The notes beneath the pieces are model-generated. The model was not told the DNA's origin and searched no databases. It saw nothing but the letters and a program-made list of their open reading frames with translations. A stretch of DNA of 64,000 nucleotides from Anaerolineae bacterium (lineage in GTDB: Bacteria > Chloroflexota > Anaerolineae > Aggregatilineales > Phototrophicaceae), in NCBI GenBank assembly GCA_022843745.1, contig JALHNB010000001.1, positions 276,019-340,018 of the forward strand. Reading direction: 5' to 3'. Numbering within the stretch: position 1 is the first letter of the stretch; each line of letters begins with the position of its first letter. The translations under genes and the position numbers were made by a program. Below are positions 1-64,000 of the stretch, one piece after another.

Positions 1-1274
1 TGTACCAGAATAACGCCTGCTGCCGTTCCCCATATCAGCGCGGCGATTTTGACGATGATCGCGGAGCGCATTAATCCAAGCGCACGATACAGCGGGCCAA
101 AAACGCCGCCGACGGTTGTCACCGCGCCATAGACAGCAATAACCGGAAGCAGTGGCACGGCTGGCAGCCAACTATTACCATAGATAAAAGCCGCAATCGG
201 CTCACCAATCGCCATAACAAGAATGACCAGCAGCCCGTAAAACCCAATTGCGCCTATCGTCAGTGCGCCAATCACACGGTTAAAATTGCGCCACAAATTG
301 GCATAATCGCGCCGTCCGATGGCTTGCGGCACAACCGTTTGCATATTATCAAAAATGGCTGAGGTGAGTGTATTGGGAAGCTGCATGGCCTTGAGCGCCA
401 ATTGCAGATAGCCTGCCGCTTCTTTCCCCGCGAAAATACCGACAATTTGCATCGGAATCTGCATGAAAAAATTGGCGATATTTCGATCCAGCGCAATCGC
501 GAATCCAAATCGCCAGTATGGACGCAGCGCTATGGTACGCGCACGGGCGAGAATTGTGGTAAAGGCCGGGTATGGCAAAATACCTTTTGTCCGTTCGCGG
601 CGATACAGCCACAATGATAAAAACATGGTCGTATAAGAATAAATCAGCCGTCCAGCTAACATGCCCGGCGCGGTGGGGCTGGCGATGAGCGCCGCGACGA
701 CACATCCCGCCAACAAGACCAAATTGATGTTTTCCAGCACGGCAGCGATTCGCATCGAGCGACGGCTTTGCAGCGCGATGACGACGAGATTGTAAATGGC
801 ATCGGGTAGCAAAACCAGCGTGTAAATCGCCGCCAGCGTACCGATGCGTGGCTCAGGGATTTTGAACATGACGGGTAAACGCGGTGTGCTTAAGAGCGTA
901 ACCTCATGACTGTAGAGCCATGAGGCCAGCGGTGTGCCTAATAAAAGCAAAAGCGCAAAGCATATCGCCGCCCACATCGCCGCGATTTTGATATAAAAGG
1001 CCATCAGATTCAGCGCTTCGTCGGCATTATTTGCGCCGACAGCAGCCGAAAGCCGCGTAACGGTGCTGGGCCCAATGCCAGTGAGATTGAACGACTGCCA
1101 TATGGCAACAAACGAAGCCACCAGCGCCCATTCGCCGTAAGCCCCTGGTCCCATCAGCCGCGCGATCAGCACCGACGAGACAAAGCTGATTCCAACACTG
1201 ATGAGCTTGCTGACCTGGAGCGCCAGCGTATCGCGCACGAATTTGCGCTGGAGAAAACGACGAAACGTTACCAC
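1..1274 (-). CDS. Wzx-like polysaccharide flippase, C-terminus cut by window edge
   Basis: An open frame runs from a GTG at 1274 leftwards off the window edge (at least 424 residues). It reads as a polytopic membrane protein with many hydrophobic segments. The N-terminus (VSKLISVGISFVSSVLIARL followed by MGPGAYGEWAL) is the classic first helix and loop of the MATE-like oligosaccharide flippases (polysaccharide biosynthesis / Wzx family), which move lipid-linked glycan repeat units across the cytoplasmic membrane. GTG is the first possible start after an in-frame stop, and GGAG lies about 10 bases upstream. It is the last visible gene of a run of co-directional glycosyltransferase genes, which fits a glycan export role. 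The glycan itself cannot be inferred. Family assignment is strong; the 3' end is missing. Confidence 0.85.
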   Translation of the reverse strand, partial: MVTFRRFLQRKFVRDTLALQVSKLISVGISFVSSVLIARLMGPGAYGEWALVASFVAIWQSFNLTGIGPSTVTRLSAAVGANNADEALNLMAFYIKIAAMWAAICFALLLLLGTPLASWLYSHEVTLLSTPRLPVMFKIPEPRIGTLAAIYTLVLLPDAIYNLVVIALQSRRSMRIAAVLENINLVLLAGCVVAALIASPTAPGMLAGRLIYSYTTMFLSLWLYRRERTKGILPYPAFTTILARARTIALRPYWRFGFAIALDRNIANFFMQIPMQIVGIFAGKEAAGYLQLALKAMQLPNTLTSAIFDNMQTVVPQAIGRRDYANLWRNFNRVIGALTIGAIGFYGLLVILVMAIGEPIAAFIYGNSWLPAVPLLPVIAVYGAVTTVGGVFGPLYRALGLMRSAIIVKIAALIWGTAAGVILV

Positions 1275-1295
1275 AACCGCGTCACTCCATAGGCA

Positions 1296-1517
1296 TTACA
1301 TATATTCACTAAAATCCTCAAGCGGCTCACCGAAATCATCAGCGATGACCATTAACCCCTTGGCGCTGCCAAATTGCGGACGTGGTTTAGGACGCACAAG
1401 CGGTACAAGCTGCACAACTTGTTTATCGTCCGCAACAATAAAAACATCTTCGCCGTTTATGGCAGCTTTGATTAAATCCGGCAGATGCGTTGCTGCGTCA
1501 TCAAGTTTAATGTTCAT
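1296..1517 (-). CDS. Orphan Phd/YefM-like antitoxin
   Basis: A 73-residue protein starting MNIKLDDAATHLPDLIKAAI with a GEDVFIVADDKQVVQLVPL core. This is the Phd/YefM (prevent-host-death) fold: the N-terminal half forms a DNA-binding dimer and the acidic C-terminal tail (DFGEPLEDFSEYM) normally wraps a VapC/PIN-type toxin. In such pairs the toxin usually begins at or just after the antitoxin stop. Here the next gene, 21 bases downstream, is a membrane flippase, and no PIN-domain frame is visible nearby. It is co-directional with the surrounding glycan genes and could be co-transcribed with them. Family call from sequence pattern; solitary status is directly seen. Confidence 0.75.
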   Translation of the reverse strand: MNIKLDDAATHLPDLIKAAINGEDVFIVADDKQVVQLVPLVRPKPRPQFGSAKGLMVIADDFGEPLEDFSEYM

Positions 1518-1552
1518 TTATCAAACTTCGTTTTATGATTGGGCGATCAAAT

Positions 1553-2713
1553 TCATTTTCGCACATTTTCATATACCTCGATCATCTGCTGCGCGACATG
1601 ATCCCAGGTTTGCGTTTGCGCCCGTGCTTTTCCGGCTGCCCCCATCTGTTTTGCGCGAACCGAGTCCGTCAGCAAACTGATGATAGCACCGGGTAAAGCG
1701 GCTGTCACGGCTGATTGCGGCACAAGCAAACCCGTTACCCCGTCCATGATAGCATCTTCCGCGCCACAGTCTGTCGTGCCGATCACGGGAAGTCCGGCTG
1801 CGCTGGCCTCTAAATGTGTCAGCCCGTAACCTTCAAATTTGCCGCCAATGTTCATCGAAGGCATCGCGAAAACGTCCGCTGCGCCATACCACGCCAGCAT
1901 TGTCGATTCGGGTACATGGCCGAGTAGTTGTACGCAGTCGTCTAAATTCAAGTCGCGAATCGTCGCTTTCACGCGCTCGACGTATGCGGGTTCAGCTTCC
2001 AGGCTGCCAATAATCACACATTGGGCATCTGACACCTGTCGCCGGACTTCAGCCATCGCCTGGACGAGTTCAAGTATGCCTTTGCGCCCTTTGACCGCGC
2101 CAACGCATAACACTGTTGGCCCACGTTTGGGCGAATCCAGCGGCGGCAGATTCGCGAATCGTTCGACATCTACGCCATTATTGACGACAACAGGCTGATT
2201 ACCCGGCAGCGCTGATTTCGCGACCTTTGCCGTATAACGACTCACACATACAATCTGCGCTCGATAGAACGCCCGCCGATAAATCGCGCCAGCAGGCCAG
2301 CGTCGGCGTGGGAGCAGGTCGATATAACTGCCGTGTGCCGTAACCACAAACGGCTTTTTCCCGGCAATCCACGCACCTGCCGGGGCATAAGGCTCAATCG
2401 CGGCATGAATGACATCACAATCCGCCAGTACAGATCGGACTTGGGATAAATTTTGGGTTAATTTGAGCAAAATATGCCGTTCCGCCGGAAAGGTGTTTGG
2501 CAGCAGGCGGTGCAGAATAATGCCTTCCACGTCTGAGCTGTTTCGTGTGGTCACAATCGTTACCTCTACGCCCGCGCGTTTTAAGGCTTGAATCAGGCTC
2601 AGGCAGTAATGCGCCCAACCGTGTCGATGGCTGAGATCGGACGCGAGAACGCCCACTTTCAGAATTGAGGATTGAGGACTGAGGACTGAGGGATCGCTAT
2701 GCACTTGACTCAT
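1553..2713 (-). CDS. Family 4 glycosyltransferase
   Basis: About 386 residues with the GT-B layout of GT4 retaining glycosyltransferases: an N-terminal acceptor half starting KVGVLASDLSHRHGWAHYC, and a C-terminal nucleotide-sugar half with VLCVGAVKGRKGI and the EX7E-type motif in FEGYGLTHLEASAAGLPVIG. It probably adds one sugar to a lipid-linked glycan on the cytoplasmic face. The start is uncertain. ATG at 2713 overlaps the stop of the upstream gene by one base (TGATG), and a GTG precedes it, but the first about 18 codons are made of a heptameric repeat (2666-2732). A GTG at 2656, just before the first real beta strand, is an alternative. Donor and acceptor are unknown. Confidence 0.9.
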   Translation of the reverse strand: MSQVHSDPSVLSPQSSILKVGVLASDLSHRHGWAHYCLSLIQALKRAGVEVTIVTTRNSSDVEGIILHRLLPNTFPAERHILLKLTQNLSQVRSVLADCDVIHAAIEPYAPAGAWIAGKKPFVVTAHGSYIDLLPRRRWPAGAIYRRAFYRAQIVCVSRYTAKVAKSALPGNQPVVVNNGVDVERFANLPPLDSPKRGPTVLCVGAVKGRKGILELVQAMAEVRRQVSDAQCVIIGSLEAEPAYVERVKATIRDLNLDDCVQLLGHVPESTMLAWYGAADVFAMPSMNIGGKFEGYGLTHLEASAAGLPVIGTTDCGAEDAIMDGVTGLLVPQSAVTAALPGAIISLLTDSVRAKQMGAAGKARAQTQTWDHVAQQMIEVYENVRK

Positions 2714-2732
2714 CACTCATGACTCATGATTT
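2666..2732. repeat. Heptamer repeat tract across a gene junction
   Basis: Two short runs of 7-bp units. 2666-2693 reads TGAGGAT, TGAGGAC, TGAGGAC, TGAGGGA. 2705-2732 reads TTGACTC, ATCACTC, ATGACTC, ATGATTT, which is AGTNNNN heptamers on the minus strand. The second run supplies the stop codon of the gene at 2713-3906 and the start of the gene at 1553-2713; the first run is translated as its N-terminal codons. Similar heptamers occur at 34830-34907, 36937-37002 and 44327-44354. Confidence 0.85.
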
Positions 2733-3906
2733 TTTTCAAAATCGCTTCTGCCCGTGCCGCCCAGGTATAATGCGCCATCACGCCTTCATATGCCCTGTCC
2801 GCTAGGTTCTTTCGCAGCACAGGATCATCCCGCAGTCGGATGATGGCTGCTGCCAGCGCATTCACATCCGATGGCGGAACAAGTAGAGCAGATTCGCCAT
2901 CAGTTACCACATCGGCAAACGCGGGCAAATCCGATGCCACAATCGCTCGGTGCGATGCCATATACTCGAACAATTTGATTGGTGACGCATAATAAGCGAA
3001 ATGCTCTGTCCAGGGGAAGGGCATCGCGCAAACATCAAATGCGCTCAGATACAACGGCACACGTTCTGGCAAAACGTGTCCGGCGTATAAAAAGCGCGAT
3101 TCCGGCAGCCCGCTATCAATCCACTGGTGCCTCAAATTTTCAGCCATATCGTCTGGCCCACCCACCAGCGCCAATGAAATGCCTTCGACCTGCCGCAGCG
3201 CCTCGACCAGTGTACCAATCCCTTTATCCATCGTCATCGTGTGCAGTCGCCCGACATAGCCAACGACGAACGCATCTTGCGGCCAGCCAATTTCCTGCCT
3301 GGCCTGCTGCTGATCGGGAATATTTTCGAAGCGTTCGCGGCGAATGCCATCATGTGCGGCTAATACTCGTGATGGGTCTGCGCCCAATTTGATGAGCTGA
3401 TCACCCAGGTTTGGAGTCACCGGAATCACTGTGCCGACGCGCCGTATCACCTGTCGCTGCAACCACCGTCCGCGTCCTGTCAATGAAAATTTATGCGCTT
3501 CATAAACCAGCTTTTGCCGGGGTTTGATAAAACTCAACAGCAGCAGCATGATCGCATCGCGGCTGTAATAAATATCGGCTGATGTAAACAGTGCCATCAC
3601 CAGCGCGACCAGCGCGAATGTGCCGGATTGCAGAAAAAAAACGAGCTTCGCCGCGAGATTATTTTGTTCCGCGACCAGCGGCATCAGGTCGATACACGGC
3701 AGCCGCCGGACATTAAAATTGCGCTTCACACCATAGTATGCCCAGGGGTCGGCAATCGCACTCATTTGCGGTGTGTTGAAGCGCCGTGTCACCCACAGCT
3801 TTACATTTGCTCCGGCATCCACAAAAGCCTCACAGTTCTGCATAATTTGCAGGCCGTGTGCCTTTTCGGTGGGAAAGCGCATGTTGGCGATATACAGTAA
3901 TTTCAT
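2713..3906 (-). CDS. Family 4 glycosyltransferase
   Basis: About 397 residues when started at ATG 3906 (MKLLYIANMRFPTEKAHGLQ). That is the usual N-terminal strand and glycine-rich loop of GT4 enzymes, and the ATG overlaps the stop of the upstream methyltransferase as ATGA. A longer frame to 4017 exists, but its extra 37 residues are low-complexity His/Arg and antisense-like. The donor half has GYVGRLHTMTMDKGI and the motif PIKLFEYMASHRAIVASDLP. It probably transfers a sugar during surface glycan assembly. The C-terminal residues and stop (IMSHE) lie in a heptamer repeat. Substrates are unknown. Confidence 0.9.
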   Translation of the reverse strand: MKLLYIANMRFPTEKAHGLQIMQNCEAFVDAGANVKLWVTRRFNTPQMSAIADPWAYYGVKRNFNVRRLPCIDLMPLVAEQNNLAAKLVFFLQSGTFALVALVMALFTSADIYYSRDAIMLLLLSFIKPRQKLVYEAHKFSLTGRGRWLQRQVIRRVGTVIPVTPNLGDQLIKLGADPSRVLAAHDGIRRERFENIPDQQQARQEIGWPQDAFVVGYVGRLHTMTMDKGIGTLVEALRQVEGISLALVGGPDDMAENLRHQWIDSGLPESRFLYAGHVLPERVPLYLSAFDVCAMPFPWTEHFAYYASPIKLFEYMASHRAIVASDLPAFADVVTDGESALLVPPSDVNALAAAIIRLRDDPVLRKNLADRAYEGVMAHYTWAARAEAILKKIMSHE

Positions 3907-4673
3907 GGTGTGGTTATGGTGGCGCTGACGGTGATGATGCCGATGCCGTAGCGTCCTGTATATGGCTCGTGGATAATTTCGCGAGTCTGGGGCTGGCTGA
4001 TTTTGATCTCTTCCCACAGCCGCGCGACTTCAATTGTGGAGTCAAAACGGTTGGGGCGAACATCGTGGAATGCGATCAACCCGCCGGGACGCACAAGCCC
4101 AGCATAAAGTTCATAATCTTTTTTCACCCCGGCATAGCGGTGATCGCCATCAATGAACAAAAAATCAATCGGACGCTGATCCAGAAGTTTTAAAATCTGC
4201 TCTCGTGTGCTGGCTTGCTGGCTGTCCACACGCAGCAGGTCAAGGCGGCAGTTGGGACGATTGACGATAAACAGCCGATACAATTTTTCACGCGCGTTGG
4301 CATACCCCCCGCCATGTATCCCACCCGGCAGGTCAATGCTGATAAGGTGTTCCAGGATAGGCGAACATTGACTCCAGAGGCACAAAGTCCCGCCGTCGCG
4401 CGTCCCGATTTCGACGACGACACGCGGTTGAATAGCCGCGACATGACTCAGCAGGCCAGAAATTTCATCACGATTCTGATTTGGCTTCAGACTTCGGTAA
4501 AATCCCGCACCACGATAATTCCAGATGAGATCGAGCGCGTTTTCGGTTTGCGTCAGTTGAGTCAAAAATTCCTGTCGTGCGCGCGGCCAATAGTAGCTGT
4601 CGAGCAGCCTGTTTCGCAGCACCATAGCGGCTTGTCCCGCCTGACTCGATTTGAATTTACGGATCAGATTCAT
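3903..4673 (-). CDS. Class I SAM-dependent methyltransferase, CmcI/Methyltransf_24-like
   Basis: A 256-residue protein with SAM-binding motif I (VVVEIGTRDGGTLCLWSQ, about residues 85-102), an acidic motif IDFLFIDGDHRYAGVKKDY and the following LVRPGGLIAFHDV. This pattern is typical of the Methyltransf_24 / cephalosporin-hydroxylase (CmcI)-like group, often found in glycan and natural-product clusters. It sits between two glycosyltransferase genes with ATGA overlaps on both sides, so it most likely O-methylates a sugar of the same glycan. The methyl acceptor is inferred only from context. Confidence 0.85.
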   Translation of the reverse strand: MNLIRKFKSSQAGQAAMVLRNRLLDSYYWPRARQEFLTQLTQTENALDLIWNYRGAGFYRSLKPNQNRDEISGLLSHVAAIQPRVVVEIGTRDGGTLCLWSQCSPILEHLISIDLPGGIHGGGYANAREKLYRLFIVNRPNCRLDLLRVDSQQASTREQILKLLDQRPIDFLFIDGDHRYAGVKKDYELYAGLVRPGGLIAFHDVRPNRFDSTIEVARLWEEIKISQPQTREIIHEPYTGRYGIGIITVSATITTP

Positions 4674-5704
4674 CGCATATGTTCCAGTATTGCCTTTAAA
4701 TGCGCACCGATATGTTCCGGCAAAAATTCGCTCTCTATGCGCGATCTTCCCGCCAAACGTAGCGCTTCCTGCTTTTGAGGTGAGTCTGCCAGCTCAAGAA
4801 TCGCGTCTGCCAGAGCAGTGGGGTCGGCGGGCGGGACGGTGATAAGTTGTTCGCCGGGTGTGAAAAACTCGCTCAGGGCAGGCGATTCGGCAGTGATAAT
4901 CGGGCGACCCAGCGCCAGAGCCTCAAAAATTTTTGTGGGGACAACATAGCGCGTTTTGGGCGCATCGGCAAACACGCCAAGCATGATAGTACTGCGCGTT
5001 TGCATCGCCATCAATTCATCTTTTGGGAAATACCCCGGCACAAAATGGGCGTTTTTCAATTTCAATTCGGCGACACGTTTGATCGCTGCCGGGTAGGTCT
5101 GCCCTTTGCCGATCAATTCAAATCGAATTTCGGGCAGCATTTTTGCCGCGCGTAAAATCACCTCAACGCCGTGAAATGGAATGTATGTCCCCGTGTATTG
5201 CACGACGATTTCGCCGTCAGCGAGTGGCAGCATCGGCAGATCGCGCACGCCGACGGGTAAAACCCGCATCCGGTGCAAGGGTTTGCCCAATAATTTTTGA
5301 AATGCCTCGCGGTGAGCGTTGGTGTCCGTCAGCGTGGTCATGCGCGTCGTGTTGAATTGATCGACCAGCCGGAAAATCTGCTTTTTCGCTCCTGAGACTT
5401 TTCCCCGGTCTTCCGCCGCATCCACAAGGCCGATCAGATAATCCAGCAGAATAGGCTGGCGATAAATTTGCCCCAACCCCCACACGAACGGCGCGAGAAG
5501 CTGGTTAAACGCCGGAATAATGATCGCGTCAAATTTTTCGTCGCGTGGGAACACCTGCGACAGATGCCGGACGCGCCCCGGTGTGCGATATTCTAGTGGT
5601 ATCGGGCGTAATTCGACCTCGACACCAACTCGCTGCAAGCCCTCGCGGATCACATAATGGCGGGCATAATCCGGCTGAAATGCTCCTAAAATACAGACAC
5701 GCAT
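4670..5704 (-). CDS. Family 4 glycosyltransferase
   Basis: About 344 residues starting MRVCILGAFQPDYARHYVI at ATG 5704; a TTG immediately upstream is less likely. The GT-B C-terminal half carries VVQYTGTYIPFHGVEVILRA and the donor-site motif PTKIFEALALGRPIITAESP. Its stop overlaps the next gene's start (ATGA), consistent with translational coupling inside the glycan operon. The N-terminal acceptor domain is divergent, so the acceptor cannot be guessed. It is about 40 residues shorter than many GT4 proteins, but the core motifs are complete. Confidence 0.87.
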   Translation of the reverse strand: MRVCILGAFQPDYARHYVIREGLQRVGVEVELRPIPLEYRTPGRVRHLSQVFPRDEKFDAIIIPAFNQLLAPFVWGLGQIYRQPILLDYLIGLVDAAEDRGKVSGAKKQIFRLVDQFNTTRMTTLTDTNAHREAFQKLLGKPLHRMRVLPVGVRDLPMLPLADGEIVVQYTGTYIPFHGVEVILRAAKMLPEIRFELIGKGQTYPAAIKRVAELKLKNAHFVPGYFPKDELMAMQTRSTIMLGVFADAPKTRYVVPTKIFEALALGRPIITAESPALSEFFTPGEQLITVPPADPTALADAILELADSPQKQEALRLAGRSRIESEFLPEHIGAHLKAILEHMR

Positions 5705-5728
5705 CAAACAACCTTCACTTCGTTGTGT

Positions 5729-6784
5729 CTAAAGTATTTCATCGACTAACTTCCCGACTAATCTTTCCAGGCTGTGATCGCGCACGACGATTTCGCGCAG
5801 TTCGCAGCCTAATTCGCGCCTCTGTTGCGGCGAACGCCTTGCGAGGTTTGCCAGTTTTTCGACCAATATTTCCGGCGAGTCCGGCGCGACCAGCAAATCA
5901 GCCCTCCATTTTTGCAGAACAGGTGTAAAAGCTTCGTTGGCGGTGATGACAGGCAGGCCGCAGCTCATCGCTTCCAATACCGCCTTGTCGATGCTGCCTG
6001 TATTGCTCAGGTTGACCATCACATCCGCCGCGTGGTAAATCGGCACGACCTGATGATATGGGATGCTGCCCAAAAATTCGACAACTTCGGTTAATTCGTT
6101 ACCTACGGCTTGATCGCGCAGTTGTTTTTCGTAAACCATATGCTGCGAGTCTGCCCCGCCGACGATGCGCAGGCGAAAATTTTGCTCCTGCTGCTTCAGT
6201 AGCCGCGCGGCCTCGATTAGAACTTCAATCTGTTTGATTGGGGCGATGCGGCTGACACTGAGAATAGTGAATACTTGATTATGCGGCGAGTCATCAGGTG
6301 AAAACATCTCGGTATCAATGCCATGTCCTGTGACGATGATTTTTCGGCTGGGGAGGCGAAAACTTTCTGGCGAAGCGGTGACAACATGATCGACCAGTTT
6401 TTCAGCCAGTTTCAGCTTGGTCGTCACCGATTTGTGCGCGTACCAGAGCGTCGTCGGTATGCGATATAACTTGAGCAGCGGGGCAGCCATCACCGCGAAC
6501 AACGGCTGCATGTGCGCGAAACAGGCATCATAGCGATTTCGGCGCAGCAGATCGCCCAAAATTCGATAAAATTCGAGGGTGCGGCGGGTATCCCCATAAC
6601 CGCGTTCTTTGCCAACGGAATACACCCACACATTTGGCGCGAGTTCCAGCCGACCCGACTGCATCGTCAATACGTCAATCTGCTGACAACGCTTCGCCAG
6701 CGCATTAATCCAGACGGTGGTGAAGCCTAGAATCGGATCATCGGCATCGGTGACGAGGTTGAACAGCAGCAGGCGCTCGATCAT
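5729..6784 (-). CDS. Family 4 glycosyltransferase
   Basis: A 351-residue GT-B enzyme starting MIERLLLFNLVTDADDPIL. The donor half has FTILSVSRIAPIKQIEVLIE, the ligand motif VEFLGSIPYHQVVPIYHAAD and a TGSIDKAVLEAMSCGLPVI version of the EX7E motif. The ATG overlaps the stop of the upstream glycosyltransferase (ATGA), and the next gene follows after 24 bases. It is likely cytoplasmic or membrane-peripheral and adds one residue of the glycan. Which sugar is not readable from sequence. Confidence 0.9.
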   Translation of the reverse strand: MIERLLLFNLVTDADDPILGFTTVWINALAKRCQQIDVLTMQSGRLELAPNVWVYSVGKERGYGDTRRTLEFYRILGDLLRRNRYDACFAHMQPLFAVMAAPLLKLYRIPTTLWYAHKSVTTKLKLAEKLVDHVVTASPESFRLPSRKIIVTGHGIDTEMFSPDDSPHNQVFTILSVSRIAPIKQIEVLIEAARLLKQQEQNFRLRIVGGADSQHMVYEKQLRDQAVGNELTEVVEFLGSIPYHQVVPIYHAADVMVNLSNTGSIDKAVLEAMSCGLPVITANEAFTPVLQKWRADLLVAPDSPEILVEKLANLARRSPQQRRELGCELREIVVRDHSLERLVGKLVDEIL

Positions 6785-7995
6785 GCTGATTCGCCCCGCG
6801 CCAAAATCGCTGCTGCATCCTCAAACAGTCGCCGATAGCCTTCCATATACACGTCGGTTGAAAAATATTGTGCCGCGAAATCACGCCCTTCTGCGCCCAT
6901 ACTGTCCACATCCGGGTTTTGCATGACTTTGCGCAGTGCGGTTTCCAGCGCGTCAGCGTTCTCCGGCGGAACGAGATAGCCATTAATGCCATCCTGAATC
7001 ACGTCCGGTATGCCGGAAACATGTGTCGCGACAACCGGCATCGCTGCCAGCATGGCCTCGACCACAACGCGCGGCAGCCCTTCCGAACTCGACGGCAGAA
7101 CCATCGCTCGGCAGCGCCCCAGGTATCCCGCCAATTCAGCCTGCGCGACCCGCCCCACAAATGTCACTCGATTTAATAATCCCAATCGCTCAACCTGGGC
7201 TTTAAGCTGCGACGTGTATTGGGGATTATCCGCGCTGCCCACCAGCCACAGATGGCTATCAGCGTATTCCGGCGCGATCTTTGCGAAGGCATCCAGCAGA
7301 AAATGGATGCCCTTGCGCGGGATTAGCACACCGACATAGACGAGATCATGGGTTTGTGACGGCAATTTTTCGCGCTGAATATTTTTAAAAGTGTCCAGGT
7401 CTGTCCATGTGATGAACTTATGCAGCGGGATTCTCGGTGGAGACCAGTCCTGCAACTGCTGGCGGGTATTACTGGAAACTGCGCGTAATAGGTTGGCATG
7501 GCGCAGGCTGTAACGTGCGACCCTATTCATCACTTGCTGGATCGCTCCCGCGAACGGCATCCGGCGCTGCAAAAAAACAGCGACCTCAAAATCGGCGTGA
7601 CTCTCGATAATCAGAATCAGCCGTTTGCCGAAAACACGCGCGATTTGCTTCACCAACGCGCCGATCAAGCCGAAATAGGGGTCATGGGCGACGATCACCC
7701 GCACACCATGCGCAAAAACCAACCATAAGAGCAGCAGCGGCGCAAGCATATACATCGTGGCGTAACGCAAAAGGGCGATGGGCAGCGCAGGCAGCAGGTA
7801 AAACCGGGCATGTGGCGCGAAGTAACGCGGATGCCAATCGCTCGAAAAGCTAATGACGAAAATCTCGATCCCCAGCCGTTCGTGCAGTGTGCGCCATTTT
7901 TTATCCTGCGTGGCATCCAGCGGATCGGTATAACGTGTGCCGCCCACCCAGCAAATATGCAAATTGAGCCGTCTTCCGTTCATGAGTTCTGTCAT
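6781..7995 (-). CDS. Family 4 glycosyltransferase, first gene of the minus-strand glycan operon
   Basis: A 404-residue GT4 protein. The N-terminal half includes LNLHICWVGGTRYTDPLDAT and one or two hydrophobic stretches around residues 75-100 that could attach it to the membrane. The donor half has DLVYVGVLIPRKGIHFLLDA and SSSEGLPRVVVEAMLAAMPV. It is the 5'-most gene of the cluster. ATG 7995 was chosen although no ordinary Shine-Dalgarno precedes it: a 29-bp palindrome ends two bases before the codon. An internal ATG at 7983 is an alternative start. Function in glycan assembly is inferred from family and neighbours. Confidence 0.88.
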   Translation of the reverse strand: MTELMNGRRLNLHICWVGGTRYTDPLDATQDKKWRTLHERLGIEIFVISFSSDWHPRYFAPHARFYLLPALPIALLRYATMYMLAPLLLLWLVFAHGVRVIVAHDPYFGLIGALVKQIARVFGKRLILIIESHADFEVAVFLQRRMPFAGAIQQVMNRVARYSLRHANLLRAVSSNTRQQLQDWSPPRIPLHKFITWTDLDTFKNIQREKLPSQTHDLVYVGVLIPRKGIHFLLDAFAKIAPEYADSHLWLVGSADNPQYTSQLKAQVERLGLLNRVTFVGRVAQAELAGYLGRCRAMVLPSSSEGLPRVVVEAMLAAMPVVATHVSGIPDVIQDGINGYLVPPENADALETALRKVMQNPDVDSMGAEGRDFAAQYFSTDVYMEGYRRLFEDAAAILARGESA

Positions 7996-7997
7996 TT

Positions 7998-8026
7998 GTA
8001 GGGGCGGGTCTCAGACCCGCCCTTAC
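7998..8026. repeat. GC-rich REP-like palindrome
   Basis: Dyad GTAGGGGCGGGTCT - C - AGACCCGCCCTTAC: 14-bp arms with one mismatch around a single central base. The same core (GGGCAGGTCT C AGACCTGCCC) recurs at 54710-54730. It ends two bases before the start codon of the glycosyltransferase at 7995, so in the mRNA it would occupy the ribosome-binding region. Confidence 0.85.
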
Positions 8027-8099
8027 GAAAATGGTCGCTGAATGAATTTGAGAAATCGAATAATCCGCCCGCAGTGTAGCAAAGTTACGATCATTTGCC

Positions 8100-8150
8100 T
8101 ATCTTCTACCCCCATTGATGGCGAGTTGACTATTCTCTACCCCCAGTTAT
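8100..8150. repeat. Two-copy 31-bp imperfect direct repeat
   Basis: TATCTTCTACCCCCATTGATG begins near 8100 and TATTCTCTACCCCCAGTTATG near 8131; the CTACCCCC cores are exactly 31 bases apart (8106 and 8137). It lies in the likely promoter region of the minus-strand glycan operon. Other contiguous repeats of about 30-31 bp occur at 31383, 32370 and 57475. Confidence 0.6.
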
Positions 8151-8237
8151 GAGGTTATTAGTCGTTTGGATTCGGTTTATACTGTTTGAGTGAATCAAAC
8201 ATTCGTTCGAAAGGGAACACTCAACCAGAGTGCAATA

Positions 8238-8387
8238 ATGATATTCGTGGATCGCAGAAAAAACTGGCTTTGGTGCCAGATTCGGAAGTGGCAGTATGCT
8301 CTGCGCCGCCGAGTCATCAATTATCATCATATGAGCGACGAAATGGATGCCCTGCGGCGCGAGATTCAGGAATGCGATAAAAACTAG
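8238..8387 (+). CDS. Possible small protein, 49 residues
   Basis: A frame from ATG 8238 gives MIFVDRRKNWLWCQIRKWQ and ends in a charged, helix-prone tail with EMDALRREIQEC. A GTG at 8190 would extend it by 16 residues. There is no clear Shine-Dalgarno; a short hairpin (CACTC aacca GAGTG) sits just upstream. The stop is 11 bases from the convergent stop of the GH3 gene. The residue pattern (aromatic-basic half, then an amphipathic helix) is more protein-like than most random frames, but no family is recognised. Confidence 0.25.
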   Translation: MIFVDRRKNWLWCQIRKWQYALRRRVINYHHMSDEMDALRREIQECDKN

Positions 8388-8398
8388 CGCTCTTGCCC

Positions 8399-10561
8399 TT
8401 ACTCGATTAGCACATCGGTGAAGAAGACTCGCTCCGCGCTGACATCCGCCTTTTCGCCCACAATTTCAAATTCACTGCGCAGGCGAATATCCGCTGACGA
8501 CGCGCCCACCATCACCTCGATTTTTCCCGGCTCCAACCAATGTGTCCCGTTTTCGAAAAAGCTCATCTGGCTGACGGCAAGCTGAAAATGAACAGTTTGA
8601 ATCTGGCCGGGCTGTAGGATGATCCGGGTGAAGCCTTTCAACTCTTGAAGAGGTCGGGCAACGCTCGATTGGGGATCGCGAATATAAAGCTGTACGACTT
8701 CATCGCCTGCCAGACTGCCGACATTGGTGACATCGACGTAAATATCGACGATCTCATTTGCGCCGATTTGCTCTGGCGTGATTTCCAGGTTGCTGTACTC
8801 AAATTGGGTGTAGCTAAGGCCATGCCCAAACGGATACAGCGGCTCATCGGTCATATAGCGATAGGTGCGTCCGGTCATGGTGTAATCGCGGAATGGTGGT
8901 AGCTGGTCAAGTGATTTGTAGAATGTGACGGGCAGCCGTCCGGCGGGGTTGTAATCGCCAAACAAGATGTCGGCAATGGCTGTGCCGCCCGCTTGCCCCG
9001 GATACCACGCTTCTAAAATCGCATCGACATGCTCGTCTGCCCAGTTGATTGAAATTGCGCTGCCGTTTATCAACACCAGTACAATCGGGACACCCGTCTC
9101 ATGAATCGCCTTGAGCAAGTCTTCCTGTACGCCGGGTAAGTCCAGCCCAATACGATCCCCGGTGCTTTTTTCACCTTTCTCAACGCCTTCTTCCTGGCCT
9201 TCTTCACCTTCGACAGCTTGCGATAAGCCTAATACCATGACCACCACATCGGACTTGAGCGCGAGTTCAACCGCCTCATCAAATCCGCTGGTATCTCTGG
9301 ATGTGACACCGCAGCCCTGGGCATAGGTTACTTTTGTCGCCAGCGAGACAGCGGCGCGGATTCCTTCCAGCGGCGTGACTGTTTTGGAGGGTGTGCCGTT
9401 ATAGTTGCCCCAGAGAACCTCGTCCCAATCGGCATGTGGGCCAATCACCCCAATCGACTTGAGTTCCTTATCAAGTGGCAGAATAAGGCCGTCATTTTTC
9501 AACAGCACCATTGATTCGCGTGCCATTTCCAACGCTAAAGATTGGTGCAGTCGGCTGTCATTTACTTCAAGCGGAATATGCGCATACGGCACATTTTCAC
9601 TTGGATCGAACATGCCCAGACGCATCCGTGTCGTGAACAGCCGCCGGAGCGCGACATCGAGAGTCGCTTCGTCAATCAAATTTTGATGAACGGCCTCAAC
9701 CAGCGCGGGATAAGTGCTGCCGCATTCCAGATCGCAGCCCGCTTTAACCGCCAATGCCGCTGCTTCTTCGGGTGTGGCGACCAGCTTGTGATTCGCATGA
9801 ATATCGGCAATCGCCCAGCAATCGGAGACGACATGACCGCTAAAACCCCATTCCTCGCGCAGAATTTTTTGCAATAATGTCGGGCTGGCGCAGCAGGCTT
9901 CGCCGTTCGTTCGGTTATATGCGCCCATCACCGCCTCGACCTGGCCTTCGCGCACCAACGCTTCGAATGCGAATAAATAGGTATCGCGCAGATCGCGTTC
10001 GCCCACAACCGCGTCAAATTCGTGGCGTTCGCTTTCCGGCCCGCTGTGGACAGCGAAATGCTTGGCACACGCCGCCACTTTGAGATAACGGTGATGGCTG
10101 CCCTGTAAGCCCCTGACGAAGGTTACGCCGATACGTGCCGTCAGATAGGGGTCTTCGCCGTAAGTTTCCTGCCCGCGACCCCAGCGTGGATCGCGGAAAA
10201 TATTGACGTTTGGTGTCCAGAATGTCAGCCCGGTATAAATATCGTGGATTCCCTGTCGCACCGATTCGTGATGTTTGGCGCGGCCTTCGTTGCCGATAGC
10301 GTCCGCCACCCGTTGGATCAGATCGACATCCCAACTGGCTGCCATGCCAATCGCCTGCGGAAATACCGTAGCGATTCCGGCTCTGCCCACGCCATGCAAA
10401 CACTCGTTCCACCAGTTATATGCGGGTAAACCCAAGCGCTCAATCGCGGGTGCGCCGTACTGCATCTGCGCGACTTTTTCCTCCAGCGTCATGTGGTTGA
10501 TAAGGTCGTCCACGCGCTCGGCAGTCGGACGGGTAGGATCGAGATAGATGGCATTTTGCAT
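8399..10561 (-). CDS. Glycoside hydrolase family 3 (beta-glucosidase/xylosidase type)
   Basis: A 720-residue protein with the full GH3 layout: an N-terminal TIM barrel with KVAACAKHFAVHSG (about 161-174) and the nucleophile region SGHVVSDCWAIADIH (Asp247), a GH3 C-terminal alpha/beta sandwich (about 350-580, with VIGPHADWDE), and a C-terminal fibronectin-III-like domain (from about 620). No signal peptide is seen, so it is probably cytoplasmic and acts on imported oligosaccharides. GH3 members cleave beta-linked glucose, xylose or related sugars; the WTPNVNIFRDPRWGRGQETY stretch resembles beta-xylosidase/beta-glucosidase members, but specificity is not settled. It stands alone between the PD40 cluster and the glycan operon, with no transporter beside it. 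Confidence 0.93.
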   Translation of the reverse strand: MQNAIYLDPTRPTAERVDDLINHMTLEEKVAQMQYGAPAIERLGLPAYNWWNECLHGVGRAGIATVFPQAIGMAASWDVDLIQRVADAIGNEGRAKHHESVRQGIHDIYTGLTFWTPNVNIFRDPRWGRGQETYGEDPYLTARIGVTFVRGLQGSHHRYLKVAACAKHFAVHSGPESERHEFDAVVGERDLRDTYLFAFEALVREGQVEAVMGAYNRTNGEACCASPTLLQKILREEWGFSGHVVSDCWAIADIHANHKLVATPEEAAALAVKAGCDLECGSTYPALVEAVHQNLIDEATLDVALRRLFTTRMRLGMFDPSENVPYAHIPLEVNDSRLHQSLALEMARESMVLLKNDGLILPLDKELKSIGVIGPHADWDEVLWGNYNGTPSKTVTPLEGIRAAVSLATKVTYAQGCGVTSRDTSGFDEAVELALKSDVVVMVLGLSQAVEGEEGQEEGVEKGEKSTGDRIGLDLPGVQEDLLKAIHETGVPIVLVLINGSAISINWADEHVDAILEAWYPGQAGGTAIADILFGDYNPAGRLPVTFYKSLDQLPPFRDYTMTGRTYRYMTDEPLYPFGHGLSYTQFEYSNLEITPEQIGANEIVDIYVDVTNVGSLAGDEVVQLYIRDPQSSVARPLQELKGFTRIILQPGQIQTVHFQLAVSQMSFFENGTHWLEPGKIEVMVGASSADIRLRSEFEIVGEKADVSAERVFFTDVLIE

Positions 10562-10682
10562 GGGAAACTTTTAACCTTTTAGCTTTTTCACAACCTGGGC
10601 ATCGAAGTGGAATAAACAAAGCAATAATATGATGGAATTAGCTTGTTTATAGTTCAATTTATTCTGAAATGCAACTGAAAAA

Positions 10683-11855
10683 TCAGGGTCGCCACGCCGG
10701 ATACCAGGATGTCTCGTCGGCAGGTGTCAGCCGACGCTCTTGTGTCGGACACGCCTCGCCAAGCTGAATGCAGTCGCGGATGTTGAGCCGAGCCAGAACC
10801 GTGCCATTGATGCGCGAGATATAGACAATTTCCTGGCTGTCGCTTGACCATGTTACGCTTGAAGTGGAGTCCTGTGTGCTGGTGAGACGCTGCATTGTCC
10901 TAGGGCATTCACTGAGAGAATCACAAGTCATATCCATCACATAAATCACCGAGCCGACATCGTTAATGCTCGCTTCAAAGGCCAGCCAGTGACCATCGGG
11001 CGACCACGAAAGCAGACTGGTGCCGCTGACCCCGATGTTGGTCAATTGATGCGGTTGGCAGCCGTCCGCTTGGTCGATACAGTTGGCATCCAGCGCATAA
11101 ACTTCGAGTTTGCCGTCGCGATTCGAGAGAAATGCGATATGTTTGCCATCGGGCGACCAGACTGGAAGGCGGTCATCGGCGGGGTGATCCGTTAAACGGT
11201 CAGGCTGGCAGGGGACAGGCTGCTTTACACACTCGGCATCCACCACCAGAATTTCAAAGGTGCTGTTCTCATCGACTATAGCCGCCAGCGCAAGCTGCTG
11301 ACCATCCGGCGACCAGTATAAATCACCAATTGCGCCGCTGCTTTCCGGAAATAAGGGTTGCAAATTTTCGCCTGTTGCGTCGATGCGAAATGTCGCTGTG
11401 TAGGGCAAGTACGCTTCAAAAGTGATGATTTTACTGTCGCCTGACCACACGGGCTGCCGATTGTTAGCGGTCTGATCCGTGAGTTGACGCACATTTTTTC
11501 CGTAGGCAGTCATCAGATTCAATAAATAATAGCCATTGTCATAGGAGATAAATGCCAATTGCTCCCCGTCCGGCGACCACGCCAGCGCATGAACCCAATC
11601 GTTGACGCGAAAAAGATCGGCGCTGATCCAGCGGTCAACATCCATCAGTCGGATAGCACCTCGTCCATCACCATTCACATAATAAGCAATCTGCCGCTGT
11701 GCCTGATTTGCCAGCATCGTCGGCGCGAAAATGACCACCAGGGCAATAATGGCGAAACTTATCACCATTAGCCAGATCGCAATAAGAAGTGCGCCAACCG
11801 AGGCGGGACTGTGGTTCGCTGATCTCAATAGGGATGCTCGATTCACGGCCACCAT
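10683..11855 (-). CDS. PD40 (TolB-like) beta-propeller protein with N-terminal anchor, paralogue 3
   Basis: A 390-residue protein. One hydrophobic segment near residues 21-49 (uncleaved signal or membrane anchor) is followed by repeated propeller blades carrying WSPDG or close variants ([56 protein letters not shown]). PD40 repeats form TolB-type propellers, usually extracytoplasmic. Four blades carry a cysteine pair between the DA-type strand and the RLT turn (for example [16 protein letters not shown] and [16 protein letters not shown]), suggesting disulfides and an exported location. Its start overlaps the end of the preceding paralogue by 13 bases. No Tol/Pal partners are nearby, and the function is unknown. 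Confidence 0.85.
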
Positions 11856-12832
11856 GCTGCCAGCTTGTCATCAGTGCGGTTATAAGTCAGACGCTGAGGT
11901 TCACAATCCTCACAGGCCAGATCAGCCAGAAATAATTCGTAGTTCAATTCTGTCCAAACCTCGAAAACAACATATTTCCCATCGGGCGACCATACAGGTT
12001 GGTATGCTTCCAGACTTGGGTCGGTCAGTGCGTGTGAATTCTCCAAACATCCACCGGGCAGGGTATCGCAATCTGCATCCATCGTATAAATGCGCCAGCG
12101 CTCACCTTGATTCGAAGCGAAAACAATGTGGCGACCATCGGGTGACCAATCCGGGTTTCTATCGCCGGCATAGTTAATTTCCAGCAATCGGGTCTGCAAA
12201 TCACACGTATCATCATTGGAGTCTGTCAGTTTTTCCGGTTCAATTTCACAGGCTGCATCAATGATGTAAATATTGCGTTGTTCGTCACGAATCGATTCGA
12301 ACACGATCTGCCTGCCATCCGGCGACCAAGCTGGAAATTGGTCAGGTCCGGTATGATGCGTCAGCCGCCTGATCTGGCAGGTTTCATCCGCCTGGATACA
12401 TCCCTGATTCATCACATAAATTTCCAGATTGCCCTCAGTAGTCGAATCGAACGCGATTTGTTGCCCATCGGGCGACCAAGCGGGGTTGCCGGAACGTCGT
12501 CGTGTGGTGGTGATCTGACGTACATTTAGCCCACTGGATTGCATGATGTAGAGATTCCAGTAGCCGTCACGATTGGAATAAAACGCGATTTGTTTTCCGT
12601 CAGGTGACCATGCAGGGTGGAGGTCACTTGCGGCATTATAAGTCAGGCGGCGAATGAAATTCCGATCAATATCCATGGCGTAAATTTCCGGGTTGCCATC
12701 CCGCGAGGACACAAACGCAATCGACCCGCGGCCAGGTGGGGCTATCGCTTTCGCTATCCCGACACAGAGCAAGCTGAAGGCCAGCAAGCCAACCGCGATT
12801 CCCGAAACGATGGCAGACCAGATCAAGCCCAC
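11843..12832 (-). CDS. PD40 (TolB-like) beta-propeller protein with N-terminal anchor, paralogue 2
   Basis: A 329-residue protein from a GTG at 12832, three bases after the stop of paralogue 1. An N-terminal hydrophobic helix ([20 protein letters not shown]) is followed by about six blades with [14 protein letters not shown]-like motifs. Blades contain cysteine pairs ([28 protein letters not shown]), as in the neighbouring paralogue. The three adjacent genes are clearly tandem duplicates with diverged blade numbers. Probably anchored outside the membrane. No catalytic residues are recognised; a ligand-binding or sensing role is only a guess. Confidence 0.85.
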
Positions 12833-12835
12833 ACC

Positions 12836-13810
12836 TCAAGGCCGCCAGACCGGAAAAAGATTATCCGAATCGCCATCGGTCAGGCGGCGCAGGCACAAAT
12901 CACCTTCGCAGTCGGCATCACGGGCATACAAATGCCAGTGACCGTCGCGATTGGATACATAGACGAGCTGCGTACCATCCGGCGAACGCACCAAACCGCC
13001 CTCAAAAGTCGTCTCCGGCGTGAGTTTGCGCTGGTCGCTGCCATCGGGATTCATTACGAATACATCCACTACGCCAGATGGAAGGGGGTTTTCGCGCTCG
13101 GATACAAACGCGATCTGCGTACTATCCAGTGACCAGAATGGACGCAAATCATCTTCAGTCGCATCGGTCAGTTGGCGTAAATTTTCACCTGTGATGTCAA
13201 TCGAATAGATATTTTCGTTGCCTTCGCGGTCTGACGAAAAAACCAGACTCGTATTATCCGGCGACCACGACCCAAACCAATCTCGGCCTGGGTTATCGGT
13301 CACGCGGTTAATGTTAGCGCCGTCCTTGTCCATCACATAAAGTTCGAGGTTGAAATCCCGCAGCGATGACCACGCCAGATGACCGCCGTCTGGCGACCAC
13401 TGTGGATCCCAATCCAGCCGATTCTCGAAAAACAGCGTGGTGATGGCGCTCAAAATGGTCAGGCTGCGGGACTCTGTACCATCCGGCTTGATCTGAGTGG
13501 GTCCAAGCTCGCCCGTTCGATCCGAAATAAAATTGATCTGTTCGCCGTCGAACGCCCAGCTTGGGAAATAATCATCAGCAGGGTCGGCAGTGATGTTACG
13601 CGCGTTCCCCTGCGCATCGAGGATATAAATTTCCCAGTTGCCGTCACGATTGGAGATAAACGCCAGTTCGCCATTCGGTACGCCCTGGGGGATAGCGGGT
13701 GGCTGCTGGAAACGGCTGATCGCAAATACCACCAGAAGCACGACCAGCAAAATGAGGCTTAAAGCGATTCTCACGGCGAATCCACGAAAATTTCGAGGCG
13801 GTGAATTCAT
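12836..13810 (-). CDS. PD40 (TolB-like) beta-propeller protein with N-terminal anchor, paralogue 1
   Basis: A 324-residue protein, first gene of the three-paralogue operon. A single N-terminal membrane helix (VRIALSLILLVVLLVVFAIS) is followed by blades with FISNRDGNWEIYILD, PQWSPDGGHLAWSS and GSWSPDNTSLVFSS. Only the last blade has the cysteine pair (DADCEGDLC) that is common in paralogues 2 and 3. ATG 13810 has AGAGGGGA about 10 bases upstream, a good ribosome site, so the operon promoter should be in 13811-13948, shared with the divergent gene at 13949. Role unknown; the family is usually surface-exposed. Confidence 0.85.
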   Translation of the reverse strand: MNSPPRNFRGFAVRIALSLILLVVLLVVFAISRFQQPPAIPQGVPNGELAFISNRDGNWEIYILDAQGNARNITADPADDYFPSWAFDGEQINFISDRTGELGPTQIKPDGTESRSLTILSAITTLFFENRLDWDPQWSPDGGHLAWSSLRDFNLELYVMDKDGANINRVTDNPGRDWFGSWSPDNTSLVFSSDREGNENIYSIDITGENLRQLTDATEDDLRPFWSLDSTQIAFVSERENPLPSGVVDVFVMNPDGSDQRKLTPETTFEGGLVRSPDGTQLVYVSNRDGHWHLYARDADCEGDLCLRRLTDGDSDNLFPVWRP

Positions 13811-13948
13811 AAAAAATGATCCCCTCTTTTCAGCAGATTATAGCCCCAATTTTGGGGATTTACAGACATGATTCTGAAACAAAAAGCCTGGAAAATTTGA
13901 GCTAAAAATGGTAAAATAACCACCCGAAAATGAGTAGAGGAATGACCA

Positions 13949-14290
13949 ATGACGAAAGCAATTGTCATCAAAGAAAGTGACAGCCGAGAAGAATTTTTCG
14001 ACCAGAAAATTGCCGAGCGCGTTGATCTCATCCGCAGTATTCAAGAGCGAATCGCGTCTCTGAATGAGAAAATTCAGGCTGCTAAAGAAGAAGTATCCGA
14101 TCTCCTGACCGAAAAAGGCTCGAACTGGTCGGACGATGAAGGCTATGCGCGTCTCGTCTCCGATGGTGTGCGCCGCAGTTACGATACCAAAGCGCTGGAC
14201 GAGCTGATTATCAATGATCCGCTTCGTAACGGCTGGTTGAAAGATTACCGCAAAGAAACCACCGTTCGCGGCGGCATTCAGGTCAAATAA
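13949..14290 (+). CDS. Coiled-coil protein of unknown function
   Basis: A 113-residue protein starting MTKAIVIKESDSREEFFDQK. Residues about 20-55 (KIAERVDLIRSIQERIASLN and onward) form a clear heptad-type coiled coil, followed by a short globular tail with DTKALDELIINDPLRNGWL. No signal peptide or membrane helix. GAGG is present about 9 bases before the ATG. It is divergent from the PD40 operon and precedes the VanZ-like gene, with a hairpin in between. I do not recognise the family; the tail is somewhat reminiscent of small phage-type proteins, but there is no other phage gene here. Confidence 0.7.
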   Translation: MTKAIVIKESDSREEFFDQKIAERVDLIRSIQERIASLNEKIQAAKEEVSDLLTEKGSNWSDDEGYARLVSDGVRRSYDTKALDELIINDPLRNGWLKDYRKETTVRGGIQVK

Positions 14291-14301
14291 GGGGCGTTCC
14301 G

Positions 14302-14351
14302 TAGGGCAAACGTTGCGTGTGCGTCTATTCACGCGCAGCGTTTTTGCCCTA
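14302..14351 (+). terminator. Strong hairpin after the coiled-coil gene, possible terminator
   Basis: Arms TAGGGCAAA and TTTGCCCTA (perfect, 9 bp) enclose a second partly complementary region (CGTTGCGTGTGCG against CGCGCAGCG), giving an imperfect stem of about 20 bp. It begins 11 bases after the stop at 14290. There is no following T-run, so it may equally be a REP-like palindrome. Confidence 0.45.
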
Positions 14352-14393
14352 GAATGAGCCATTATCTGACCGTTTATCTGCCGAGATGAATCT

Positions 14394-14825
14394 ATGCCCA
14401 AGCAGCAATCCTCCGAAATCAAGCGCCTCCTGGACTACATCCCCATGCGTTGGTTAGGGATGGCTGTTTGGGGCTTGTTTGTTCTGCTGTTAACAACACT
14501 TCCCGCCAATGTGCCGCTGGTCAAAGTTTTGTCCGACATGATCGGCAACTCAGAGTCGGCGGGTATGGTCGGTCATCTCGGTTTGTTTTCGATTTTGACT
14601 CTGCTCACCTGCGGCGCTTTGATTCAGTGGTTCTCCCCGCGTTACGCCGTACCCATCGCGATGATGGGCGTTTTGCTCCTGGGTACGACCACCGAGTTTT
14701 TCCAATGGTTTGTGCTGGATCGCAATTCAACGATGGCTGATCTTTTCGCCAATTGGCTCGGTGTTTTTATGGCTGGCTTTCTGGTCAGTTATTGGCTCGG
14801 CCTGCGCAAAATTTACCGCCGATAA
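14394..14825 (+). CDS. VanZ-like membrane protein
   Basis: A 143-residue protein with four hydrophobic segments. VanZ-family signatures are present: GHLGLFSILTLLTCG in the second helix region and TEFFQWFVLDRNSTMADLFA with NWLG in the last loop and helix. VanZ family members are small polytopic proteins; the founding member affects teicoplanin sensitivity, but most have no known role. It precedes a LysM lipoprotein and a penicillin-binding protein on the same strand, so a cell-envelope link is plausible. Family call is good; function is unknown. Confidence 0.85.
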   Translation: MPKQQSSEIKRLLDYIPMRWLGMAVWGLFVLLLTTLPANVPLVKVLSDMIGNSESAGMVGHLGLFSILTLLTCGALIQWFSPRYAVPIAMMGVLLLGTTTEFFQWFVLDRNSTMADLFANWLGVFMAGFLVSYWLGLRKIYRR

Positions 14826-14947
14826 CTTCGTTTTAATTTTCAAACTTATCCGTCAGGCTGCCGTATTCTCTCCGGCACTTTTTCGTCATTCGCAAATTAC
14901 GGAAAAGGTTGCAAAATAAGAGAGACTCTCATGCGAGGAATTGAATC

Positions 14948-16360
14948 ATGCGTTTCGCTGCCATCATTTTGGCTTTATTTTTAACCTTTACCACCGCCTG
15001 CACCCTGACCAGCGGGCAGCCCGGTTCGCAGGATATTACGCCTGTCGTGGTCGTGCCATCACCGACGGCCTTGTCGCCATTTCCAACGAATACGCCGAGC
15101 CTCAACCCCACACCCACGCAAACAACAGGCGGTGGGACAACGGGCGGGACGACCACTTGTGTGCCGCGCACGGATTGGGTCGCGCGGTACACGGTTGTTG
15201 ATGGCGATACATTGGGGAGCATCGCCAGCCGCACCAACACGACTGCCATCACACTCGCGACGGGAAACTGCCTCGCGAATCCAGATAGCATTTTTACGGG
15301 TCAGGTCTTGCTTCTGCCGCAAGCTCCCAGCGTACCGACAGCCACACAAAATCCGGCGGCTGATGGCCCATCTCAGCAAGGCACGATTTATATCAGCGCG
15401 ATTGTGTCCGCCGATGCCGGAAATTTTTTCCTCCTGCGCGGTGAAACGATCACGTTGCGTTGGGACGACGCGCCTGCTTCGATTGAAGGCATACGATTTA
15501 TTCTCGGCACATCATCCAGCCAGACTGAAATTGGTCAGGACGCGAATCCGCTGGACGGTATTTCGATCAGTTGGAATGTGCCAGCCGGGTTGTCCGGTCA
15601 GATCATGGCATCCGCGCGTTATGCCGGGAACACGAAAGTGGTCAGCAGCTACCCCGTTTATGTAGGTTCAGCGCCAGCATCCGGTCAGGGTTGCGAAATC
15701 GCGCCCGCCGACCCCAATGGTGCGACAGCTTACACACAGGCCGATCTCAACTCGCCCGCTTTTGGCACGATTGCCGTCGGGCAGTATGTCGAAGTATTGG
15801 GGCGCTCGCTCAACGGCTGGTACGGCTTTGACCCCGGCATCGCGCAAGCGGGAAATACGGGAGCATCTCGTCTGCGCTGGTTGCCACTCGACACGCGCCT
15901 GCTCTATCGCGGCAACTGCCCGGATCGCCCCGCTGGGACAGGTGGCACACAAAACTATAGCAATCCGAAAATCGGTATCGCCCTTGATTACCCGTTGGAT
16001 TGGACGCTGCTTTATGATGAGAACAATAACATCACGTTCAAAGGGCCGGATAGCAGCTATTTTGAGATCATTTACGGCCCATCAGGACAGGTCACGCCGG
16101 TGACGCAGGCAGTTGCCGATTGCAAAAATACGATGATGTGCCTGGGCAATCGGACAGTGACAGGCGAGTCAATGCTGACCCTGGGCGGCGGCATTAGCGG
16201 CACGAAGTTAACCTTTAGCGCGGATGTTGTGGATGGCGACCCTGGCCCATCAGCGCAGTTTTTCACGATCATCTTCAACCGAAATTTTTACATTCGCGGC
16301 TTCGGCAATCTCGCCTACTTTGACCAGATTATTTCGACGCTGCGGCTTGTGACCGGATGA
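14948..16360 (+). CDS. LysM-domain lipoprotein
   Basis: A 470-residue protein. The signal peptide ends in a lipobox (FTTAC, Cys18), followed by a Pro/Thr-rich linker (about 30-65) and one LysM domain (about 79-124: RYTVVDGDTLGSIASRT through GQVLLLP) that should bind peptidoglycan or another GlcNAc polymer. The middle part contains an Ig-like stretch and an SH3-like segment with GQYVEVLGRSLNGWY. The C-terminal about 135 residues (NPKIGIALDYPLDWTLLYDE) resemble PsbP-type domains. GAGGAAT lies just before ATG 14948. It precedes the penicillin-binding protein gene on the same strand after 55 bases, consistent with a wall-associated role on the outer face of the membrane. Confidence 0.85.
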   Translation: MRFAAIILALFLTFTTACTLTSGQPGSQDITPVVVVPSPTALSPFPTNTPSLNPTPTQTTGGGTTGGTTTCVPRTDWVARYTVVDGDTLGSIASRTNTTAITLATGNCLANPDSIFTGQVLLLPQAPSVPTATQNPAADGPSQQGTIYISAIVSADAGNFFLLRGETITLRWDDAPASIEGIRFILGTSSSQTEIGQDANPLDGISISWNVPAGLSGQIMASARYAGNTKVVSSYPVYVGSAPASGQGCEIAPADPNGATAYTQADLNSPAFGTIAVGQYVEVLGRSLNGWYGFDPGIAQAGNTGASRLRWLPLDTRLLYRGNCPDRPAGTGGTQNYSNPKIGIALDYPLDWTLLYDENNNITFKGPDSSYFEIIYGPSGQVTPVTQAVADCKNTMMCLGNRTVTGESMLTLGGGISGTKLTFSADVVDGDPGPSAQFFTIIFNRNFYIRGFGNLAYFDQIISTLRLVTG

Positions 16361-16415
16361 TGTAGCAGATGTGTAGTCATCCAGCAGCCATCAGCACATT
16401 CGGTGAAATCGAGCT

Positions 16416-18941
16416 ATGAAAAAGATTCTGAAATTTCTGCGCCAGCGTTCGCGCAAACAAAAAATCCTGCCGCTTCTTGCCACATTGATGCTGATGGGTA
16501 CGACAGTTGTCTATTTCTGGCTGTTCACCGATTTGCCCTCAGTGGATGATCTCGAAGCAGGATTAGCGCTCCCGTCCACGCGCATTTATGACCGCAATAT
16601 GCGCCTGTTGTACGAAATTTTGCCGCCGGAAGGGGGTCGTAACACGGCGATTCGGCTGGACGAAATCCCCGACCACTGTGTCCATGCGGTTATTGCCACC
16701 GAGGATGCTAATTTTTACTCGCATCCCGGTGTCGATGTTACGGGGATCGCGCGGGCGCTGTGGATCAATATTCGCGGCGGTGAAGTGCTGGCGGGTGGCA
16801 GTACGATTACGCAGCAGGTGGCGCGGAGTCTCCTGCTCGATCCCGAACAACGTGCCGAACGTACCATTCAGCGTAAACTGCGCGAGAGCATCCTCGCCAT
16901 TCGTTTGCAAAATGTCTACAGCAAAGACGATATTCTGACACTCTATCTGAATCAGGTCTATTTCGGCAATCTCGCTTACGGAATCGAAGGCGCGGCGCGA
17001 GCGTATTTCGCCAAACCCGCGTCCGATCTTTCGCTGGCGGAATGCTCACTCTTGGCGGGCATCATCCAGAACGCCGCCTTCAATGACCCACTTTCACAGT
17101 TGGAAAATGCCAAAGAGCGCCAGGATGTCGCGCTTGGCCTTATGGTCAACAACGGCTATATTTCGCAGGCTGAAGCTGACCTCGCCAAACGCGACGAATT
17201 ACAATTCGCCGCCACGCGCTTCCCGATCCAGGCACCGCATTTTGTCATGGCAGTGATTAAGCAGTTGGAGCGCGACTACGCCGATTCGCTTTATCACGAT
17301 GGGCTGGACGTGGTGACAACCGTCGATATGCACTGGCAGAATATCGCGCAGGAAATTGTTCAGACTCAGCTTGAATATCTGAATCACCCCGAATTTGGTG
17401 GACGTGTCCCGGCGAACGCCAACAATGCTGCGCTGCTGGCGATGGATCCCTTCACCGGGCAAGTCCTGACGATGCTTGGCAGCCCGGATTATTTCGACGA
17501 ATCCATTGACGGTGCGGTGAACGCAGCACTGGCAAATCGACAGCCCGGTAGTGCGCTCAAGCCGTTTACGTATGCCGCTGCCATGAATCCGAATTTGCCG
17601 GAACCTTGGACAGCCGCGACCATGATTCTCGATGTGCAAACACCATTTATCACGCGCAAATTGGAAAGCTATTCACCCGCGAATTTTGGTCTGGTCGAGC
17701 ATGGCCCGGTGCTGGTACGCGAATCACTGGCATCCTCCTATAACATTCCGGCGGTAGTCGCCCTCGATAATGTCGGCTTGCAGCCCATGATTCAACTCGC
17801 TGCCAATGCCGGATTGACGACATTAGCGTCCAACACCCGCGTCGATCTTTCGATCACGTTGGGCGGCGGCGAAGTGCGCCTGCTGGACATGGCGCAGGCT
17901 TACAGCATATTCCCTAACGGTGGCTACCGAGTCGATCCGGTTTTCATCCTCAAGGTTAACAAGCGCAGCGGCGAAACGCTCTACGAGTGGCAGCAGCCAC
18001 ACCTCGACCAGCGCGTTCTGGATGAGCGTGTCGCCTATATCATCACCAGCATCTTGAGCGACAGCAAGGCACGAATCCCGTCTTTTGGCCCCAACAGCGC
18101 CCTTGATATTGGTCGCCCCGCCGCGGCCAAAACTGGAACAACCACCGATTTTCGTGATAACTGGGTAATGGGTTATACGCCGAATCTCGTCGCGGGTGTC
18201 TGGGTGGGAAACGCCGATAACACGCCGATGGTCAGTATCACAGGTGTCAGCGGCGCGGGGCCAATCTGGAATATGTTCATGCGTCAGGTTTTGTTAGGCC
18301 AGCCCCAACTGCCTTTCCACGAACCGCCCGGATTAGTACGCACAGAAGTCTGCGCTCTAAGTGGCCTGCTGCCGACTCCGGCCTGTCCGCTGCGCCGCAC
18401 GGAAATTTTCGTCGAAGGGACTGCGCCGACGGAAACTGATAATTTTTATCAGACTTTTGTGATTGACCGCGAAACTGGATTATTGGCCGATGATTCGACA
18501 CCCGCAGAACGTCGTGTCGAGCGCATTTATACGGTTTTGCCGCAGGAGGCGCGTGATTGGGCGATCCGCAATGGTATTCCGCAGCCGCCAACAGGAGCAG
18601 CCGTGCTTTTGCCGGATAGCGCCGAAACCGTCCGCCTGCTCAACCCCGACCCCTACACGATTTTTCAGATGTCGCCTGTTACGCCGCAGCAAAATCAGCG
18701 CATCCGGCTGACTGTTGGCGCACCACCCGGCACAGAATCCGTGACCTATTTGCTTAACGGCGAGTCTTTAGGCACGGTTGACAACGCGCCCTGGGATTTG
18801 TGGTGGCCGCTGCAACTCGGCGATTACGAATTGATGGCGCAGGCGGTTTTGAACGATGGGACACAGCAGATCAGCGCGGCGATTCCCTTCAGCGTGACGA
18901 ATTACGCGCCGCCGGAGTCACGAACGATTACCAATCCGTGA
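16416..18941 (+). CDS. Class A penicillin-binding protein (PBP1-type, bifunctional)
   Basis: An 841-residue peptidoglycan synthase with one N-terminal membrane helix (about 18-38). The family 51 transglycosylase domain (about 75-260) carries ATEDANFYSHPGVDV, with the catalytic Glu at about 96, and GGSTITQQVARSLLL. The transpeptidase domain carries SALK (Ser379 acyl site), SYN (441-443) and KTGT (572-575). The C-terminal extension has SGLLPTPACPLRRTEIFVEG and an Ig-like end (about 715-841), a layout seen in PBP1A/1C-like proteins. All catalytic motifs are intact. It polymerises lipid II and cross-links stems outside the membrane. It follows VanZ-like and LysM genes and is convergent with the next gene with no gap, so transcription end signals must lie inside coding sequence. 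Confidence 0.95.
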   Translation: MKKILKFLRQRSRKQKILPLLATLMLMGTTVVYFWLFTDLPSVDDLEAGLALPSTRIYDRNMRLLYEILPPEGGRNTAIRLDEIPDHCVHAVIATEDANFYSHPGVDVTGIARALWINIRGGEVLAGGSTITQQVARSLLLDPEQRAERTIQRKLRESILAIRLQNVYSKDDILTLYLNQVYFGNLAYGIEGAARAYFAKPASDLSLAECSLLAGIIQNAAFNDPLSQLENAKERQDVALGLMVNNGYISQAEADLAKRDELQFAATRFPIQAPHFVMAVIKQLERDYADSLYHDGLDVVTTVDMHWQNIAQEIVQTQLEYLNHPEFGGRVPANANNAALLAMDPFTGQVLTMLGSPDYFDESIDGAVNAALANRQPGSALKPFTYAAAMNPNLPEPWTAATMILDVQTPFITRKLESYSPANFGLVEHGPVLVRESLASSYNIPAVVALDNVGLQPMIQLAANAGLTTLASNTRVDLSITLGGGEVRLLDMAQAYSIFPNGGYRVDPVFILKVNKRSGETLYEWQQPHLDQRVLDERVAYIITSILSDSKARIPSFGPNSALDIGRPAAAKTGTTTDFRDNWVMGYTPNLVAGVWVGNADNTPMVSITGVSGAGPIWNMFMRQVLLGQPQLPFHEPPGLVRTEVCALSGLLPTPACPLRRTEIFVEGTAPTETDNFYQTFVIDRETGLLADDSTPAERRVERIYTVLPQEARDWAIRNGIPQPPTGAAVLLPDSAETVRLLNPDPYTIFQMSPVTPQQNQRIRLTVGAPPGTESVTYLLNGESLGTVDNAPWDLWWPLQLGDYELMAQAVLNDGTQQISAAIPFSVTNYAPPESRTITNP

Positions 18942-20633
18942 TTATTGCTGCCGTTCGTACAGCCGCATTCCTGTGCCGTAAAAATCTGTTGGAATTTCCT
19001 CGACCAGCTCATAGTTTTGCGTGAACTGCGGGTCTTGCTCCAATCCCAGCCGGACAAACGCCTCCATCGTCACCAGAAACTCTGGATTCGTGTCCGCGAT
19101 CAACTGCGGCGGGATAGCGTAATTTTGCCCTTCCGCGATCAAGGCTGGGTCAATCGGGTAATATTTCGAAAGCTCCGGCGTCACCAGCCCGACGGTATCA
19201 ATAATTGTCGCGCGGCTGAAGTAGCCAATCGCGCCAATGTCAGCGGAAGCAACGCGGCTATCAACCGTCACGCTGTATTCATCGCGAAGCTGTGTGCCGA
19301 TTTGCTCGTAATACAACTCGATCAAATGCCACGCCATCTTGGGCGCTGGTCGATCCGGCCCATGATCGGGATGAATCCACCAGCCGCTTATTGAGGTCGC
19401 GCCCCACAGCAGCGCCAACGCGCCAACCATCACCGGGCGGATAAGCCAATTGGGACGTGCCTGCTGAATCGAATCAATAATCGCCCATGCGCCAGCGATG
19501 ATACCCATCATCAACGCGGGCAGCGGCGGAGCGATATACCAGCGAAAAATAAGCGGGTTGGCGATGGAAAAAGCTGCCATGTATAGCCAGGGATAGAGCA
19601 AAAAGGGCAGCAAACGCGGCAATTTTTTCCGCGTGTAAAGCAGGCCGATAATCGTCAACGCCAGATAAATTGCCGTCCCGATCATCGCGCCAAGTGAGCC
19701 AAACAGGTCAAATTCTGAAAATGGTGTCACGTAAAATTGCAGTAAACGGATAAACGCCGAGCCGGGTGGCATGATGTAAGCGACGGTTTTTGCCGAGAGT
19801 GAATTGGGCAGCGGCGATCCAAAATACGCCCAAGCGAACAACGCCCAGGGCAGCACAACCACCACAGCGGCCAGCCATGTTTGCCAGGGCAGCCGGTTAA
19901 TCAATCCCCCCAATTTCCCCGATGATGGCGATTCTTGTAGGGGCGAAGCGCCGCTTCGCCCGGTATTGGACTCTCCTTGCCCGTTTTCTGCTCCCCATTT
20001 ATGGAGAGGGGGTTGGGGGGTGAGGTTGTATGAAGAATCCGCTTGTGTGGAGGGGTTGGATATGAGGCTGTCTACCAACTGCCCCAGCAGCAGCGGCCCG
20101 ATCCACAGCAGCGAATCGACGCGCGTCAAAAATCCCAATCCCACAAATGCGCCAATCCAGATGCGCCGCCGTTTGGCGACGAAAAAATAAGTCGCGCCGA
20201 CCAGCCAGAAAATATTCAGGCTCGTTTCCATGCCGCCGACAGCAAACGTCACACTCACAGGTGAAATCGACCAGAGCGTACCGACAAGTGCGCCAACCCA
20301 GACATATCCACTTAACCGCTTTGCCAGCAAAAACAGCAGCCCTGCCGTGCCTGCATCAGCCAATGCGTTCACCGTAAGCGCATACCAGGGAAAATCCTGC
20401 CGTCCGGTGATCGCGCTGATCGCTGCCATCAACAGAGTGTATAGGGGCGTGGTCGTGCCGAGCGTTTGAATGCCGGGGTTATAGACGAAACCCATCCCCT
20501 CGACGATGTTGCGGCTGTATCGAAAGGTGATAAACGCATCGTCGATGGTGCGCGGCGCGGGCAAAATGTGCGTGATGAGCGACAGCAGCATCACGGCGAT
20601 TAAAAGCCAGGTTTCTCGACTGTATTTATTCAT
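18942..20633 (-). CDS. Polytopic glycosyltransferase-like membrane protein (PMT/ArnT type) with an in-frame repeat insertion
   Basis: A 563-residue protein with about ten membrane helices. The first extracytoplasmic loop has TIDDAFITFRYSRNIVEGMG, the acidic Asp pair expected of lipid-phosphate-sugar-dependent GT-C transferases (family 39/ArnT-like). It likely transfers a sugar from a polyprenyl carrier on the outer face. Residues about 193-243 are a soluble Pro/Ser/Gly-rich stretch encoded by two palindromic repeats (19936-20035) between two hydrophobic segments; it reads NLTPQPPLHKWGA then NTGRSGASPL and does not resemble native sequence. The reading frame is preserved. The C-terminal domain (about 440-563) is soluble. 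The next gene on the same strand starts eight bases upstream of this ATG. Confidence 0.85.
   Translation of the reverse strand: MNKYSRETWLLIAVMLLSLITHILPAPRTIDDAFITFRYSRNIVEGMGFVYNPGIQTLGTTTPLYTLLMAAISAITGRQDFPWYALTVNALADAGTAGLLFLLAKRLSGYVWVGALVGTLWSISPVSVTFAVGGMETSLNIFWLVGATYFFVAKRRRIWIGAFVGLGFLTRVDSLLWIGPLLLGQLVDSLISNPSTQADSSYNLTPQPPLHKWGAENGQGESNTGRSGASPLQESPSSGKLGGLINRLPWQTWLAAVVVVLPWALFAWAYFGSPLPNSLSAKTVAYIMPPGSAFIRLLQFYVTPFSEFDLFGSLGAMIGTAIYLALTIIGLLYTRKKLPRLLPFLLYPWLYMAAFSIANPLIFRWYIAPPLPALMMGIIAGAWAIIDSIQQARPNWLIRPVMVGALALLWGATSISGWWIHPDHGPDRPAPKMAWHLIELYYEQIGTQLRDEYSVTVDSRVASADIGAIGYFSRATIIDTVGLVTPELSKYYPIDPALIAEGQNYAIPPQLIADTNPEFLVTMEAFVRLGLEQDPQFTQNYELVEEIPTDFYGTGMRLYERQQ
19936..20035. 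repeat. Two palindromic repeats inserted in a coding sequence
   Basis: 19941-19961 is a perfect dyad GGGCGAAGCG C CGCTTCGCCC preceded by TTGTAG. Immediately after, 19991-20025 (CTCCCCATTTATGGAGAGGG followed by GGTTGGGGGGTGAGG) is a second, G-rich hairpin unit. Together they add roughly 50 codons to the membrane transferase without breaking the frame. Elements starting TGTAGGGGCG also occur at 7998 and 39940 in this window. Confidence 0.8.
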
Positions 20634-20641
20634 TGTTGAGG

Positions 20642-21904
20642 TTATCTCGTTGTACTTGATTGATCTTGAAGTGCTTGTTTCGCTGTATTGGGTTGATATT
20701 CAAGCGCTTGTTTCGCCGCACTTGACCAATATCGGAAATAAACGACATACCAGATGATGCCCACATGCAAGGGCAGCAGCAGTGCTTCGGATTGTGCGGA
20801 TTCGCCGCTGGTTTGCCAATATATCCAGGGACTAATCACCGCCAACCCGCAGGCCAGCCATATAAGCCACTTTTCCGGCAAAATCTGCGCTCTGTAAATG
20901 CACGCCAGCAGTGGCGGGATCAACAAAACCATATAGTAGCTGCCCGTTTGCGGGATCAACATTACCACTGCGATCATCAGTGTAATCGCCAGTTCAATCT
21001 GACGTTCGCGATCTGGGTTGCGCCAGAAATTGAGAAATGTCCAAAAGCACACTGCCACAGCACCTGCAACAAAAAAAATGCGCAGCACAGGATTTCCGAT
21101 CAAATTCGCAGCCCATATGGGCCGGGCATACTGCGCATACTGTCCGAGAACATCCACAAAATTGGGAATCCACCAGCCAATTTGTATAGTCGTGATGGCG
21201 ACAAGCGCACCGATGGTAATGATAAACGCCATCAAACCCTGAAAACGACCTCGCAGCGCATAGGCCACCAGCAGTGCCAGACCTAATGGCACGGCTATGG
21301 TTGGGGGTATAGTCGAACAGGCCAGTACGACACCTGCCCAGCGATCATGACCGTTTAGCAGCAGCAACACTGCCAGCGAGAACATCAATAAAATGGTTCC
21401 GGTAAATTGCGCCAGCACGAACAGGTTGATGGAGTGTCTGAATACGAGCAAAAAGCCAAGCGTGAGTACACCGAGCAGCCAGGGTGGGGGTCGCCATTTC
21501 AGTATGAAAATCCAGATACCGATTGTCCAGACAATCGAGAAAAACTGAAGGGCTGCCCACAGAGCAATCGCGATTGAAGCCGGCAGCAGCATGATGGGCG
21601 CTAGAAGCAGGCTGGTATAGGCAGGATAGGCCGAATTTTGCTGATCGGAGCCGGGGGGTAAAACCCGACCAAACATACCGCGCTGGATTTCTTCCGTGAC
21701 TTCTGCGTCATACGGCATCTGCCCACGCCAAAAAGCCTGCGCCCCCACCCATCGCGGATAAAAATCAAATCGAAAACCCCGCGCCGAAACCACCACCTGA
21801 AGCGTGAACCCTGTGATAAGCACGATCAAAAGCGCATTTATAACCACAATCAGGATGATCTGTGCGCGAGATATGGAGATTTTTGTCGGTGAATTTTCAG
21901 TCAT
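20642..21904 (-). CDS. GT87-like (DUF2029) polytopic glycosyltransferase
   Basis: A 420-residue integral membrane protein with about ten helices. The first extracytoplasmic loop (FRFDFYPRWVGAQAFWRGQM followed by PYD) has the D-x-Y plus W-G-A-Q-A-F pattern common in GT87/DUF2029 mannosyltransferase-type GT-C enzymes. It probably uses a polyprenyl-phosphate sugar outside the membrane. The C-terminal tail is an 11-residue tandem repeat (AKQALEYQPNT then AKQALQDQSST), encoded by a 33-bp repeat; the tail follows the last helix and looks dispensable. It ends eight bases before the next transferase, so they are likely co-transcribed. The acceptor is unknown. Confidence 0.8.
   Translation of the reverse strand: MTENSPTKISISRAQIILIVVINALLIVLITGFTLQVVVSARGFRFDFYPRWVGAQAFWRGQMPYDAEVTEEIQRGMFGRVLPPGSDQQNSAYPAYTSLLLAPIMLLPASIAIALWAALQFFSIVWTIGIWIFILKWRPPPWLLGVLTLGFLLVFRHSINLFVLAQFTGTILLMFSLAVLLLLNGHDRWAGVVLACSTIPPTIAVPLGLALLVAYALRGRFQGLMAFIITIGALVAITTIQIGWWIPNFVDVLGQYAQYARPIWAANLIGNPVLRIFFVAGAVAVCFWTFLNFWRNPDRERQIELAITLMIAVVMLIPQTGSYYMVLLIPPLLACIYRAQILPEKWLIWLACGLAVISPWIYWQTSGESAQSEALLLPLHVGIIWYVVYFRYWSSAAKQALEYQPNTAKQALQDQSSTTR
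20652..20720. repeat. 33-bp coding tandem repeat
   Basis: Two copies of a 33-bp unit containing TGCTTGTTTCGC / CGCTTGTTTCGC, 33 bases apart, encode the 11-residue C-terminal repeats of the GT87-like protein. The remaining bases of the two copies differ at several positions. Confidence 0.7.
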
Positions 21905-22056
21905 TTCGCTATGTCCTGTGTATATATTAACGCCATGTGATGGGATAGCGCGTTGAGAAGCGGGCGGACTGTGTGAATCCTATACCGTCAGGTCATTCTG
22001 CGATACAATACATGCGCTAGAGCGTTTAATTTATTCAAGACAAGGACTGAGCGAGC

Positions 22057-23523
22057 ATGGCATTGCAGATTTTTAATGTGCTTGGACGTGAAAAGCAGAC
22101 ATTTGAGCCATTAGTGCCAGGGCATGTCAATATGTACGTTTGCGGCCCGACAGTTTACGACAACGCGCACATCGGCCATGCCAAGACCTATGTTTCGTTC
22201 GATGTCGTAGTGCGTTACCTGCGCTTCAGCGGGAATGACGTGCTTTACGTGCAAAACCTGACGGATGTAGGGCATTTGCTGGATTCGGGCGAAGATCGGA
22301 TTTTGAAGAAAGCGCGTCAGACCCAATCGCTGCCCATGCAGTTGGTCGAGACCTATGCACGCAGCTATTTTGAGGATATGGATGCTCTCGGTGTCGTGCG
22401 TCCTGATATTTCTCCACGCGCCAGCGCACATATTCCCGAACAGATCAAGATGATTGAGCTGTTGATTTCTGATAACTGCGCTTATGTTGCGGATGATGGC
22501 AGCGTCTATTTTGATGTGTCGAAGCATGAAGGTTATGGCAAACTTTCGAACCGCAAGGTCGATAGCCAGGAAGCCGGATCACGCGAGGAAGTGCGCGGCG
22601 AAAAGCGTAATCCCGAAGATTTCGCGCTGTGGAAACATGCCGAGCCAGAGCATATTTTGCGCTGGGATAGCCCCTGGGGAGTCGGTTTCCCCGGCTGGCA
22701 TATCGAATGCTCGGCGATGGCGAAAAAATATTTGGGCGATACGTTTGATATTCACGGCGGCGGCATCGACAATATCTACCCCCACAACGAAAACGAAATT
22801 GCCCAGAGCGAATGCGCCAACCATGCCGAATTCTCGCGTTACTGGATGCTTGTCGGCAGCCTGATGGTGCCGGATTCGTCAGGTATTCCCGCCAAGATGT
22901 CCAAGAGTCTCGGCAATTTTGTGACGATTAAAGACTCGCTGGCGAAATATCGCCCCGAAGTGCTGCGCATGTTTATTTTGAGCGCTCACTATGCCAGCCC
23001 GGTCAATTATCACGAGGATTCGCTGACAGCGGCGGCAGGTGGTTGGGAACGGCTCTATGGCGCGGCGCGGCTGACACGCCAGCATATGAACAACGCACCC
23101 GAAGGCGACGAAGGTAATGCGTTCCAGGAACGGTTGAACCAGACCAAAGCTGATTTTGTCGCTGCGATGGACGATGATTTCAACGCCCCCAAAGCCATCG
23201 CGACGTTGCAGGAATTGACCCGCGACGTGAATACACTGCTCAATAGTGACACAACCGTTGGCCTGAACACTCTGAACGCGATCAACGCCATCTATGACGA
23301 GCTTGGCGGCAAAGTTTTGGGGCTGATCCCGGCAGGCGATACTGCCGCTAACGGCAACGGGCAGCGCGAGGCCGGATTGGTCGAACTGCTCATCAGTCTG
23401 CGGGCGCAGGCACGTGTCAACAAAAACTATGCGGAAAGTGACCGTATCCGCAACGAATTGACGAAACTCGGTGTCGTTCTCGAAGATCGTCCCGGCGGCA
23501 GTACCGTCTGGCACGTGGAGTAG
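22057..23523 (+). CDS. cysS: Cysteinyl-tRNA synthetase
   Basis: A 488-residue class I aminoacyl-tRNA synthetase that charges tRNA-Cys. The HIGH motif is at 38-41 (NAHIGHAKTYV), zinc ligands include Cys29, Cys218 (GWHIEC) and His243 (PHNENEIAQ), and the KMSKS loop is at 280-284 (KMSKSLGN). Length is typical of the family. The C-terminal anticodon-binding part is slightly extended with a Gly/Asn-rich stretch near 440. AAGGA lies about 10 bases before ATG 22057. It is followed after five bases by rlmB, a pairing known in many bacteria. No T-box-like leader was recognised in the 150-base gap upstream. Confidence 0.97.
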   Translation: MALQIFNVLGREKQTFEPLVPGHVNMYVCGPTVYDNAHIGHAKTYVSFDVVVRYLRFSGNDVLYVQNLTDVGHLLDSGEDRILKKARQTQSLPMQLVETYARSYFEDMDALGVVRPDISPRASAHIPEQIKMIELLISDNCAYVADDGSVYFDVSKHEGYGKLSNRKVDSQEAGSREEVRGEKRNPEDFALWKHAEPEHILRWDSPWGVGFPGWHIECSAMAKKYLGDTFDIHGGGIDNIYPHNENEIAQSECANHAEFSRYWMLVGSLMVPDSSGIPAKMSKSLGNFVTIKDSLAKYRPEVLRMFILSAHYASPVNYHEDSLTAAAGGWERLYGAARLTRQHMNNAPEGDEGNAFQERLNQTKADFVAAMDDDFNAPKAIATLQELTRDVNTLLNSDTTVGLNTLNAINAIYDELGGKVLGLIPAGDTAANGNGQREAGLVELLISLRAQARVNKNYAESDRIRNELTKLGVVLEDRPGGSTVWHVE

Positions 23524-23528
23524 ATTCA

Positions 23529-24290
23529 ATGGCTGAATTTTTATATGGTCATTGGGCAGTTATGGAAGCGCTCCGGGCGGGTCGTCGGACATTGGAGCAG
23601 CTTCTCATCACGGAGACCGTTGAAGAAAAAGGTCTGGTTGCCGACATCATCGCGAAAGCCAACGAGCGCGGCGTGAATGTTCGCCGTGTTCCGCGCCGCA
23701 TTATTGATGATCTGGCTTCCGGCGCGAATCATCAGAATACGGTGCTGCGTGTTGGCCCCTATCCCTATGCGGATGTCGAGAGTGCGTTTGAACTGGCGCA
23801 GAAGCGGGGAGAAAAACCCTTCTTTTTGCTGCTCGACCTGCTCAAAGACCCGCAAAACGTGGGTGTACTCCTGCGTGTGGCGGATTCAGTCGGTGTTCAT
23901 GGTGTCATCATGCAAGAGCGCCGCAGCGTTTCGGTAACGCCAGCCGTTGTCAATGCGTCGTCGGGCGCGGTGGAACATTTGCAATTTATCCAGATCACCA
24001 ACCTGGTGAGCGCGATGAAAGACCTGAAATCGCAGGATGTGTGGCTGGTTGGTTTTGAAGCCGGAGCCGATATTCCGCCGATTGACCGCACGAACCTCAA
24101 TATGCCTATCGGTATTGTGCTGGGCAGCGAGGGTGAAGGGATGCGCCGCCTGGTGCGTGAGAATTGCGATATGCTGCTCTCGCTCCCCATGCGCGGCAAT
24201 GTCGCCAGCCTCAATGTCGCCACTGTTGGCTCGATTGCGCTCTACTCGGCATGGCAGGCGCGTGGTTGGCAGGGATGGGAACACAGTTAA
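23529..24290 (+). CDS. rlmB: SpoU-family 23S rRNA 2'-O-methyltransferase (RlmB type)
   Basis: A 253-residue protein with an N-terminal substrate-binding domain (MAEFLYGHWAVMEALRAG) and the C-terminal trefoil-knot SPOUT domain showing the three SpoU motifs: LLDLLKDPQNVGVLLRVADS, IGIVLGSEGEGMRRL, and MRGNVASLNVATVGSIALY. RlmB 2'-O-methylates G2251 in 23S rRNA. The start is five bases after the cysS stop, so translation is probably coupled. The SpoU family has several paralogues, but length and the cysS neighbour favour RlmB/TrmH-group. Confidence 0.92.
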   Translation: MAEFLYGHWAVMEALRAGRRTLEQLLITETVEEKGLVADIIAKANERGVNVRRVPRRIIDDLASGANHQNTVLRVGPYPYADVESAFELAQKRGEKPFFLLLDLLKDPQNVGVLLRVADSVGVHGVIMQERRSVSVTPAVVNASSGAVEHLQFIQITNLVSAMKDLKSQDVWLVGFEAGADIPPIDRTNLNMPIGIVLGSEGEGMRRLVRENCDMLLSLPMRGNVASLNVATVGSIALYSAWQARGWQGWEHS

Positions 24291-24311
24291 GAGCCTATCC
24301 TAAAAATCGGT

Positions 24312-24346
24312 GTTTGTGGGGTGCAATATATTGCGCTCCTACAAAC
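24312..24346. repeat. Palindromic REP-like hairpin between rlmB and frr
   Basis: GTTTGTGGGGTGCAATAT pairs with ATATTGCGCTCCTACAAAC with a few mismatches. It lies 21 bases after the rlmB stop and could act as a terminator or mRNA processing hairpin. Outside it, CCTATCC and GGATAG extend the dyad. Confidence 0.6.
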
Positions 24347-24437
24347 AGAATTTATGGATAGATACTTATTGATTTGAAGCGGAGCAAACAGCAGGGGTGA
24401 TTTTTGACCCCACTATCATTAAAAAAGGTACACGATC

Positions 24438-24995
24438 ATGATTAACGATATTCTCAACGAAACGAAAAGCAAAATGAAGTCCACGCTTTCGGTTTTTGAG
24501 GAAGATTTACAGGGTATTCGCAGCGGACGCGCCAGCACCGCGCTCGTTGACCGTCTCCGTGTAGATTATTACGGTCAAGAAACCGAACTGCGCCAGCTTG
24601 CCAGTATTTCGACCCCGGAAGCGATGCAAATTTTGATCCGTCCTTTCGATAAGACTGCAATCAAGTCGATTGAAAAGGCTATCCAGCAATCGAACCTGGG
24701 GATTAACCCCAATGTCGATAGCGATGTGATCCGCCTCAATATGCCACCGCTGACGCGCGAACGTCGCCAGGAATTGGTCAAGTTTTTGCATAAGAAGATG
24801 GAAGATACCCGCATTGCGATCCGTAATGTCCGGCGCAGCGCGAATGATGATTTCCGCGACTTTGAAAAAGAAAAAATGATCTCCGAAGATGATATGAAGT
24901 TTGGAGAGGCCGAAGTACAGAAACTCACCGATCAGCATATCGAGCAGATTGAAGAATTGGGCAAAGCCAAGGAAAAGGAAATCCTCGAAGTTTGA
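24438..24995 (+). CDS. frr: Ribosome recycling factor
   Basis: A 185-residue protein, exactly the usual RRF length. The N-terminus is MINDILNETKSKMKSTLSVF and the conserved core includes GIRSGRASTALVDRLRVDYY, IRPFDKTAIKSIEKAIQQS and NMPPLTRERRQELVKFLHK. It splits post-termination ribosomes together with EF-G. The ATG has AAAGG about 9 bases upstream. It is followed by uppS after about 50 bases, part of the common pyrH-frr-uppS-cdsA gene order; pyrH and cdsA are not here. Confidence 0.98.
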   Translation: MINDILNETKSKMKSTLSVFEEDLQGIRSGRASTALVDRLRVDYYGQETELRQLASISTPEAMQILIRPFDKTAIKSIEKAIQQSNLGINPNVDSDVIRLNMPPLTRERRQELVKFLHKKMEDTRIAIRNVRRSANDDFRDFEKEKMISEDDMKFGEAEVQKLTDQHIEQIEELGKAKEKEILEV

Positions 24996-25049
24996 GTTGG
25001 GATTACAATGGAATCATCGGGGCAATAATTTTAAGGGAGTCACAATTCG

Positions 25050-25808
25050 ATGGTCGCGTCGTTACGCAATAACACAGGCAAAATTGAGCCGCTTATTCCT
25101 GAAGTTGTACCCAAACATGTGGCGATCATCATGGATGGCAATGGGCGATGGGCCAAAGCGCGTGGCTTGCCGCGTACCGAAGGCCATCGGCAGGGAACTG
25201 AAAATCTGCGCCGAATCTTAAAGGCTTGTGTGGAATTCGGCGTTGAAATTCTCACCATCTACGCCTTTTCAACCGAAAACTGGAAGCGTCCTCGTGCCGA
25301 AGTGCGTGTGTTGATGAGCATCCTGGAGATGGTCATTGACCGTGAACTCCGCGAACTGCACGAAAGCGGCGTGCAAATTCGTCATATTGGCGAATTGGAT
25401 GCGATGGCTCCTGCCCTGCAAAAGAAAATCCGTTATGCCTGCGATTTTACAAAAAATAACACCAAGCTGATTCTCAATGTGGCCTTCAACTATGGCGGGC
25501 GTGATGAAATTATTCATGCTGTGCGCAAGATTGTGGCATCGGGGATCGCGCCAGAACAAATCAACGAAGATTTGATTAGCAGCTATATGTATACCAGCCC
25601 GCTTCCCGACCCCGATTTGATTATCCGCACGAGTGGCGAGGTGCGGTCAAGTAACTTTTTAGTGTGGCAGGGGACATACTCAGAGTATTATTTTACGCCG
25701 GTCTACTGGCCGGATTTCGATAAAGAGCAACTGCGCGAGGCGTTGATCGAATACAGCCGCCGAACGCGCCGCTTTGGACAAACTGACGAACAGATCAAAG
25801 ACGAGTAG
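25050..25808 (+). CDS. uppS: Isoprenyl transferase (undecaprenyl diphosphate synthase type)
   Basis: A 252-residue cis-prenyltransferase. The active-site signature [20 protein letters not shown] carries the catalytic Asp29; FSTENWKRP and the C-terminal [20 protein letters not shown] motif (UPP synthetase signature) are intact. It extends farnesyl diphosphate to the C55 carrier used for peptidoglycan and surface glycans, which are assembled by other genes in this window. AAGGGAG lies about 10 bases before the ATG. Located after frr as in many genomes. Confidence 0.96.
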
Positions 25809-25839
25809 TATTGTAATTCAATTGGGAGAGCGAGAATCC

Positions 25840-26808
25840 ATGTTCAAAGATATTAGTCAGGTCACGCAAGCGCTCGGTGAGCAGCAGTATATCTCCACAG
25901 ACGAAATCTCAACCGTTATGTTCCTGGCCGAAAAACTGGAAAAACCTCTCCTCACTGAGGGGCCAGCCGGAGTCGGTAAAACCGAACTGGCAAAAGCCTG
26001 GGCAAGGGTTACGGGCAAGCGCCTCATTCGCCTGCAATGTTACGAGGGACTGGACGAAAGCAAAGCGCTGTATGAATGGGAATATGCCAAGCAGATGCTT
26101 TATACCCAGCTTTTGCGCGACAAACTCAGCGAAATTCTGGCGGCGGCGGGCAGCCTGAGTGAGGCCGCTGATAAACTGGCCTCGCAGGAAGATGTGTTTT
26201 TCTCAGATCGCTTTTTGCTGGCGCGTCCGCTGCTCCAGGCGATCACCTCTGATGAGCCAGTCGTGCTGCTGATCGACGAAATTGACCGCGCCGATGCTGA
26301 ATTTGAGGCGTTTTTGCTGGAAATTCTGAGCGATTTTCAGGTGTCTGTGCCGGAACTGGGGACGATTGTCGCCAAACATCGGCCTGTCGTCGTGCTGACC
26401 AGCAACAACACACGTGAACTTTCTGAGGCACTCAAACGCCGCTGCCTGTACCTGTTTATTGATTACCCCGATCATGACGCGGAATTGAATATCGTGCGGA
26501 TGCGCGTGCCGCAGTTAAAAGCGAAATTGGCGGAACAGGCCGTGAGTGTGGTGCAAAATCTGCGCCAGCTCGACCTGAAGAAAAACCCCAGCGTTTCGGA
26601 AACAATCGACTGGGCAAAGGCGCTGGTGATGCTCAACGCCGACAGCCTGGATAAGCCAACGCTGGAAACCACATTAACGGTGCTGCTCAAGCACGAAAGC
26701 GATGTACAAAAAGCGCGTCGTGCGTTGACGGGAGGCGGTGACAAAGACCATCCTCTCAATCGTCCGCCGCGCGGGTTTGGTCGCAAAGGTGGCGGTTGGC
26801 CGAATTAG
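25840..26808 (+). CDS. MoxR-type AAA+ ATPase
   Basis: A 322-residue ATPase. Walker A GPAGVGKT (41-48), Walker B VVLLIDEID (141-149), sensor 1 TSNN (187-190) and the ALKRRCLYLFIDYP region are typical of the MoxR/CoxD-like group, cytoplasmic chaperone ATPases that usually act with von Willebrand A domain proteins. ATG 25840 was chosen over an in-frame upstream codon inside uppS because GGGAG precedes it by about 11 bases and homologous N-termini begin near here. The tail is Gly/Arg/Pro-rich. No VWA gene follows; a strong bidirectional terminator ends the unit. Confidence 0.92.
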   Translation: MFKDISQVTQALGEQQYISTDEISTVMFLAEKLEKPLLTEGPAGVGKTELAKAWARVTGKRLIRLQCYEGLDESKALYEWEYAKQMLYTQLLRDKLSEILAAAGSLSEAADKLASQEDVFFSDRFLLARPLLQAITSDEPVVLLIDEIDRADAEFEAFLLEILSDFQVSVPELGTIVAKHRPVVVLTSNNTRELSEALKRRCLYLFIDYPDHDAELNIVRMRVPQLKAKLAEQAVSVVQNLRQLDLKKNPSVSETIDWAKALVMLNADSLDKPTLETTLTVLLKHESDVQKARRALTGGGDKDHPLNRPPRGFGRKGGGWPN

Positions 26809-26839
26809 GCAGATTATTGAACCAATCGCCACGATAAAT

Positions 26840-26859
26840 GGGCGCACAGCCGTGCGCCC
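26840..26859. repeat. REP-like palindrome
   Basis: GGGCGCAC - AGCC - GTGCGCCC (8-bp perfect arms) followed by CCTACAAA. Belongs to the group of TAGGGGCG/CGCCCCTA palindromes scattered through the window (compare 39943-39962). Confidence 0.75.
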
Positions 26860-26925
26860 CTACAAACGCGGTTCGTGATTACCGATTTGTTTGTGAAACA
26901 GATCAATAAAGCACTTTTGAGAATC

Positions 26926-26953
26926 AAAAGACGGGTACATCTGCCCGTCTTTT
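26926..26953. terminator. Bidirectional rho-independent terminator
   Basis: Perfect 10-bp arms AAAAGACGGG and CCCGTCTTTT around an 8-base loop, followed by more T residues on the plus strand. It lies between the convergent MoxR gene (plus) and the small membrane protein gene (minus), so it can terminate both. Confidence 0.9.
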
Positions 26954-27001
26954 TTATATCAAATAGGCTGTCAGCTAATCGCGGATGTGAATCGCGTTGA
27001 G

Positions 27002-27256
27002 CTAGTTGCCAAATGGCATTTTCTTGGTCAGGAAATATGAATAAGCGATGTAGGCTACAACACAAATAATCCCTACAACGATGGTAAACAGGACAGCAGT
27101 TCCCAGGAAATCGGTGACAGGCGGTACTGCTAATCCCGTATTGCGCAGAGATGCCACTGGTGCCAGCAGGCTGACCATAAATGTGACAACAACGACGACG
27201 ATCAACCCATAGCGGAACAAACGTAAACGAGCCGGAATATCGGATTGCTGAATCAT
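27002..27256 (-). CDS. Small two-helix membrane protein, unknown
   Basis: 84 residues from ATG 27256 (MIQQSDIPARLRLFRYG), preceded by GGGGG eight bases upstream; an ATG five codons earlier lacks such a site. Two hydrophobic helices are clear (GLIVVVVVTFMVSLLAP and GTAVLFTIVVGIICVVAYIA), with a short cytoplasmic basic tail KKMPFGN. No family recognised. It is monocistronic: terminators flank the region on both sides. Confidence 0.75.
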   Translation of the reverse strand: MIQQSDIPARLRLFRYGLIVVVVVTFMVSLLAPVASLRNTGLAVPPVTDFLGTAVLFTIVVGIICVVAYIAYSYFLTKKMPFGN

Positions 27257-27358
27257 ATTAAAAGCCCCCATATCTAAAGTTTGATACGCGATGTATCGTG
27301 CATTTTAAATTAATTTAAAGGCAGGTTTTTGAGAATGTCAATCACGAAAATATTAATT

Positions 27359-27394
27359 AAAGGCACAAGCCAGAATGACTCTGACCTGTGCCTT
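27359..27394 (-). terminator. Probable terminator of the patB-like gene
   Basis: Arms AAGGCACA and TGTGCCTT (8 bp perfect) 12 bases after the minus-strand stop at 27406; on the minus strand the hairpin is followed by TTAATTAATATTTT, a loose U-rich tail. Confidence 0.65.
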
Positions 27395-27405
27395 CATATG
27401 AGGAA

Positions 27406-28569
27406 CTAACCTATGCGGGATATCGCTTCGTGCATCCGGTCAAGTGCCTCGACCAGCACCGAGCGCGGACAGCCGTAATTCATACGGACAAACCCCTGAC
27501 ACCCCTGACCAAACCAACCACCCGTAACCGCGACACGCGCTTCTTGCGTGAAAAATTCGTGCGGCAGGCCGGGTAGACCCGCGTCGCAGCAGTCCAGCCA
27601 GCCCAGGTAAGTGCCTTCCTGGTGAGTGGTCAGGATGCGCGGGAAATTTTCCGCGACATAATTTTCGAGATAATCGCGATTCCCTTGCAGATATTTCAAC
27701 AGTTCATCCAGCCAGGGTTGGCCCTCACGATAAGCAGCCAAAGTCGCTGTAAAACCGAGCGAGCTGATGTGTACACCCATACCGCCGAAGATGTCGGTTA
27801 CTTTCTTGCGCAGTTCCGGGTTTTTCACAATCGCGAAGCCGAGACTCAGGCCGGGCAGATTGAAGGTTTTGCTGGCTGCCAACAGCGTGATCGTATTGTC
27901 TGCCACTTCAGTAGAGAGCGTTGCGGTGGGGATGTGCTGATAGCCGCTGTAAACCAGATCGGAATGAATCTCGTCAGAGCAGATGGTCACGTTATGGCGC
28001 AGGCAGATTTCGGCCATTTTTTCAAGTTCCCAGCGTTCCCAGACACGCCCAACCGGGTTATGAGGGCTGCACAGAAGGAACAGGCTCGTCTCTGGCGTGA
28101 TCGCGGCTTCAAACGCATCGAAGTCGATTTCGTAGCGAATTTTCCGGCCATCAACCACTTTGGTTAACTCTGCCACATCCATCGGGCGTTTGGCCTGATC
28201 CGCGCTCATCAAAAATGGGCCGTACACAGGCGTTTGAACAAGGATGCGATCTGTTGGCTCACCGATCCCTTTGCCAGCGATAAACAGGCCGTTGACCAGA
28301 TTCGGCAAAAAGACGATCTCCTCCGGCTCAACTTTCCAGTTGTAGCGATTCAAAAGACGCTCAGAAATCGCGTTTTTGAGTTCTTTACCCACGTCACCGT
28401 AGCCGAAAACCCCATGCTCGATGCGCTCGTGTAATGCCCGAATGACCGGCTCCGGCGAACGGAAGTCCATATCCGCGACCCACATTGGGATGATGTCTGG
28501 GTCGAACTGGCTCCATTTGATGCTGTCCGTGCCGCGTCGTTCGATGATTTCGTCAAAATTGATGGTCAT
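27406..28569 (-). CDS. MalY/PatB-family PLP-dependent cystathionine beta-lyase-like enzyme
   Basis: A 387-residue fold-type I aminotransferase-like enzyme. The N-terminal signature RRGTDSIKWSQFDPDIIPMW with VADMDF is diagnostic of the MalY/PatB group. PLP residues include SPHNPVGR (168-175), ICSDEIHSDLVY and the Schiff-base lysine in LLAASKTFNLPG (Lys234). Members cleave C-S bonds of cystathionine or cysteine conjugates and release a thiol. Gene position after recN and the HepT-like gene suggests the tail of a minus-strand transcript ended by the hairpin at 27359. Confidence 0.92.
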   Translation of the reverse strand: MTINFDEIIERRGTDSIKWSQFDPDIIPMWVADMDFRSPEPVIRALHERIEHGVFGYGDVGKELKNAISERLLNRYNWKVEPEEIVFLPNLVNGLFIAGKGIGEPTDRILVQTPVYGPFLMSADQAKRPMDVAELTKVVDGRKIRYEIDFDAFEAAITPETSLFLLCSPHNPVGRVWERWELEKMAEICLRHNVTICSDEIHSDLVYSGYQHIPTATLSTEVADNTITLLAASKTFNLPGLSLGFAIVKNPELRKKVTDIFGGMGVHISSLGFTATLAAYREGQPWLDELLKYLQGNRDYLENYVAENFPRILTTHQEGTYLGWLDCCDAGLPGLPHEFFTQEARVAVTGGWFGQGCQGFVRMNYGCPRSVLVEALDRMHEAISRIG

Positions 28570-28613
28570 GCTGTGTCCTTCTTACCTACAGAGTTTATAG
28601 ATTATCCACAGAG

Positions 28614-28961
28614 TTATAGATGATCTTCGGGTGGAATGATGGGTTCAAGTTGAGAGATTAACAGATCAACATCGTTTTCCATAATTTCGCGGACTCTCGA
28701 CCAATTTATCTGATCGTATTCTTCGATGACCTGATGACCTGTATCAATGAGAATATCCCAACGAACATCCGGGAGAGATGCCTTGCGTGTTTGTGATACC
28801 TTTTCAGCAGCATGACCCAATGCCTGGACGCAATAGCAGGTGGCTGATTGGCACAATTCATCTGCCATGAAATTGTCCCAGGTCAAATCTGCCGTAAAAT
28901 CTCTGATGTGACGTGCCGCGAGGAGCATATCCAATAAATAAGCGGCATCTCTCCAGGACAT
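28614..28961 (-). CDS. HepT/DUF86-like protein with degenerate catalytic motif
   Basis: A 115-residue all-helical protein; SWRDAAYLLDMLLAARHIRD and QALGHAAEKVSQ with VREIMENDVDLLISQLEPI match the DUF86 (HepT, minimal nucleotidyltransferase-associated toxin) layout. Active HepT RNases carry an R-x4-H-x-Y motif near the middle. At the aligned place this protein reads GHQVIEEY, keeping the Tyr but not the Arg or His. Its usual MntA antitoxin/AMPylase partner gene is absent: neighbours are recN 17 bases upstream and patB 44 bases downstream. It is probably an inactive or repurposed orphan; alignment by eye only. Confidence 0.7.
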   Translation of the reverse strand: MSWRDAAYLLDMLLAARHIRDFTADLTWDNFMADELCQSATCYCVQALGHAAEKVSQTRKASLPDVRWDILIDTGHQVIEEYDQINWSRVREIMENDVDLLISQLEPIIPPEDHL

Positions 28962-28978
28962 TTATAGGTTTTGGCTCT

Positions 28979-30757
28979 CTAAAGCAACTGTTTCTGGCTC
29001 GGCTTTTTTTTCGGCGGTGCGCCAGAATGCTTTTTTTCGTTTGCTTCGTTCAGAATATCACGCGCGGTCTGGCTGCCGCTGTCGCCTGTCGCGCCCAGCA
29101 TTTCCGCCAGTTCGGTCACGCGCTCCTCCGCTTCCAGCGTAACCACTTTCGTCGTGGCGCGTTTGGCGTTGACATCTTTCAACACTTTGAAATGCTGGTC
29201 GGCATAGCCCGCAAGCTGTGCCAGATGCGTAATCACCAGCACCTGATGGTTGAGCGACAGTGACCACAATTTCTCGCCGACAACGCCGCCGACACGCCCA
29301 CCGATGCCCTGGTCAATTTCGTCAAAAATCAGAGTCGGCGTATGATCGGCCTGTGAAAGCACCCGCTTGAGCGCCAGCATGATTCGCGCCGTTTCGCCGC
29401 CGGAAGCGACTTTTACTAATGGACGCAGCGGTTCGCCAGGATTCGCGCTCATCATAAATTCCACATGGTCGATGCCCATTTCGTTGAAGGCCAAGCGCTG
29501 ATCGCCGACGAAACAGCCATTTTTGTCGTTCTCATAGGTAATGGCGACTTCAAACTGGGTATGCTGCATTCGCAGGTCATCGAGTTCGGTAATCACGCCT
29601 TTGCTCAGGCGTTCGCCGAAGGTCTGGCGTACCTGGCTGATGCGCGAACCCATCTCTCCGATGTAATGCAGCAGTTTGTCTTCCTGAGCGCGGAGTTCTT
29701 CCAGGCGCTCATCGCTGTTTTCGATACTTTCAAGCTCGACGCGGGCTTTTTCGGCGTGTGCGATCACGTCTTCAAGGGATGGGCCGTAACGCTTGCGCAA
29801 GCGATTGATGACTTCCAGACGTTCTTCGACTTCGTTCAGGCGTTCCGGGTTATATTCGACGGATTGACCGTAGTCCTGAAGCGCGATCATGAGTTCCTGC
29901 GCCTGCTGGCTGATGGTATCGGCCAGATCGAAACTTTCCTTCAACGCCGAGTCGATATTAGAAAGTTTGCCGAGCAGCACCGTTACACGCATCAGTTGAT
30001 CGACGGCATTTAACTCACGTCCTGTGCTGTCATCGCCGCCCAGCAGCATCACCGCGTCCGAAAGCAGGGTCGCCAGTTGTTCACTGTTGGCGAGGCGTGT
30101 GCGCTCGGCGCGGAGTTCATCATCTTCGCCCGGTTGGAGCTTGGTCGCTTCGATTTCTTCGACTTCGGTGCGCAGGCGTTCCGCACGGCGTTTGAGCGCC
30201 GCTTCATCTTCAAGCAGACGGCTGATTTCGTGGCGCACGTTATATACACGATCAACCAGCGTCCCCATCGCCGCCCGCATTTCCATCAGGTCGGCATAGC
30301 GATCCAGCAAGTCGATGTGATGACCGGGCTTGAGCAGCGAAAGATGTTCGCTTTGCCCATGAACATCGACCAGCGTTTCGCCAAGCTCGCGCAGAACGTC
30401 GATATTGACGGTGACACCGTTGATTCGCGCTGTCGAGCGACCATTTTCGCGCACTTCCCGCGCCAGCGTAATGAAGCTGGGATTCTCGTCTTCGGGGAGT
30501 TCCTCGCGCTTGAGAAGGGTGGATACCGACATACGTGTCAGATCATTGAGCGCAAAAACGCCCTCAACGACGGATTTGTCCGATCCCGCACGGACAAACG
30601 CATTATCCGCTTTACCCCCTAAGAGGAGTTCGAGCGCGTCGATCATAATGGATTTACCCGCGCCAGTCTCGCCAGTAATCACATTAAACCCCGGCGAGAA
30701 TGTCAATTCCAGCGCGTCGATAATGGCAAAATTTCGGATGCGTAGCTCTTCAAGCAT
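28979..30757 (-). CDS. recN: DNA repair protein RecN
   Basis: A 592-residue SMC-like ATPase. Walker A is GETGAGKS (29-36); two coiled-coil arms (about 150-370) flank a central linker; the C-terminal ATPase half has VASGGETARIMLALKRVLSQ (signature) and PTLIFDEIDQGIGGRVG (Walker B). Length is close to the usual 550-570. RecN joins broken DNA ends in double-strand break repair. It sits downstream of nadK and a membrane protein gene; the nadK-recN neighbourhood is common among bacteria. The C-terminus has a Lys-rich tail (KKKPSQKQLL). Confidence 0.96.
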   Translation of the reverse strand: MLEELRIRNFAIIDALELTFSPGFNVITGETGAGKSIMIDALELLLGGKADNAFVRAGSDKSVVEGVFALNDLTRMSVSTLLKREELPEDENPSFITLAREVRENGRSTARINGVTVNIDVLRELGETLVDVHGQSEHLSLLKPGHHIDLLDRYADLMEMRAAMGTLVDRVYNVRHEISRLLEDEAALKRRAERLRTEVEEIEATKLQPGEDDELRAERTRLANSEQLATLLSDAVMLLGGDDSTGRELNAVDQLMRVTVLLGKLSNIDSALKESFDLADTISQQAQELMIALQDYGQSVEYNPERLNEVEERLEVINRLRKRYGPSLEDVIAHAEKARVELESIENSDERLEELRAQEDKLLHYIGEMGSRISQVRQTFGERLSKGVITELDDLRMQHTQFEVAITYENDKNGCFVGDQRLAFNEMGIDHVEFMMSANPGEPLRPLVKVASGGETARIMLALKRVLSQADHTPTLIFDEIDQGIGGRVGGVVGEKLWSLSLNHQVLVITHLAQLAGYADQHFKVLKDVNAKRATTKVVTLEAEERVTELAEMLGATGDSGSQTARDILNEANEKKHSGAPPKKKPSQKQLL

Positions 30758-30782
30758 GATACTTTATTCCTGAAAAGGCCGA

Positions 30783-31373
30783 CTAAATTTTCATTCGGAA
30801 ACGCCCATACACGGCGATAGCAATCATCGCGATAAACAAGATCAGACTGATGTCACTGAACACACTTGAAAACAGAACGTCAAGCGGCAGCGGGGGGACT
30901 TCTCGCCCAGGGGCTATATCGCTGATAATGCTCAGATACAGCGAATAAAACTGCACGAATGCCCCGATCAGGCCGCCAACGACAACACCTGCTACCGCGA
31001 CGATGTTTGACCTGCGCCCGCGCCGCCGCTGGGTTGCTCGCAGAGCCGCTTCGGCAACAAATCCACCGATAGGCAGCCCCAGTATGAGTATAAACAGGAG
31101 GGGAATGCGAATGCTGGAAATGATCGCCGCGCCGATCCCCGTCAATATAGCGCTGACGGCGAAAACGATCACGTAATCCCATTGCGAAGCGTTAAAAAAT
31201 TTGTCTTCGTGCTGGCGAACACATTGTTTGCAGCGATAGCCTACAGGCGTTTGGACAGCGCATTCGGGACACATATAACGTTCGCACTTGTTACAGCGCA
31301 GGCTGGTTTCACGGTCAGGATGGACGGCGCAGTAGGTCAATTCGTCGGCCATCACTGGATTTGGATTACTCAT
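30783..31373 (-). CDS. Zinc-finger membrane protein
   Basis: 196 residues. The N-terminus has a B-box-like zinc site: YCAVHPDRETSLRCNKCERY then MCPECAVQTPVGYRCKQC, with Cys/His pairs spaced for two zinc ions. It is followed by four hydrophobic segments (about 67-190). This arrangement of a cytoplasmic B-box/rhomboid-type zinc finger followed by helices is seen in actinobacterial and chloroflexal membrane proteins of unknown role. It starts 82 bases after nadK, across a three-copy repeat, and ends 25 bases before recN. Confidence 0.8.
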   Translation of the reverse strand: MSNPNPVMADELTYCAVHPDRETSLRCNKCERYMCPECAVQTPVGYRCKQCVRQHEDKFFNASQWDYVIVFAVSAILTGIGAAIISSIRIPLLFILILGLPIGGFVAEAALRATQRRRGRRSNIVAVAGVVVGGLIGAFVQFYSLYLSIISDIAPGREVPPLPLDVLFSSVFSDISLILFIAMIAIAVYGRFRMKI

Positions 31374-31382
31374 TACAACCTA

Positions 31383-31466
31383 TCCTCAAAATCTCAATCA
31401 CCTGAAAACTGATCCTCAAAAACCTCAATCACCTGAAAATTCAGCTTTAAAAATCTCAATCACTGG
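31383..31466. repeat. Three contiguous imperfect repeats of about 30 bp
   Basis: Units at 31383-31412, 31413-31443 and 31444-31466: TCCTCAAAATCTCAATCACC..., TCCTCAAAAACCTCAATCAC..., GCTTTAAAAATCTCAATCAC... The last unit overlaps the nadK stop codon. No spacers, so not CRISPR. Confidence 0.8.
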
Positions 31467-32355
31467 TCGATCTCGTTCGGGAGGGCAGCGAGATACGCGG
31501 CTCCAATCGGTCTAACAGCGAACGATAGAAATATTGGCGTTCACGCATTCGCACAAAACGGCTGACATATTCGCTGGCCTGTACGCGCACACGATCACCC
31601 GGTTGTAAATTTTCGATCAGGCGACCATCAACAGTCAGCACGATCTCGGTGCGCGTATCCGGCGCAGCCAGAATTTCAACCGTAGAGCCTTCAGACAGCA
31701 CAATCGGACGATCCATACTCAAATGTGGCGCGACAGGCACGATCAGAATATTGCGCAATTCCGGCGGCAAAATCGGCCCGCCAGCAGCCAGCGCATAAGC
31801 TGTCGAGCCAGTCGGCGTGGCGATAATGAGCGCGTCGGCGTTATAGGTCGTCGTCCAATCCTGGTCGATATACATTTCCAGCCGGACGATGCGCGTAATA
31901 ATACCCCGGCTGATCACCACGTCGTTGAGCGCGTCTTCGCTGGCGATAATCTCGTCGCCGCGCAGCACCAACGCCCGCACCATCATACGTTTTTCAATCC
32001 AGTATTGACCGCCTATCACCGCGTTTAAATAGGATTCCCAGGTATCTGGCGAATCGATTTCGGTCAAAAACCCTAACTGTCCCATATTGACTCCCAATAC
32101 CGGGACTTCATAAGGAGCGCAAACCCGTGCCGCACGCAGCATCGCGCCATCTCCGCCAATCGCGATCACCATATCCGAAGATTGGACGTGTTCCTGAACA
32201 TCTGCCTCAGTCCACGCGGTATTTAACCACGTATCAATACCACGATCTGAAAGTGTCGCAGCGATATTCTCAGCGACAGGTGCGGTTTGTGGGCGTAATG
32301 GGTGTCCGAGAATGCCGATGCGTTTCAGCTTTGTCAACCGTTTGCTCCTGAACAT
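31456..32355 (-). CDS. nadK: NAD kinase
   Basis: A 299-residue protein with the conserved GGDG loop (67-70, in DMVIAIGGDGAMLRAARVCA), GVNMGQLGFLTE, and the NADALIIATPTGSTAYALAA region followed by GGPILPP and PVAPHLSMDRPIVL. It phosphorylates NAD to NADP in the cytoplasm. Length and motifs are typical. It is divergent from ychF across a gap containing three 30-bp repeats, and leads a minus-strand run towards recN. The last codons overlap another repeat unit. Confidence 0.96.
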   Translation of the reverse strand: MFRSKRLTKLKRIGILGHPLRPQTAPVAENIAATLSDRGIDTWLNTAWTEADVQEHVQSSDMVIAIGGDGAMLRAARVCAPYEVPVLGVNMGQLGFLTEIDSPDTWESYLNAVIGGQYWIEKRMMVRALVLRGDEIIASEDALNDVVISRGIITRIVRLEMYIDQDWTTTYNADALIIATPTGSTAYALAAGGPILPPELRNILIVPVAPHLSMDRPIVLSEGSTVEILAAPDTRTEIVLTVDGRLIENLQPGDRVRVQASEYVSRFVRMRERQYFYRSLLDRLEPRISLPSRTRSTSD

Positions 32356-32369
32356 TCCCCATTATAATC

Positions 32370-32459
32370 CAGCGTTGGGATTGCGCCTACACAATATTGC
32401 GGCGTTCGGATTACACCGACACAATATTGCAGCATTCAAATTGCGTCCGCACATTTCTG
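32370..32459. repeat. Three exact-period 30-bp imperfect repeats in the nadK/ychF divergent gap
   Basis: Units at 32370-32399, 32400-32429 and 32430-32459, each starting C(A/G)GC(G/A)TT and containing CACAATATTG or CACATTTCTG at the end. Period is exactly 30. It starts 15 bases upstream of the nadK ATG, so it lies in the nadK leader or promoter. Confidence 0.85.
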
Positions 32460-32581
32460 TGACCCATAGGATAGCACAAAAGTTCTGTTTTGTCTGTGGG
32501 AGGTTGTGCCTACGCGCCGTGATGTTTTTTGTTTATACTAATCCTTTCATCAATCACTGAAGATAAACGAGAGAAAATACA

Positions 32582-33664
32582 ATGCGATTAGGCATTATTG
32601 GGCTGCCCAACAGTGGCAAGACGACGATTTTTAATGCGCTCACCCGCAGCAACCTGGAAACTGGCGCATCCTCCAGCGGGCGCTTTGAGGTACATACGGG
32701 CGTTGTCGGTGTTCCCGACCTGCGTATGGAAAAACTGATCGCGATGTATAAGCCGAAGAAGAAAACCTATACCCAGGTGACGTATGTCGATATTGGTGGG
32801 CTGGATAAAGGCGTGGGTGAAGGCGGGCTGAAAGGCCAGTTCCGCAACGAACTCGCGCAGCTTGATGGCTATCTGCACGTCGCGCGTCTTTTTGAAGATG
32901 ACACCGTTCCGCACCCGCAGATTACGATTGACCCGGCGCGCGATGTACAAATTCTCGACACCGAATTTTTGCTGACCGATCTGGTCGCGGTGGAAACACG
33001 GCTGGAAAAGCTGCGCAGCGAGATTCGCGTCAAGGGCAAAAATGTCGATAAAGCCGTTCCAGCGGAAGCTGAATTGCTGGAGCGTTTTAAGGCGCATCTC
33101 GAAGATGAAAAGCCGCTGCGTGATCTGGACGACATCAGCGAAGACGAATTGAGGACGATTCGCGGCTATGGTTTCCTCACGCTCAAGCCGACGCTGATCG
33201 TGCTGAACATGGGCGAGGAGGCCAAAGACCCTGCCAGCGTCATGAGCTACGATCACAAAAACAGCCGTATGGTCGCTATCCAGGGCAAGATTGAAGCTGA
33301 GATGGCGCAGCTTGAGCCGGAAGATGCTGAGATGTTTATGTCCGAGTATGGCATTACCGAACTCAGCGCGGCAAAAGTTATTCGACTATCGTATGAATTG
33401 ATGGCGATTCAATCGTTCTTTACCGTCGGTGAGGACGAAGTACGCGCATGGAGCATCCCTATCGGCGCGACAGCCCCGGAAGCCGCTGGCGCGATTCACA
33501 GCGATTTGCAAAAAGGCTTTATCCGCGCGGAAGTCATGGCTTACCAGGATTTGATTACAGGCGGCAGCGAAGCCGCGCTCAAGGCAACGGGTAAATTCCG
33601 GCTGGAAGGCAAGGATTACGTGGTCAAGGACGGGGACATCGTTCACATTCGCTTTAACATCTAA
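32582..33664 (+). CDS. ychF: YchF/OLA1-type ribosome-associated ATPase
   Basis: 360 residues, the usual YchF length. Obg-like N-terminal domain with P-loop GLPNSGKT (7-14) and TYVDIGGLDKGVGEGGL (G3 region); a helical coiled-coil insertion (about 135-205); a LIVLNMGEE motif in place of the NKxD of GTPases, typical of this ATP-preferring group; and the C-terminal TGS-like DUF933 domain ending LEGKDYVVKDGDIVHIRFNI. Ribosome-linked, cytoplasmic. A glycosyltransferase starts three bases after its stop. Confidence 0.95.
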   Translation: MRLGIIGLPNSGKTTIFNALTRSNLETGASSSGRFEVHTGVVGVPDLRMEKLIAMYKPKKKTYTQVTYVDIGGLDKGVGEGGLKGQFRNELAQLDGYLHVARLFEDDTVPHPQITIDPARDVQILDTEFLLTDLVAVETRLEKLRSEIRVKGKNVDKAVPAEAELLERFKAHLEDEKPLRDLDDISEDELRTIRGYGFLTLKPTLIVLNMGEEAKDPASVMSYDHKNSRMVAIQGKIEAEMAQLEPEDAEMFMSEYGITELSAAKVIRLSYELMAIQSFFTVGEDEVRAWSIPIGATAPEAAGAIHSDLQKGFIRAEVMAYQDLITGGSEAALKATGKFRLEGKDYVVKDGDIVHIRFNI

Positions 33665-33667
33665 TCG

Positions 33668-34786
33668 ATGCGTCTGTTCATCGCAAGCGGCATTTTTCAC
33701 CCCGAAAGCGGCGGGCCAGCCACTTATCTCAAGGAATTGCTGCCGGAATTGCAACAGCGCGGTTGGGATGTGCGGGCGCTGACCTATGGCGCAGGTGAAG
33801 TCGATTCGTATCCTTATCCGTTGACGCGAATCCCGCGCACGAAACTGCGCTTGCCCCGGTACGCGCTGGCTGCCCGCCCGATGCTGCAATGGGCGAATCT
33901 GGTTTATGTCCATACACTTGCTCTGCCGCTAATCGGCGGAAACGGGCCGCATGTATTGAAAATTGTCGGCGATCAGGCCTGGGAACGCGCTATCCGTCGT
34001 GGTTGGATTCCGCTGACAACTGATATTGACCATTTTCAGACCGCGCGTGATAACTGGAAAGCGTCACTTCAAAAATCTATCCGCGCCGCCGAAGCCCGCC
34101 GCATGGATGGCATCATCGTCCCCAGCCAGTATCTTAAAAATATGGTCATGGGTTGGGGTGTAGACGCGACAAAAATTCAAGTCATCTACAACGCCCTGCC
34201 GCCCGATTACGCCGCTGCCCAGATGTCGCAGGCTGAAGCACGTTTAGAGTTGGGCCTGGGGCAAGAGCCAATATTATTCACCGCCGCGCGTTTAAACCCC
34301 TGGAAAGGTGTCGATCATTTGATTGCCGCGCTTGCCCGCATACCGGATGTGCGTCTGCTGGTGGCTGGTGACGGCGAAATGCGCGTTTCACTTGAACAGC
34401 AAACGGCGAAACTTGGCCTCAGCAATCGTGTCACGTTTTTGGGTAATCTGCCGCGCACGAAAGTCGCGACTTACATGAAAGCGGCTGATTATTTTGCGCT
34501 CTACTCAGGCTACGAAGGTTTATCGCATGTGCTGCTCGAAAGCCTGCGTGCCGGAACGCCTGTGATCGCCAGTGATAAAGGTGGCAATCCTGAAGTTGTT
34601 CGACACGGCATCAACGGCTTACTTGTCCCCTATATCAACCTTGATGCGCTCGTCACGGCCTTAACCGATGCTCTTCGCCCCGGAATGCGCGATTCCCTCG
34701 CAGCCAACAGCCAGCACGGTATGGAGCGCTTCGATTTCGCGCGTATGGTGCAGCAGACTCACGCCGCGCTGGAAGCGTATCTTTAG
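33668..34786 (+). CDS. Family 4 glycosyltransferase
   Basis: A 372-residue GT-B enzyme. It starts MRLFIASGIFHPESGGPATY, with the N-terminal Gly-rich acceptor loop; the donor half has ILFTAARLNPWKGVDHLIAA, FLGNLPRTKVATYMKAADYF and SGYEGLSHVLLESLRAGTPV. It is tightly linked to ychF (three-base gap), probably by shared transcription rather than function. Its TAG stop begins the repeat element at 34784. Substrates are unknown. Confidence 0.9.
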   Translation: MRLFIASGIFHPESGGPATYLKELLPELQQRGWDVRALTYGAGEVDSYPYPLTRIPRTKLRLPRYALAARPMLQWANLVYVHTLALPLIGGNGPHVLKIVGDQAWERAIRRGWIPLTTDIDHFQTARDNWKASLQKSIRAAEARRMDGIIVPSQYLKNMVMGWGVDATKIQVIYNALPPDYAAAQMSQAEARLELGLGQEPILFTAARLNPWKGVDHLIAALARIPDVRLLVAGDGEMRVSLEQQTAKLGLSNRVTFLGNLPRTKVATYMKAADYFALYSGYEGLSHVLLESLRAGTPVIASDKGGNPEVVRHGINGLLVPYINLDALVTALTDALRPGMRDSLAANSQHGMERFDFARMVQQTHAALEAYL

Positions 34787-34931
34787 CGGGTCAGCATTTC
34801 AGCCAGTCAGGCTTGTCAGCAAAATGCGAAGTGATGAGTAGAAAGTAATGAGTGATGAGTAAAAGAGAAATCTAAAACCCAGCACTCAGGACTTTAAACT
34901 CGGCACTAATTTTCAGACCTAAAAGCTGACA
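34784..34931. repeat. Modular octamer/heptamer element B, filling a convergent gap
   Basis: Starts at the TAG stop of the glycosyltransferase. Octamer-type TCAGC units lie at 34791, 34799, 34807 (TCAGG) and 34816. Then five AGTNNNN heptamers at 34830-34864 (AGTGATG, AGTAGAA, AGTAATG, AGTGATG, AGTAAAA). Then four heptamers in the opposite orientation at 34880-34907 (CAGCACT, CAGGACT, TTAAACT, CGGCACT). A single inverted GCTGACAAC at about 34925 closes it. The next gene's stop is at 34934. Confidence 0.9.
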
Positions 34932-34933
34932 AC

Positions 34934-35899
34934 CTACTCGTGCGCTGCAAAGAACGTCCAAATCGCCTCCGTCGCGTCCATGTCGGCGCTGGTGAGGCCG
35001 AGTTCGAACGGCGCTTCGAAGGGTCTGCCCGGCCAGGTATGCCCACCGTAGAAAACGCCGTAAAGTCTCACATCAGCGTTATTTTCGCATTCGCTAAAGC
35101 CTTCGCGCAAAATCCGCGTGTGGTCGTCTGGGTCTGTATCATCGAGCGTAGTGATGTCGCTCCCGGTGGTGCATCCATTGTGATTCGCCCAATAGGTGAG
35201 CGAATTGACCGCCGATAAATAGCCACCGCGCACACCGGCCCAGGGAACAACCGGATCATCTGTGCCTTGAATAATCAGCACTGGAATGGGCGCAGTATCC
35301 GCGCAAGTCGTGACGAGATATTCGGGAAATGTCGAAGCCACCGAAGCAATCGCCGTGATTTGATCGGGCAGTTCGCAGGCAAGCCGGAACGAGAGCATCC
35401 CGCCCATAGAATAGCCGGTGATATAGACATCTTCAATATCAAGTCTGGCTGAAACGAAATCGATAATTTTCGCCATGAAACCCACATCGTCGATATTGCC
35501 AACGCGCGAATCGCCAACGCGGCCATGATTCCACACGCGATTAATGCCATCCGGGTAAACGACGACAAATTTTTCTTGATCCGCCAGGTCGTTAAAGCCG
35601 GAAAAGGATTCGATCCACGCGCCACTTCCACCTGCGCCATGCAGCGCGATCACCAGAGGCATCGGCTCATTGTCGTCAATGTCGGGGATATAAATGCGAT
35701 AGACGCGCTCCACGCCACCATTCGTATCCTGTATGGTGTAGCTGCCTGCTTCGGGGAAATTAGACGTGGCTTCGGTGGTTTCCGGCGTAATTTCGGGCGT
35801 GACTTCGGGTTCTTCCGTCTCCTGATGATTGACGTTACCCACGAGGAACAGCGCAATCAACAATAAGCTCCATATCCTGAGCTTCATAAAACGATCCAT
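34934..35899 (-). CDS. Exported PHB-depolymerase/esterase-like alpha/beta hydrolase
   Basis: A 321-residue protein with a hydrophobic signal segment (about 8-21), a Glu/Thr/Pro-rich linker (about 25-48), then an LpqC/poly(3-hydroxybutyrate) depolymerase-type domain: PLVIALHGAGGSGAWIESF (oxyanion loop), nucleophile elbow TGYSMGGM (Ser164), GTDDPVVPW (acid) and YGGHTWPG (His). The family hydrolyses polyester or feruloyl-ester substrates outside the cell. AGAGG precedes the ATG by six bases. The gene is convergent with the GT gene and divergent from the acetyltransferase. Substrate is not predictable. Confidence 0.9.
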   Translation of the reverse strand: MDRFMKLRIWSLLLIALFLVGNVNHQETEEPEVTPEITPETTEATSNFPEAGSYTIQDTNGGVERVYRIYIPDIDDNEPMPLVIALHGAGGSGAWIESFSGFNDLADQEKFVVVYPDGINRVWNHGRVGDSRVGNIDDVGFMAKIIDFVSARLDIEDVYITGYSMGGMLSFRLACELPDQITAIASVASTFPEYLVTTCADTAPIPVLIIQGTDDPVVPWAGVRGGYLSAVNSLTYWANHNGCTTGSDITTLDDTDPDDHTRILREGFSECENNADVRLYGVFYGGHTWPGRPFEAPFELGLTSADMDATEAIWTFFAAHE

Positions 35900-35942
35900 A
35901 ATAGCCTCTTTTCGTCGAACAATTCTGCTGAGTTTACCTACG

Positions 35943-35991
35943 AATCGAGTAAAGCGTTCGATTTGTAAGGTGAAATAAGAACAATTGTTCT
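35943..35991. promoter_or_regulatory. Operator-like palindromes in a divergent promoter region
   Basis: AGAACAATTGTTCT at 35978-35991 is a perfect 14-bp palindrome. AATCGA at 35943-35948 and TCGATT at 35958-35963 form a second dyad with a nine-base spacer. Both lie between the esterase start (35899) and the acetyltransferase start (36080), so a repressor or activator could control either gene. No matching regulator is assigned. Confidence 0.45.
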
Positions 35992-36079
35992 GGTCCAGAA
36001 TAATTTGGTAAATGGTTCTAACTGGATTCTTAGTGGCTTGGAGATATAATCCTGATGTTCATTTTTGGGAGAACCTTTC

Positions 36080-36892
36080 ATGTCTATTCCGCCGCTTACA
36101 CCCGATCTCACTCGCGAAGTCCTCATCTTTTTGGGCGTAGATGTTGAACAGCCGAGTGTGGCACATCTCAATAAGCTCATGACGGCGTATACGGAGGCTG
36201 TCCCCTGGGAGAGTTTTTCGCGTATCGCTCGGCGGGCGCGTGTCACGAACACAGCCGATTGCCCGCGCTGGCCGGAGATTTTCTGGCGGGAGGCGATGGA
36301 TTTGGGCGGAGGCAGCACGTGTTTCGAGAGTAACTACGCATTTTTCAGCTTACTTCGCGCCCTCGGCTATGACGGCTATCTGACCATCAATAATATGGGC
36401 GAGACGGTTGGCTGCCACAGCGCGATAGTCATCAAGCTGGATGATGAATCCTGGCTGGTGGATGCAGGCCTGCCAATTTATGTCGCGCTGCCGCTTGATC
36501 CGTCAGCAGTTACGCAGCGTTCGAGCCGCTTTCATACCTATACCGTTCGCCCCGGTGGTGTCAATCGGTATCAGATCGAGCGTGATTTCCACCCGAAGCC
36601 TGTTGCGTTCACGCTTCTTGACCTGCCCGTCGAGAATGACCCTTATCGCCAGCGTATGACCGATGATTATGGCGAAAATGGCATTTTTCTCGATATGGCG
36701 ATTGTCGTCAAAGTGATTGATGGGCAAGTCCGGCGCTTCAACAGTTCTGAAAGTCCGCCGCAAATTCAGGTTTTTGAGAACGGTGAACGCACCGATTACG
36801 AAATTACCGTCGATATAGCCGAGGCCATCAGCCGACAATTCAGCATGGATGAGGATGTGGTACGCGCGGCACTGGAGGCGCTGGGGAAGTAG
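36080..36892 (+). CDS. Arylamine N-acetyltransferase-family protein
   Basis: 270 residues from ATG 36080, preceded by GGGAGA at eight bases; an upstream TTG is less likely. It has the NAT cysteine-protease-like triad: Cys81 in GGGSTCFESNYAFFSLLRAL, His113 in VGCHSAIVIKL and Asp128 in SWLVDAGL. NAT enzymes transfer acetyl (or other acyl) groups from CoA to arylamines or to amide-forming intermediates. The C-terminal third (about 190-270) diverges from characterised NATs. The gene stands alone. Its TAG stop begins repeat element C. Confidence 0.85.
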   Translation: MSIPPLTPDLTREVLIFLGVDVEQPSVAHLNKLMTAYTEAVPWESFSRIARRARVTNTADCPRWPEIFWREAMDLGGGSTCFESNYAFFSLLRALGYDGYLTINNMGETVGCHSAIVIKLDDESWLVDAGLPIYVALPLDPSAVTQRSSRFHTYTVRPGGVNRYQIERDFHPKPVAFTLLDLPVENDPYRQRMTDDYGENGIFLDMAIVVKVIDGQVRRFNSSESPPQIQVFENGERTDYEITVDIAEAISRQFSMDEDVVRAALEALGK

Positions 36893-37045
36893 CGGTCAGC
36901 TTGTCAGCGATCAGCTTTTTAGGCTTGAGGGGCAATAGTGCCGAGTTTAAAGTGCTGAGTACCGAGTTTCTGAATAATTGCTCAGACTCAGCACTCGGTA
37001 CTTTTTACTTCGCACGTTGAATTTTAGCTGACAAGCTGAGACTCT
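36890..37045. repeat. Modular octamer/heptamer element C, inverted, filling a convergent gap
   Basis: Outer arms: TCAGC at 36896, 36904 and 36911, and GCTGA at 37027 and 37035; TCAGCTTGTCAGC (36896-36908) and GCTGACAAGCTGA (37027-37039) are a perfect 13-bp inverted pair. Inner arms: five AGTNNNN heptamers at 36937-36971 (AGTGCCG, AGTTTAA, AGTGCTG, AGTACCG, AGTTTCT) and three inverted ones at 36982-37002 (TCAGACT, CAGCACT, CGGTACT). AGTGCTG and AGTACCG occur on both sides but in swapped order. Confidence 0.9.
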
Positions 37046-37054
37046 AATCCGCTA

Positions 37055-37873
37055 TCACCCCCGCTGCCACGCGCGACGGCGCACTTCCAGCGGCGAGAGT
37101 TTGGTTGCCTGCCGGATGCGGCGCGAAAAATGATAGCTGGTCTGGAAGCCGCAGCGCTCGGCGATCATGCCTACCGATAGACCTGTATTTTCCAGAAGCT
37201 CGATTCCCATCGTGACGCGCCGTTCCCAAACATAGGCAATCGGTGTGGTGTTCATTTCAGACTGAAATAATCGAATCAGATGCGATGGGCTGACAGCGGC
37301 GGCACTGGCAAGCGATTCCAGCGTCAGCGGTTCACCCAGGTGGGATTGGATGAACTGGCGCACACGCTCAATTGCCGGGTGCGGCGTAGTCGAGGCATTA
37401 CCCATTAAGAGGCGTTCGCCCTCGCCGATATAACGCCACAACATTTGCGCGCCTAACGCTTTCAGCATCGCATCCGCCGTAGACAGAGTCGTCGTTCGCA
37501 GCGCCAGTGCATTGAACGTGAGATCGGTCATCGGCTGTGAAAGGGGCAGCGGCCAGGGTAAGCGTCGCAGGCGAGCATCCAGTGAATCGGATATATTGGG
37601 AATCGTCATGTGGATAAAGCTGTGCCAGGTATCGCTATCGGCAGCGAAAGCGAAGCGTTCTTTGTGACCGGGGAAAAGGATTGAAACGGTCCCGGCAGGT
37701 GCATAGGATGGTTGATTGTCAACCCAGACGGTCATTTCGCCCGTGTGGATCATGACCAACTGGGTATAGTTTTGCAGACGCGGGCCGAATGTGCCACCCG
37801 GCGGGTATACAATATCCCCCACCTGGATAAACTCCGGCCATAAAAGCGCATCCTGATCCTGCGAAATGGTCAT
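37055..37873 (-). CDS. AraC-family transcriptional regulator
   Basis: A 272-residue protein with an N-terminal cupin-like sensor domain (about 1-150: GDIVYPPGGTFGPRLQNYTQ, FPGHKERFAF) and a C-terminal double helix-turn-helix (LESLASAAAVSPSHLIRLFQ and VGMIAERCGFQTSYHFSRRI with RQATKLSPLEVRRR). It is divergent from the PhyH dioxygenase gene across a 105-base gap containing a direct repeat, the classic arrangement of an AraC activator and its target. Ligand is unknown. Confidence 0.93.
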   Translation of the reverse strand: MTISQDQDALLWPEFIQVGDIVYPPGGTFGPRLQNYTQLVMIHTGEMTVWVDNQPSYAPAGTVSILFPGHKERFAFAADSDTWHSFIHMTIPNISDSLDARLRRLPWPLPLSQPMTDLTFNALALRTTTLSTADAMLKALGAQMLWRYIGEGERLLMGNASTTPHPAIERVRQFIQSHLGEPLTLESLASAAAVSPSHLIRLFQSEMNTTPIAYVWERRVTMGIELLENTGLSVGMIAERCGFQTSYHFSRRIRQATKLSPLEVRRRAWQRG

Positions 37874-37886
37874 AAGACGATGATTT

Positions 37887-37914
37887 CAGACATATTTCTG
37901 CAAATGACAGACAT
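37887..37914. promoter_or_regulatory. Candidate AraC-type operator: two CAGACAT half-sites 21 bp apart
   Basis: CAGACAT occurs at 37887-37893 and 37908-37914 in the same orientation, spaced by 21 bases (two helical turns), in the gap between the AraC gene and the PhyH gene. AraC-family proteins bind direct repeats of this spacing. TAGGAG before ATG 37979 is the PhyH ribosome site. Confidence 0.5.
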
Positions 37915-37978
37915 CGTTAAAGTTGCATGTTTAATGATATTATTAGGGTCATATTGATACAAGTAGGAGTCGGAAAAA

Positions 37979-38881
37979 ATGGTGCAGGCTGCGCTCGGAT
38001 TTGATCTCGACACAAAACACGCTTATCCCGAAGTTACCCAGGCGGACGCAGATTTTTATCGCGAAAATGGATATTTAATCGTCGAAAATGCCATGAGTAT
38101 GGATGAAGTGGAAGAACTGCGGCGCGAAACCACCGCCATCTGCCGAGGCGAACGCGGCGAGATTCGTAACGGCCTGAAGCACTCGCCGGAAGAAACCGAC
38201 GAAGAAATAATCAGTCGTTACCTATGCATTCATTTTCCCCACAAGATATCCGATGTGATGTATCGTCATCTGGCGCATCCGGTGATCGTTGATGCGCTGA
38301 CGCAGGTCGTTAGCCCCAACGTCAAATGTATGCAGTCGATGTTGTTTATCAAGGCCGCTGGAAAACCCGGTCAGGCGTGGCATCAGGACGAAGATTATAT
38401 CCCAACCCGTGATCGTTCATTGGTCGGGGGTTGGATGGCGCTGGACGACGCGACAGTCGAAAATGGCTGTCTGTGGGTGATCCCCGGTTCGCACAAACAC
38501 GGCATTCTCTGGCCGCAGGGCATTCAGAATGACGAGCGCTTTGACTGCACCGAAGAATCCTACGGTTTCCCCTACAGCGTCAAAGACGAAATTCCGGTTG
38601 AAGTTAAGGCAGGCGCGATTGTGTTCTTCAACGGCTATTTATTACACCGTTCGCTGCAAAATCGCGCGAAATCCGGCTATCGTCGCGTACTGGTCAACCA
38701 CTATATGAGTGCGGAGTCGTTCTTGCCCTGGCGCGGCTTCAAAGAAGGTACGCCCATTGGAAAAGCCGATTATCGCGACATCGTGATGATCGCCGGGAAA
38801 GACCCGTTTGCGTATAAGGGTATCGAAGACCTAGCGCGACCATCCGTTCGCCCGACCAAGCAGGGCGGCTGCGTCTGGTAA
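37979..38881 (+). CDS. Phytanoyl-CoA dioxygenase (PhyH)-family oxygenase
   Basis: A 300-residue Fe(II)/2-oxoglutarate-dependent oxygenase. Iron ligands are visible as His135-x-Asp137 (GQAWHQDEDYIPTRD) and a distal His223 (GYLLHRSLQNRAKSGYRR), with the Arg for 2-oxoglutarate a dozen residues on. The middle has ENGCLWVIPGSHKHGILWPQ. PhyH members hydroxylate varied small molecules such as acyl-CoA and ectoine. It is probably controlled by the divergent AraC regulator. Substrate is unknown. Confidence 0.9.
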   Translation: MVQAALGFDLDTKHAYPEVTQADADFYRENGYLIVENAMSMDEVEELRRETTAICRGERGEIRNGLKHSPEETDEEIISRYLCIHFPHKISDVMYRHLAHPVIVDALTQVVSPNVKCMQSMLFIKAAGKPGQAWHQDEDYIPTRDRSLVGGWMALDDATVENGCLWVIPGSHKHGILWPQGIQNDERFDCTEESYGFPYSVKDEIPVEVKAGAIVFFNGYLLHRSLQNRAKSGYRRVLVNHYMSAESFLPWRGFKEGTPIGKADYRDIVMIAGKDPFAYKGIEDLARPSVRPTKQGGCVW

Positions 38882-38891
38882 TTTAAGCAAG

Positions 38892-38975
38892 TCAGCTTTT
38901 CAGCGTCTCATCAGTTCAGCTTTGAAATCCAATGCTGGACTGTTGAGCCAGACGATCAACAGCTAACAACTTTTC
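38892..38975. repeat. Modular octamer element D in a convergent gap
   Basis: Four contiguous octamers: TCAGCTTT (38892), TCAGCGTC (38900), TCATCAGT (38908), TCAGCTTT (38916). The other side has only degenerate inverted units (AGCTAACAAC near 38961). It starts 10 bases after the PhyH stop. From 38976 to 39037 nothing else is seen. Confidence 0.75.
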
Positions 38976-39037
38976 GATGTCTTTTTTCTGCTCGCCTTTT
39001 AATGCCGCGACTGCATTTCCCAAAATACTCTCGATTT

Positions 39038-39604
39038 TTAGGGACTGATCTTTGCTTTTTCCAGGTGTTGGTTCGCCAAACCTGCCTCCGCTTTCAGGCG
39101 CTCAATGCGGCGCTGAAGATAGAGCGAAAAGTAACCCTCGTAGCGTGTCCACAAATCCGGGTTACGCCAGTCATTACCCGTCACATAGCCTCGGCAGTTC
39201 GGTGCGCCACAGGCACAGGCAAATTCGTCATAAGGGCTGCCATCGGTCATGGCATAGTCAAAGCAGACTTCTTCGTTCGGCGCAATATCACGCATAGCGA
39301 CGACACCGATATTGCCGGAAATGCCTGCGTTGGGGTTACAGGAGTGGTTAATGTAATCGCCAGGGCCTTCTTCGCCGGGTTTGGTGAGCAGGAAAAGGCA
39401 TTCTTCGACCTGTACGGTCAGGTGGACAAATTCAGGTGGCAAGAGGCGGTAATCTTTTTCGTGGAGAACGGTGCCGCCCCACATAATGAGGAGTTCGCCC
39501 GCATAAACTGGTTTTGAGGCAAAAAGGCCGTAGTGACCTTTTGTGATGAGGGTTCGGGCTTCGAGTTTGGGCGAATAGTAAGAGCAAGGAAGTGAAAGCT
39601 CCAT
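39038..39604 (-). CDS. SET-domain protein (putative protein lysine methyltransferase)
   Basis: A 188-residue protein. SET signatures: GHYGLFASKPVYAGELLIMW (SET-N), GDYINHSCNPNAGISGNIG (pseudoknot NHxCxPN) and PNEEVCFDYAMTDG (EEhxxDY), followed by a post-SET-like cysteine cluster FACACGAPNCRG. SAM binding and lysine methylation are expected, on a protein target that cannot be named. The C-terminus is a basic helix (RRIERLKAEAGL). A 25-codon frame with an ideal ribosome site lies just upstream on the same strand. Confidence 0.9.
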   Translation of the reverse strand: MELSLPCSYYSPKLEARTLITKGHYGLFASKPVYAGELLIMWGGTVLHEKDYRLLPPEFVHLTVQVEECLFLLTKPGEEGPGDYINHSCNPNAGISGNIGVVAMRDIAPNEEVCFDYAMTDGSPYDEFACACGAPNCRGYVTGNDWRNPDLWTRYEGYFSLYLQRRIERLKAEAGLANQHLEKAKISP

Positions 39605-39639
39605 GTTGTCCTTCTCGATATGTCTATATTTATAGGCGG

Positions 39640-39717
39640 TCAGTAGAACGAAGCGAATGTGACGCAGTATTCGGCGGCGTTGTAAAGCCGGATGTATGGC
39701 AGTGTGGTTGGTTTCAA
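39640..39717 (-). CDS. Possible 25-residue upstream peptide
   Basis: A TTG start at 39717 with AGGAGG (39726-39731 on the complement) eight bases upstream, an optimal ribosome site. The frame encodes M/LKPTTLPYIRLYNAAEYC and five more residues (VTFASFY after the Cys), then TGA, 35 bases before the SET gene ATG. It is rich in aromatic residues. It could be a leader peptide or a real microprotein; no family is recognised. Confidence 0.4.
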   Translation of the reverse strand: MKPTTLPYIRLYNAAEYCVTFASFY

Positions 39718-39903
39718 GGATTTAGCCTCCTCTGGTTAAACGAATTATTCGATTTTATCCCGCTTAAGATAAACAATTGATTCGATTATATGCAGTTTAA
39801 GAAAAATATAAATAGCCCAGCATCGGCCATATTTACCATCTTATCTCAGTAATATGGTGCAGTTTTAATGTAGGATATTTAGACACTATTCAGGAAATTA
39901 TTA

Positions 39904-39962
39904 GGGACACAGCATAGTGTGTCCCCACAAAGTTGATCGTAGGGGCGCACAGGTATGCGCCC
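39904..39962. repeat. Two adjacent REP-like palindromes
   Basis: GGGACACA - GCATAG - TGTGTCCC (39904-39925) and GGGCGCA - CAGGTA - TGCGCCC (39943-39962), each with perfect arms and a six-base loop, and a TAGG or TAGGGG lead-in. They lie 18 bases beyond the stop of the HEAT-repeat gene and could form its transcript 3' end. Confidence 0.75.
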
Positions 39963-39980
39963 TTGAAATCTGTCGTGATT

Positions 39981-41192
39981 TCAGACCATCGAGCTTTGAA
40001 TAATCTGGGTCAGCGAGGCGAGGAAAAGCATCTGGACAACAAAGCTGATGATGCTGACGATAATACCGCCAGCGATGACCGACATGCAGCCCTTCGCCAT
40101 GCCAAAATCGTAGGTTTCGCCCACTTTGGCAAGTGTCTGGAACGTCAATTTCAGGCTTAATAAACCGAGAATACCGGAGAAAATCAGGCCAACCGTATTA
40201 CCGCCGAAGGTGTAGGTGAGGATAATGCCCAAAATCAAAGCGCCAAAGATAATCGGCAGATTCGAGTTGTAGGCTGAAACGACTTTGTAAACCAGAAAGC
40301 GGAATGTGCCATCACCCTTAAAAAGATAGCGGGCAGCCATATGTGTAAAGATAAGCTGCACAATCAGGCCGATCAAACTTGAAACGCCGACGAGTAACCC
40401 GGCAATCATCGCTGTTGAAAAACTGATGGTGCGCAGGAGTTGAGCCTGATCCCAAAATTCTGGATCAACGGCTTCGGGCGGTTTCATATCTAATCTTTGA
40501 GTAGCAGTTGCGTCACGATAAGCCTGCACCGATGCGTGATAGCCGGTAATTACACCGTCCGCGCTCTGGCCGAGCAAGAGAATAGCTAGAATGGTTCCCG
40601 CAATGATGATGCAGGTATAGATGGCAAAATCCAGCCCAACGGTTGACCAGTTTGCCTTGTTGACCGCTTCCTGATGATCCTGGGCGCGTTTTTCTTTTTT
40701 AAGCTGCTTTTCCGTGACCTGAACATTCTTCAGTTCAGTCTCGTTGTGCAGCATATTGTAGGATTCTTCGCCACTCAAGCCCGTTGTTGAGTCTAGTACA
40801 CTGACGAAGAAGGTATCTGTCCGAAGATTGGGGTTAGCCTTTATCGCTTTTGCCAACGCCTTGAGCGCCCGGTTGCGTTCGCCCTTGATCTGGTAGCCGA
40901 GGGCTTCGTTGGTATATTCCATCGCGCGGCTCTCCTGGTCGGGGGTGACGGCGGAACGTGACGGCGCAGCAGGTTTTGCCTCAGCAGGCGGCAGCACGGT
41001 GCCATCATTTTCAATATAAAGTTGGGCTTTGGCGGCGACTTTGCGCACCTGTTCGTCCGGGTCATCTTTGGCGATTTTCGCCAACACCGGGATCATGGCA
41101 TTGTCTTTTTCGCGGGCAATATGTTTAATGGCCTGATAACGGTCTTTGGGATTCGTACTTTTAAGCTGTTTGTCAATGATTGATTGAGCCAC
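39981..41192 (-). CDS. HEAT-repeat plus Yip1-like membrane protein
   Basis: A 403-residue protein from a GTG. Residues 1-60 form HEAT-like helical repeats (NPKDRYQAIKHIAREKDNAM, DPDEQVRKVAAKAQLY). A Pro/Ala linker and a second helical segment (about 85-140, TPR- or HEAT-like) follow. Then there are five or six membrane helices (about 190-400) resembling the Yip1 domain. The function of such fusions is unknown; protein-protein scaffolding at the membrane is a guess. It follows the zinc-ribbon membrane protein gene (128 bases) on the same strand, perhaps the same transcript. Confidence 0.75.
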   Translation of the reverse strand: MAQSIIDKQLKSTNPKDRYQAIKHIAREKDNAMIPVLAKIAKDDPDEQVRKVAAKAQLYIENDGTVLPPAEAKPAAPSRSAVTPDQESRAMEYTNEALGYQIKGERNRALKALAKAIKANPNLRTDTFFVSVLDSTTGLSGEESYNMLHNETELKNVQVTEKQLKKEKRAQDHQEAVNKANWSTVGLDFAIYTCIIIAGTILAILLLGQSADGVITGYHASVQAYRDATATQRLDMKPPEAVDPEFWDQAQLLRTISFSTAMIAGLLVGVSSLIGLIVQLIFTHMAARYLFKGDGTFRFLVYKVVSAYNSNLPIIFGALILGIILTYTFGGNTVGLIFSGILGLLSLKLTFQTLAKVGETYDFGMAKGCMSVIAGGIIVSIISFVVQMLFLASLTQIIQSSMV

Positions 41193-41320
41193 AGGGTTTC
41201 TACTCGCGCTTTTTACTTGATTGGATTGACTCTATTCTAAATTCCGAATCCACTCAGAATGTGTAAAGCTTTGTCGTAGAAACCCTGTTTCGTTAAAAAT
41301 TCATATCCGTGAGGATCAGA

Positions 41321-42376
41321 TTACGACGTGCCTGCGGGTTTCAGGCTGCTGCAATCGGGCCGTCCGGTGACAACACCGACCTGAAATTCCCAGGTCGATT
41401 CAATCGGCATGTTGTGCCACATTTCTTCGCTCACATCGCAGGTGTAGGTGTTTTCGCCCTGACGCAGATCAACGCGATAATAATCTTCGCGCTGGCCTTC
41501 GCGTTCGCAGCCGACGCATGTGCCGGTTTGCGAGAGATTGGCGCTCGGCCATTCCGGTTCGTCGTCCAGGCTGGCTCCGCTGGCATTCACCGCACGCTCG
41601 AAAACCCAACGATTGATCGTGAAGTAGCATTTGTCATCATAAACAGGTTCATCGCGGTAGACCGTTTCGCATTCTCGACGCTCGCTAAATGTGCCGTCTC
41701 CGTTATCGATGCGTCGGGTCGAGCATTCTTCGCCATCCGGCACTTGTCGCGATGAGCGCTGTTCTTCGCGGCGTGTGATGCTGTATGCCCCGCCTGGAAC
41801 CGCATCGCACCAGGCACTTTCGGGTATCGCGCTGTACTGCTCGACATTGACCGTGCGTTCCCACGAATGACCTGAAACGTAGGCTGAAGCCTCTTTTTTC
41901 CAGAAAAGCGTCACCAGCACGCCGATAATGATGACCGCTACCACCGCGATAATGCCGTACATGACCCAGTTTGGGCCGGATTTCGCCGCCTTTGTAACGC
42001 CAGCACGCTCCATTTCCTTATCAAAACGCTCCTGCGAAAGATCACGTGAGCCGCTGGACTCGAACTTCTGACCTTCCTGAGCCGTTAAATCCGATAAGGT
42101 GCTGGCAGCCTCAGCGTTAGCCATGGGTGCGCCGCACTGCATACAAAATTCGGCGTTGGCGCTGTTGAGGGTGCTGCACGACGCACAAATTTTATCCTTG
42201 CCGATAAAAACATGATCTTCAACGGCGACTTTTTCGTCGTCGGAGGGAAAATAACGTGCTTTGGGGTCTTGTGCCGCGCCGCAGTTGGGGCAAAAACGAT
42301 GGGTTTTGCCAAGTAATTTGGTCGTGCCGCAGTATTTACAATCCCACTGCATCTCGTAATGTTTTTCACTGCTCAT
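41321..42376 (-). CDS. Double zinc-ribbon, single-helix membrane protein
   Basis: A 351-residue protein. Two N-terminal zinc ribbons: WDCKYCGTTKLLGKTHRFCP with NCG, and CASCSTLNSANAEFCMQCG. Then a charged linker, one membrane helix (about 134-160: VMYGIIAVVAVIIIGVLVTL), and a C-terminal domain (about 170-345) with repeated Cys (WCDAVPGGAY, CETVYRDEPVYDDKCY, CVGCEREG), probably on the other side of the membrane with disulfides. No family recognised for the C-terminal domain. Upstream gene of the HEAT protein. Confidence 0.75.
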   Translation of the reverse strand: MSSEKHYEMQWDCKYCGTTKLLGKTHRFCPNCGAAQDPKARYFPSDDEKVAVEDHVFIGKDKICASCSTLNSANAEFCMQCGAPMANAEAASTLSDLTAQEGQKFESSGSRDLSQERFDKEMERAGVTKAAKSGPNWVMYGIIAVVAVIIIGVLVTLFWKKEASAYVSGHSWERTVNVEQYSAIPESAWCDAVPGGAYSITRREEQRSSRQVPDGEECSTRRIDNGDGTFSERRECETVYRDEPVYDDKCYFTINRWVFERAVNASGASLDDEPEWPSANLSQTGTCVGCEREGQREDYYRVDLRQGENTYTCDVSEEMWHNMPIESTWEFQVGVVTGRPDCSSLKPAGTS

Positions 42377-42519
42377 ATAACCCGTGAATCCTTTGTAATG
42401 ACATCAAAGTCTTGAATCTATTATAGGCGCTGCATGACTTTACGCATGAATTAAGATAACGATTTGATAGCGATTTATGTCATAAAACTCTAGCAGATAA
42501 AGCCCCGCCAGATAAAGCG

Positions 42520-44379
42520 CTACCACGAATTGACTTTAAACCGGAGCAGCGGCAGCAGGATGTCGCCATCGACTCCCGGCGCGGCGATGCGCGTATTATC
42601 CCACCACTGGTAAACAGCTATTTTGACGCGAAATGTATCCCCATTCGGGTTATACGGCATGGTTAATTCGCGCTCCTCGATATAGTAGCGCCCCGGTGTC
42701 CATTGGCTGGTCGCCTGGGGGGGTATATCGGGCGGATATTCCAGGCTGACGGTTTGCGGTGGGCCGTCGAACTGCGCGACGACTTCATTGCGCCTTCCGG
42801 TGATAAACGTGACAAGGCTGTAATCAAATTCTGGCGGACGATCAACCGACCACCAGAAGCGCAGCCGCACCGATTCACCTTCGTGACGGACGGCTAACGG
42901 CCCGGTTTGATAGCGATAGCCGCTGCTGTCGAGCAGGTCAACACCGTGAAAGCGCATCCCATTTTCGAACAAAATACCTTCTGTGTCCGGTGGCGCTTCG
43001 TAGAGACGAAAGAAAAAATAGGCCGGGCCGTAAAAATTTCGCGCGATTCGATTCTCGCTGACTGCCTGAACTGTATCGGTGTCGCGATTTTCTTCGTCGG
43101 TGATATACCAGACACGGCGATAGCCTGCCGGGTTATCCACAAAATTTAAGCCGCCGGGCAAATAAAGGCGTGTCGCATAGTCCCACTCGTATTCAGCGGC
43201 GTTGCAGCAGTTCGGATCAATCACCAGCACATCACCGGACTGCATATTGGTTTGCAGCCATTTAAAAGTCGCCAGCAGAGGCCGCCAGTAGCCGGGATAA
43301 TATTCCAGCCGGAACGGATATAGCATCAGGCCGATCAGCACAAATGCTGCCACGAGAACCGCGCCGCGCCGCAAATAACTTAAACCCCAGCCGATCCACA
43401 ATGCCAGACCGAGCATGAGCGCCATCGAATAATGCTGCTGGAAAAATTTGAGAATCGGATTGAGCAGATAGAGAAGGACGGGCAAAATAAATGCCCAGGT
43501 GAAAAGCGCGATAATCGTCACATTTGCTGAACGCCAGCGCCACAAAATGAGCGCCGTCGCCAGAATGAACAGAACAGCCCAGATGATTACCGGGTAATCG
43601 ACGTAACGGAAAACGGTGTACTGTGAAAAAAAGGTCGTAAATGCCTCGACAAAGGACTGTCCGGCGGGCGCGGCTTCGACTCGCTCAACCACACGCGAAA
43701 TCTTGTCGATAATCATCGGCGCGGCCACGATCAGCGCAATTACCCCTGGCAGCCACCAGTGCCAGATCGCACGGCGATAAACGACTAATGTGTAAATGCC
43801 GAGCATGACGAAACCGATCACGCCGGGGAGATAGGTGTAAAAAATCGCTGCCAGACACAACCCCAGCGGCAGCGCCCGCCGCAGTGATGGCCTGGTGAAA
43901 TAGCGCAGAGTCGCCCAAAACGCCAGAATCAGCAGCGTTATCATCAGCATGTAGGCGCGGACTTCGGTGCTGATGCGCAGGCTGTAGCCCAACGCGCCGA
44001 AAACCAGCAGCACGATCAGCGCCGTTCGCTCATCACGCAGCCGCCGAGTCACGCGGTAGAGCGCCGCCGCGCCGATCAAAAAAATCAGCACCGAGGACAG
44101 CCGCAGCGCATACGGTTCGATCCCGACCAGTTCTTTCCAGCCACCCAAAAACAGATAATGCAGCGGTGTCCAATCGTAAGGTGTCCAGCGAACGATCTGT
44201 TCCGGCGTGCCGAAGGTCTGCCAGATCGTCCACACCTCATCAATGTGCATTTCCAGCCCATACAGACGCACGATCCGGCTTGCTGCGAGGATGAGCAGGA
44301 TGAGCGTGGGCAGGAATAGACGAAAGAACTGAGGGCTGATGACTGAGGGCTGAGTTAAAAATCTGACCGATTTGTTCAA
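42520..44379 (-). CDS. GT39/PMT-type polytopic glycosyltransferase
   Basis: A 619-residue protein with about ten membrane helices in the first 400 residues and a soluble C-terminal domain (about 400-619). The first loop has GLEMHIDEVWTIWQTFG, the acidic motif of GT39/ArnT-like GT-C enzymes, followed by DWTPLHYLFLGGWKELVG. It likely moves a sugar from a polyprenyl-phosphate donor to an acceptor outside the membrane. The start is a TTG at 44379 with a weak ribosome site. The next about 15 codons (LTQPSVISPQ) are encoded by a heptamer repeat, so the true N-terminus is uncertain. Confidence 0.87.
   Translation of the reverse strand: MNKSVRFLTQPSVISPQFFRLFLPTLILLILAASRIVRLYGLEMHIDEVWTIWQTFGTPEQIVRWTPYDWTPLHYLFLGGWKELVGIEPYALRLSSVLIFLIGAAALYRVTRRLRDERTALIVLLVFGALGYSLRISTEVRAYMLMITLLILAFWATLRYFTRPSLRRALPLGLCLAAIFYTYLPGVIGFVMLGIYTLVVYRRAIWHWWLPGVIALIVAAPMIIDKISRVVERVEAAPAGQSFVEAFTTFFSQYTVFRYVDYPVIIWAVLFILATALILWRWRSANVTIIALFTWAFILPVLLYLLNPILKFFQQHYSMALMLGLALWIGWGLSYLRRGAVLVAAFVLIGLMLYPFRLEYYPGYWRPLLATFKWLQTNMQSGDVLVIDPNCCNAAEYEWDYATRLYLPGGLNFVDNPAGYRRVWYITDEENRDTDTVQAVSENRIARNFYGPAYFFFRLYEAPPDTEGILFENGMRFHGVDLLDSSGYRYQTGPLAVRHEGESVRLRFWWSVDRPPEFDYSLVTFITGRRNEVVAQFDGPPQTVSLEYPPDIPPQATSQWTPGRYYIEERELTMPYNPNGDTFRVKIAVYQWWDNTRIAAPGVDGDILLPLLRFKVNSW
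44327..44354. repeat. Four heptamers at the 5' end of the GT39 gene
   Basis: AACTGAG, GGCTGAT, GACTGAG, GGCTGAG, contiguous. On the coding strand they are translated as QPSVISPQ. Same family as 2666-2693, which gives PSVLSPQ in another gene. Confidence 0.85.
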
Positions 44380-44516
44380 TTTGTTATCTCGCTGGGTAAA
44401 CGCTGTCGATTATACACTCACGCCAGAAAGGTAAGAGAGGTCATGTCCGTTCGGCAATAGACTCGCGCAAATTTTGGCGTTATACTGCTCTCGCTGATGA
44501 CACGGCGAGGGAATTA

Positions 44517-45563
44517 ATGACCGAAATCATGCAGTTTGTCCCCATTTTAATCGTGGGTTTTGCGCTGTCGTTAGGCTTGACTCCAGTGTCACGCCAGATC
44601 GCGATGCGCCTGGGCGTGGTCGATAAACCTAACCATCGAAAAATTCATAAAGATCACAAGCCGCTGATGGGCGGGTTAGCGATTTATATCGGGTTAGCGT
44701 TGGCATTGGTGCTGTTTAGCCCGCCGCGTCATTTGCGTGAACTTGGTGGTATGCTGGCAGGGGCGACATTTTTAGCGCTGGTTGGCCTCATTGATGATCG
44801 CTATGAATTGGGGGCGCGTACCAAATATGCTGCACAGATTATCGCCGCCTTGGGCGTAGCGGCTTCCGGCATCTATATCCATTTCACGAACACGCTCTGG
44901 TTGGATATACCGATTACCGTATTCTGGATCGCCTCGATCACCAACGCGCTCAATTACCTGGACAATATGGATGGCCTGAGCGCGGGAACAACCGCTATCG
45001 CCTCCTTCTTTTTCATGGTTATTGCGATCTCACAAGGGTTGATACTGGTGAGCTTGCTGGCGGCAGCCATGTTGGGGAGTGCGCTGGGATTTCTGGTCTA
45101 CAACTTTAATCCGGCCAGCACATTTATGGGTGATATGGGGACGCTGCCTCTGGGATTTATCCTGTCGGTATTGGCGATCAAACTCCAATTTGACCAGCCT
45201 TTTTCCCTATTTTGGATCGTTCCCGTTTTTGTGTTGGCGTTGCCTGTCTTTGATGTTAATCTGGTCACATTCACGCGCATTTTTGAAGGCCGTTCGCCTG
45301 CGCAGGCTGGCAAAGATCACACCTCGCACCGCTTCATGAGCGCGGGTTTTAGTCAGCGACAGACCTTGCTGATTTTGTACAGTGGAAGCGGCCTGTTCGG
45401 GATCATCGCGCTGTTGGTGAGCGCCGCGCCGCCGGATATTGCACTTCGTTTAGGCATCTTTGGTGTATTATTAATGGGTGGGCTGGTTGTATTGATGGTT
45501 TGGATTCGCCAGCACTTTCAGCAGCCGCCCGTTGCCGAAAAATCACTAACAACGAAGAATTGA
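44517..45563 (+). CDS. WecA/MraY-like polyprenyl-phosphate sugar-1-phosphate transferase
   Basis: A 348-residue polytopic protein (about ten helices). Motifs: DKPNHRKIHKDHKPLMGGLA in the first cytoplasmic loop, GLIDDRYELGARTK (Asp93-Asp94, Mg binding), NALNYLDNMDGLSAGT, NFNPASTFMGDMGTLPLGF, and GKDHTSHRFM (HXH-type loop). It starts glycan synthesis by linking a sugar phosphate (probably GlcNAc-1-P) to undecaprenyl phosphate. The HTSHR loop favours the WecA/TagO group rather than MraY. First gene of the plus-strand glycan operon; ATG after GAGGGAATTA. Confidence 0.9.
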   Translation: MTEIMQFVPILIVGFALSLGLTPVSRQIAMRLGVVDKPNHRKIHKDHKPLMGGLAIYIGLALALVLFSPPRHLRELGGMLAGATFLALVGLIDDRYELGARTKYAAQIIAALGVAASGIYIHFTNTLWLDIPITVFWIASITNALNYLDNMDGLSAGTTAIASFFFMVIAISQGLILVSLLAAAMLGSALGFLVYNFNPASTFMGDMGTLPLGFILSVLAIKLQFDQPFSLFWIVPVFVLALPVFDVNLVTFTRIFEGRSPAQAGKDHTSHRFMSAGFSQRQTLLILYSGSGLFGIIALLVSAAPPDIALRLGIFGVLLMGGLVVLMVWIRQHFQQPPVAEKSLTTKN

Positions 45564-45572
45564 AAACCAGTT

Positions 45573-46508
45573 ATGACAGAAACCTATATCGTTACCGGAG
45601 GCGCGGGTTTTATCGGCTCGCATCTTGCAGCACGTCTCCTGAAGGACGGCTATCGTGTGCGGATTATTGATAACCTCTCAACAGGGAAGCGCGAAAATCT
45701 GGCGCATTTGAGTGGATATGAATTATATGATGTCAGCATAACCGACAGGGACGCGCTGACACCCATATTCGCGGGTGTGGATTATGTACTGCATCAGGCG
45801 GCGCTGCCTTCCGTCCCACGCAGTATCGCTAATCCTCTTGAAACGCATGAAAACTGCATCACAGGCACACTCAACGTCCTGCTGGCGGCGCGGGATGCAG
45901 GCGTAAAGCGCGTGGTTTATGCGGCCTCGTCGTCGGCTTATGGCGATATTGCTGGCGATTTTAAAGACGAAACGATGCCGCCACGTCCGATGTCGCCTTA
46001 CGGGGTTGCCAAACTCGCGGGTGAATATTATTGCCAGTGTTTTACGCAGGTCTATGGATTAGAAACTGTTGCGCTGCGTTATTTTAATGTTTTTGGCCCC
46101 CGTCAGGACCCGGCTTCCGTCTATGCAGCCGTGATCCCGCTATTTATCACGACGATGCTCAAAGGTGAGTCTCCGGTGATCTATGGGGATGGCCTGCAAT
46201 CGCGCGATTTCACGCACATTGATAATGTGGTGCATGGTAATCTTCTGGCGACCAAAGCGCCCAGCGCCGCAGGACAGGTGATGAATCTGGCGATGGGCGG
46301 GAATACCAATCTGCTGCAACTGGTCGAAAAAATTAACCGCCTGCTGGGTACGCAGATTGAGCCAGTTCTCGCGCCGGAGCGACCCGGTGACATCAAGCAT
46401 TCTCGCGCGTCGATTGAACGTGCAGGGGAGCTGCTCGGTTATGAACCCATCGTTGATTTTGATACCGGACTGGCGCACACGCTGCAATGGTATCAACAAC
46501 AGGGTTAA
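45573..46508 (+). CDS. NAD-dependent sugar-nucleotide epimerase (extended SDR, WbpP/GalE-like)
   Basis: A 311-residue extended short-chain dehydrogenase. NAD site GGAGFIG (9-15), then IDNLSTGKRENL, catalytic Ser119-121 region (AASSSAYGD) and YxxxK as Tyr143-Gly-Val-Ala-Lys147 (SPYGVAKLAGEYYCQ). NVFGPRQDPASVYAAVIPLF is typical of UDP-hexose/UDP-GlcNAc 4-epimerases. It likely makes the nucleotide sugar used by neighbouring transferases. Located nine bases after the WecA-like gene. Confidence 0.9.
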   Translation: MTETYIVTGGAGFIGSHLAARLLKDGYRVRIIDNLSTGKRENLAHLSGYELYDVSITDRDALTPIFAGVDYVLHQAALPSVPRSIANPLETHENCITGTLNVLLAARDAGVKRVVYAASSSAYGDIAGDFKDETMPPRPMSPYGVAKLAGEYYCQCFTQVYGLETVALRYFNVFGPRQDPASVYAAVIPLFITTMLKGESPVIYGDGLQSRDFTHIDNVVHGNLLATKAPSAAGQVMNLAMGGNTNLLQLVEKINRLLGTQIEPVLAPERPGDIKHSRASIERAGELLGYEPIVDFDTGLAHTLQWYQQQG

Positions 46509-46513
46509 ACCAT

Positions 46514-47650
46514 ATGAAAGTGATCCACGTTATTAAAATTACCAGCATCGCCGGGGCAGAAAATCATCTGCTGATGCTGGTGGCTGGCCTGCGGGCGCGG
46601 AATATTGACGCGGAAATTGTCATGCTGACCGAACCTGCCAAGCCAATGACGGAATTTGTCGCCGAAGCAAAACGGCGCGAAATCCCGATCAAAAGTCTGG
46701 TGATTCGGCGTTCGATTGATCCTGCGCTCATTAAGAATTTGCGTGATCTTTTTCGCGAGTCGAAGCCGGATATTGTCCACACGCACCTCCAACATGCCGA
46801 TTTACACGGCATTACAGCGGCGTGGTTGGCAAAAGTGCCTGTGGTTATCACCAGTCGTCACAATGACAATGCTTTTCGCCGTCGTCCTGTGATTAAGCAG
46901 TTGAACCAGCTTTTATGGCGGTTGGCGGATGCGGGGATTGCGATTTCAAAATCAATTGCGCGGTTTGCCGTCGAGGTCGAAGGCGCGCCCTCGGCTAAAG
47001 TCCACACGATCTATTACGGCCTGTCGTTCAACCCAAATCCTGCGGAGCGCGAATCCGCGCGGCAAGCCATCCGGCGTGAACTCAAAATCGAAAAAAATGA
47101 TGTGGTTGTGGGCATAGTCTGCCGTCTGGTGGAGCAAAAAGGCGTGGAATATGGTCTAAAGGCCTTCAGCCAAATTACCCGGAGTTTCCCATCGGCGCGG
47201 CTGGTCATTGCCGGGGATGGGCCGCTGCGTCGTTCACTGGAATCGCAGGCTGTCACGCTTGGCTTGCAGGGGCGCGTTCAATTTTTGGGCTGGCGTGGTG
47301 ATGTGCCGCACCTCATGGCAGCGCTCGATGTGCTGCTTGTACCGAGCCTGTGGGAAGGCTTTGGGCTGGTCATTCTGGAAGCGATGGCGCAGCGAGTTCC
47401 GACGATTGGCAGCAACGTGAGCGCGATCCCGGAAATTGTCGTTCATGGCGAAACCGGGTTGCTCGTCCCACCAGAAGATATTGACCGGTTGATCGAAGCG
47501 TTGACGCTGCTGATGAGCGATCATGGGCTGCGCCAGCATATGGGGTTGATGGCGGAAGATCGTTTAGAGGCAAATTTTAGCGAGTCGCGTATGGTCGATC
47601 AGACGGTGGCGCTGTATGATCGGCTGCTGGCGAATCGAAAGAGGTCATAA
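46514..47650 (+). CDS. Family 4 glycosyltransferase
   Basis: About 378 residues from ATG 46514 (MKVIHVIKITSIAGAENHLL), five bases after the epimerase stop; an earlier in-frame codon inside the epimerase is less likely. GT-B donor half with VVGIVCRLVEQKGVEYGLKA, FLGWRGDVPHLMAALDVLLV and PSLWEGFGLVILEAMAQRVP. N-terminal half resembles GT4 enzymes that add sugars to lipid-linked chains. Its stop overlaps the following membrane protein's start (TAATG). Confidence 0.92.
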   Translation: MKVIHVIKITSIAGAENHLLMLVAGLRARNIDAEIVMLTEPAKPMTEFVAEAKRREIPIKSLVIRRSIDPALIKNLRDLFRESKPDIVHTHLQHADLHGITAAWLAKVPVVITSRHNDNAFRRRPVIKQLNQLLWRLADAGIAISKSIARFAVEVEGAPSAKVHTIYYGLSFNPNPAERESARQAIRRELKIEKNDVVVGIVCRLVEQKGVEYGLKAFSQITRSFPSARLVIAGDGPLRRSLESQAVTLGLQGRVQFLGWRGDVPHLMAALDVLLVPSLWEGFGLVILEAMAQRVPTIGSNVSAIPEIVVHGETGLLVPPEDIDRLIEALTLLMSDHGLRQHMGLMAEDRLEANFSESRMVDQTVALYDRLLANRKRS

Positions 47651-48117
47651 TGGCATCCATTGAAAATGCTCAGGCCGTAATCGACACGATTACCCAGGAT
47701 ATTAAGCGCGTGAATGGGCGTTCGGTGGGTATTTTTCTCAAAACCCTGGCGATTCTGCTGGTGACTTTATTAGTCGCGTTTATCATCACTGGCAATATTC
47801 GCCTCTACGTCGCAGTGACATTTCAGGATGATGCGCTGAATACGACAACTTCGATTTCCACTTCACTTCTCACGCTGGCGCTTATCGGGGTAGTCGCGCG
47901 TTGGACAGAACGGCGGCTGCACGGTTTTGCGCTTCTCAAACGTCTGTTTGGCCTTCTCACCCGTATGAACGGCCTGCAAAATCTCATCGACGCTGCCAAA
48001 AAAGGCGAGACGGATTCGCAGAATGCGCTGGACGAAGCTGCCCAAATAATGTGGCAATATTACGCCGAAATCGTTGACTCAGTCGGACTGCCCGCGCCAA
48101 GCTACCAGGAATCATAA
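47650..48117 (+). CDS. Small membrane protein between two glycosyltransferases, unknown
   Basis: A 155-residue protein with two clear membrane helices (FLKTLAILLVTLLVAFIITG and LLTLALIGVVARWT) and an amphipathic C-terminal cytoplasmic tail (about 95-155). Start and stop both overlap the neighbouring glycosyltransferases (TAATG), so it is part of the operon and probably made in fixed ratio with them. No family recognised. It could be a membrane scaffold or accessory subunit of the transferases. Confidence 0.75.
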   Translation: MASIENAQAVIDTITQDIKRVNGRSVGIFLKTLAILLVTLLVAFIITGNIRLYVAVTFQDDALNTTTSISTSLLTLALIGVVARWTERRLHGFALLKRLFGLLTRMNGLQNLIDAAKKGETDSQNALDEAAQIMWQYYAEIVDSVGLPAPSYQES

Positions 48118-49250
48118 TGCCGCGACTGATCTATCTGGTGAATATCCCTCGGTTTTTCGTTTCGCATCGTTTGCCGTTGGCGCAGGCCGCGCAGGATGCC
48201 GGGTACGAGGTACATGTTGCGGCATCAGCGCTGGATCAGGAAAGTGTCGCAGCGATTGAAGCGGCTGGCTTCCCATTTCATGCTGTCGCCATCAGTCAGC
48301 ACGGCACGAACCCGATGAATGAAATCACCGCACTCCGCACGATTTATCAACTCTACCAGTCTTTAAAACCGGACATTGTTCACCAGATTACCGTCAAGCC
48401 AATTCTTTATGGCGGAATCGCGGCTCGGCTGCTGGGTGTGCCTGCCGTTGTGAATGCTGTAACCGGATTGGGCTATGTGTTTACCGCGCGAAGCCTGAAA
48501 TGGTCGATGATCCGCACGGCGACAAAAATCGCCTACCGAGTCGCGCTGGAACATCCGAACACGCGCACGATTTTTCAGAATCCCGATGATCGTGAACGCT
48601 TTGCCCGCAGCAGGATGATCCGGCGTGAAAACACCGTTATTATCAAAGGGTCGGGCGTTGATATGGATCAGTTTCGTCCACAGCCGGAGAGCGACGGTGT
48701 GCCAGTCATCTTATTCGCGGGTCGGCTTTTGTGGCAGAAAGGTGTCGGGGAATTTGTCGAAGCAGCGCGGCGCTTCCAGGCAGTGGGAATCGCGGCACAT
48801 TTCGTGATCGTCGGTTACAGTGAGGCAAGCAGTCCTTCTGCCGTACCCGCCGACCAATTGGAAAGCTGGAATCGAAGTGGGCTGATCGAGTGGTGGGGAC
48901 GCTGCACGAATATGCCGGAAGTGTTCGCCCAATCGCACATCGTTTGTTTGCCGTCGTCCTATGGCGAAGGCATACCGAAAGTGCTGATCGAGGCGGCGGC
49001 TTGCGGACGCGCTATTGTGACAACCAACACGCCGGGCTGCCGCGAAATCACGCACGATGGTGAAAACGGCCTGCTCGTCCCGGCAAAAAATGATGATGCT
49101 TTATACGAGGCGCTCAAAAAATTGGTTGAAAACGCGGCTCTGCGGCAGCAAATGGGTACACGTGGCAGGCAGATCGCCGAAGCCGAATTCTCGCTGGAGC
49201 GCATTTGCGATCAAACGCTGGCCTTATATGCTCAACTGCTGCGGTCATAA
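48117..49250 (+). CDS. Family 4 glycosyltransferase
   Basis: A 377-residue GT-B enzyme. It starts MPRLIYLVNIPRFFVSHRLP, a pattern common in capsule/O-antigen GT4 transferases, and has PVILFAGRLLWQKGVGEFVE and PSSYGEGIPKVLIEAAACGR. The ATG overlaps the upstream stop (TAATG). Acts in the cytoplasm on lipid-linked glycan. Substrate unknown. Confidence 0.92.
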   Translation: MPRLIYLVNIPRFFVSHRLPLAQAAQDAGYEVHVAASALDQESVAAIEAAGFPFHAVAISQHGTNPMNEITALRTIYQLYQSLKPDIVHQITVKPILYGGIAARLLGVPAVVNAVTGLGYVFTARSLKWSMIRTATKIAYRVALEHPNTRTIFQNPDDRERFARSRMIRRENTVIIKGSGVDMDQFRPQPESDGVPVILFAGRLLWQKGVGEFVEAARRFQAVGIAAHFVIVGYSEASSPSAVPADQLESWNRSGLIEWWGRCTNMPEVFAQSHIVCLPSSYGEGIPKVLIEAAACGRAIVTTNTPGCREITHDGENGLLVPAKNDDALYEALKKLVENAALRQQMGTRGRQIAEAEFSLERICDQTLALYAQLLRS

Positions 49251-49252
49251 TC

Positions 49253-50425
49253 ATGGAAAAACCCCCGATTCGCATTGTCTATATTATCAGCCGCCTGAGC
49301 GTGGGCAGCCCCGCGATGCACGCTGCCCTGTTAACACAGCGTTTTGGCCCGCCAGGATATGAAAGCACGCTGATGTGCGGTGAAATTGAAGAAGATGGCG
49401 GCGATATGGCTTATTTCGCCGAGGCGCACCACATCAAGCCGGTTTATGTGCGCGGTATGGCAGGCTCTTTAAATCCCTTTTCGAATATCATGGTCATCTG
49501 GCGGCTTTATGATCTGCTGCGCCAGATCAGGCCGGATGTTGTCCACACGCACATGGCAAAAGCGGGTTTTGTCGGGCGGGTGGCGGCGTGGTTGGCAGGT
49601 GTTCCTGTGATCGTCCATACATTTCATGGCGTTGCTTTTAGCGAGCAGGATAACTCGATCAGTACGCGCCTGTTTATTTTGCTGGAACGAATCACCGCTT
49701 CAATATCGGATACGATCATCACGCTGACCCAAAGCCTGCGGCATGAATTAGCCGAAACGCATGGCATTGCACGTCAGGCACGGATGACGATTTTGCCGCT
49801 TGGACTCGATCTCGAAAGCTTTACCCATATCACCCGCAAGCAGGGCGATTTTCGCAAAGCGTGGAAAATTCCAGCAGACGTACCCTTGATCGGCATTGTC
49901 GGGCGGCTGGCCTCGATTAAAAATCATGATCTTTTTTTGCGGGCGGCGGCATTGGTGAAAGCTCAGGTGCCGAATGCTCACTTTGTTATCGTGGGCGATG
50001 GCGAAACGCGCGAGGATGTCGAAGCTCAGGTCAATGCGCTCAATCTGCGCGACTCGACCACGTTCACGGGCTGGCAGCGCGATCTGATTCCCCTCTACAG
50101 CGATCTGGATGTGCTGGTCAACAGCAGCAGCAGCGAAGGCACACCCACGCCGATTATCGAAGCGCTGGCGGCGGGCTGTCCGGTGGTGGCGACGGCTGTT
50201 GGCGGCGTGCCGGATATGCTCGATCACGGTCAGCTAGGCATGTTGGCGCTGCCGGGAAATCCCGTTTCGCTGGCGGATACGATTTTGCTGGCGCTCCGTA
50301 ATCCACCGGACGGCGCACATGCGCGTGAGATTATCCTCAACCGCTATTCGATTGACCGCCTGGTGCGCGATCTGGACAGCCTCTATCACGGCCTGCTGGC
50401 GCGAAAAGGCCGGGCGCAAAGATAG
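49253..50425 (+). CDS. Family 4 glycosyltransferase, last gene of the plus-strand glycan operon
   Basis: About 390 residues from ATG 49253 (MEKPPIRIVYIISRLSVGSP), two bases after the preceding stop. Acceptor half contains VVHTHMAKAGFVGRVAAWLA; donor half contains LIGIVGRLASIKNHDLFLRA, FTGWQRDLIPLYSDLDVLVN and EGTPTPIIEALAAGCPVV. Its TAG stop is followed at once by CGATCAGCCGTTAGCCGT, a reduced copy of the TCAGC repeat family. No flippase or polymerase gene follows. Confidence 0.92.
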   Translation: MEKPPIRIVYIISRLSVGSPAMHAALLTQRFGPPGYESTLMCGEIEEDGGDMAYFAEAHHIKPVYVRGMAGSLNPFSNIMVIWRLYDLLRQIRPDVVHTHMAKAGFVGRVAAWLAGVPVIVHTFHGVAFSEQDNSISTRLFILLERITASISDTIITLTQSLRHELAETHGIARQARMTILPLGLDLESFTHITRKQGDFRKAWKIPADVPLIGIVGRLASIKNHDLFLRAAALVKAQVPNAHFVIVGDGETREDVEAQVNALNLRDSTTFTGWQRDLIPLYSDLDVLVNSSSSEGTPTPIIEALAAGCPVVATAVGGVPDMLDHGQLGMLALPGNPVSLADTILLALRNPPDGAHAREIILNRYSIDRLVRDLDSLYHGLLARKGRAQR

Positions 50426-50442
50426 CGATCAGCCGTTAGCCG
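50423..50442. repeat. Reduced TCAGC-type repeat after the glycan operon
   Basis: TAGCGATCAGCCGTTAGCCG: begins with the stop codon of the last glycosyltransferase, as in elements B and C, but only one TCAGC unit remains and there is no inverted partner before the next gene at 50589. Confidence 0.5.
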
Positions 50443-50588
50443 TTGTGAACCTTTAATCTCCTCTTTTGAACTTTTGATTTTTACCAAAACTAACCGCAAA
50501 TCGCTCACTGCTAAAAGCAGAGATGAGACAAGCCTAATAATTCTGTTCCCTATTGCCGAAACAGGCATTGAAATCATAAGATGAGACT

Positions 50589-52010
50589 ATGGAATTCATC
50601 GCGGAAAAAACAATGCGGCAAACGCAAACGAATCAACAACAAGTGCGGCGTGTTCTGTTAATCACGCTCGTGCTGAATCTCTCCGTTGCCATTGGCAAAA
50701 TTTTTATCGGACTCATCACAGGTGCGCTGGCGATCACGGCGGACGGCCTGCATTCAATTATCGACAGTTCCGGCAACGTCGTCGGTTTGATCGCGACTCG
50801 GATGTCGGACAGGCCGCCGGATGAGGATCACCCGTATGGTCATGAGCGCTATGAGACGCTGGCAGCGTTGGCGATTGGTGCGCTGCTGCTGGTAACGGCA
50901 TGGGAAATTATCCGGGGTGCATTCGAACGTCTGGGTGGAGGCGAACCGCCCCACATCACACCATTGGCATTTGTCGTCATGGTCAGCACGCTGACAATCA
51001 ATATTTTCGTCAGCCGCTATCAGATTCGAGAGGGCAAGCGGCTTGGCTCACAGATTTTGCTGGCCGATGCCGCCAATACCAGCAGCGATGTTTTTGTGAC
51101 AATTTCTGTGCTGGTGAGCATGGCCGTAGTCGTTACGCTGGGGTGGCAGTGGGCGGATATTGTCGCAGCACTCGTTATTACGGTGTTGATTGGTCGCGCA
51201 GCGTGGCAGGTGTTGAGCCAGACGGTGAGCGTATTGGTCGATACCGCGCCGTATCCATCCGAACAATTAACTCAGCTCATTCATGAAGTGCCGTCAGTGA
51301 ACACGGTGGCGCGTGTACGCAGTCGCGGGTCGTTGAATGCGGCGCATATTGATGTGGATGTACAGGTCGCGCCGGAGATGACCGCCGACCAGACCGCTGC
51401 GATTGCGACAGCGATCCGCGAAAAATTGAACGATCAGCTCCAGGGTATCAGCGAAATCGAAGTCCATTTCGAGCCGAATCACGCTGCCGAGACAGATTAT
51501 GCTCTGGCTGCCCGCGCCCGTGCCGACGCGCTTGGCCTCTCGACTCATGAGGTGCGCGTGACCGATGGCCCCAATGGTAAGGTGCTGGAAATGCACGTCG
51601 AAGTCCCGCCAGACCAGACTCTCAATGCTGCCCATCAGCAGGTCAGCCAATTGGAAAAAGATGTCCGGCGCAATCTGCCTGAAGTAGTCGAGGTGATTAC
51701 GCATATCGAACCCGCGTTGATCGAGGCGGCTGAGAGCGTGGGCGATGAAGGCATTTCACGCTATGCCGGACAGCTTGAAGCACAGGCACTGCGCTTGCTG
51801 CAAACCCATTATCCTGGACTGGATTGGCATCACCTGCGCGTTCACTCCTATAATCACGGCTTTTCGATTGCCATGCACGTCACGCTGCCGCCGCAGATCA
51901 CGGTTGAGGCCGCGCATCGTATCGCCGAGGACGCTGAACTTTTGCTGCGTGCGGAGATCCCGCAGTTCGAGCGTGCCACAATCCACACCGAGCCGCCGGA
52001 TGAGGATTGA
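50589..52010 (+). CDS. Cation diffusion facilitator (CDF) transporter with three C-terminal domains
   Basis: A 473-residue protein, about 160 longer than usual CDF proteins. The membrane part (about 20-215, six helices) has ITADGLHSIIDSSGNVVGLI (Asp52, His55, Asp59), DEDHPYGHERYE and LLADAANTSSDVFVT (Asp160, Asp167). CDF proteins export divalent metals using protons. The C-terminal half repeats a ferredoxin-like metal-binding dimerisation domain: about 225-300 (AAHIDVDVQVAPEMTADQ), 305-380 (LEMHVEVPPDQTLNAAHQQV) and 390-473 (SIAMHVTLPPQITVEAAHRI). The metal is not predictable; the second site lacks a His at the usual place (Asn163). Confidence 0.9.
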   Translation: MEFIAEKTMRQTQTNQQQVRRVLLITLVLNLSVAIGKIFIGLITGALAITADGLHSIIDSSGNVVGLIATRMSDRPPDEDHPYGHERYETLAALAIGALLLVTAWEIIRGAFERLGGGEPPHITPLAFVVMVSTLTINIFVSRYQIREGKRLGSQILLADAANTSSDVFVTISVLVSMAVVVTLGWQWADIVAALVITVLIGRAAWQVLSQTVSVLVDTAPYPSEQLTQLIHEVPSVNTVARVRSRGSLNAAHIDVDVQVAPEMTADQTAAIATAIREKLNDQLQGISEIEVHFEPNHAAETDYALAARARADALGLSTHEVRVTDGPNGKVLEMHVEVPPDQTLNAAHQQVSQLEKDVRRNLPEVVEVITHIEPALIEAAESVGDEGISRYAGQLEAQALRLLQTHYPGLDWHHLRVHSYNHGFSIAMHVTLPPQITVEAAHRIAEDAELLLRAEIPQFERATIHTEPPDED

Positions 52011-52015
52011 GCTTG

Positions 52016-52223
52016 TCAGCCGATCAGCATTTCAGCGTGTCAGCTATTCAGCTAAAAATGAAGATTTGATACGATCTCACGATGTGACAATGTGATGATG
52101 TTCAGCCACATGAGTCGCACGGAAATGCAAAGTTCTTAAGGTTCTTTGCATAAATTTGCGCCTGAATTTTTTTACTGATAAATTCAATGCTGACACGCTG
52201 AAATGCTGACTGGCTGATACGCT
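52016..52223. repeat. Modular octamer element G with inverted arms
   Basis: Left arm: TCAGC at 52016, 52024, 52032, 52040 and 52048, exactly eight bases apart (TCAGCCGA, TCAGCATT, TCAGCGTG, TCAGCTAT, TCAGCTAA). Right arm: GCTGA at 52189, 52197, 52205 and 52213, again eight apart. CAGCATTTCAGCGTGTCAGC on the left pairs perfectly with GCTGACACGCTGAAATGCTG on the right. The 133 bases between the arms hold no frame. The element fills the CDF to AAC(3) gap. Confidence 0.92.
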
Positions 52224-52243
52224 CTCTCTGAAAGGCCGACCAA

Positions 52244-53002
52244 ATGACCTCACTGACTCAATCGGATATTGTCGCTGGTTTATGTGACCTGGGCTTATAT
52301 ACAGGCTGCAATGTGCTGGTACACAGTTCGTTGAGCAGTTTTGGGCATGTTGAAGGTGGCGCGGATACGGTCATCGACGCTTTGCTTGAAGTCGTCGGCG
52401 AAAGCGGCACGGTTATTGTCCCCACGCTGACGGGAAGCGAATCGCTCAACGCTGACAATCCGCCAGTTTTTGATGCTGTGAAAAGCGCGTGCTGGACGGG
52501 GCGCATTCCAGAAACCTTTCGTCAGCGCTCGAATGCGATTCGCAGCCTGCATCCCACCCATTCCGCCGCCGCGATTGGCGCGAATGCCGTCACTTTGACA
52601 CAGGATCATCTGGATTCGGCGACACCATGCGATGCACTTTCACCCTATGGTAAACTGCCCACGCTGCCGGACAGCTTTATCCTGCTGATTGGCGTTACCC
52701 ACATCAGCAATACGACGTTTCACCATGTCGAAGAAGTGGTTGGCGTGGATTACCATATACAGCCGGGATTCGTGAAGGCGAAAATTCTTGCGGGTGGTCG
52801 CGAAATTGTTCGACACCTTATGATTCACGCCTATGGCACGAAACGCGACTTCGACATCATGGAGTCGCTGTATCTGGAACGCGGAATCCAGCATAACGGC
52901 GTGATCGGCAATGCGACGCTGCGTCTGATTAACGCGCAAAAAATGGTTGACCTGACTATTCAATGCCTGCAAGCCGATAAACGTATTCTCTGCGCTCGTT
53001 GA
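52244..53002 (+). CDS. AAC(3)/YokD-family N-acetyltransferase
   Basis: A 252-residue protein of the antibiotic N-acetyltransferase (aminoglycoside 3-N-acetyltransferase) family: VLVHSSLSSFGHVEGGADTV, GTVIVPTLTG, RSLHPTHSAAAIGANA (with the conserved His), DALSPYGKLPT and LLIGVTHISNTTFHHVEEVV. CoA-dependent acetyl transfer to an amino group is expected. Many family members (YokD-like) are not resistance enzymes, so no resistance claim is made. It is single, with the octamer element upstream. Confidence 0.88.
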   Translation: MTSLTQSDIVAGLCDLGLYTGCNVLVHSSLSSFGHVEGGADTVIDALLEVVGESGTVIVPTLTGSESLNADNPPVFDAVKSACWTGRIPETFRQRSNAIRSLHPTHSAAAIGANAVTLTQDHLDSATPCDALSPYGKLPTLPDSFILLIGVTHISNTTFHHVEEVVGVDYHIQPGFVKAKILAGGREIVRHLMIHAYGTKRDFDIMESLYLERGIQHNGVIGNATLRLINAQKMVDLTIQCLQADKRILCAR

Positions 53003-53114
53003 ACTTCAAGTATTTTCAATTTGTATATCATGCAAATTGCTCTGGCAGCAAATCACGCTATTCGAGTATGATTACCCGTCAAATCTGTTGTCCAATATGT
53101 AGAATGTGTGTCTA

Positions 53115-54143
53115 ATGGCAAAAATTACTGTAACGATTGTCGGCCTGGGGCGTGTGGGCGCGTCGATTGGCCTGGCGCTCAAGCGATATAACCAAAAACC
53201 CAATCCTCAGCATCAATTCGAAATTATTGGCGTGGAAGACCGCCCCTCTGTCCTGAAAGATGCCGAAAAGCTAGGCGCATTTGATAAAAGTATGCGCAAT
53301 ACCTACGATGCCACACGCGAACGTGATATTGTCGTGCTGGCGCTGCCCTATGCTGATGTCCAGCGTGCTTACCAGACGATGGGCGACGGTTTACGGGCAG
53401 GCTGTGTGGTGATTGATACGTCACCGCTGAAGCTGCCTTCGCAAAAATGGGCGGAAAAATTCTTGCCCAAAGAAGCGCATATGGTCGGCATCGCGCCGAT
53501 TGTGAACCCGCAATACCTGTTTGACGGCTTGGATGACACCAATCACGCCAGCGCGGATTACTTCGATAAGGGAACGATCATCGTCATGCCCAGCCCAACC
53601 TGCATCCGTGAAGCCGTTGAACTGGCGACGGATTTTTCGAGCTTGCTCGGCTCCACTATCCAATTTATGGATCCCGGCGAATATGATGGCCTGACCGCCG
53701 CTACCGAAGGGCTGCCTGCGCTGCTGGGCGTGATCTCGTTTTATATGCTGTCACGCAGTCCCGGTTGGGGCGATACCCAGCGTCTGAGCAACCCATCCTT
53801 CGGGCGGCTGACGCATCATTTATTCGATACGCATCCCGACGATCTGCGCGATGCCTGGATGAATAATCGCGACAGCCTCGTCCATTCGACGGACAGCATG
53901 ATCGAGGCGTTGCAGGGATTTCGGCAGATTCTCGCTGCGGGGGATCGTGACGCGGTAGAGGCGCTCCTGAGCGAAACCTCGGACAGCTACAGCGCGTGGA
54001 TTAACCGCCGTCATAATAACAAGTGGGAAGATGATAAGTCAGGCAAAGGGCCATCAACGGGTGACATGCTGATGTCCGGCTTAATGGGTGGATTTCTCAG
54101 CCGTCGCTTGCGCGGCGATAAAAACAGCGACGACAAAAGTTAG
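53115..54143 (+). CDS. TyrA-like (prephenate/arogenate dehydrogenase-type) NAD(P)-dependent dehydrogenase
   Basis: 342 residues from ATG 53115 (MAKITVTIVGLGRVGASIGL); an ATG three codons earlier is possible. An N-terminal Rossmann fold with GLGRVGASIG, ERDIVVLALPYADVQRAYQT and CVVIDTSPLKLPS is followed by a helical C-terminal dimer domain, as in TyrA. It differs from standard TyrA in the HMVGIAPIVNPQYLFDGLDD active-site region (no clear GxHPMxG) and in a basic C-terminal tail (LMGGFLSRRLRGDKNSDDKS). The true substrate may not be prephenate. No aromatic biosynthesis genes are adjacent. Confidence 0.75.
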   Translation: MAKITVTIVGLGRVGASIGLALKRYNQKPNPQHQFEIIGVEDRPSVLKDAEKLGAFDKSMRNTYDATRERDIVVLALPYADVQRAYQTMGDGLRAGCVVIDTSPLKLPSQKWAEKFLPKEAHMVGIAPIVNPQYLFDGLDDTNHASADYFDKGTIIVMPSPTCIREAVELATDFSSLLGSTIQFMDPGEYDGLTAATEGLPALLGVISFYMLSRSPGWGDTQRLSNPSFGRLTHHLFDTHPDDLRDAWMNNRDSLVHSTDSMIEALQGFRQILAAGDRDAVEALLSETSDSYSAWINRRHNNKWEDDKSGKGPSTGDMLMSGLMGGFLSRRLRGDKNSDDKS

Positions 54144-54210
54144 GAAAGCTTTTGCCAAATGCTGTGTTTTGTGTTCCAATTCGCTGTTTTATCGGCAAAG
54201 GGGCAGGAAA

Positions 54211-54648
54211 ATGCAAGATCAGGCAACTATCATTCGCTTTCTGACCAGTGTGCCTATGTTCAAGAGTCTCAATGACCGGCAGCTTCGCAACCTCGCCCGC
54301 CGGTTTATTGAACGCAAGTATGACAAAAATGACGTGATTGTGACCGAAGGACACGTTGGCATTGGCCTGTTTGTGATTGTGTCCGGGTCAGCCGAGGCTG
54401 TTAAAGGACAAGCGGGCGGCACGAAAACCGTTGTGGCGACCTTCGGCCCTACCGATTTCTTTGGCGAACTTTCGCTCATCGACGAAGCGCCGCGCGTCGC
54501 CTCGGTGATCGCGACATCGGCGACAGATTGTTTGGTGCTGTCGCGCCTGGATTTCCTGGCTGTGCTGGAAGAAGATGTCGAAATCCCCATCATGATTATG
54601 CGCGAACTGGTCAGCCGTCTGCGCAAAACGATGGAGCGAATCACTTAA
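54211..54648 (+). CDS. Stand-alone cyclic-nucleotide-binding domain protein
   Basis: 145 residues from ATG 54211, with AAAGGGG seven bases upstream. A full CNB fold: VPMFKSLNDRQLRNLARRFI, DKNDVIVTEGHVGIGLFVIV, FGPTDFFGELSLIDEAPRVA (phosphate-binding cassette with GE and R) and VLSRLDFLAVLEEDVEIPIM. No helix-turn-helix follows, so it is not a typical CRP regulator; the protein ends after the C-helix (MRELVSRLRKTMERIT). It probably binds a cyclic nucleotide and acts on a partner. Follows the TyrA-like gene at 67 bases. Confidence 0.85.
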   Translation: MQDQATIIRFLTSVPMFKSLNDRQLRNLARRFIERKYDKNDVIVTEGHVGIGLFVIVSGSAEAVKGQAGGTKTVVATFGPTDFFGELSLIDEAPRVASVIATSATDCLVLSRLDFLAVLEEDVEIPIMIMRELVSRLRKTMERIT

Positions 54649-54709
54649 ACCTTTTCTCTCACATTTCACGACATGATCCTTCCGGGAAATCAGAGGTGTT
54701 TTTGCGCAA

Positions 54710-54730
54710 GGGCAGGTCTCAGACCTGCCC
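54710..54730. repeat. REP-like palindrome
   Basis: GGGCAGGTCT - C - AGACCTGCCC: perfect 10-bp arms, same core as 7998-8026 with two substitutions per arm pair. It lies in a 200-base gene-free gap between the CNB gene and the RidA gene and may serve as a terminator hairpin. Confidence 0.8.
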
Positions 54731-54847
54731 CTATAAGTCGCATCTTGGAGGCGTTTTTCTAAAAGTGTCGTGTTGTAAACCCTCATGACGAGAGGCTCTA
54801 AGAGCGAGGTTTAAGGGGATACCACGCACAGTCACGACGACAAAAAC

Positions 54848-55231
54848 CTATGCCGACACCAGCGCGACGACTTCGATTTCCACAAGTGCGCCGAGGGGCA
54901 GTTTGGCGACGGCAACCGTCGAACGGGCGGGTGGCTCGGCTGTGAAATAGGTCGCATAGATTTCGTTCATGGCGGCAAAATCGTCCATCGTCTGCAAGAA
55001 GACAGTGGTTTTTATCACCGATCCCAGGTTTGAGCCGGAAGCCTCTAAAACAGCTTTGACATTTGCGAACACCTGGTGTGTCTGTGCCTGGATTCCGCCT
55101 TCCGCCAGCGCTTTCGTGCCGGGGACAAGGCCGACCTGACCGGATGCGTAGACCAACCCGTTGGCGACAACTGCGTGAGAATAGGGGCCGATAGCAGCGG
55201 GTGCCTGCGACGCACTGATAACTTTGCGCAT
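54848..55231 (-). CDS. RidA-family enamine/imine deaminase
   Basis: 127 residues from ATG 55231 (MRKVISASQAPAAIGPYSHA), preceded by AGGAGA about 9 bases upstream; a longer frame to 55444 lacks a ribosome site and adds unrelated sequence. RidA signatures: IGPYSHAVVANGLVYASGQV, SGSNLGSVIKTTVFLQTMDD and PPARSTVAVAKLPLGALVEI with Glu at the end. RidA proteins are trimers that hydrolyse reactive 2-aminoacrylate-type enamines. Cytoplasmic. Confidence 0.95.
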   Translation of the reverse strand: MRKVISASQAPAAIGPYSHAVVANGLVYASGQVGLVPGTKALAEGGIQAQTHQVFANVKAVLEASGSNLGSVIKTTVFLQTMDDFAAMNEIYATYFTAEPPARSTVAVAKLPLGALVEIEVVALVSA

Positions 55232-55337
55232 AAAATTTTCTCCTGGTAATGTTGGGTAAAAATTCTGTCCAATTGTACCATGTCGCAAACCAGCAAGCGC
55301 GTTATAATGCCAGAATGTCGTCACTGATGGAGGTTTT

Positions 55338-55562
55338 ATGCGCACATTGCTGAGTTGGATGATTGGTCTTACGCTGGGGGCGGCGCTCGGCGCGACTCTC
55401 GTGCTGTTTTTTGCGCCCACATCCGGTGAACAGCTTGTCAACAAATTGAAAGCAGGCTGGGAAGAAACGATGGCTGAAGCACGACGAGCAAGCGAACAGC
55501 GCCGTCGCGAACTCGAAGCCGAACTCGCGCAGATGCAAAAGAAAAATCAACTCACCCGTTAG
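55338..55562 (+). CDS. YtxH-like small membrane protein
   Basis: A 74-residue protein: one N-terminal membrane helix with a Gly-rich face (LLSWMIGLTLGAALGATLVL followed by FFAPTSGEQL) and a charged coiled-coil tail rich in Arg/Glu/Gln. This is the YtxH/gas-vesicle-GvpP-like layout. GGAGG precedes ATG by five bases. Function unknown; the family is often linked to stress. Convergent with the metallopeptidase gene. Confidence 0.8.
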   Translation: MRTLLSWMIGLTLGAALGATLVLFFAPTSGEQLVNKLKAGWEETMAEARRASEQRRRELEAELAQMQKKNQLTR

Positions 55563-55579
55563 CCGCGTCGCTCGAAGTG

Positions 55580-57457
55580 TTACTCCCCCGTCACGCTTAA
55601 GGTGTAGGGCATTGAAACGGTGGTCAGCGGCGCGAACGGCGAGATCGCCAGCAGCACCTGATCGACGTTTGTCTCTAACGGCAGCGACCACTCACTTTCA
55701 GCAGGCGCTAACCAGCGCGTCACCACCGAGTCTGTTCCGAACTGCTGCACCGCCTGAACCCATACATTCTGGGGCAAGATGTTATCCGTCCATATCCAGC
55801 CTGCCGCCTGCCAACCGCCATCATCCGCTTCAAAATCGCTGCTATAACCGATTTCCGGCACATTCACATTGTCAATCACCATACCGGGTTGATTAATGGC
55901 ATCATCGGTCATCATTTCGAATCGCAGTTGAATCGTTTGACCTGCATAATCATCCAGCGAGATCGATTCCTCCAGCCAACCGTCGCTCGTACCTGTATAT
56001 CCTGGGCCATAAGCATTATTATGCGGATTTTCGAGAGTCATACGTGGCGTGGAGAGGATCGTCCAGGTCGCGCCGTCGTCGGTGCTTACCATGACATAGC
56101 CATAATCCCACAAATTTTCCAGGTGATACCAGACGCGATAATTGAGGGTTGCCTCTGTAACGCCCGATAAATCGAACGTCCGCGTCAATTTTGTATCGCT
56201 TTCGTCGGCGCGGTTGCTGTACCACATTTTCTGACCGCTGTAGGCAGTCGTGGGGACAAGCTGGACGGTATCCAGCGAGTCGATGCTGATATTCAACGCT
56301 GTTTGATCTTCCAGATTGTTCAATACCAGATAGTCTGTCGAATACTGGTTGGCCTCATCGCTGACGCTATAAGGATACTCGTTGACAATCGCTTCTGGCG
56401 GCGGACTGATTAATCCCGTCAGCAGCTTATACCCATACGGCCCATCGGGTTCGAGCAGATAATTCGCCAGCACCCAATCCGCAAAAAAATCGTTTACCCC
56501 TGTTTCGCCCATCCCGCGCAGAACATTGTCCACCGAATCGAGGCTGTCAACGGGATCTGCGCTCAAGGCTCGCATCGCATCCACGCCATAACGCTCATAA
56601 AAATAGGTCACGAACATCATTGCTGCGCCATAATGCGGCAGACGCGGCGTATCTTCAGCCCAGGTATTCAGTTGCGTATCGGGATTATAGGTAAAACTCA
56701 GCGCGGTACTGTCCTCGTTGAAGCCAAGATAGATTTCCGTGAACATCGAAAGACCCTCGTCCAGCCACGTATTTTCATTTTCATCCACATTCTGGCGGAT
56801 CATGTGCTGAAATTCGTGCGCAACGATACTCGACAAATATACCGGGTCGAATTCTGTACCCAGCGTGTCCAGGTTGAACAGAAACATCTCGTGCTCGTTG
56901 CTGGTCGAGACAGCTTCTCGTGGATTGGCGTGTTCGCTGGAATAATAAGCCGCCAGGTCTGCACCCATCCCATAGGCAAAAAGGCCATAAACGCGCGGGT
57001 CGCCGTCGATACCCGGCGTATTTTCGCTGCCCCATAAATCGCGCACTGCATCATAAATCGTATTATCAAACTGCCTTGCCAGCGTTTGTATCGTGTTGTC
57101 GCTGATTGTTATGCCCTCTTCGACCCACAGATAAATATGCTTGCCCCTGGCTCGCAGGACGGCATCCACTTGAAACGCACGATTTTCGCTGCTGTTTGTC
57201 ACCCAGAAGGGCTGAATCTCGCCCGGTTTCAGTAACGGCGCGGACGATGGCGGCGCGGGGATTTCGCGGACTCCCATCAGACGCTGCGCCAGGTCGATCC
57301 GGTCACGCGGCGGGATAACGGCTTCTCGCAATGCGATTACGGTGGCATTTTCGCTTTCCGGCTCGGCGGCTAATGGCGCGGCGATGAGCAGGGATAACAA
57401 GAGAATCAGGCTAAAAGGTCGAGAAGGAAGTGATTCTTTGAGGGTTTTGAAATTCAT
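55580..57457 (-). CDS. Exported zinc metallopeptidase with MAM-like domain (M6/immune-inhibitor-A-like)
   Basis: A 625-residue protein with a signal peptide (about 15-31, ending LIAAPLAAEP). Zinc motif VAHEFQHMIRQN (HEFQH, 214-218) with WLDEGLSMF (Glu234) as the likely third ligand, a gluzincin-like pair. The C-terminal half has a domain like the immune-inhibitor-A MAM segment (about 400-560: GQKMWYSNRADESDTKLTRT, VSTDDGATWTILS). The active-site helices are intact. A secreted or surface protease is expected. Four tandem 31-bp repeats start 18 bases before its ATG. Confidence 0.85.
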   Translation of the reverse strand: MNFKTLKESLPSRPFSLILLLSLLIAAPLAAEPESENATVIALREAVIPPRDRIDLAQRLMGVREIPAPPSSAPLLKPGEIQPFWVTNSSENRAFQVDAVLRARGKHIYLWVEEGITISDNTIQTLARQFDNTIYDAVRDLWGSENTPGIDGDPRVYGLFAYGMGADLAAYYSSEHANPREAVSTSNEHEMFLFNLDTLGTEFDPVYLSSIVAHEFQHMIRQNVDENENTWLDEGLSMFTEIYLGFNEDSTALSFTYNPDTQLNTWAEDTPRLPHYGAAMMFVTYFYERYGVDAMRALSADPVDSLDSVDNVLRGMGETGVNDFFADWVLANYLLEPDGPYGYKLLTGLISPPPEAIVNEYPYSVSDEANQYSTDYLVLNNLEDQTALNISIDSLDTVQLVPTTAYSGQKMWYSNRADESDTKLTRTFDLSGVTEATLNYRVWYHLENLWDYGYVMVSTDDGATWTILSTPRMTLENPHNNAYGPGYTGTSDGWLEESISLDDYAGQTIQLRFEMMTDDAINQPGMVIDNVNVPEIGYSSDFEADDGGWQAAGWIWTDNILPQNVWVQAVQQFGTDSVVTRWLAPAESEWSLPLETNVDQVLLAISPFAPLTTVSMPYTLSVTGE

Positions 57458-57837
57458 GTCGTTTCACTTTTTAACAATATGTCTACGTCATATCGAGAAC
57501 TGTAGCAATACATCCGCATCACATCGAGAACTATGGCAATACATCCGCATCATTTTAACAATGTACCTGCATCATATCGCGAATTGTGACATTTGTCGTT
57601 AGAATCCAAACACCTCCGGGGGACGGAGGCGTTGGAGTTTTGGGGAAAACATATCTTGGAAATTCTGGTGAAAAGGTGGGGGGCATCTCTCCAACCAGAT
57701 TACGAACAATATATCACAGCTTATTTCGCCCCACCCAACGTTTACCTGACGATTGTGTGACGCTCATGATTGTCAAAATTTGCAATTTGCATGATGATTA
57801 GAGCAGTATCATGGACTATTCTTCAAGGAGCGAATAT
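57458..57837. other. Intergenic region between the metallopeptidase and SH3 genes
   Basis: A divergent promoter region of 380 bases. It contains a four-copy repeat (57475-57589) and a GC-rich hairpin CACCTCCG-GGGGA-CGGAGGCG (57611-57631). From 57632 to 57810 no gene or clear element is seen. AAGGAG at 57825-57830 is the ribosome site of the SH3 protein gene. Confidence 0.6.
57475..57589. repeat. Four contiguous imperfect 31-bp repeats, one truncated
   Basis: Units at 57475-57505, 57506-57536, 57537-57558 (truncated) and 57559-57589, each starting CAAT(A/G) and containing CATC(A/G)(C/T)ATCG(A/C)GAA or a part of it. No spacers. Next to the metallopeptidase start on the minus strand. Confidence 0.8.
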
Positions 57838-58887
57838 ATGTTTTTACGACGGAAGCGTTTATGGACAGCCGTTTCAGTTTTTCTTTTGCTCGCCGCTTTT
57901 CTCCCGGTGGCACAGGCCGCTGGTGGAACGCTGAATTTTGAGGTGGATTGCGTTGGCTTCGTCAGCCAGGGCAGCGAACTTGAACTGAACCGCGATAATA
58001 CAGGCGCACTCGCCGAAGCCTTCATAATCAGCGCTATTGATGGCGCAGGAAATACGATTTTAGAGCCGGTTTCTGATGTCTTTTTCGTCGGAGGAACGGT
58101 CAGTTGGCCGGAGGGCGATTCCTATGACTGGACGACTGCGCCGCGTTATAACCCCATTCGTCTCCAGATTGTGAGCGTGGCGGGCAACGGTCAGGCCGAA
58201 GAACTGGTCTACGAAAATATCTCGAACTGCGCCGGATTGCCCAACTTTGTTCTGGCTGACATCCTCGGCGCGTTTACCAAAGAAGCGCTGCGCAAATTGA
58301 CAGGCGAGGCGTTCGTTTTGCAACCCGCCGATGGCGTGACCAGCGATCCAGTTGAACTCAATGCCATTCCCCCGCGCCCGATCAATCCTCCAGGATTAGC
58401 CGAATCGCAGCCAGGATTTGCTATAGTGAATACCGATAATCTGTTTTTACGCAGCGGAGATGACGTTCGCTATACCGTTATCGGTATCGTCGATGGCGGA
58501 ACGAATCTGGCCGTTTTGGGGCGCAATGAAGACCTGACCTGGTGGTATGTACAGGTTGGCGGTCTGCGCGGTTGGGTCAACTCGGAATTTCTCGTCCTGC
58601 GCGGCGATCTGAGTGGTATCCCGGAAATACCTGTGCTTGGCGAACTCCGACAGCCAAGTCTGTATGTAGGCTTCAGCGGTAATTTTGTTTATGGTGATCC
58701 GCTGATCGGCAGCGCACCCCTCTGCACGATTCCGGGTAATCTCGAATTTCCGATTTTAGGCCGGACACGCAGCACAACCTGGTATCTGATCGAAGTAACC
58801 TGCGATGGTGTACTCACAACCGCCTGGATTCCGGTGGAATTGGGTATCGTCCGCAACCCAGCCGGTCTGGTGATCCCAATCGTTTAA
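57838..58887 (+). CDS. Exported protein with SH3-like domains
   Basis: 349 residues from ATG 57838, with AAGGAG seven bases upstream. A signal peptide (LWTAVSVFLLLAAFLPVAQA) is followed by an Ig-like N-terminal part (about 25-120), a bacterial SH3-type domain (about 195-260: NLFLRSGDDVRYTVIGIVDG through GLRGWVNSEFL) and a second, less clear SH3-like domain at the end (about 280-340). SH3b domains bind wall peptides or polysaccharide. No catalytic domain, so an envelope-binding protein is likely. Confidence 0.8.
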   Translation: MFLRRKRLWTAVSVFLLLAAFLPVAQAAGGTLNFEVDCVGFVSQGSELELNRDNTGALAEAFIISAIDGAGNTILEPVSDVFFVGGTVSWPEGDSYDWTTAPRYNPIRLQIVSVAGNGQAEELVYENISNCAGLPNFVLADILGAFTKEALRKLTGEAFVLQPADGVTSDPVELNAIPPRPINPPGLAESQPGFAIVNTDNLFLRSGDDVRYTVIGIVDGGTNLAVLGRNEDLTWWYVQVGGLRGWVNSEFLVLRGDLSGIPEIPVLGELRQPSLYVGFSGNFVYGDPLIGSAPLCTIPGNLEFPILGRTRSTTWYLIEVTCDGVLTTAWIPVELGIVRNPAGLVIPIV

Positions 58888-58904
58888 TCAGCGAACGAGG
58901 ATTT

Positions 58905-58935
58905 GGTAGGTACAGGTTTCATACTTGTACCTACC
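58905..58935. terminator. Hairpin between convergent genes, probable bidirectional terminator
   Basis: Perfect 10-bp arms GGTAGGTACA and TGTACCTACC around an 11-base loop, 17 bases after the SH3 gene stop and 11 bases from the SWIM gene stop. It has no long T-run. Confidence 0.55.
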
Positions 58936-58945
58936 ATCAATAATT

Positions 58946-59443
58946 TTACTCCGTTACGTGCGCGGGCATTGGCTGAACCATGCCTTTGAGCAGGCGCTCC
59001 ATTGCCATCGTATGACTGCATACGCCCCGCAGCTTGAATGAAACGCTGTCACAATCCCACTGACCCTGATCGTAGACAACGGTATGGTCGTTGTTGGTCC
59101 CTTGAAATGTCACCTTAAAACTCTGAAATTGGATACGGTCTTTTTCTTCAGCATAGCGTGAAGCTTTTTCAACATCGCTCACCACATTCTGACCAGAAGC
59201 GTATGGCAGCGGTGGGCGCTTGAGCATGGGCTTGAAAAGACGCTCCAGCGTCATGATATGGGGGCAGATACCGTGTGATTGGAAACCGTCGCACGTGCAG
59301 TTCCAGCCATTTTCATCCAGTGTGATGTTGTAATCCGCATTATTCCCTTTGAAGGTTGCAGTGAGTGCGTTGAAAGTGATGCGTTGGGGTTCTTCCGCGT
59401 AGCGCCGCGCTTTTTCGATCTGACTAATCATGCCGTAGTCCAT
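58946..59443 (-). CDS. Tandem SWIM zinc-finger protein
   Basis: A 165-residue protein made of two copies of about 75 residues (EKARRYAEEPQRITF... and EKASRYAEEKDRIQF...). Each copy ends in a SWIM-type motif. Copy 1 is intact: Cys49-x-Cys51-x8-Cys60-x-His62 (WNCTCDGFQSHGICPH). In copy 2 the second Cys is Ser133 (WDCDSVSFKLRGVCSH), while Cys131, Cys142 and His144 remain. SWIM fingers bind DNA or proteins. No other domain is present. Function unknown. Confidence 0.85.
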   Translation of the reverse strand: MDYGMISQIEKARRYAEEPQRITFNALTATFKGNNADYNITLDENGWNCTCDGFQSHGICPHIMTLERLFKPMLKRPPLPYASGQNVVSDVEKASRYAEEKDRIQFQSFKVTFQGTNNDHTVVYDQGQWDCDSVSFKLRGVCSHTMAMERLLKGMVQPMPAHVTE

Positions 59444-59483
59444 AAGTAAACTGCTCCTTTAGCTTATTTTGACCGAAATAAAA

Positions 59484-59515
59484 CACGCGGGTTTGCATGA
59501 TCGCAAAGCCGCGTG
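59484..59515 (-). terminator. Terminator of the 2TM gene operon
   Basis: Nested arms CACGCGG/CCGCGTG and TTTGC/GCAAA form a stem of about 13 bp with a single mismatch and a six-base loop. On the minus strand it is followed by TTTTATTT. It lies about 135 bases after the last 2TM gene. Confidence 0.75.
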
Positions 59516-59649
59516 CTTGTGGGCTGATTCATATTCAGTTGGCATAATATCTTCATGTTTGTAAAAACTCCCAGACGGCCAACATAATCTAAGTTTATGC
59601 GAAGATTAAGCGCATGTCAAATCTCTTAAACGAATTTTTCGTATAACTT

Positions 59650-60039
59650 TCATAAGCGTTTGGTCGTTTGCTTGTCCGATATATTCCAGTTGTCGTCATC
59701 GCTATTATCCCAGTCTTCGGATAAACGATGTCGCTTGCGTTTGCTATAAACGATTTCACGTTCAAGCTCACGCTGGATCGCGCGTTCTTTCGCCTCCTGA
59801 AAATAGAACCACACACTATGCGCCGCAATGCCTGTCCCCCAGATTATCAGAATGAGGAGCAAATCACCTGGGTTGGGCAGAGTCATAAAGCTGCGCATGA
59901 ATTCGGGACCCAAAAAGAGAATCACACAAAATAAAAAATAAGCCGCAAACAGTGTGACATGGACGGCAAATTTGCTGCGCCTTTGAAAGCGCTGCTCGAC
60001 TCGCCGGATTTGATCGAATTGCCACGCATTATCTGACAT
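59650..60039 (-). CDS. 2TM-domain protein 1
   Basis: A 129-residue protein of the 2TM layout: amphipathic N-terminal helix (IRRVEQRFQRRSKFAVHVTL), two membrane helices (FAAYFLFCVILFL and LLLILIIWGTGIAAHSVWFY), a coiled tail (REIVYSKRKRHRL) and an acidic C-terminus. The 2TM family is normally the sensor or anchor of histidine kinases; here it stands alone. Third of three adjacent paralogues. Role unknown. Confidence 0.8.
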   Translation of the reverse strand: MSDNAWQFDQIRRVEQRFQRRSKFAVHVTLFAAYFLFCVILFLGPEFMRSFMTLPNPGDLLLILIIWGTGIAAHSVWFYFQEAKERAIQRELEREIVYSKRKRHRLSEDWDNSDDDNWNISDKQTTKRL

Positions 60040-60050
60040 GCCGTTTCCTT

Positions 60051-60479
60051 TTAGCGATCACGCTTGCGTTTTTCGATCTCTTCCACTTCCTCATCCGTGA
60101 TTTCGATCAGTTCGCCGTCGCCTGTCAGCCGGACGGTGCGATCACGCTTGGGTTTCTCGTAATAGTCATCATTGGACAAACGCTGACGTTCCCGTTCGAT
60201 CTCGCGTTGGATCGAGCGTTCCCGTGCTTCGACACGCGCAGGTGAATTGAAATATACGGTTAGCCCATGTGCGACGATACCGATTCCCCAGCTTGCCAGG
60301 ACGATGAGTGGCCAGGGAAAGCCATCCGTGTCACCGGAATTGGTGAGAAACCAGATCAGCCACATCAACAGGTTGCCGCCGATAAAGAAGGCAAGGTGAA
60401 TGTAAAATTCATTGCGCTCTTTAATGCGCTTTTCGATGCGGCGGCGGATTTGTTCGTCGGTTGGCATATCAGGCGGCAT
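60051..60479 (-). CDS. 2TM-domain protein 2
   Basis: A 142-residue paralogue: IRRRIEKRIKERNEFYIHLA helix, two membrane helices (FFIGGNLLMWLIWFLT and WPLIVLASWGIGIVAHGLTV), tail with an acidic coiled segment (ITDEEVEEIEKRKRD). The GELIEITDEE tail closely resembles GELLEIVDED in the next paralogue. Twelve bases separate it from paralogue 1. No kinase gene nearby. Confidence 0.8.
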   Translation of the reverse strand: MPPDMPTDEQIRRRIEKRIKERNEFYIHLAFFIGGNLLMWLIWFLTNSGDTDGFPWPLIVLASWGIGIVAHGLTVYFNSPARVEARERSIQREIERERQRLSNDDYYEKPKRDRTVRLTGDGELIEITDEEVEEIEKRKRDR

Positions 60480-60502
60480 ATACGCAGCTTTCTATAGATA
60501 GG

Positions 60503-61222
60503 TCAATTATAGTGGCGCTTCGGTTTGTCGTCTAATTCCTGATCTTCATCCACAATCTCTAAAAGTTCGCCATCTTCCGACAGCACCAGACGATCATGCT
60601 TGCGCTTTTCTTTGGGCTGTGCGCCAAATTGCGGAACACGAAGCTGCGCATCACGGATCGCCTGCTCACGCGCGGCGGTGCTGCGATTAGAGTGAAATGA
60701 AATGTCGATTCCGTGTGCTGCCAGACCGATGCCCCATCCGAGCGTCAGCAAAATCGGGAAAATGAGCGCCCAACTGAGCAGGATACAGATAATCCAGGCC
60801 GCCGGGTTAAGAATGGTGTAGACAGCAAGATGAATGAGGAATCCATTGCGATCTTCAAAATATTTGGCGGTGGTAGCCCGCATACGGCGATAGGTTTCTT
60901 CGTCAGTCTCGGCTTCCCAGTTTTCACCGTAAATTTGTTCCAGCCGCTTTTGGACACCCTGCTCAAGCGCCTGCGCCTGACCGGGTGAATAGGCACGCAC
61001 GTCAATTCCGTGTGCTGCCAACCCCGCTCCCCAGCCTGCCGTGATCAAAAACGGCCAGGGGAAAGGCAGCGACAGCGTAATGCCGCCGAACAGCCATAAT
61101 CCCCAAATGATGACATTTACGATGAAAAACGCCATGAAGTGCATCGCAAACGTGGTGCGTTCTTTATAGTATGTTTCAACCCGACGGCGGATTTCGTCGT
61201 TCATTGATATTTCGTCGGACAT
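60503..61222 (-). CDS. Tandem (duplicated) 2TM-domain protein
   Basis: A 239-residue protein with two 2TM units in one chain: residues about 8-95 (RRRVETYYKERTTFAMHFMA with two helices) and about 105-200 (RRMRATTAKYFEDRNGFLIH with two helices), each with the GAGLAAHGIDV- or GIGLAAHGIDI-type end. A short acidic tail follows (GELLEIVDEDQEL). First of the three-gene array; 23 bases before paralogue 2. Four 2TM units in total are clustered here. Confidence 0.8.
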   Translation of the reverse strand: MSDEISMNDEIRRRVETYYKERTTFAMHFMAFFIVNVIIWGLWLFGGITLSLPFPWPFLITAGWGAGLAAHGIDVRAYSPGQAQALEQGVQKRLEQIYGENWEAETDEETYRRMRATTAKYFEDRNGFLIHLAVYTILNPAAWIICILLSWALIFPILLTLGWGIGLAAHGIDISFHSNRSTAAREQAIRDAQLRVPQFGAQPKEKRKHDRLVLSEDGELLEIVDEDQELDDKPKRHYN

Positions 61223-61286
61223 CGCCTTTAGCCTTTCTGTGTCCAGTTAAAATATACGCAAACGCAGCGCATCCGGTTGCGATCTG

Positions 61287-62411
61287 TTAACGGGTCAAAA
61301 ATTCGTGTACCAGCGATTGAAAATGATGGACACCATTTTCGCGCAGAACCGAGAATCGACCCCGATCATAGGCACGTGAGCGCAGCCCTTTCTGCACGTT
61401 CTCGCAGATTTCGATGTCCTCCTGCTGAATCTGGTCACTAAAGGCGATAATCTGCTGCATACTTTCCCAGCCTGCGCCTGTCCCCGGCTGTTGAAAATAC
61501 CACTCGAAAATCGTCAGCGTGTGCTGCTCATCAATCGGCAGAATGATGTTGATCGACGTGTTATCGAGATAAACGTTGAGCATGACGTTTGGGAAAATCC
61601 AGTAATAGAGCGCGTCGCCTTCGCCTTCTTCGCTGCGGACATAGCGGCGATCATGCGCGTCACCCATCTTGACCGGACGGATCGGCGCATACTGCGATGA
61701 ATAATAGCGGAAGGTATCGACGCGATATTGGTCGTAGTCCAGTTCGCGGAACAGGCCGGGGTGCGCGATGGGCAGGTGATAGCCCTCGAGATAGTTATCG
61801 ACGTAGACTTTCCAGTTACAGTCGATCAGATAATCGCGCCGTTCGATCAGCCGCATGTTGGAAATATCAAAACCTTTGCCGAGAATTTCCGTGTTGATGC
61901 TGCCGTACATTTCGCTCAAGGGCGGCGCGTTGGGGTCGAGGTTGACGAAAATCCAGGGGCCCCAGGCTTCGACCTTAACCGATTTGAGGCATACCGCTTC
62001 TTTTTGCCAATCATTCACGCCATCAAATTCTGGCGCGGTCATCAGGCGACCATCCAGCCCATACGTCCAGCCGTGATATTTGCATTGCAGGCTGCGGCGG
62101 TTGCCCTTCGCTAGCGCGACTGGCCCCGCGCGGTGCATACAGACGTTGAAAAACGCGCGTAGTTGACCATCCTGTCCGCGCGTGACGACCAGCGGTTCGC
62201 CCGTCACTTCGCAGGTAAAAAAATCGCCGGGACGCATCACGTCCTCGCTGTGACCGACAGGCTGCCAGGTCTTCCAGAAAATTTTCTCTTTTTCGAGTTC
62301 GAGAATGTGTGGGTCGGTGTACCAGCGCGAAGGCATGGTCGTCGCGCGTGAAAGGTCAGTTGAGGGGGTATAGTCGCTCAAATCTAACGGTGACTGGCCG
62401 TTCTGGGTCAT
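61287..62411 (-). CDS. Rieske aromatic-ring-hydroxylating oxygenase, alpha subunit-like
   Basis: A 374-residue protein. Rieske [2Fe-2S] motif Cys91-x-His93 (NVCMHRAGPVALA) and Cys110-x2-His113 (LQCKYHGWTYG). The catalytic domain has the iron site DNYLEGYHLPIAHPG (His212, His217). This is the alpha-subunit fold of ring-hydroxylating dioxygenases and related Rieske monooxygenases/demethylases. No beta subunit, ferredoxin or reductase gene is adjacent. Substrate unknown. Confidence 0.92.
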   Translation of the reverse strand: MTQNGQSPLDLSDYTPSTDLSRATTMPSRWYTDPHILELEKEKIFWKTWQPVGHSEDVMRPGDFFTCEVTGEPLVVTRGQDGQLRAFFNVCMHRAGPVALAKGNRRSLQCKYHGWTYGLDGRLMTAPEFDGVNDWQKEAVCLKSVKVEAWGPWIFVNLDPNAPPLSEMYGSINTEILGKGFDISNMRLIERRDYLIDCNWKVYVDNYLEGYHLPIAHPGLFRELDYDQYRVDTFRYYSSQYAPIRPVKMGDAHDRRYVRSEEGEGDALYYWIFPNVMLNVYLDNTSINIILPIDEQHTLTIFEWYFQQPGTGAGWESMQQIIAFSDQIQQEDIEICENVQKGLRSRAYDRGRFSVLRENGVHHFQSLVHEFLTR

Positions 62412-62478
62412 CGGTTGCTCCTTTTGGGCATATCACGATGATTTTAGCAAAGATTTGATGACAATTCAGCAAAATAAA

Positions 62479-62522
62479 AAATTGGGGTGCAGCAGAGCAT
62501 AACGCCTGCCGCACCCCAATTT
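62479..62522 (-). terminator. Rho-independent terminator downstream of rho
   Basis: Perfect 12-bp arms AAATTGGGGTGC and GCACCCCAATTT around a 20-base loop with its own GCAG/CTGC stem; on the minus strand followed by TTTTTATTTT. It lies 28 bases after the rho stop codon. Confidence 0.9.
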
Positions 62523-62549
62523 AGAAAGTTCAATTTGTGACCGCAGATT

Positions 62550-63845
62550 TTAGTGGCGGTTGTTGGAGCTGACCGGCACGTTCGAACCGGGCAGCGAGTC
62601 CAGAAATTCTTCGTTGCTTTCCGATTGGCGGAAGGTATTCAGCAGTTGTTCAAATGCGCCCACCTGTCCAACATCCGAATCTTCCGAGAGGTGTCCGACC
62701 ATCCGGCGCAGCGTATACACACGCTGAAGCATATCCGGCCCCAGCAGCAGTTCCTCGCGGCGTGTCGATGATTGCTCGATATCGAAGGCCGGGAAAATGC
62801 GGCGCTCTTGCAGCTTGCGGCTCAAGTGCAGTTCCATATTGCCCGTACCCTTGAATTCTTCGTAAATCACATCGTCCATTTTGCTGCCCGTGTTGACGAG
62901 GCAGGTCGCGACGATGGTCAGGCTGCCGCCTTCTTCGACATTACGCGCCGCGCCAAAAATGCGTTTGGGCGGGTGAATGGCCGAAGGATCAAGACCGCCG
63001 GAGAGTGTGCGTCCACTGGTGGGGACGACGAGGTTATAAGCGCGTGCCAGACGAGTGATGCTGTCGAGCAGAATGACAACATGGCGCTTGCTTTCGACCA
63101 ACCGTTTGGCACGGTTGAGCGCCATTTCGGCCACACGAACGTGATGCTGCACAGGATCGTCAAATGTCGAGGCAATCACTTCGGCATCTACCGAGCGATC
63201 CATATCCGTCACTTCTTCTGGACGTTCACCGATCAGCGCGATCATAAGGTGAACATCAGGGTAATTTTTACTGATAGCGTTGGCGACTTCCTTGAGAACG
63301 GTGGTTTTACCCGCTTTTGGCGGCGAAACGATCAAACCACGCTGCCCCTTGCCGATTGGCGCGATCAGGTTCAACAAGCGCGTCGATAAAATGCGCGGGT
63401 TGGTTTCCAGATTAAAGCGTTCTTCGGGGAAAATGGGGGTGAGGTCTTCGAAATTCGGGCGGAACTTGGCTTCTTCAGGGTTAAGGCCATTGACGGCATC
63501 CACGCGCAGCAGGCCGAAATATTTTTCCGAATCCTTTGGTGCGCGTACCTGACCAATGACCATATCGCCGGTGCGCAGATTGAAGCGCTTGATCTGAGTC
63601 TGGCTGACGTAAACGTCGTTGGGGCCAGGCAGATAATGCTCCGCGCGGAGAAAACCGATGCCATCATCGACAATTTCCAGCACACCGCCGCGTAGTTTGT
63701 GACCGCGCCGTTCGGCTTCGTCTCGCAGTAAGGCCAATATCAAATCATTTTTCTTGAGGCGGCTGTAGCCTGTGATAGTGGCGGTTTCCCGCGCTATCTG
63801 GCGCAGCTCTTCAAGGGTTTTTTCTTCGAGTTGTGAAATATCCAT
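62550..63845 (-). CDS. rho: Transcription termination factor Rho
   Basis: About 431 residues from ATG 63845 ([20 protein letters not shown]), with GGAG about 10 bases upstream; an ATG at 63890 would add 15 residues (MQDIPVNLHPGVSLP) without a good site. Layout: N-terminal Rho_N helical domain (1-50), RNA-binding cold-shock domain ([20 protein letters not shown]), Walker [11 protein letters not shown] (173-182), Walker [18 protein letters not shown], and the [20 protein letters not shown] region. The hexameric RNA helicase ends transcription. The tail is Ser/Asn-rich. Region 63891-64000 holds no recognised gene. Confidence 0.96.
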
Positions 63846-64000
63846 AGGTAATGAAACTCCGGGGTGCAGGTTGACAGGAATATCCTGCATACCTGTGTAT
63901 GAAGGTCGTTATAGGTGTTCCAGAGATATATCATTGTTCGTGAAGTAGCAATGAACGGTTGCAAACCGATCAAAATATTCAACAATGAATGACAAATCTT

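Follow-up and report, generated by a model that had tools for sequence, protein, structure and literature searches.

Elements B and C between converging genes

The DNA analyzed here is a 64,000-nucleotide window (C1:276019-340018) from the 8-Mb draft genome of an uncultured Chloroflexota bacterium, designated G000. For one protein of the window, the closest named relatives (about 72 to 74% identity) come from metagenome-assembled genomes of Anaerolineae/Chloroflexi, among them one labeled Aggregatilineales. Two gaps between converging genes in this window contain inverted repeats, termed elements B and C. Element B lies between a glycosyltransferase gene, whose stop codon is at 34784-34786, and a converging esterase-like gene with its stop at 34934. 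Element C lies between an N-acetyltransferase-like gene (stop codon at 36890-36892) and a converging AraC-type regulator gene (stop at 37055).

Element B (34784-34936) has the reverse orientation of the family consensus and is matched on the minus strand by the covariance model R1 (C1:310839-310931, 92 bits). It fills its gap, with its outermost units overlapping the TAG stops of both neighboring genes. As read from the sequence, the outer left arm (34785-34819, plus strand) consists of the AGC octamers AGCGGGTC, AGCATTTC, AGCCAGTC, and AGGCTTGTC and a final AGC, and the inner left arm (34830-34864, plus strand) consists of AGT heptamers with the free letters GATG, AGAA, AATG, GATG, and AAAA. 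The inner right arm (34877-34907) carries AGT heptamers on the minus strand with GCCG, TTAA, CCTG, and GCTG, and the outer right arm (34924-34936, minus strand) is TAGGTTGTCAGCT, which includes the TAG stop of the esterase-like gene. Element C (36890-37054) is in the forward orientation and is matched by R1 on the plus strand (C1:312949-313043, 79 bits). Its first unit, TAGC, holds the stop codon of the N-acetyltransferase-like gene. The outer left arm of TCAGC octamers (36896-36908, plus strand) forms a perfect 13-bp pair with the outer right arm (37027-37039, minus strand), and between them lie an inner left arm of AGT heptamers (36937-36971, plus strand; GCCG, TTAA, GCTG, ACCG, and TTCT) and an inner right arm (36982-37009, minus strand; AAAA, ACCG, GCTG, and CTGA). 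The 17-mer AGTGCCGAGTTTAAAGT begins at 36937 in C, and its reverse complement occupies 34891-34907 in B.

The first-pass annotation had described both gaps as holding two-level inverted repeats, with octamers outside and heptamers inside, a 13-bp pair in C, and a shared AGTGCCGAGTTTAAAGT, and this anatomy was confirmed. Two small corrections concern the inner arms, in which 10-bp perfect pairs were found: the inner pairing in C is register shifted, and the inner arms of B are just 74% complementary. Compared with shuffled sequences, the predicted RNA fold of B has a z score of -3.1 and that of C has z scores of -7.2 and -7.4 on the two strands.

The two layers are also what stands out against chance. 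All 64 triplets were scanned at periods of 4 to 15 nt for arrays of four in a row, over 930 kb of contigs picked irrespective of matches. The commonest arrays were AGT with a period of 7 (rank 1, 16 sites) and AGC with a period of 8 (rank 2, 12 sites), so that the AGT heptamer and AGC octamer layers of the first-pass annotation are exactly the top two short-period signals. Over the whole G000 genome, five consecutive AGTNNNN units occur 69 times, compared with once for the reversed pattern. The sequence thus shows a tandem 7-nt period beyond chance, together with intergenic inverted pairs, as in the class of degenerate heptamer repeats.

A hairpin occupying the gap at converging gene ends could be taken for a bidirectional intrinsic terminator serving both genes. 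This is very improbable for elements of the B/C type. Neither B nor C was found to contain a terminator-like site; both lack a GC-rich stem with an immediate T-run, and the inner stem has, on both strands, a T-run on its 5' side and an A-run on its 3' side, which is the reverse of the intrinsic terminator layout. The majority of copies, moreover, lie in tandem gaps, and relatives of the element sit within operons, in the rplF-rplR and ybaB-recR gaps. A search of the whole window against Rfam gave no match at the gathering score.

A dispersed, oriented repeat family at gene 3' ends

Elements B and C belong to a single oriented family of hairpin repeats and are inverted relative to each other. 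A search of the G000 genome with the R1 covariance model returned 83 matches, which collapse to about 46 distinct loci; among 61 genomes belonging to the family, 20 had relatives, G000 included. Nineteen aligned G000 copies, from many contigs, fit a single oriented consensus. Its left half consists of TCAGCNNN octamers, TTTTT, the heptamers AGTGCTG AGTTTAA AGTGCTG AGTGCTG AGTTTYR, and GAAT with a short loop; its right half consists of TTTTACT CAGCACT CGGTACT CAGCACT TTRTACT CAGCACT, AAAAA, and GCTGANNN octamers. In well-preserved copies, the free letters of the left-arm heptamers read GCTG-TTAA-GCTG-GCTG, and those of the right arm, from outer to inner, read GCTG-NNAA-GCTG-RCCG-GCTG-AAAA. In 32 of 35 pairs, the AGT arm comes first and the ACT arm follows the loop.

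This orientation changes how the units shared by B and C are to be read. The first-pass annotation had proposed that units move as modules, since B and C share a 17-mer and since two heptamers in C appear on both sides in swapped order. Because C runs forward and B backward, B shows AGTGCCGAGTTTAAAGT as its reverse complement; RCCG is a normal right-arm unit, and the swap in C is explained by one missing heptamer together with letter changes. Orientation and one missing unit account for the pattern, and module shuffling between the arms was rejected.

Other repeats were seen in the same genome. A second heptamer vocabulary of the TAGTCGTTAGTCGGTAGTC type, without a TCAGC layer, occurs at C2:142093, C11:53169, C3:132557, and C38:59394. 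Several elements (C45:43821, C8:190542, C74:14289, and C36:47412) have a third layer, made of GGACTGA heptamers, that is external to the AGT heptamers and in some cases present in both arms. Gaps with heptamer arrays at C11:53169, C50:9760, C86:5182, and C20:64625 also hold a further dispersed repeat, of the GTAGGGGCGCAATAA / TAGGGGCAGGTCTCAGACCTGCCC type.

All of the arrays found in G000 are intergenic, lying in 49 gaps, with none inside called genes. Gap classes were assigned with a purpose-written, simple open reading frame caller on sequence chosen in part because of matches; on that basis, the 32 classifiable loci comprise 20 tandem, 11 convergent, and 1 divergent gap. Convergent gaps are enriched (11/32 loci, compared with 12.8% of gaps longer than 60 bp; P = 0.0015), and divergent gaps are depleted (1/32, compared with 25%; P = 0.0018). 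When the expectation is instead based on how many gene 3' ends each class of gap contains, 29% are expected to be convergent and 35% are observed (P = 0.43). The earlier idea that such repeats belong to convergent gaps therefore stands as an enrichment but not as an effect of convergence itself, as 20 of the 32 loci are tandem and the placement follows gene 3' ends.

Distances to the flanking codons place the elements at stops. In tandem gaps, the median distance is 11 nt from the element to the upstream stop and 37 nt to the next start (Wilcoxon P = 0.056), and in convergent gaps the distance from element to stop is likewise 11 nt. The stops beside elements are TAG in 22 of 35 cases (63%), compared with 308 of 1,209 (25%) elsewhere (P = 5e-6), and are part of TAGC in 12 of 35, compared with 84 of 1,209 (P = 4e-6). 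TCAGC units lie preferentially 7, 15, 23, and 31 nt from the stop, that is, in octamer phase with it, so in many cases the stop serves as the first octamer. B and C appear to fill their gaps because each end of the element begins at a stop. Relative to transcription, orientation in tandem gaps is about even by hand count (9 same, 11 opposite), which counts against a role as RNA hairpins.

Dispersed copies that share an asymmetric consensus, loop, and outer arms and occur in both orientations could be those of a mobile element resembling MITEs or REPs, mobilized in trans by RAYT/Y1 or another transposase, for which 3'-end gaps would be permissive landing sites; the avoidance of divergent gaps is in keeping with this. 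Such an origin is nevertheless unlikely. The ends of the element are variable octamer runs and not fixed termini, there is no GTAG-tagged foot, and no transposase-bearing element was seen near the copies inspected. G000 has one clear match to Y1_Tnp (C101), but across the 61 genomes this domain does not track the arrays: strong matches occur in the array-free genomes G003, G055, and G056, whereas the array-rich G012, G037, G023, and G029 give only weak matches in very long frames. On this distribution, no link to RAYT could be established.

Unit turnover and arm coupling in related genomes

The first-pass annotation had proposed testing whether unit order varies between strains that retain the same gene pair, and turnover of units was observed in sister genomes with the pair retained. 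In G012 and G037, which are about 90% identical, arrays are retained in the same gaps; the AGT cores are mostly kept, and the four free letters and the number of units differ.

By inspection, about 13 of the 17 species in the genus of G012 and G037 carry, in the gap of the rplF-rplR operon, a phased hairpin that starts immediately behind the stop codon, with unit types that vary by species (GAGTACTG, TTCCG, CAGTNNC, or the AGC type). Among 14 species, the pairing of a species' own two arms averages -33.0 kcal/mol, compared with -22.6 kcal/mol when an arm is paired with those of other species; the own-arm value was reached in 0 of 20,000 permutations. Over a long evolutionary span, the two arms of this hairpin have changed in concert. 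Independent drift of both arms from an ancestral palindrome predicts no difference between own and other arms, in contrast to this result. The gap is 3 to 27 nt in all relatives from other genera in which it could be read by script, which makes a single gain followed by retention probable; insertion more than once at a hot spot is a less favored alternative. The species that share the hairpin have L18 proteins 72 to 85% identical to that of G071. In another genus, the ybaB-recR gap contains three unit vocabularies in three species, each matched in both arms, with a remnant in one species and nothing in others.

The copies within G000 do not show this coupling. Among oriented copies, own arms pair at -30.5 and arms of other copies at -31.6 (P = 0.93); an earlier arm-pairing test on unoriented copies also found none (P = 0.985), and double changes were present in 0 of 13 pairs of the core alignment. 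No selection on the stem is thus visible there, which may mean that the G000 copies arose recently, are decaying, or experience no selection on structure.

Uncoupled arms in G000 mean that a neutral or mutational origin stays a serious rival, one that is possible if somewhat doubtful. The arrays would then be neutral or selfish repeats, built up through slippage of the polymerase by 7 or 8 nt at a time, kept palindromic by template switching (quasipalindrome correction), and persisting after stop codons as the least harmful sites. Presence or absence and changes in unit number between close species accord with this, as do sharp contrasts within a genus (89 array matches in G005 and 0 in G033) and a 7-nt period that is general while its fixed triplet depends on lineage; heptamer excess has also been tied to polymerase slippage in literature discussed in PMC4692102. 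Slippage alone, however, would give identical units, yet AGT and AGC are fixed while the other letters vary, and copying between sites is needed for the copies to share one oriented consensus and a conserved loop. Nor would it readily account for a hairpin that persists at one essential-operon gap across species as diverged as their L18 proteins indicate.

Array counts diverge extremely within genera (89 to 0 in G005 and G033, 132 to 4 in G021 and G038, and 1 to 134 in G010 and G036), which suggests bursts or losses. In three other Chloroflexota (G120, G130, and G139), TGA every 7 nt, scanned as a control pattern, is far commoner than AGT every 7 nt. Heptamer arrays with another fixed triplet thus seem to be present in other lineages, and AGT was rejected as a universal triplet. 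A tandem repeat, CCGGACACGCAGAAG, was found in G037 C52 (L188), near 6010-6260, where the sister species G012 has an unrelated spacer.

Relation to known repeats and a proposed role

Cyanobacterial STRR heptanucleotide repeats are tandem heptamers in intergenic DNA, to which the present arrays are likened by description only. The nearest known counterparts are degenerate intergenic heptamer inverted repeats, such as GGGANTN in Xanthomonas and TAACTGA in Beggiatoaceae. In Xanthomonas, (GGGANTN)n arrays are degenerate intergenic heptamers with 70 to 75 inverted pairs per genome, usually occupying the corresponding gap of related species but differing in length and letters; they lie nearer the end of the upstream open reading frame and favor convergent (16%) over divergent (7 to 8%) gaps; Nostoc has a degenerate heptamer, GGGGA(C/T)T (PMC4692102). 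The present arrays resemble both in having degenerate 7-nt intergenic units with fixed and free positions, and resemble those of Xanthomonas also in inverted pairing, same-gap conservation, and gap preference. They differ in that AGT and not GGGA is fixed; units such as AGTGCTG and AGTTTAA have no G-tracts, and a G-rich, quadruplex-type unit is absent. Additional here are an outer octamer layer, a loop within a shared consensus of defined orientation, and the use of the stop codon as first unit. TAACTGA direct repeats of Beggiatoaceae, Cyanobacteria, and Bacteroidetes are likewise intergenic 7-nt tandem units that change in 7-nt steps between close strains, and their reverse complement, TCAGTTA, contains AGT; in Beggiatoaceae they lie mostly just upstream of start codons, whereas the present units form inverted pairs just downstream of stops and have four free letters (PMC4679880). 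REP/BIME and RAYT-mobilized palindromes are similar in being extragenic hairpins that are dispersed, lie at gene ends, and are able to act in RNA. REPs lack tandem units, are 20 to 40 bp long, and carry a GTAG or CGTC foot (PMC3733652); in contrast, B and C are about 150 to 165 bp, are built of units without such a foot, and have no RAYT link that could be found. Within the parts of the open-access heptamer and REP literature that were searched, the octamer layer, AGT core, embedded stop codon, and arm coupling at a conserved gap are not described.

Anatomy, copy number, position at stop codons, and lack of a terminator layout are shown for B and C as dispersed hairpin-forming intergenic repeats; they are interpreted, with a probability of about one half, as REP-like 3'-end RNA hairpins renewed by gain and loss of 7- and 8-nt units. 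Each element consists of outer octamers (TCAGCNNN), inner AGTNNNN heptamers, and an asymmetric loop and is anchored at gene 3' ends, where a gene's own TAG stop often serves as its first unit. In transcripts from either side, the arms are predicted to fold back into a long, interrupted stem directly after the stop codon. The most likely role would be that of a REP/BIME-type hairpin in a 3' untranslated region or between cistrons, protecting the upstream mRNA end from 3'-to-5' decay; alternatively, the hairpin may mark a processing site. In either role it would act without ending transcription. The arrays appear to evolve in two ways: entire units of 7 or 8 nt are added or lost, and letters drift in the stretches separating the fixed AGT and AGC cores. 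At long-lived sites, the arms may be held complementary by selection on the stem or by arm-to-arm copying, for example, by template switching. Coupling was demonstrated at one gap, rplF-rplR, in one sister genus, and could be a mutational by-product or reflect reinsertion of a species' own repeat family.

A more speculative extension is that the hairpin renews itself: arrays would be seeded on the stop codon, with TAGC as first octamer, would grow by unit copying, and would be kept complementary by template switching or selection, the hairpin lasting for the age of a genus though its vocabulary is replaced. If this is true, structure is inherited and sequence is not. Heptamer repeats are known from several phyla without a settled function. 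Orthologous gaps that keep a hairpin with changed letters make selection on RNA structure and mutational maintenance of palindromes directly separable, and the presence of TAG in the first unit, together with the location at gene 3' ends, offers a concrete, testable role and a possible route by which such arrays start.
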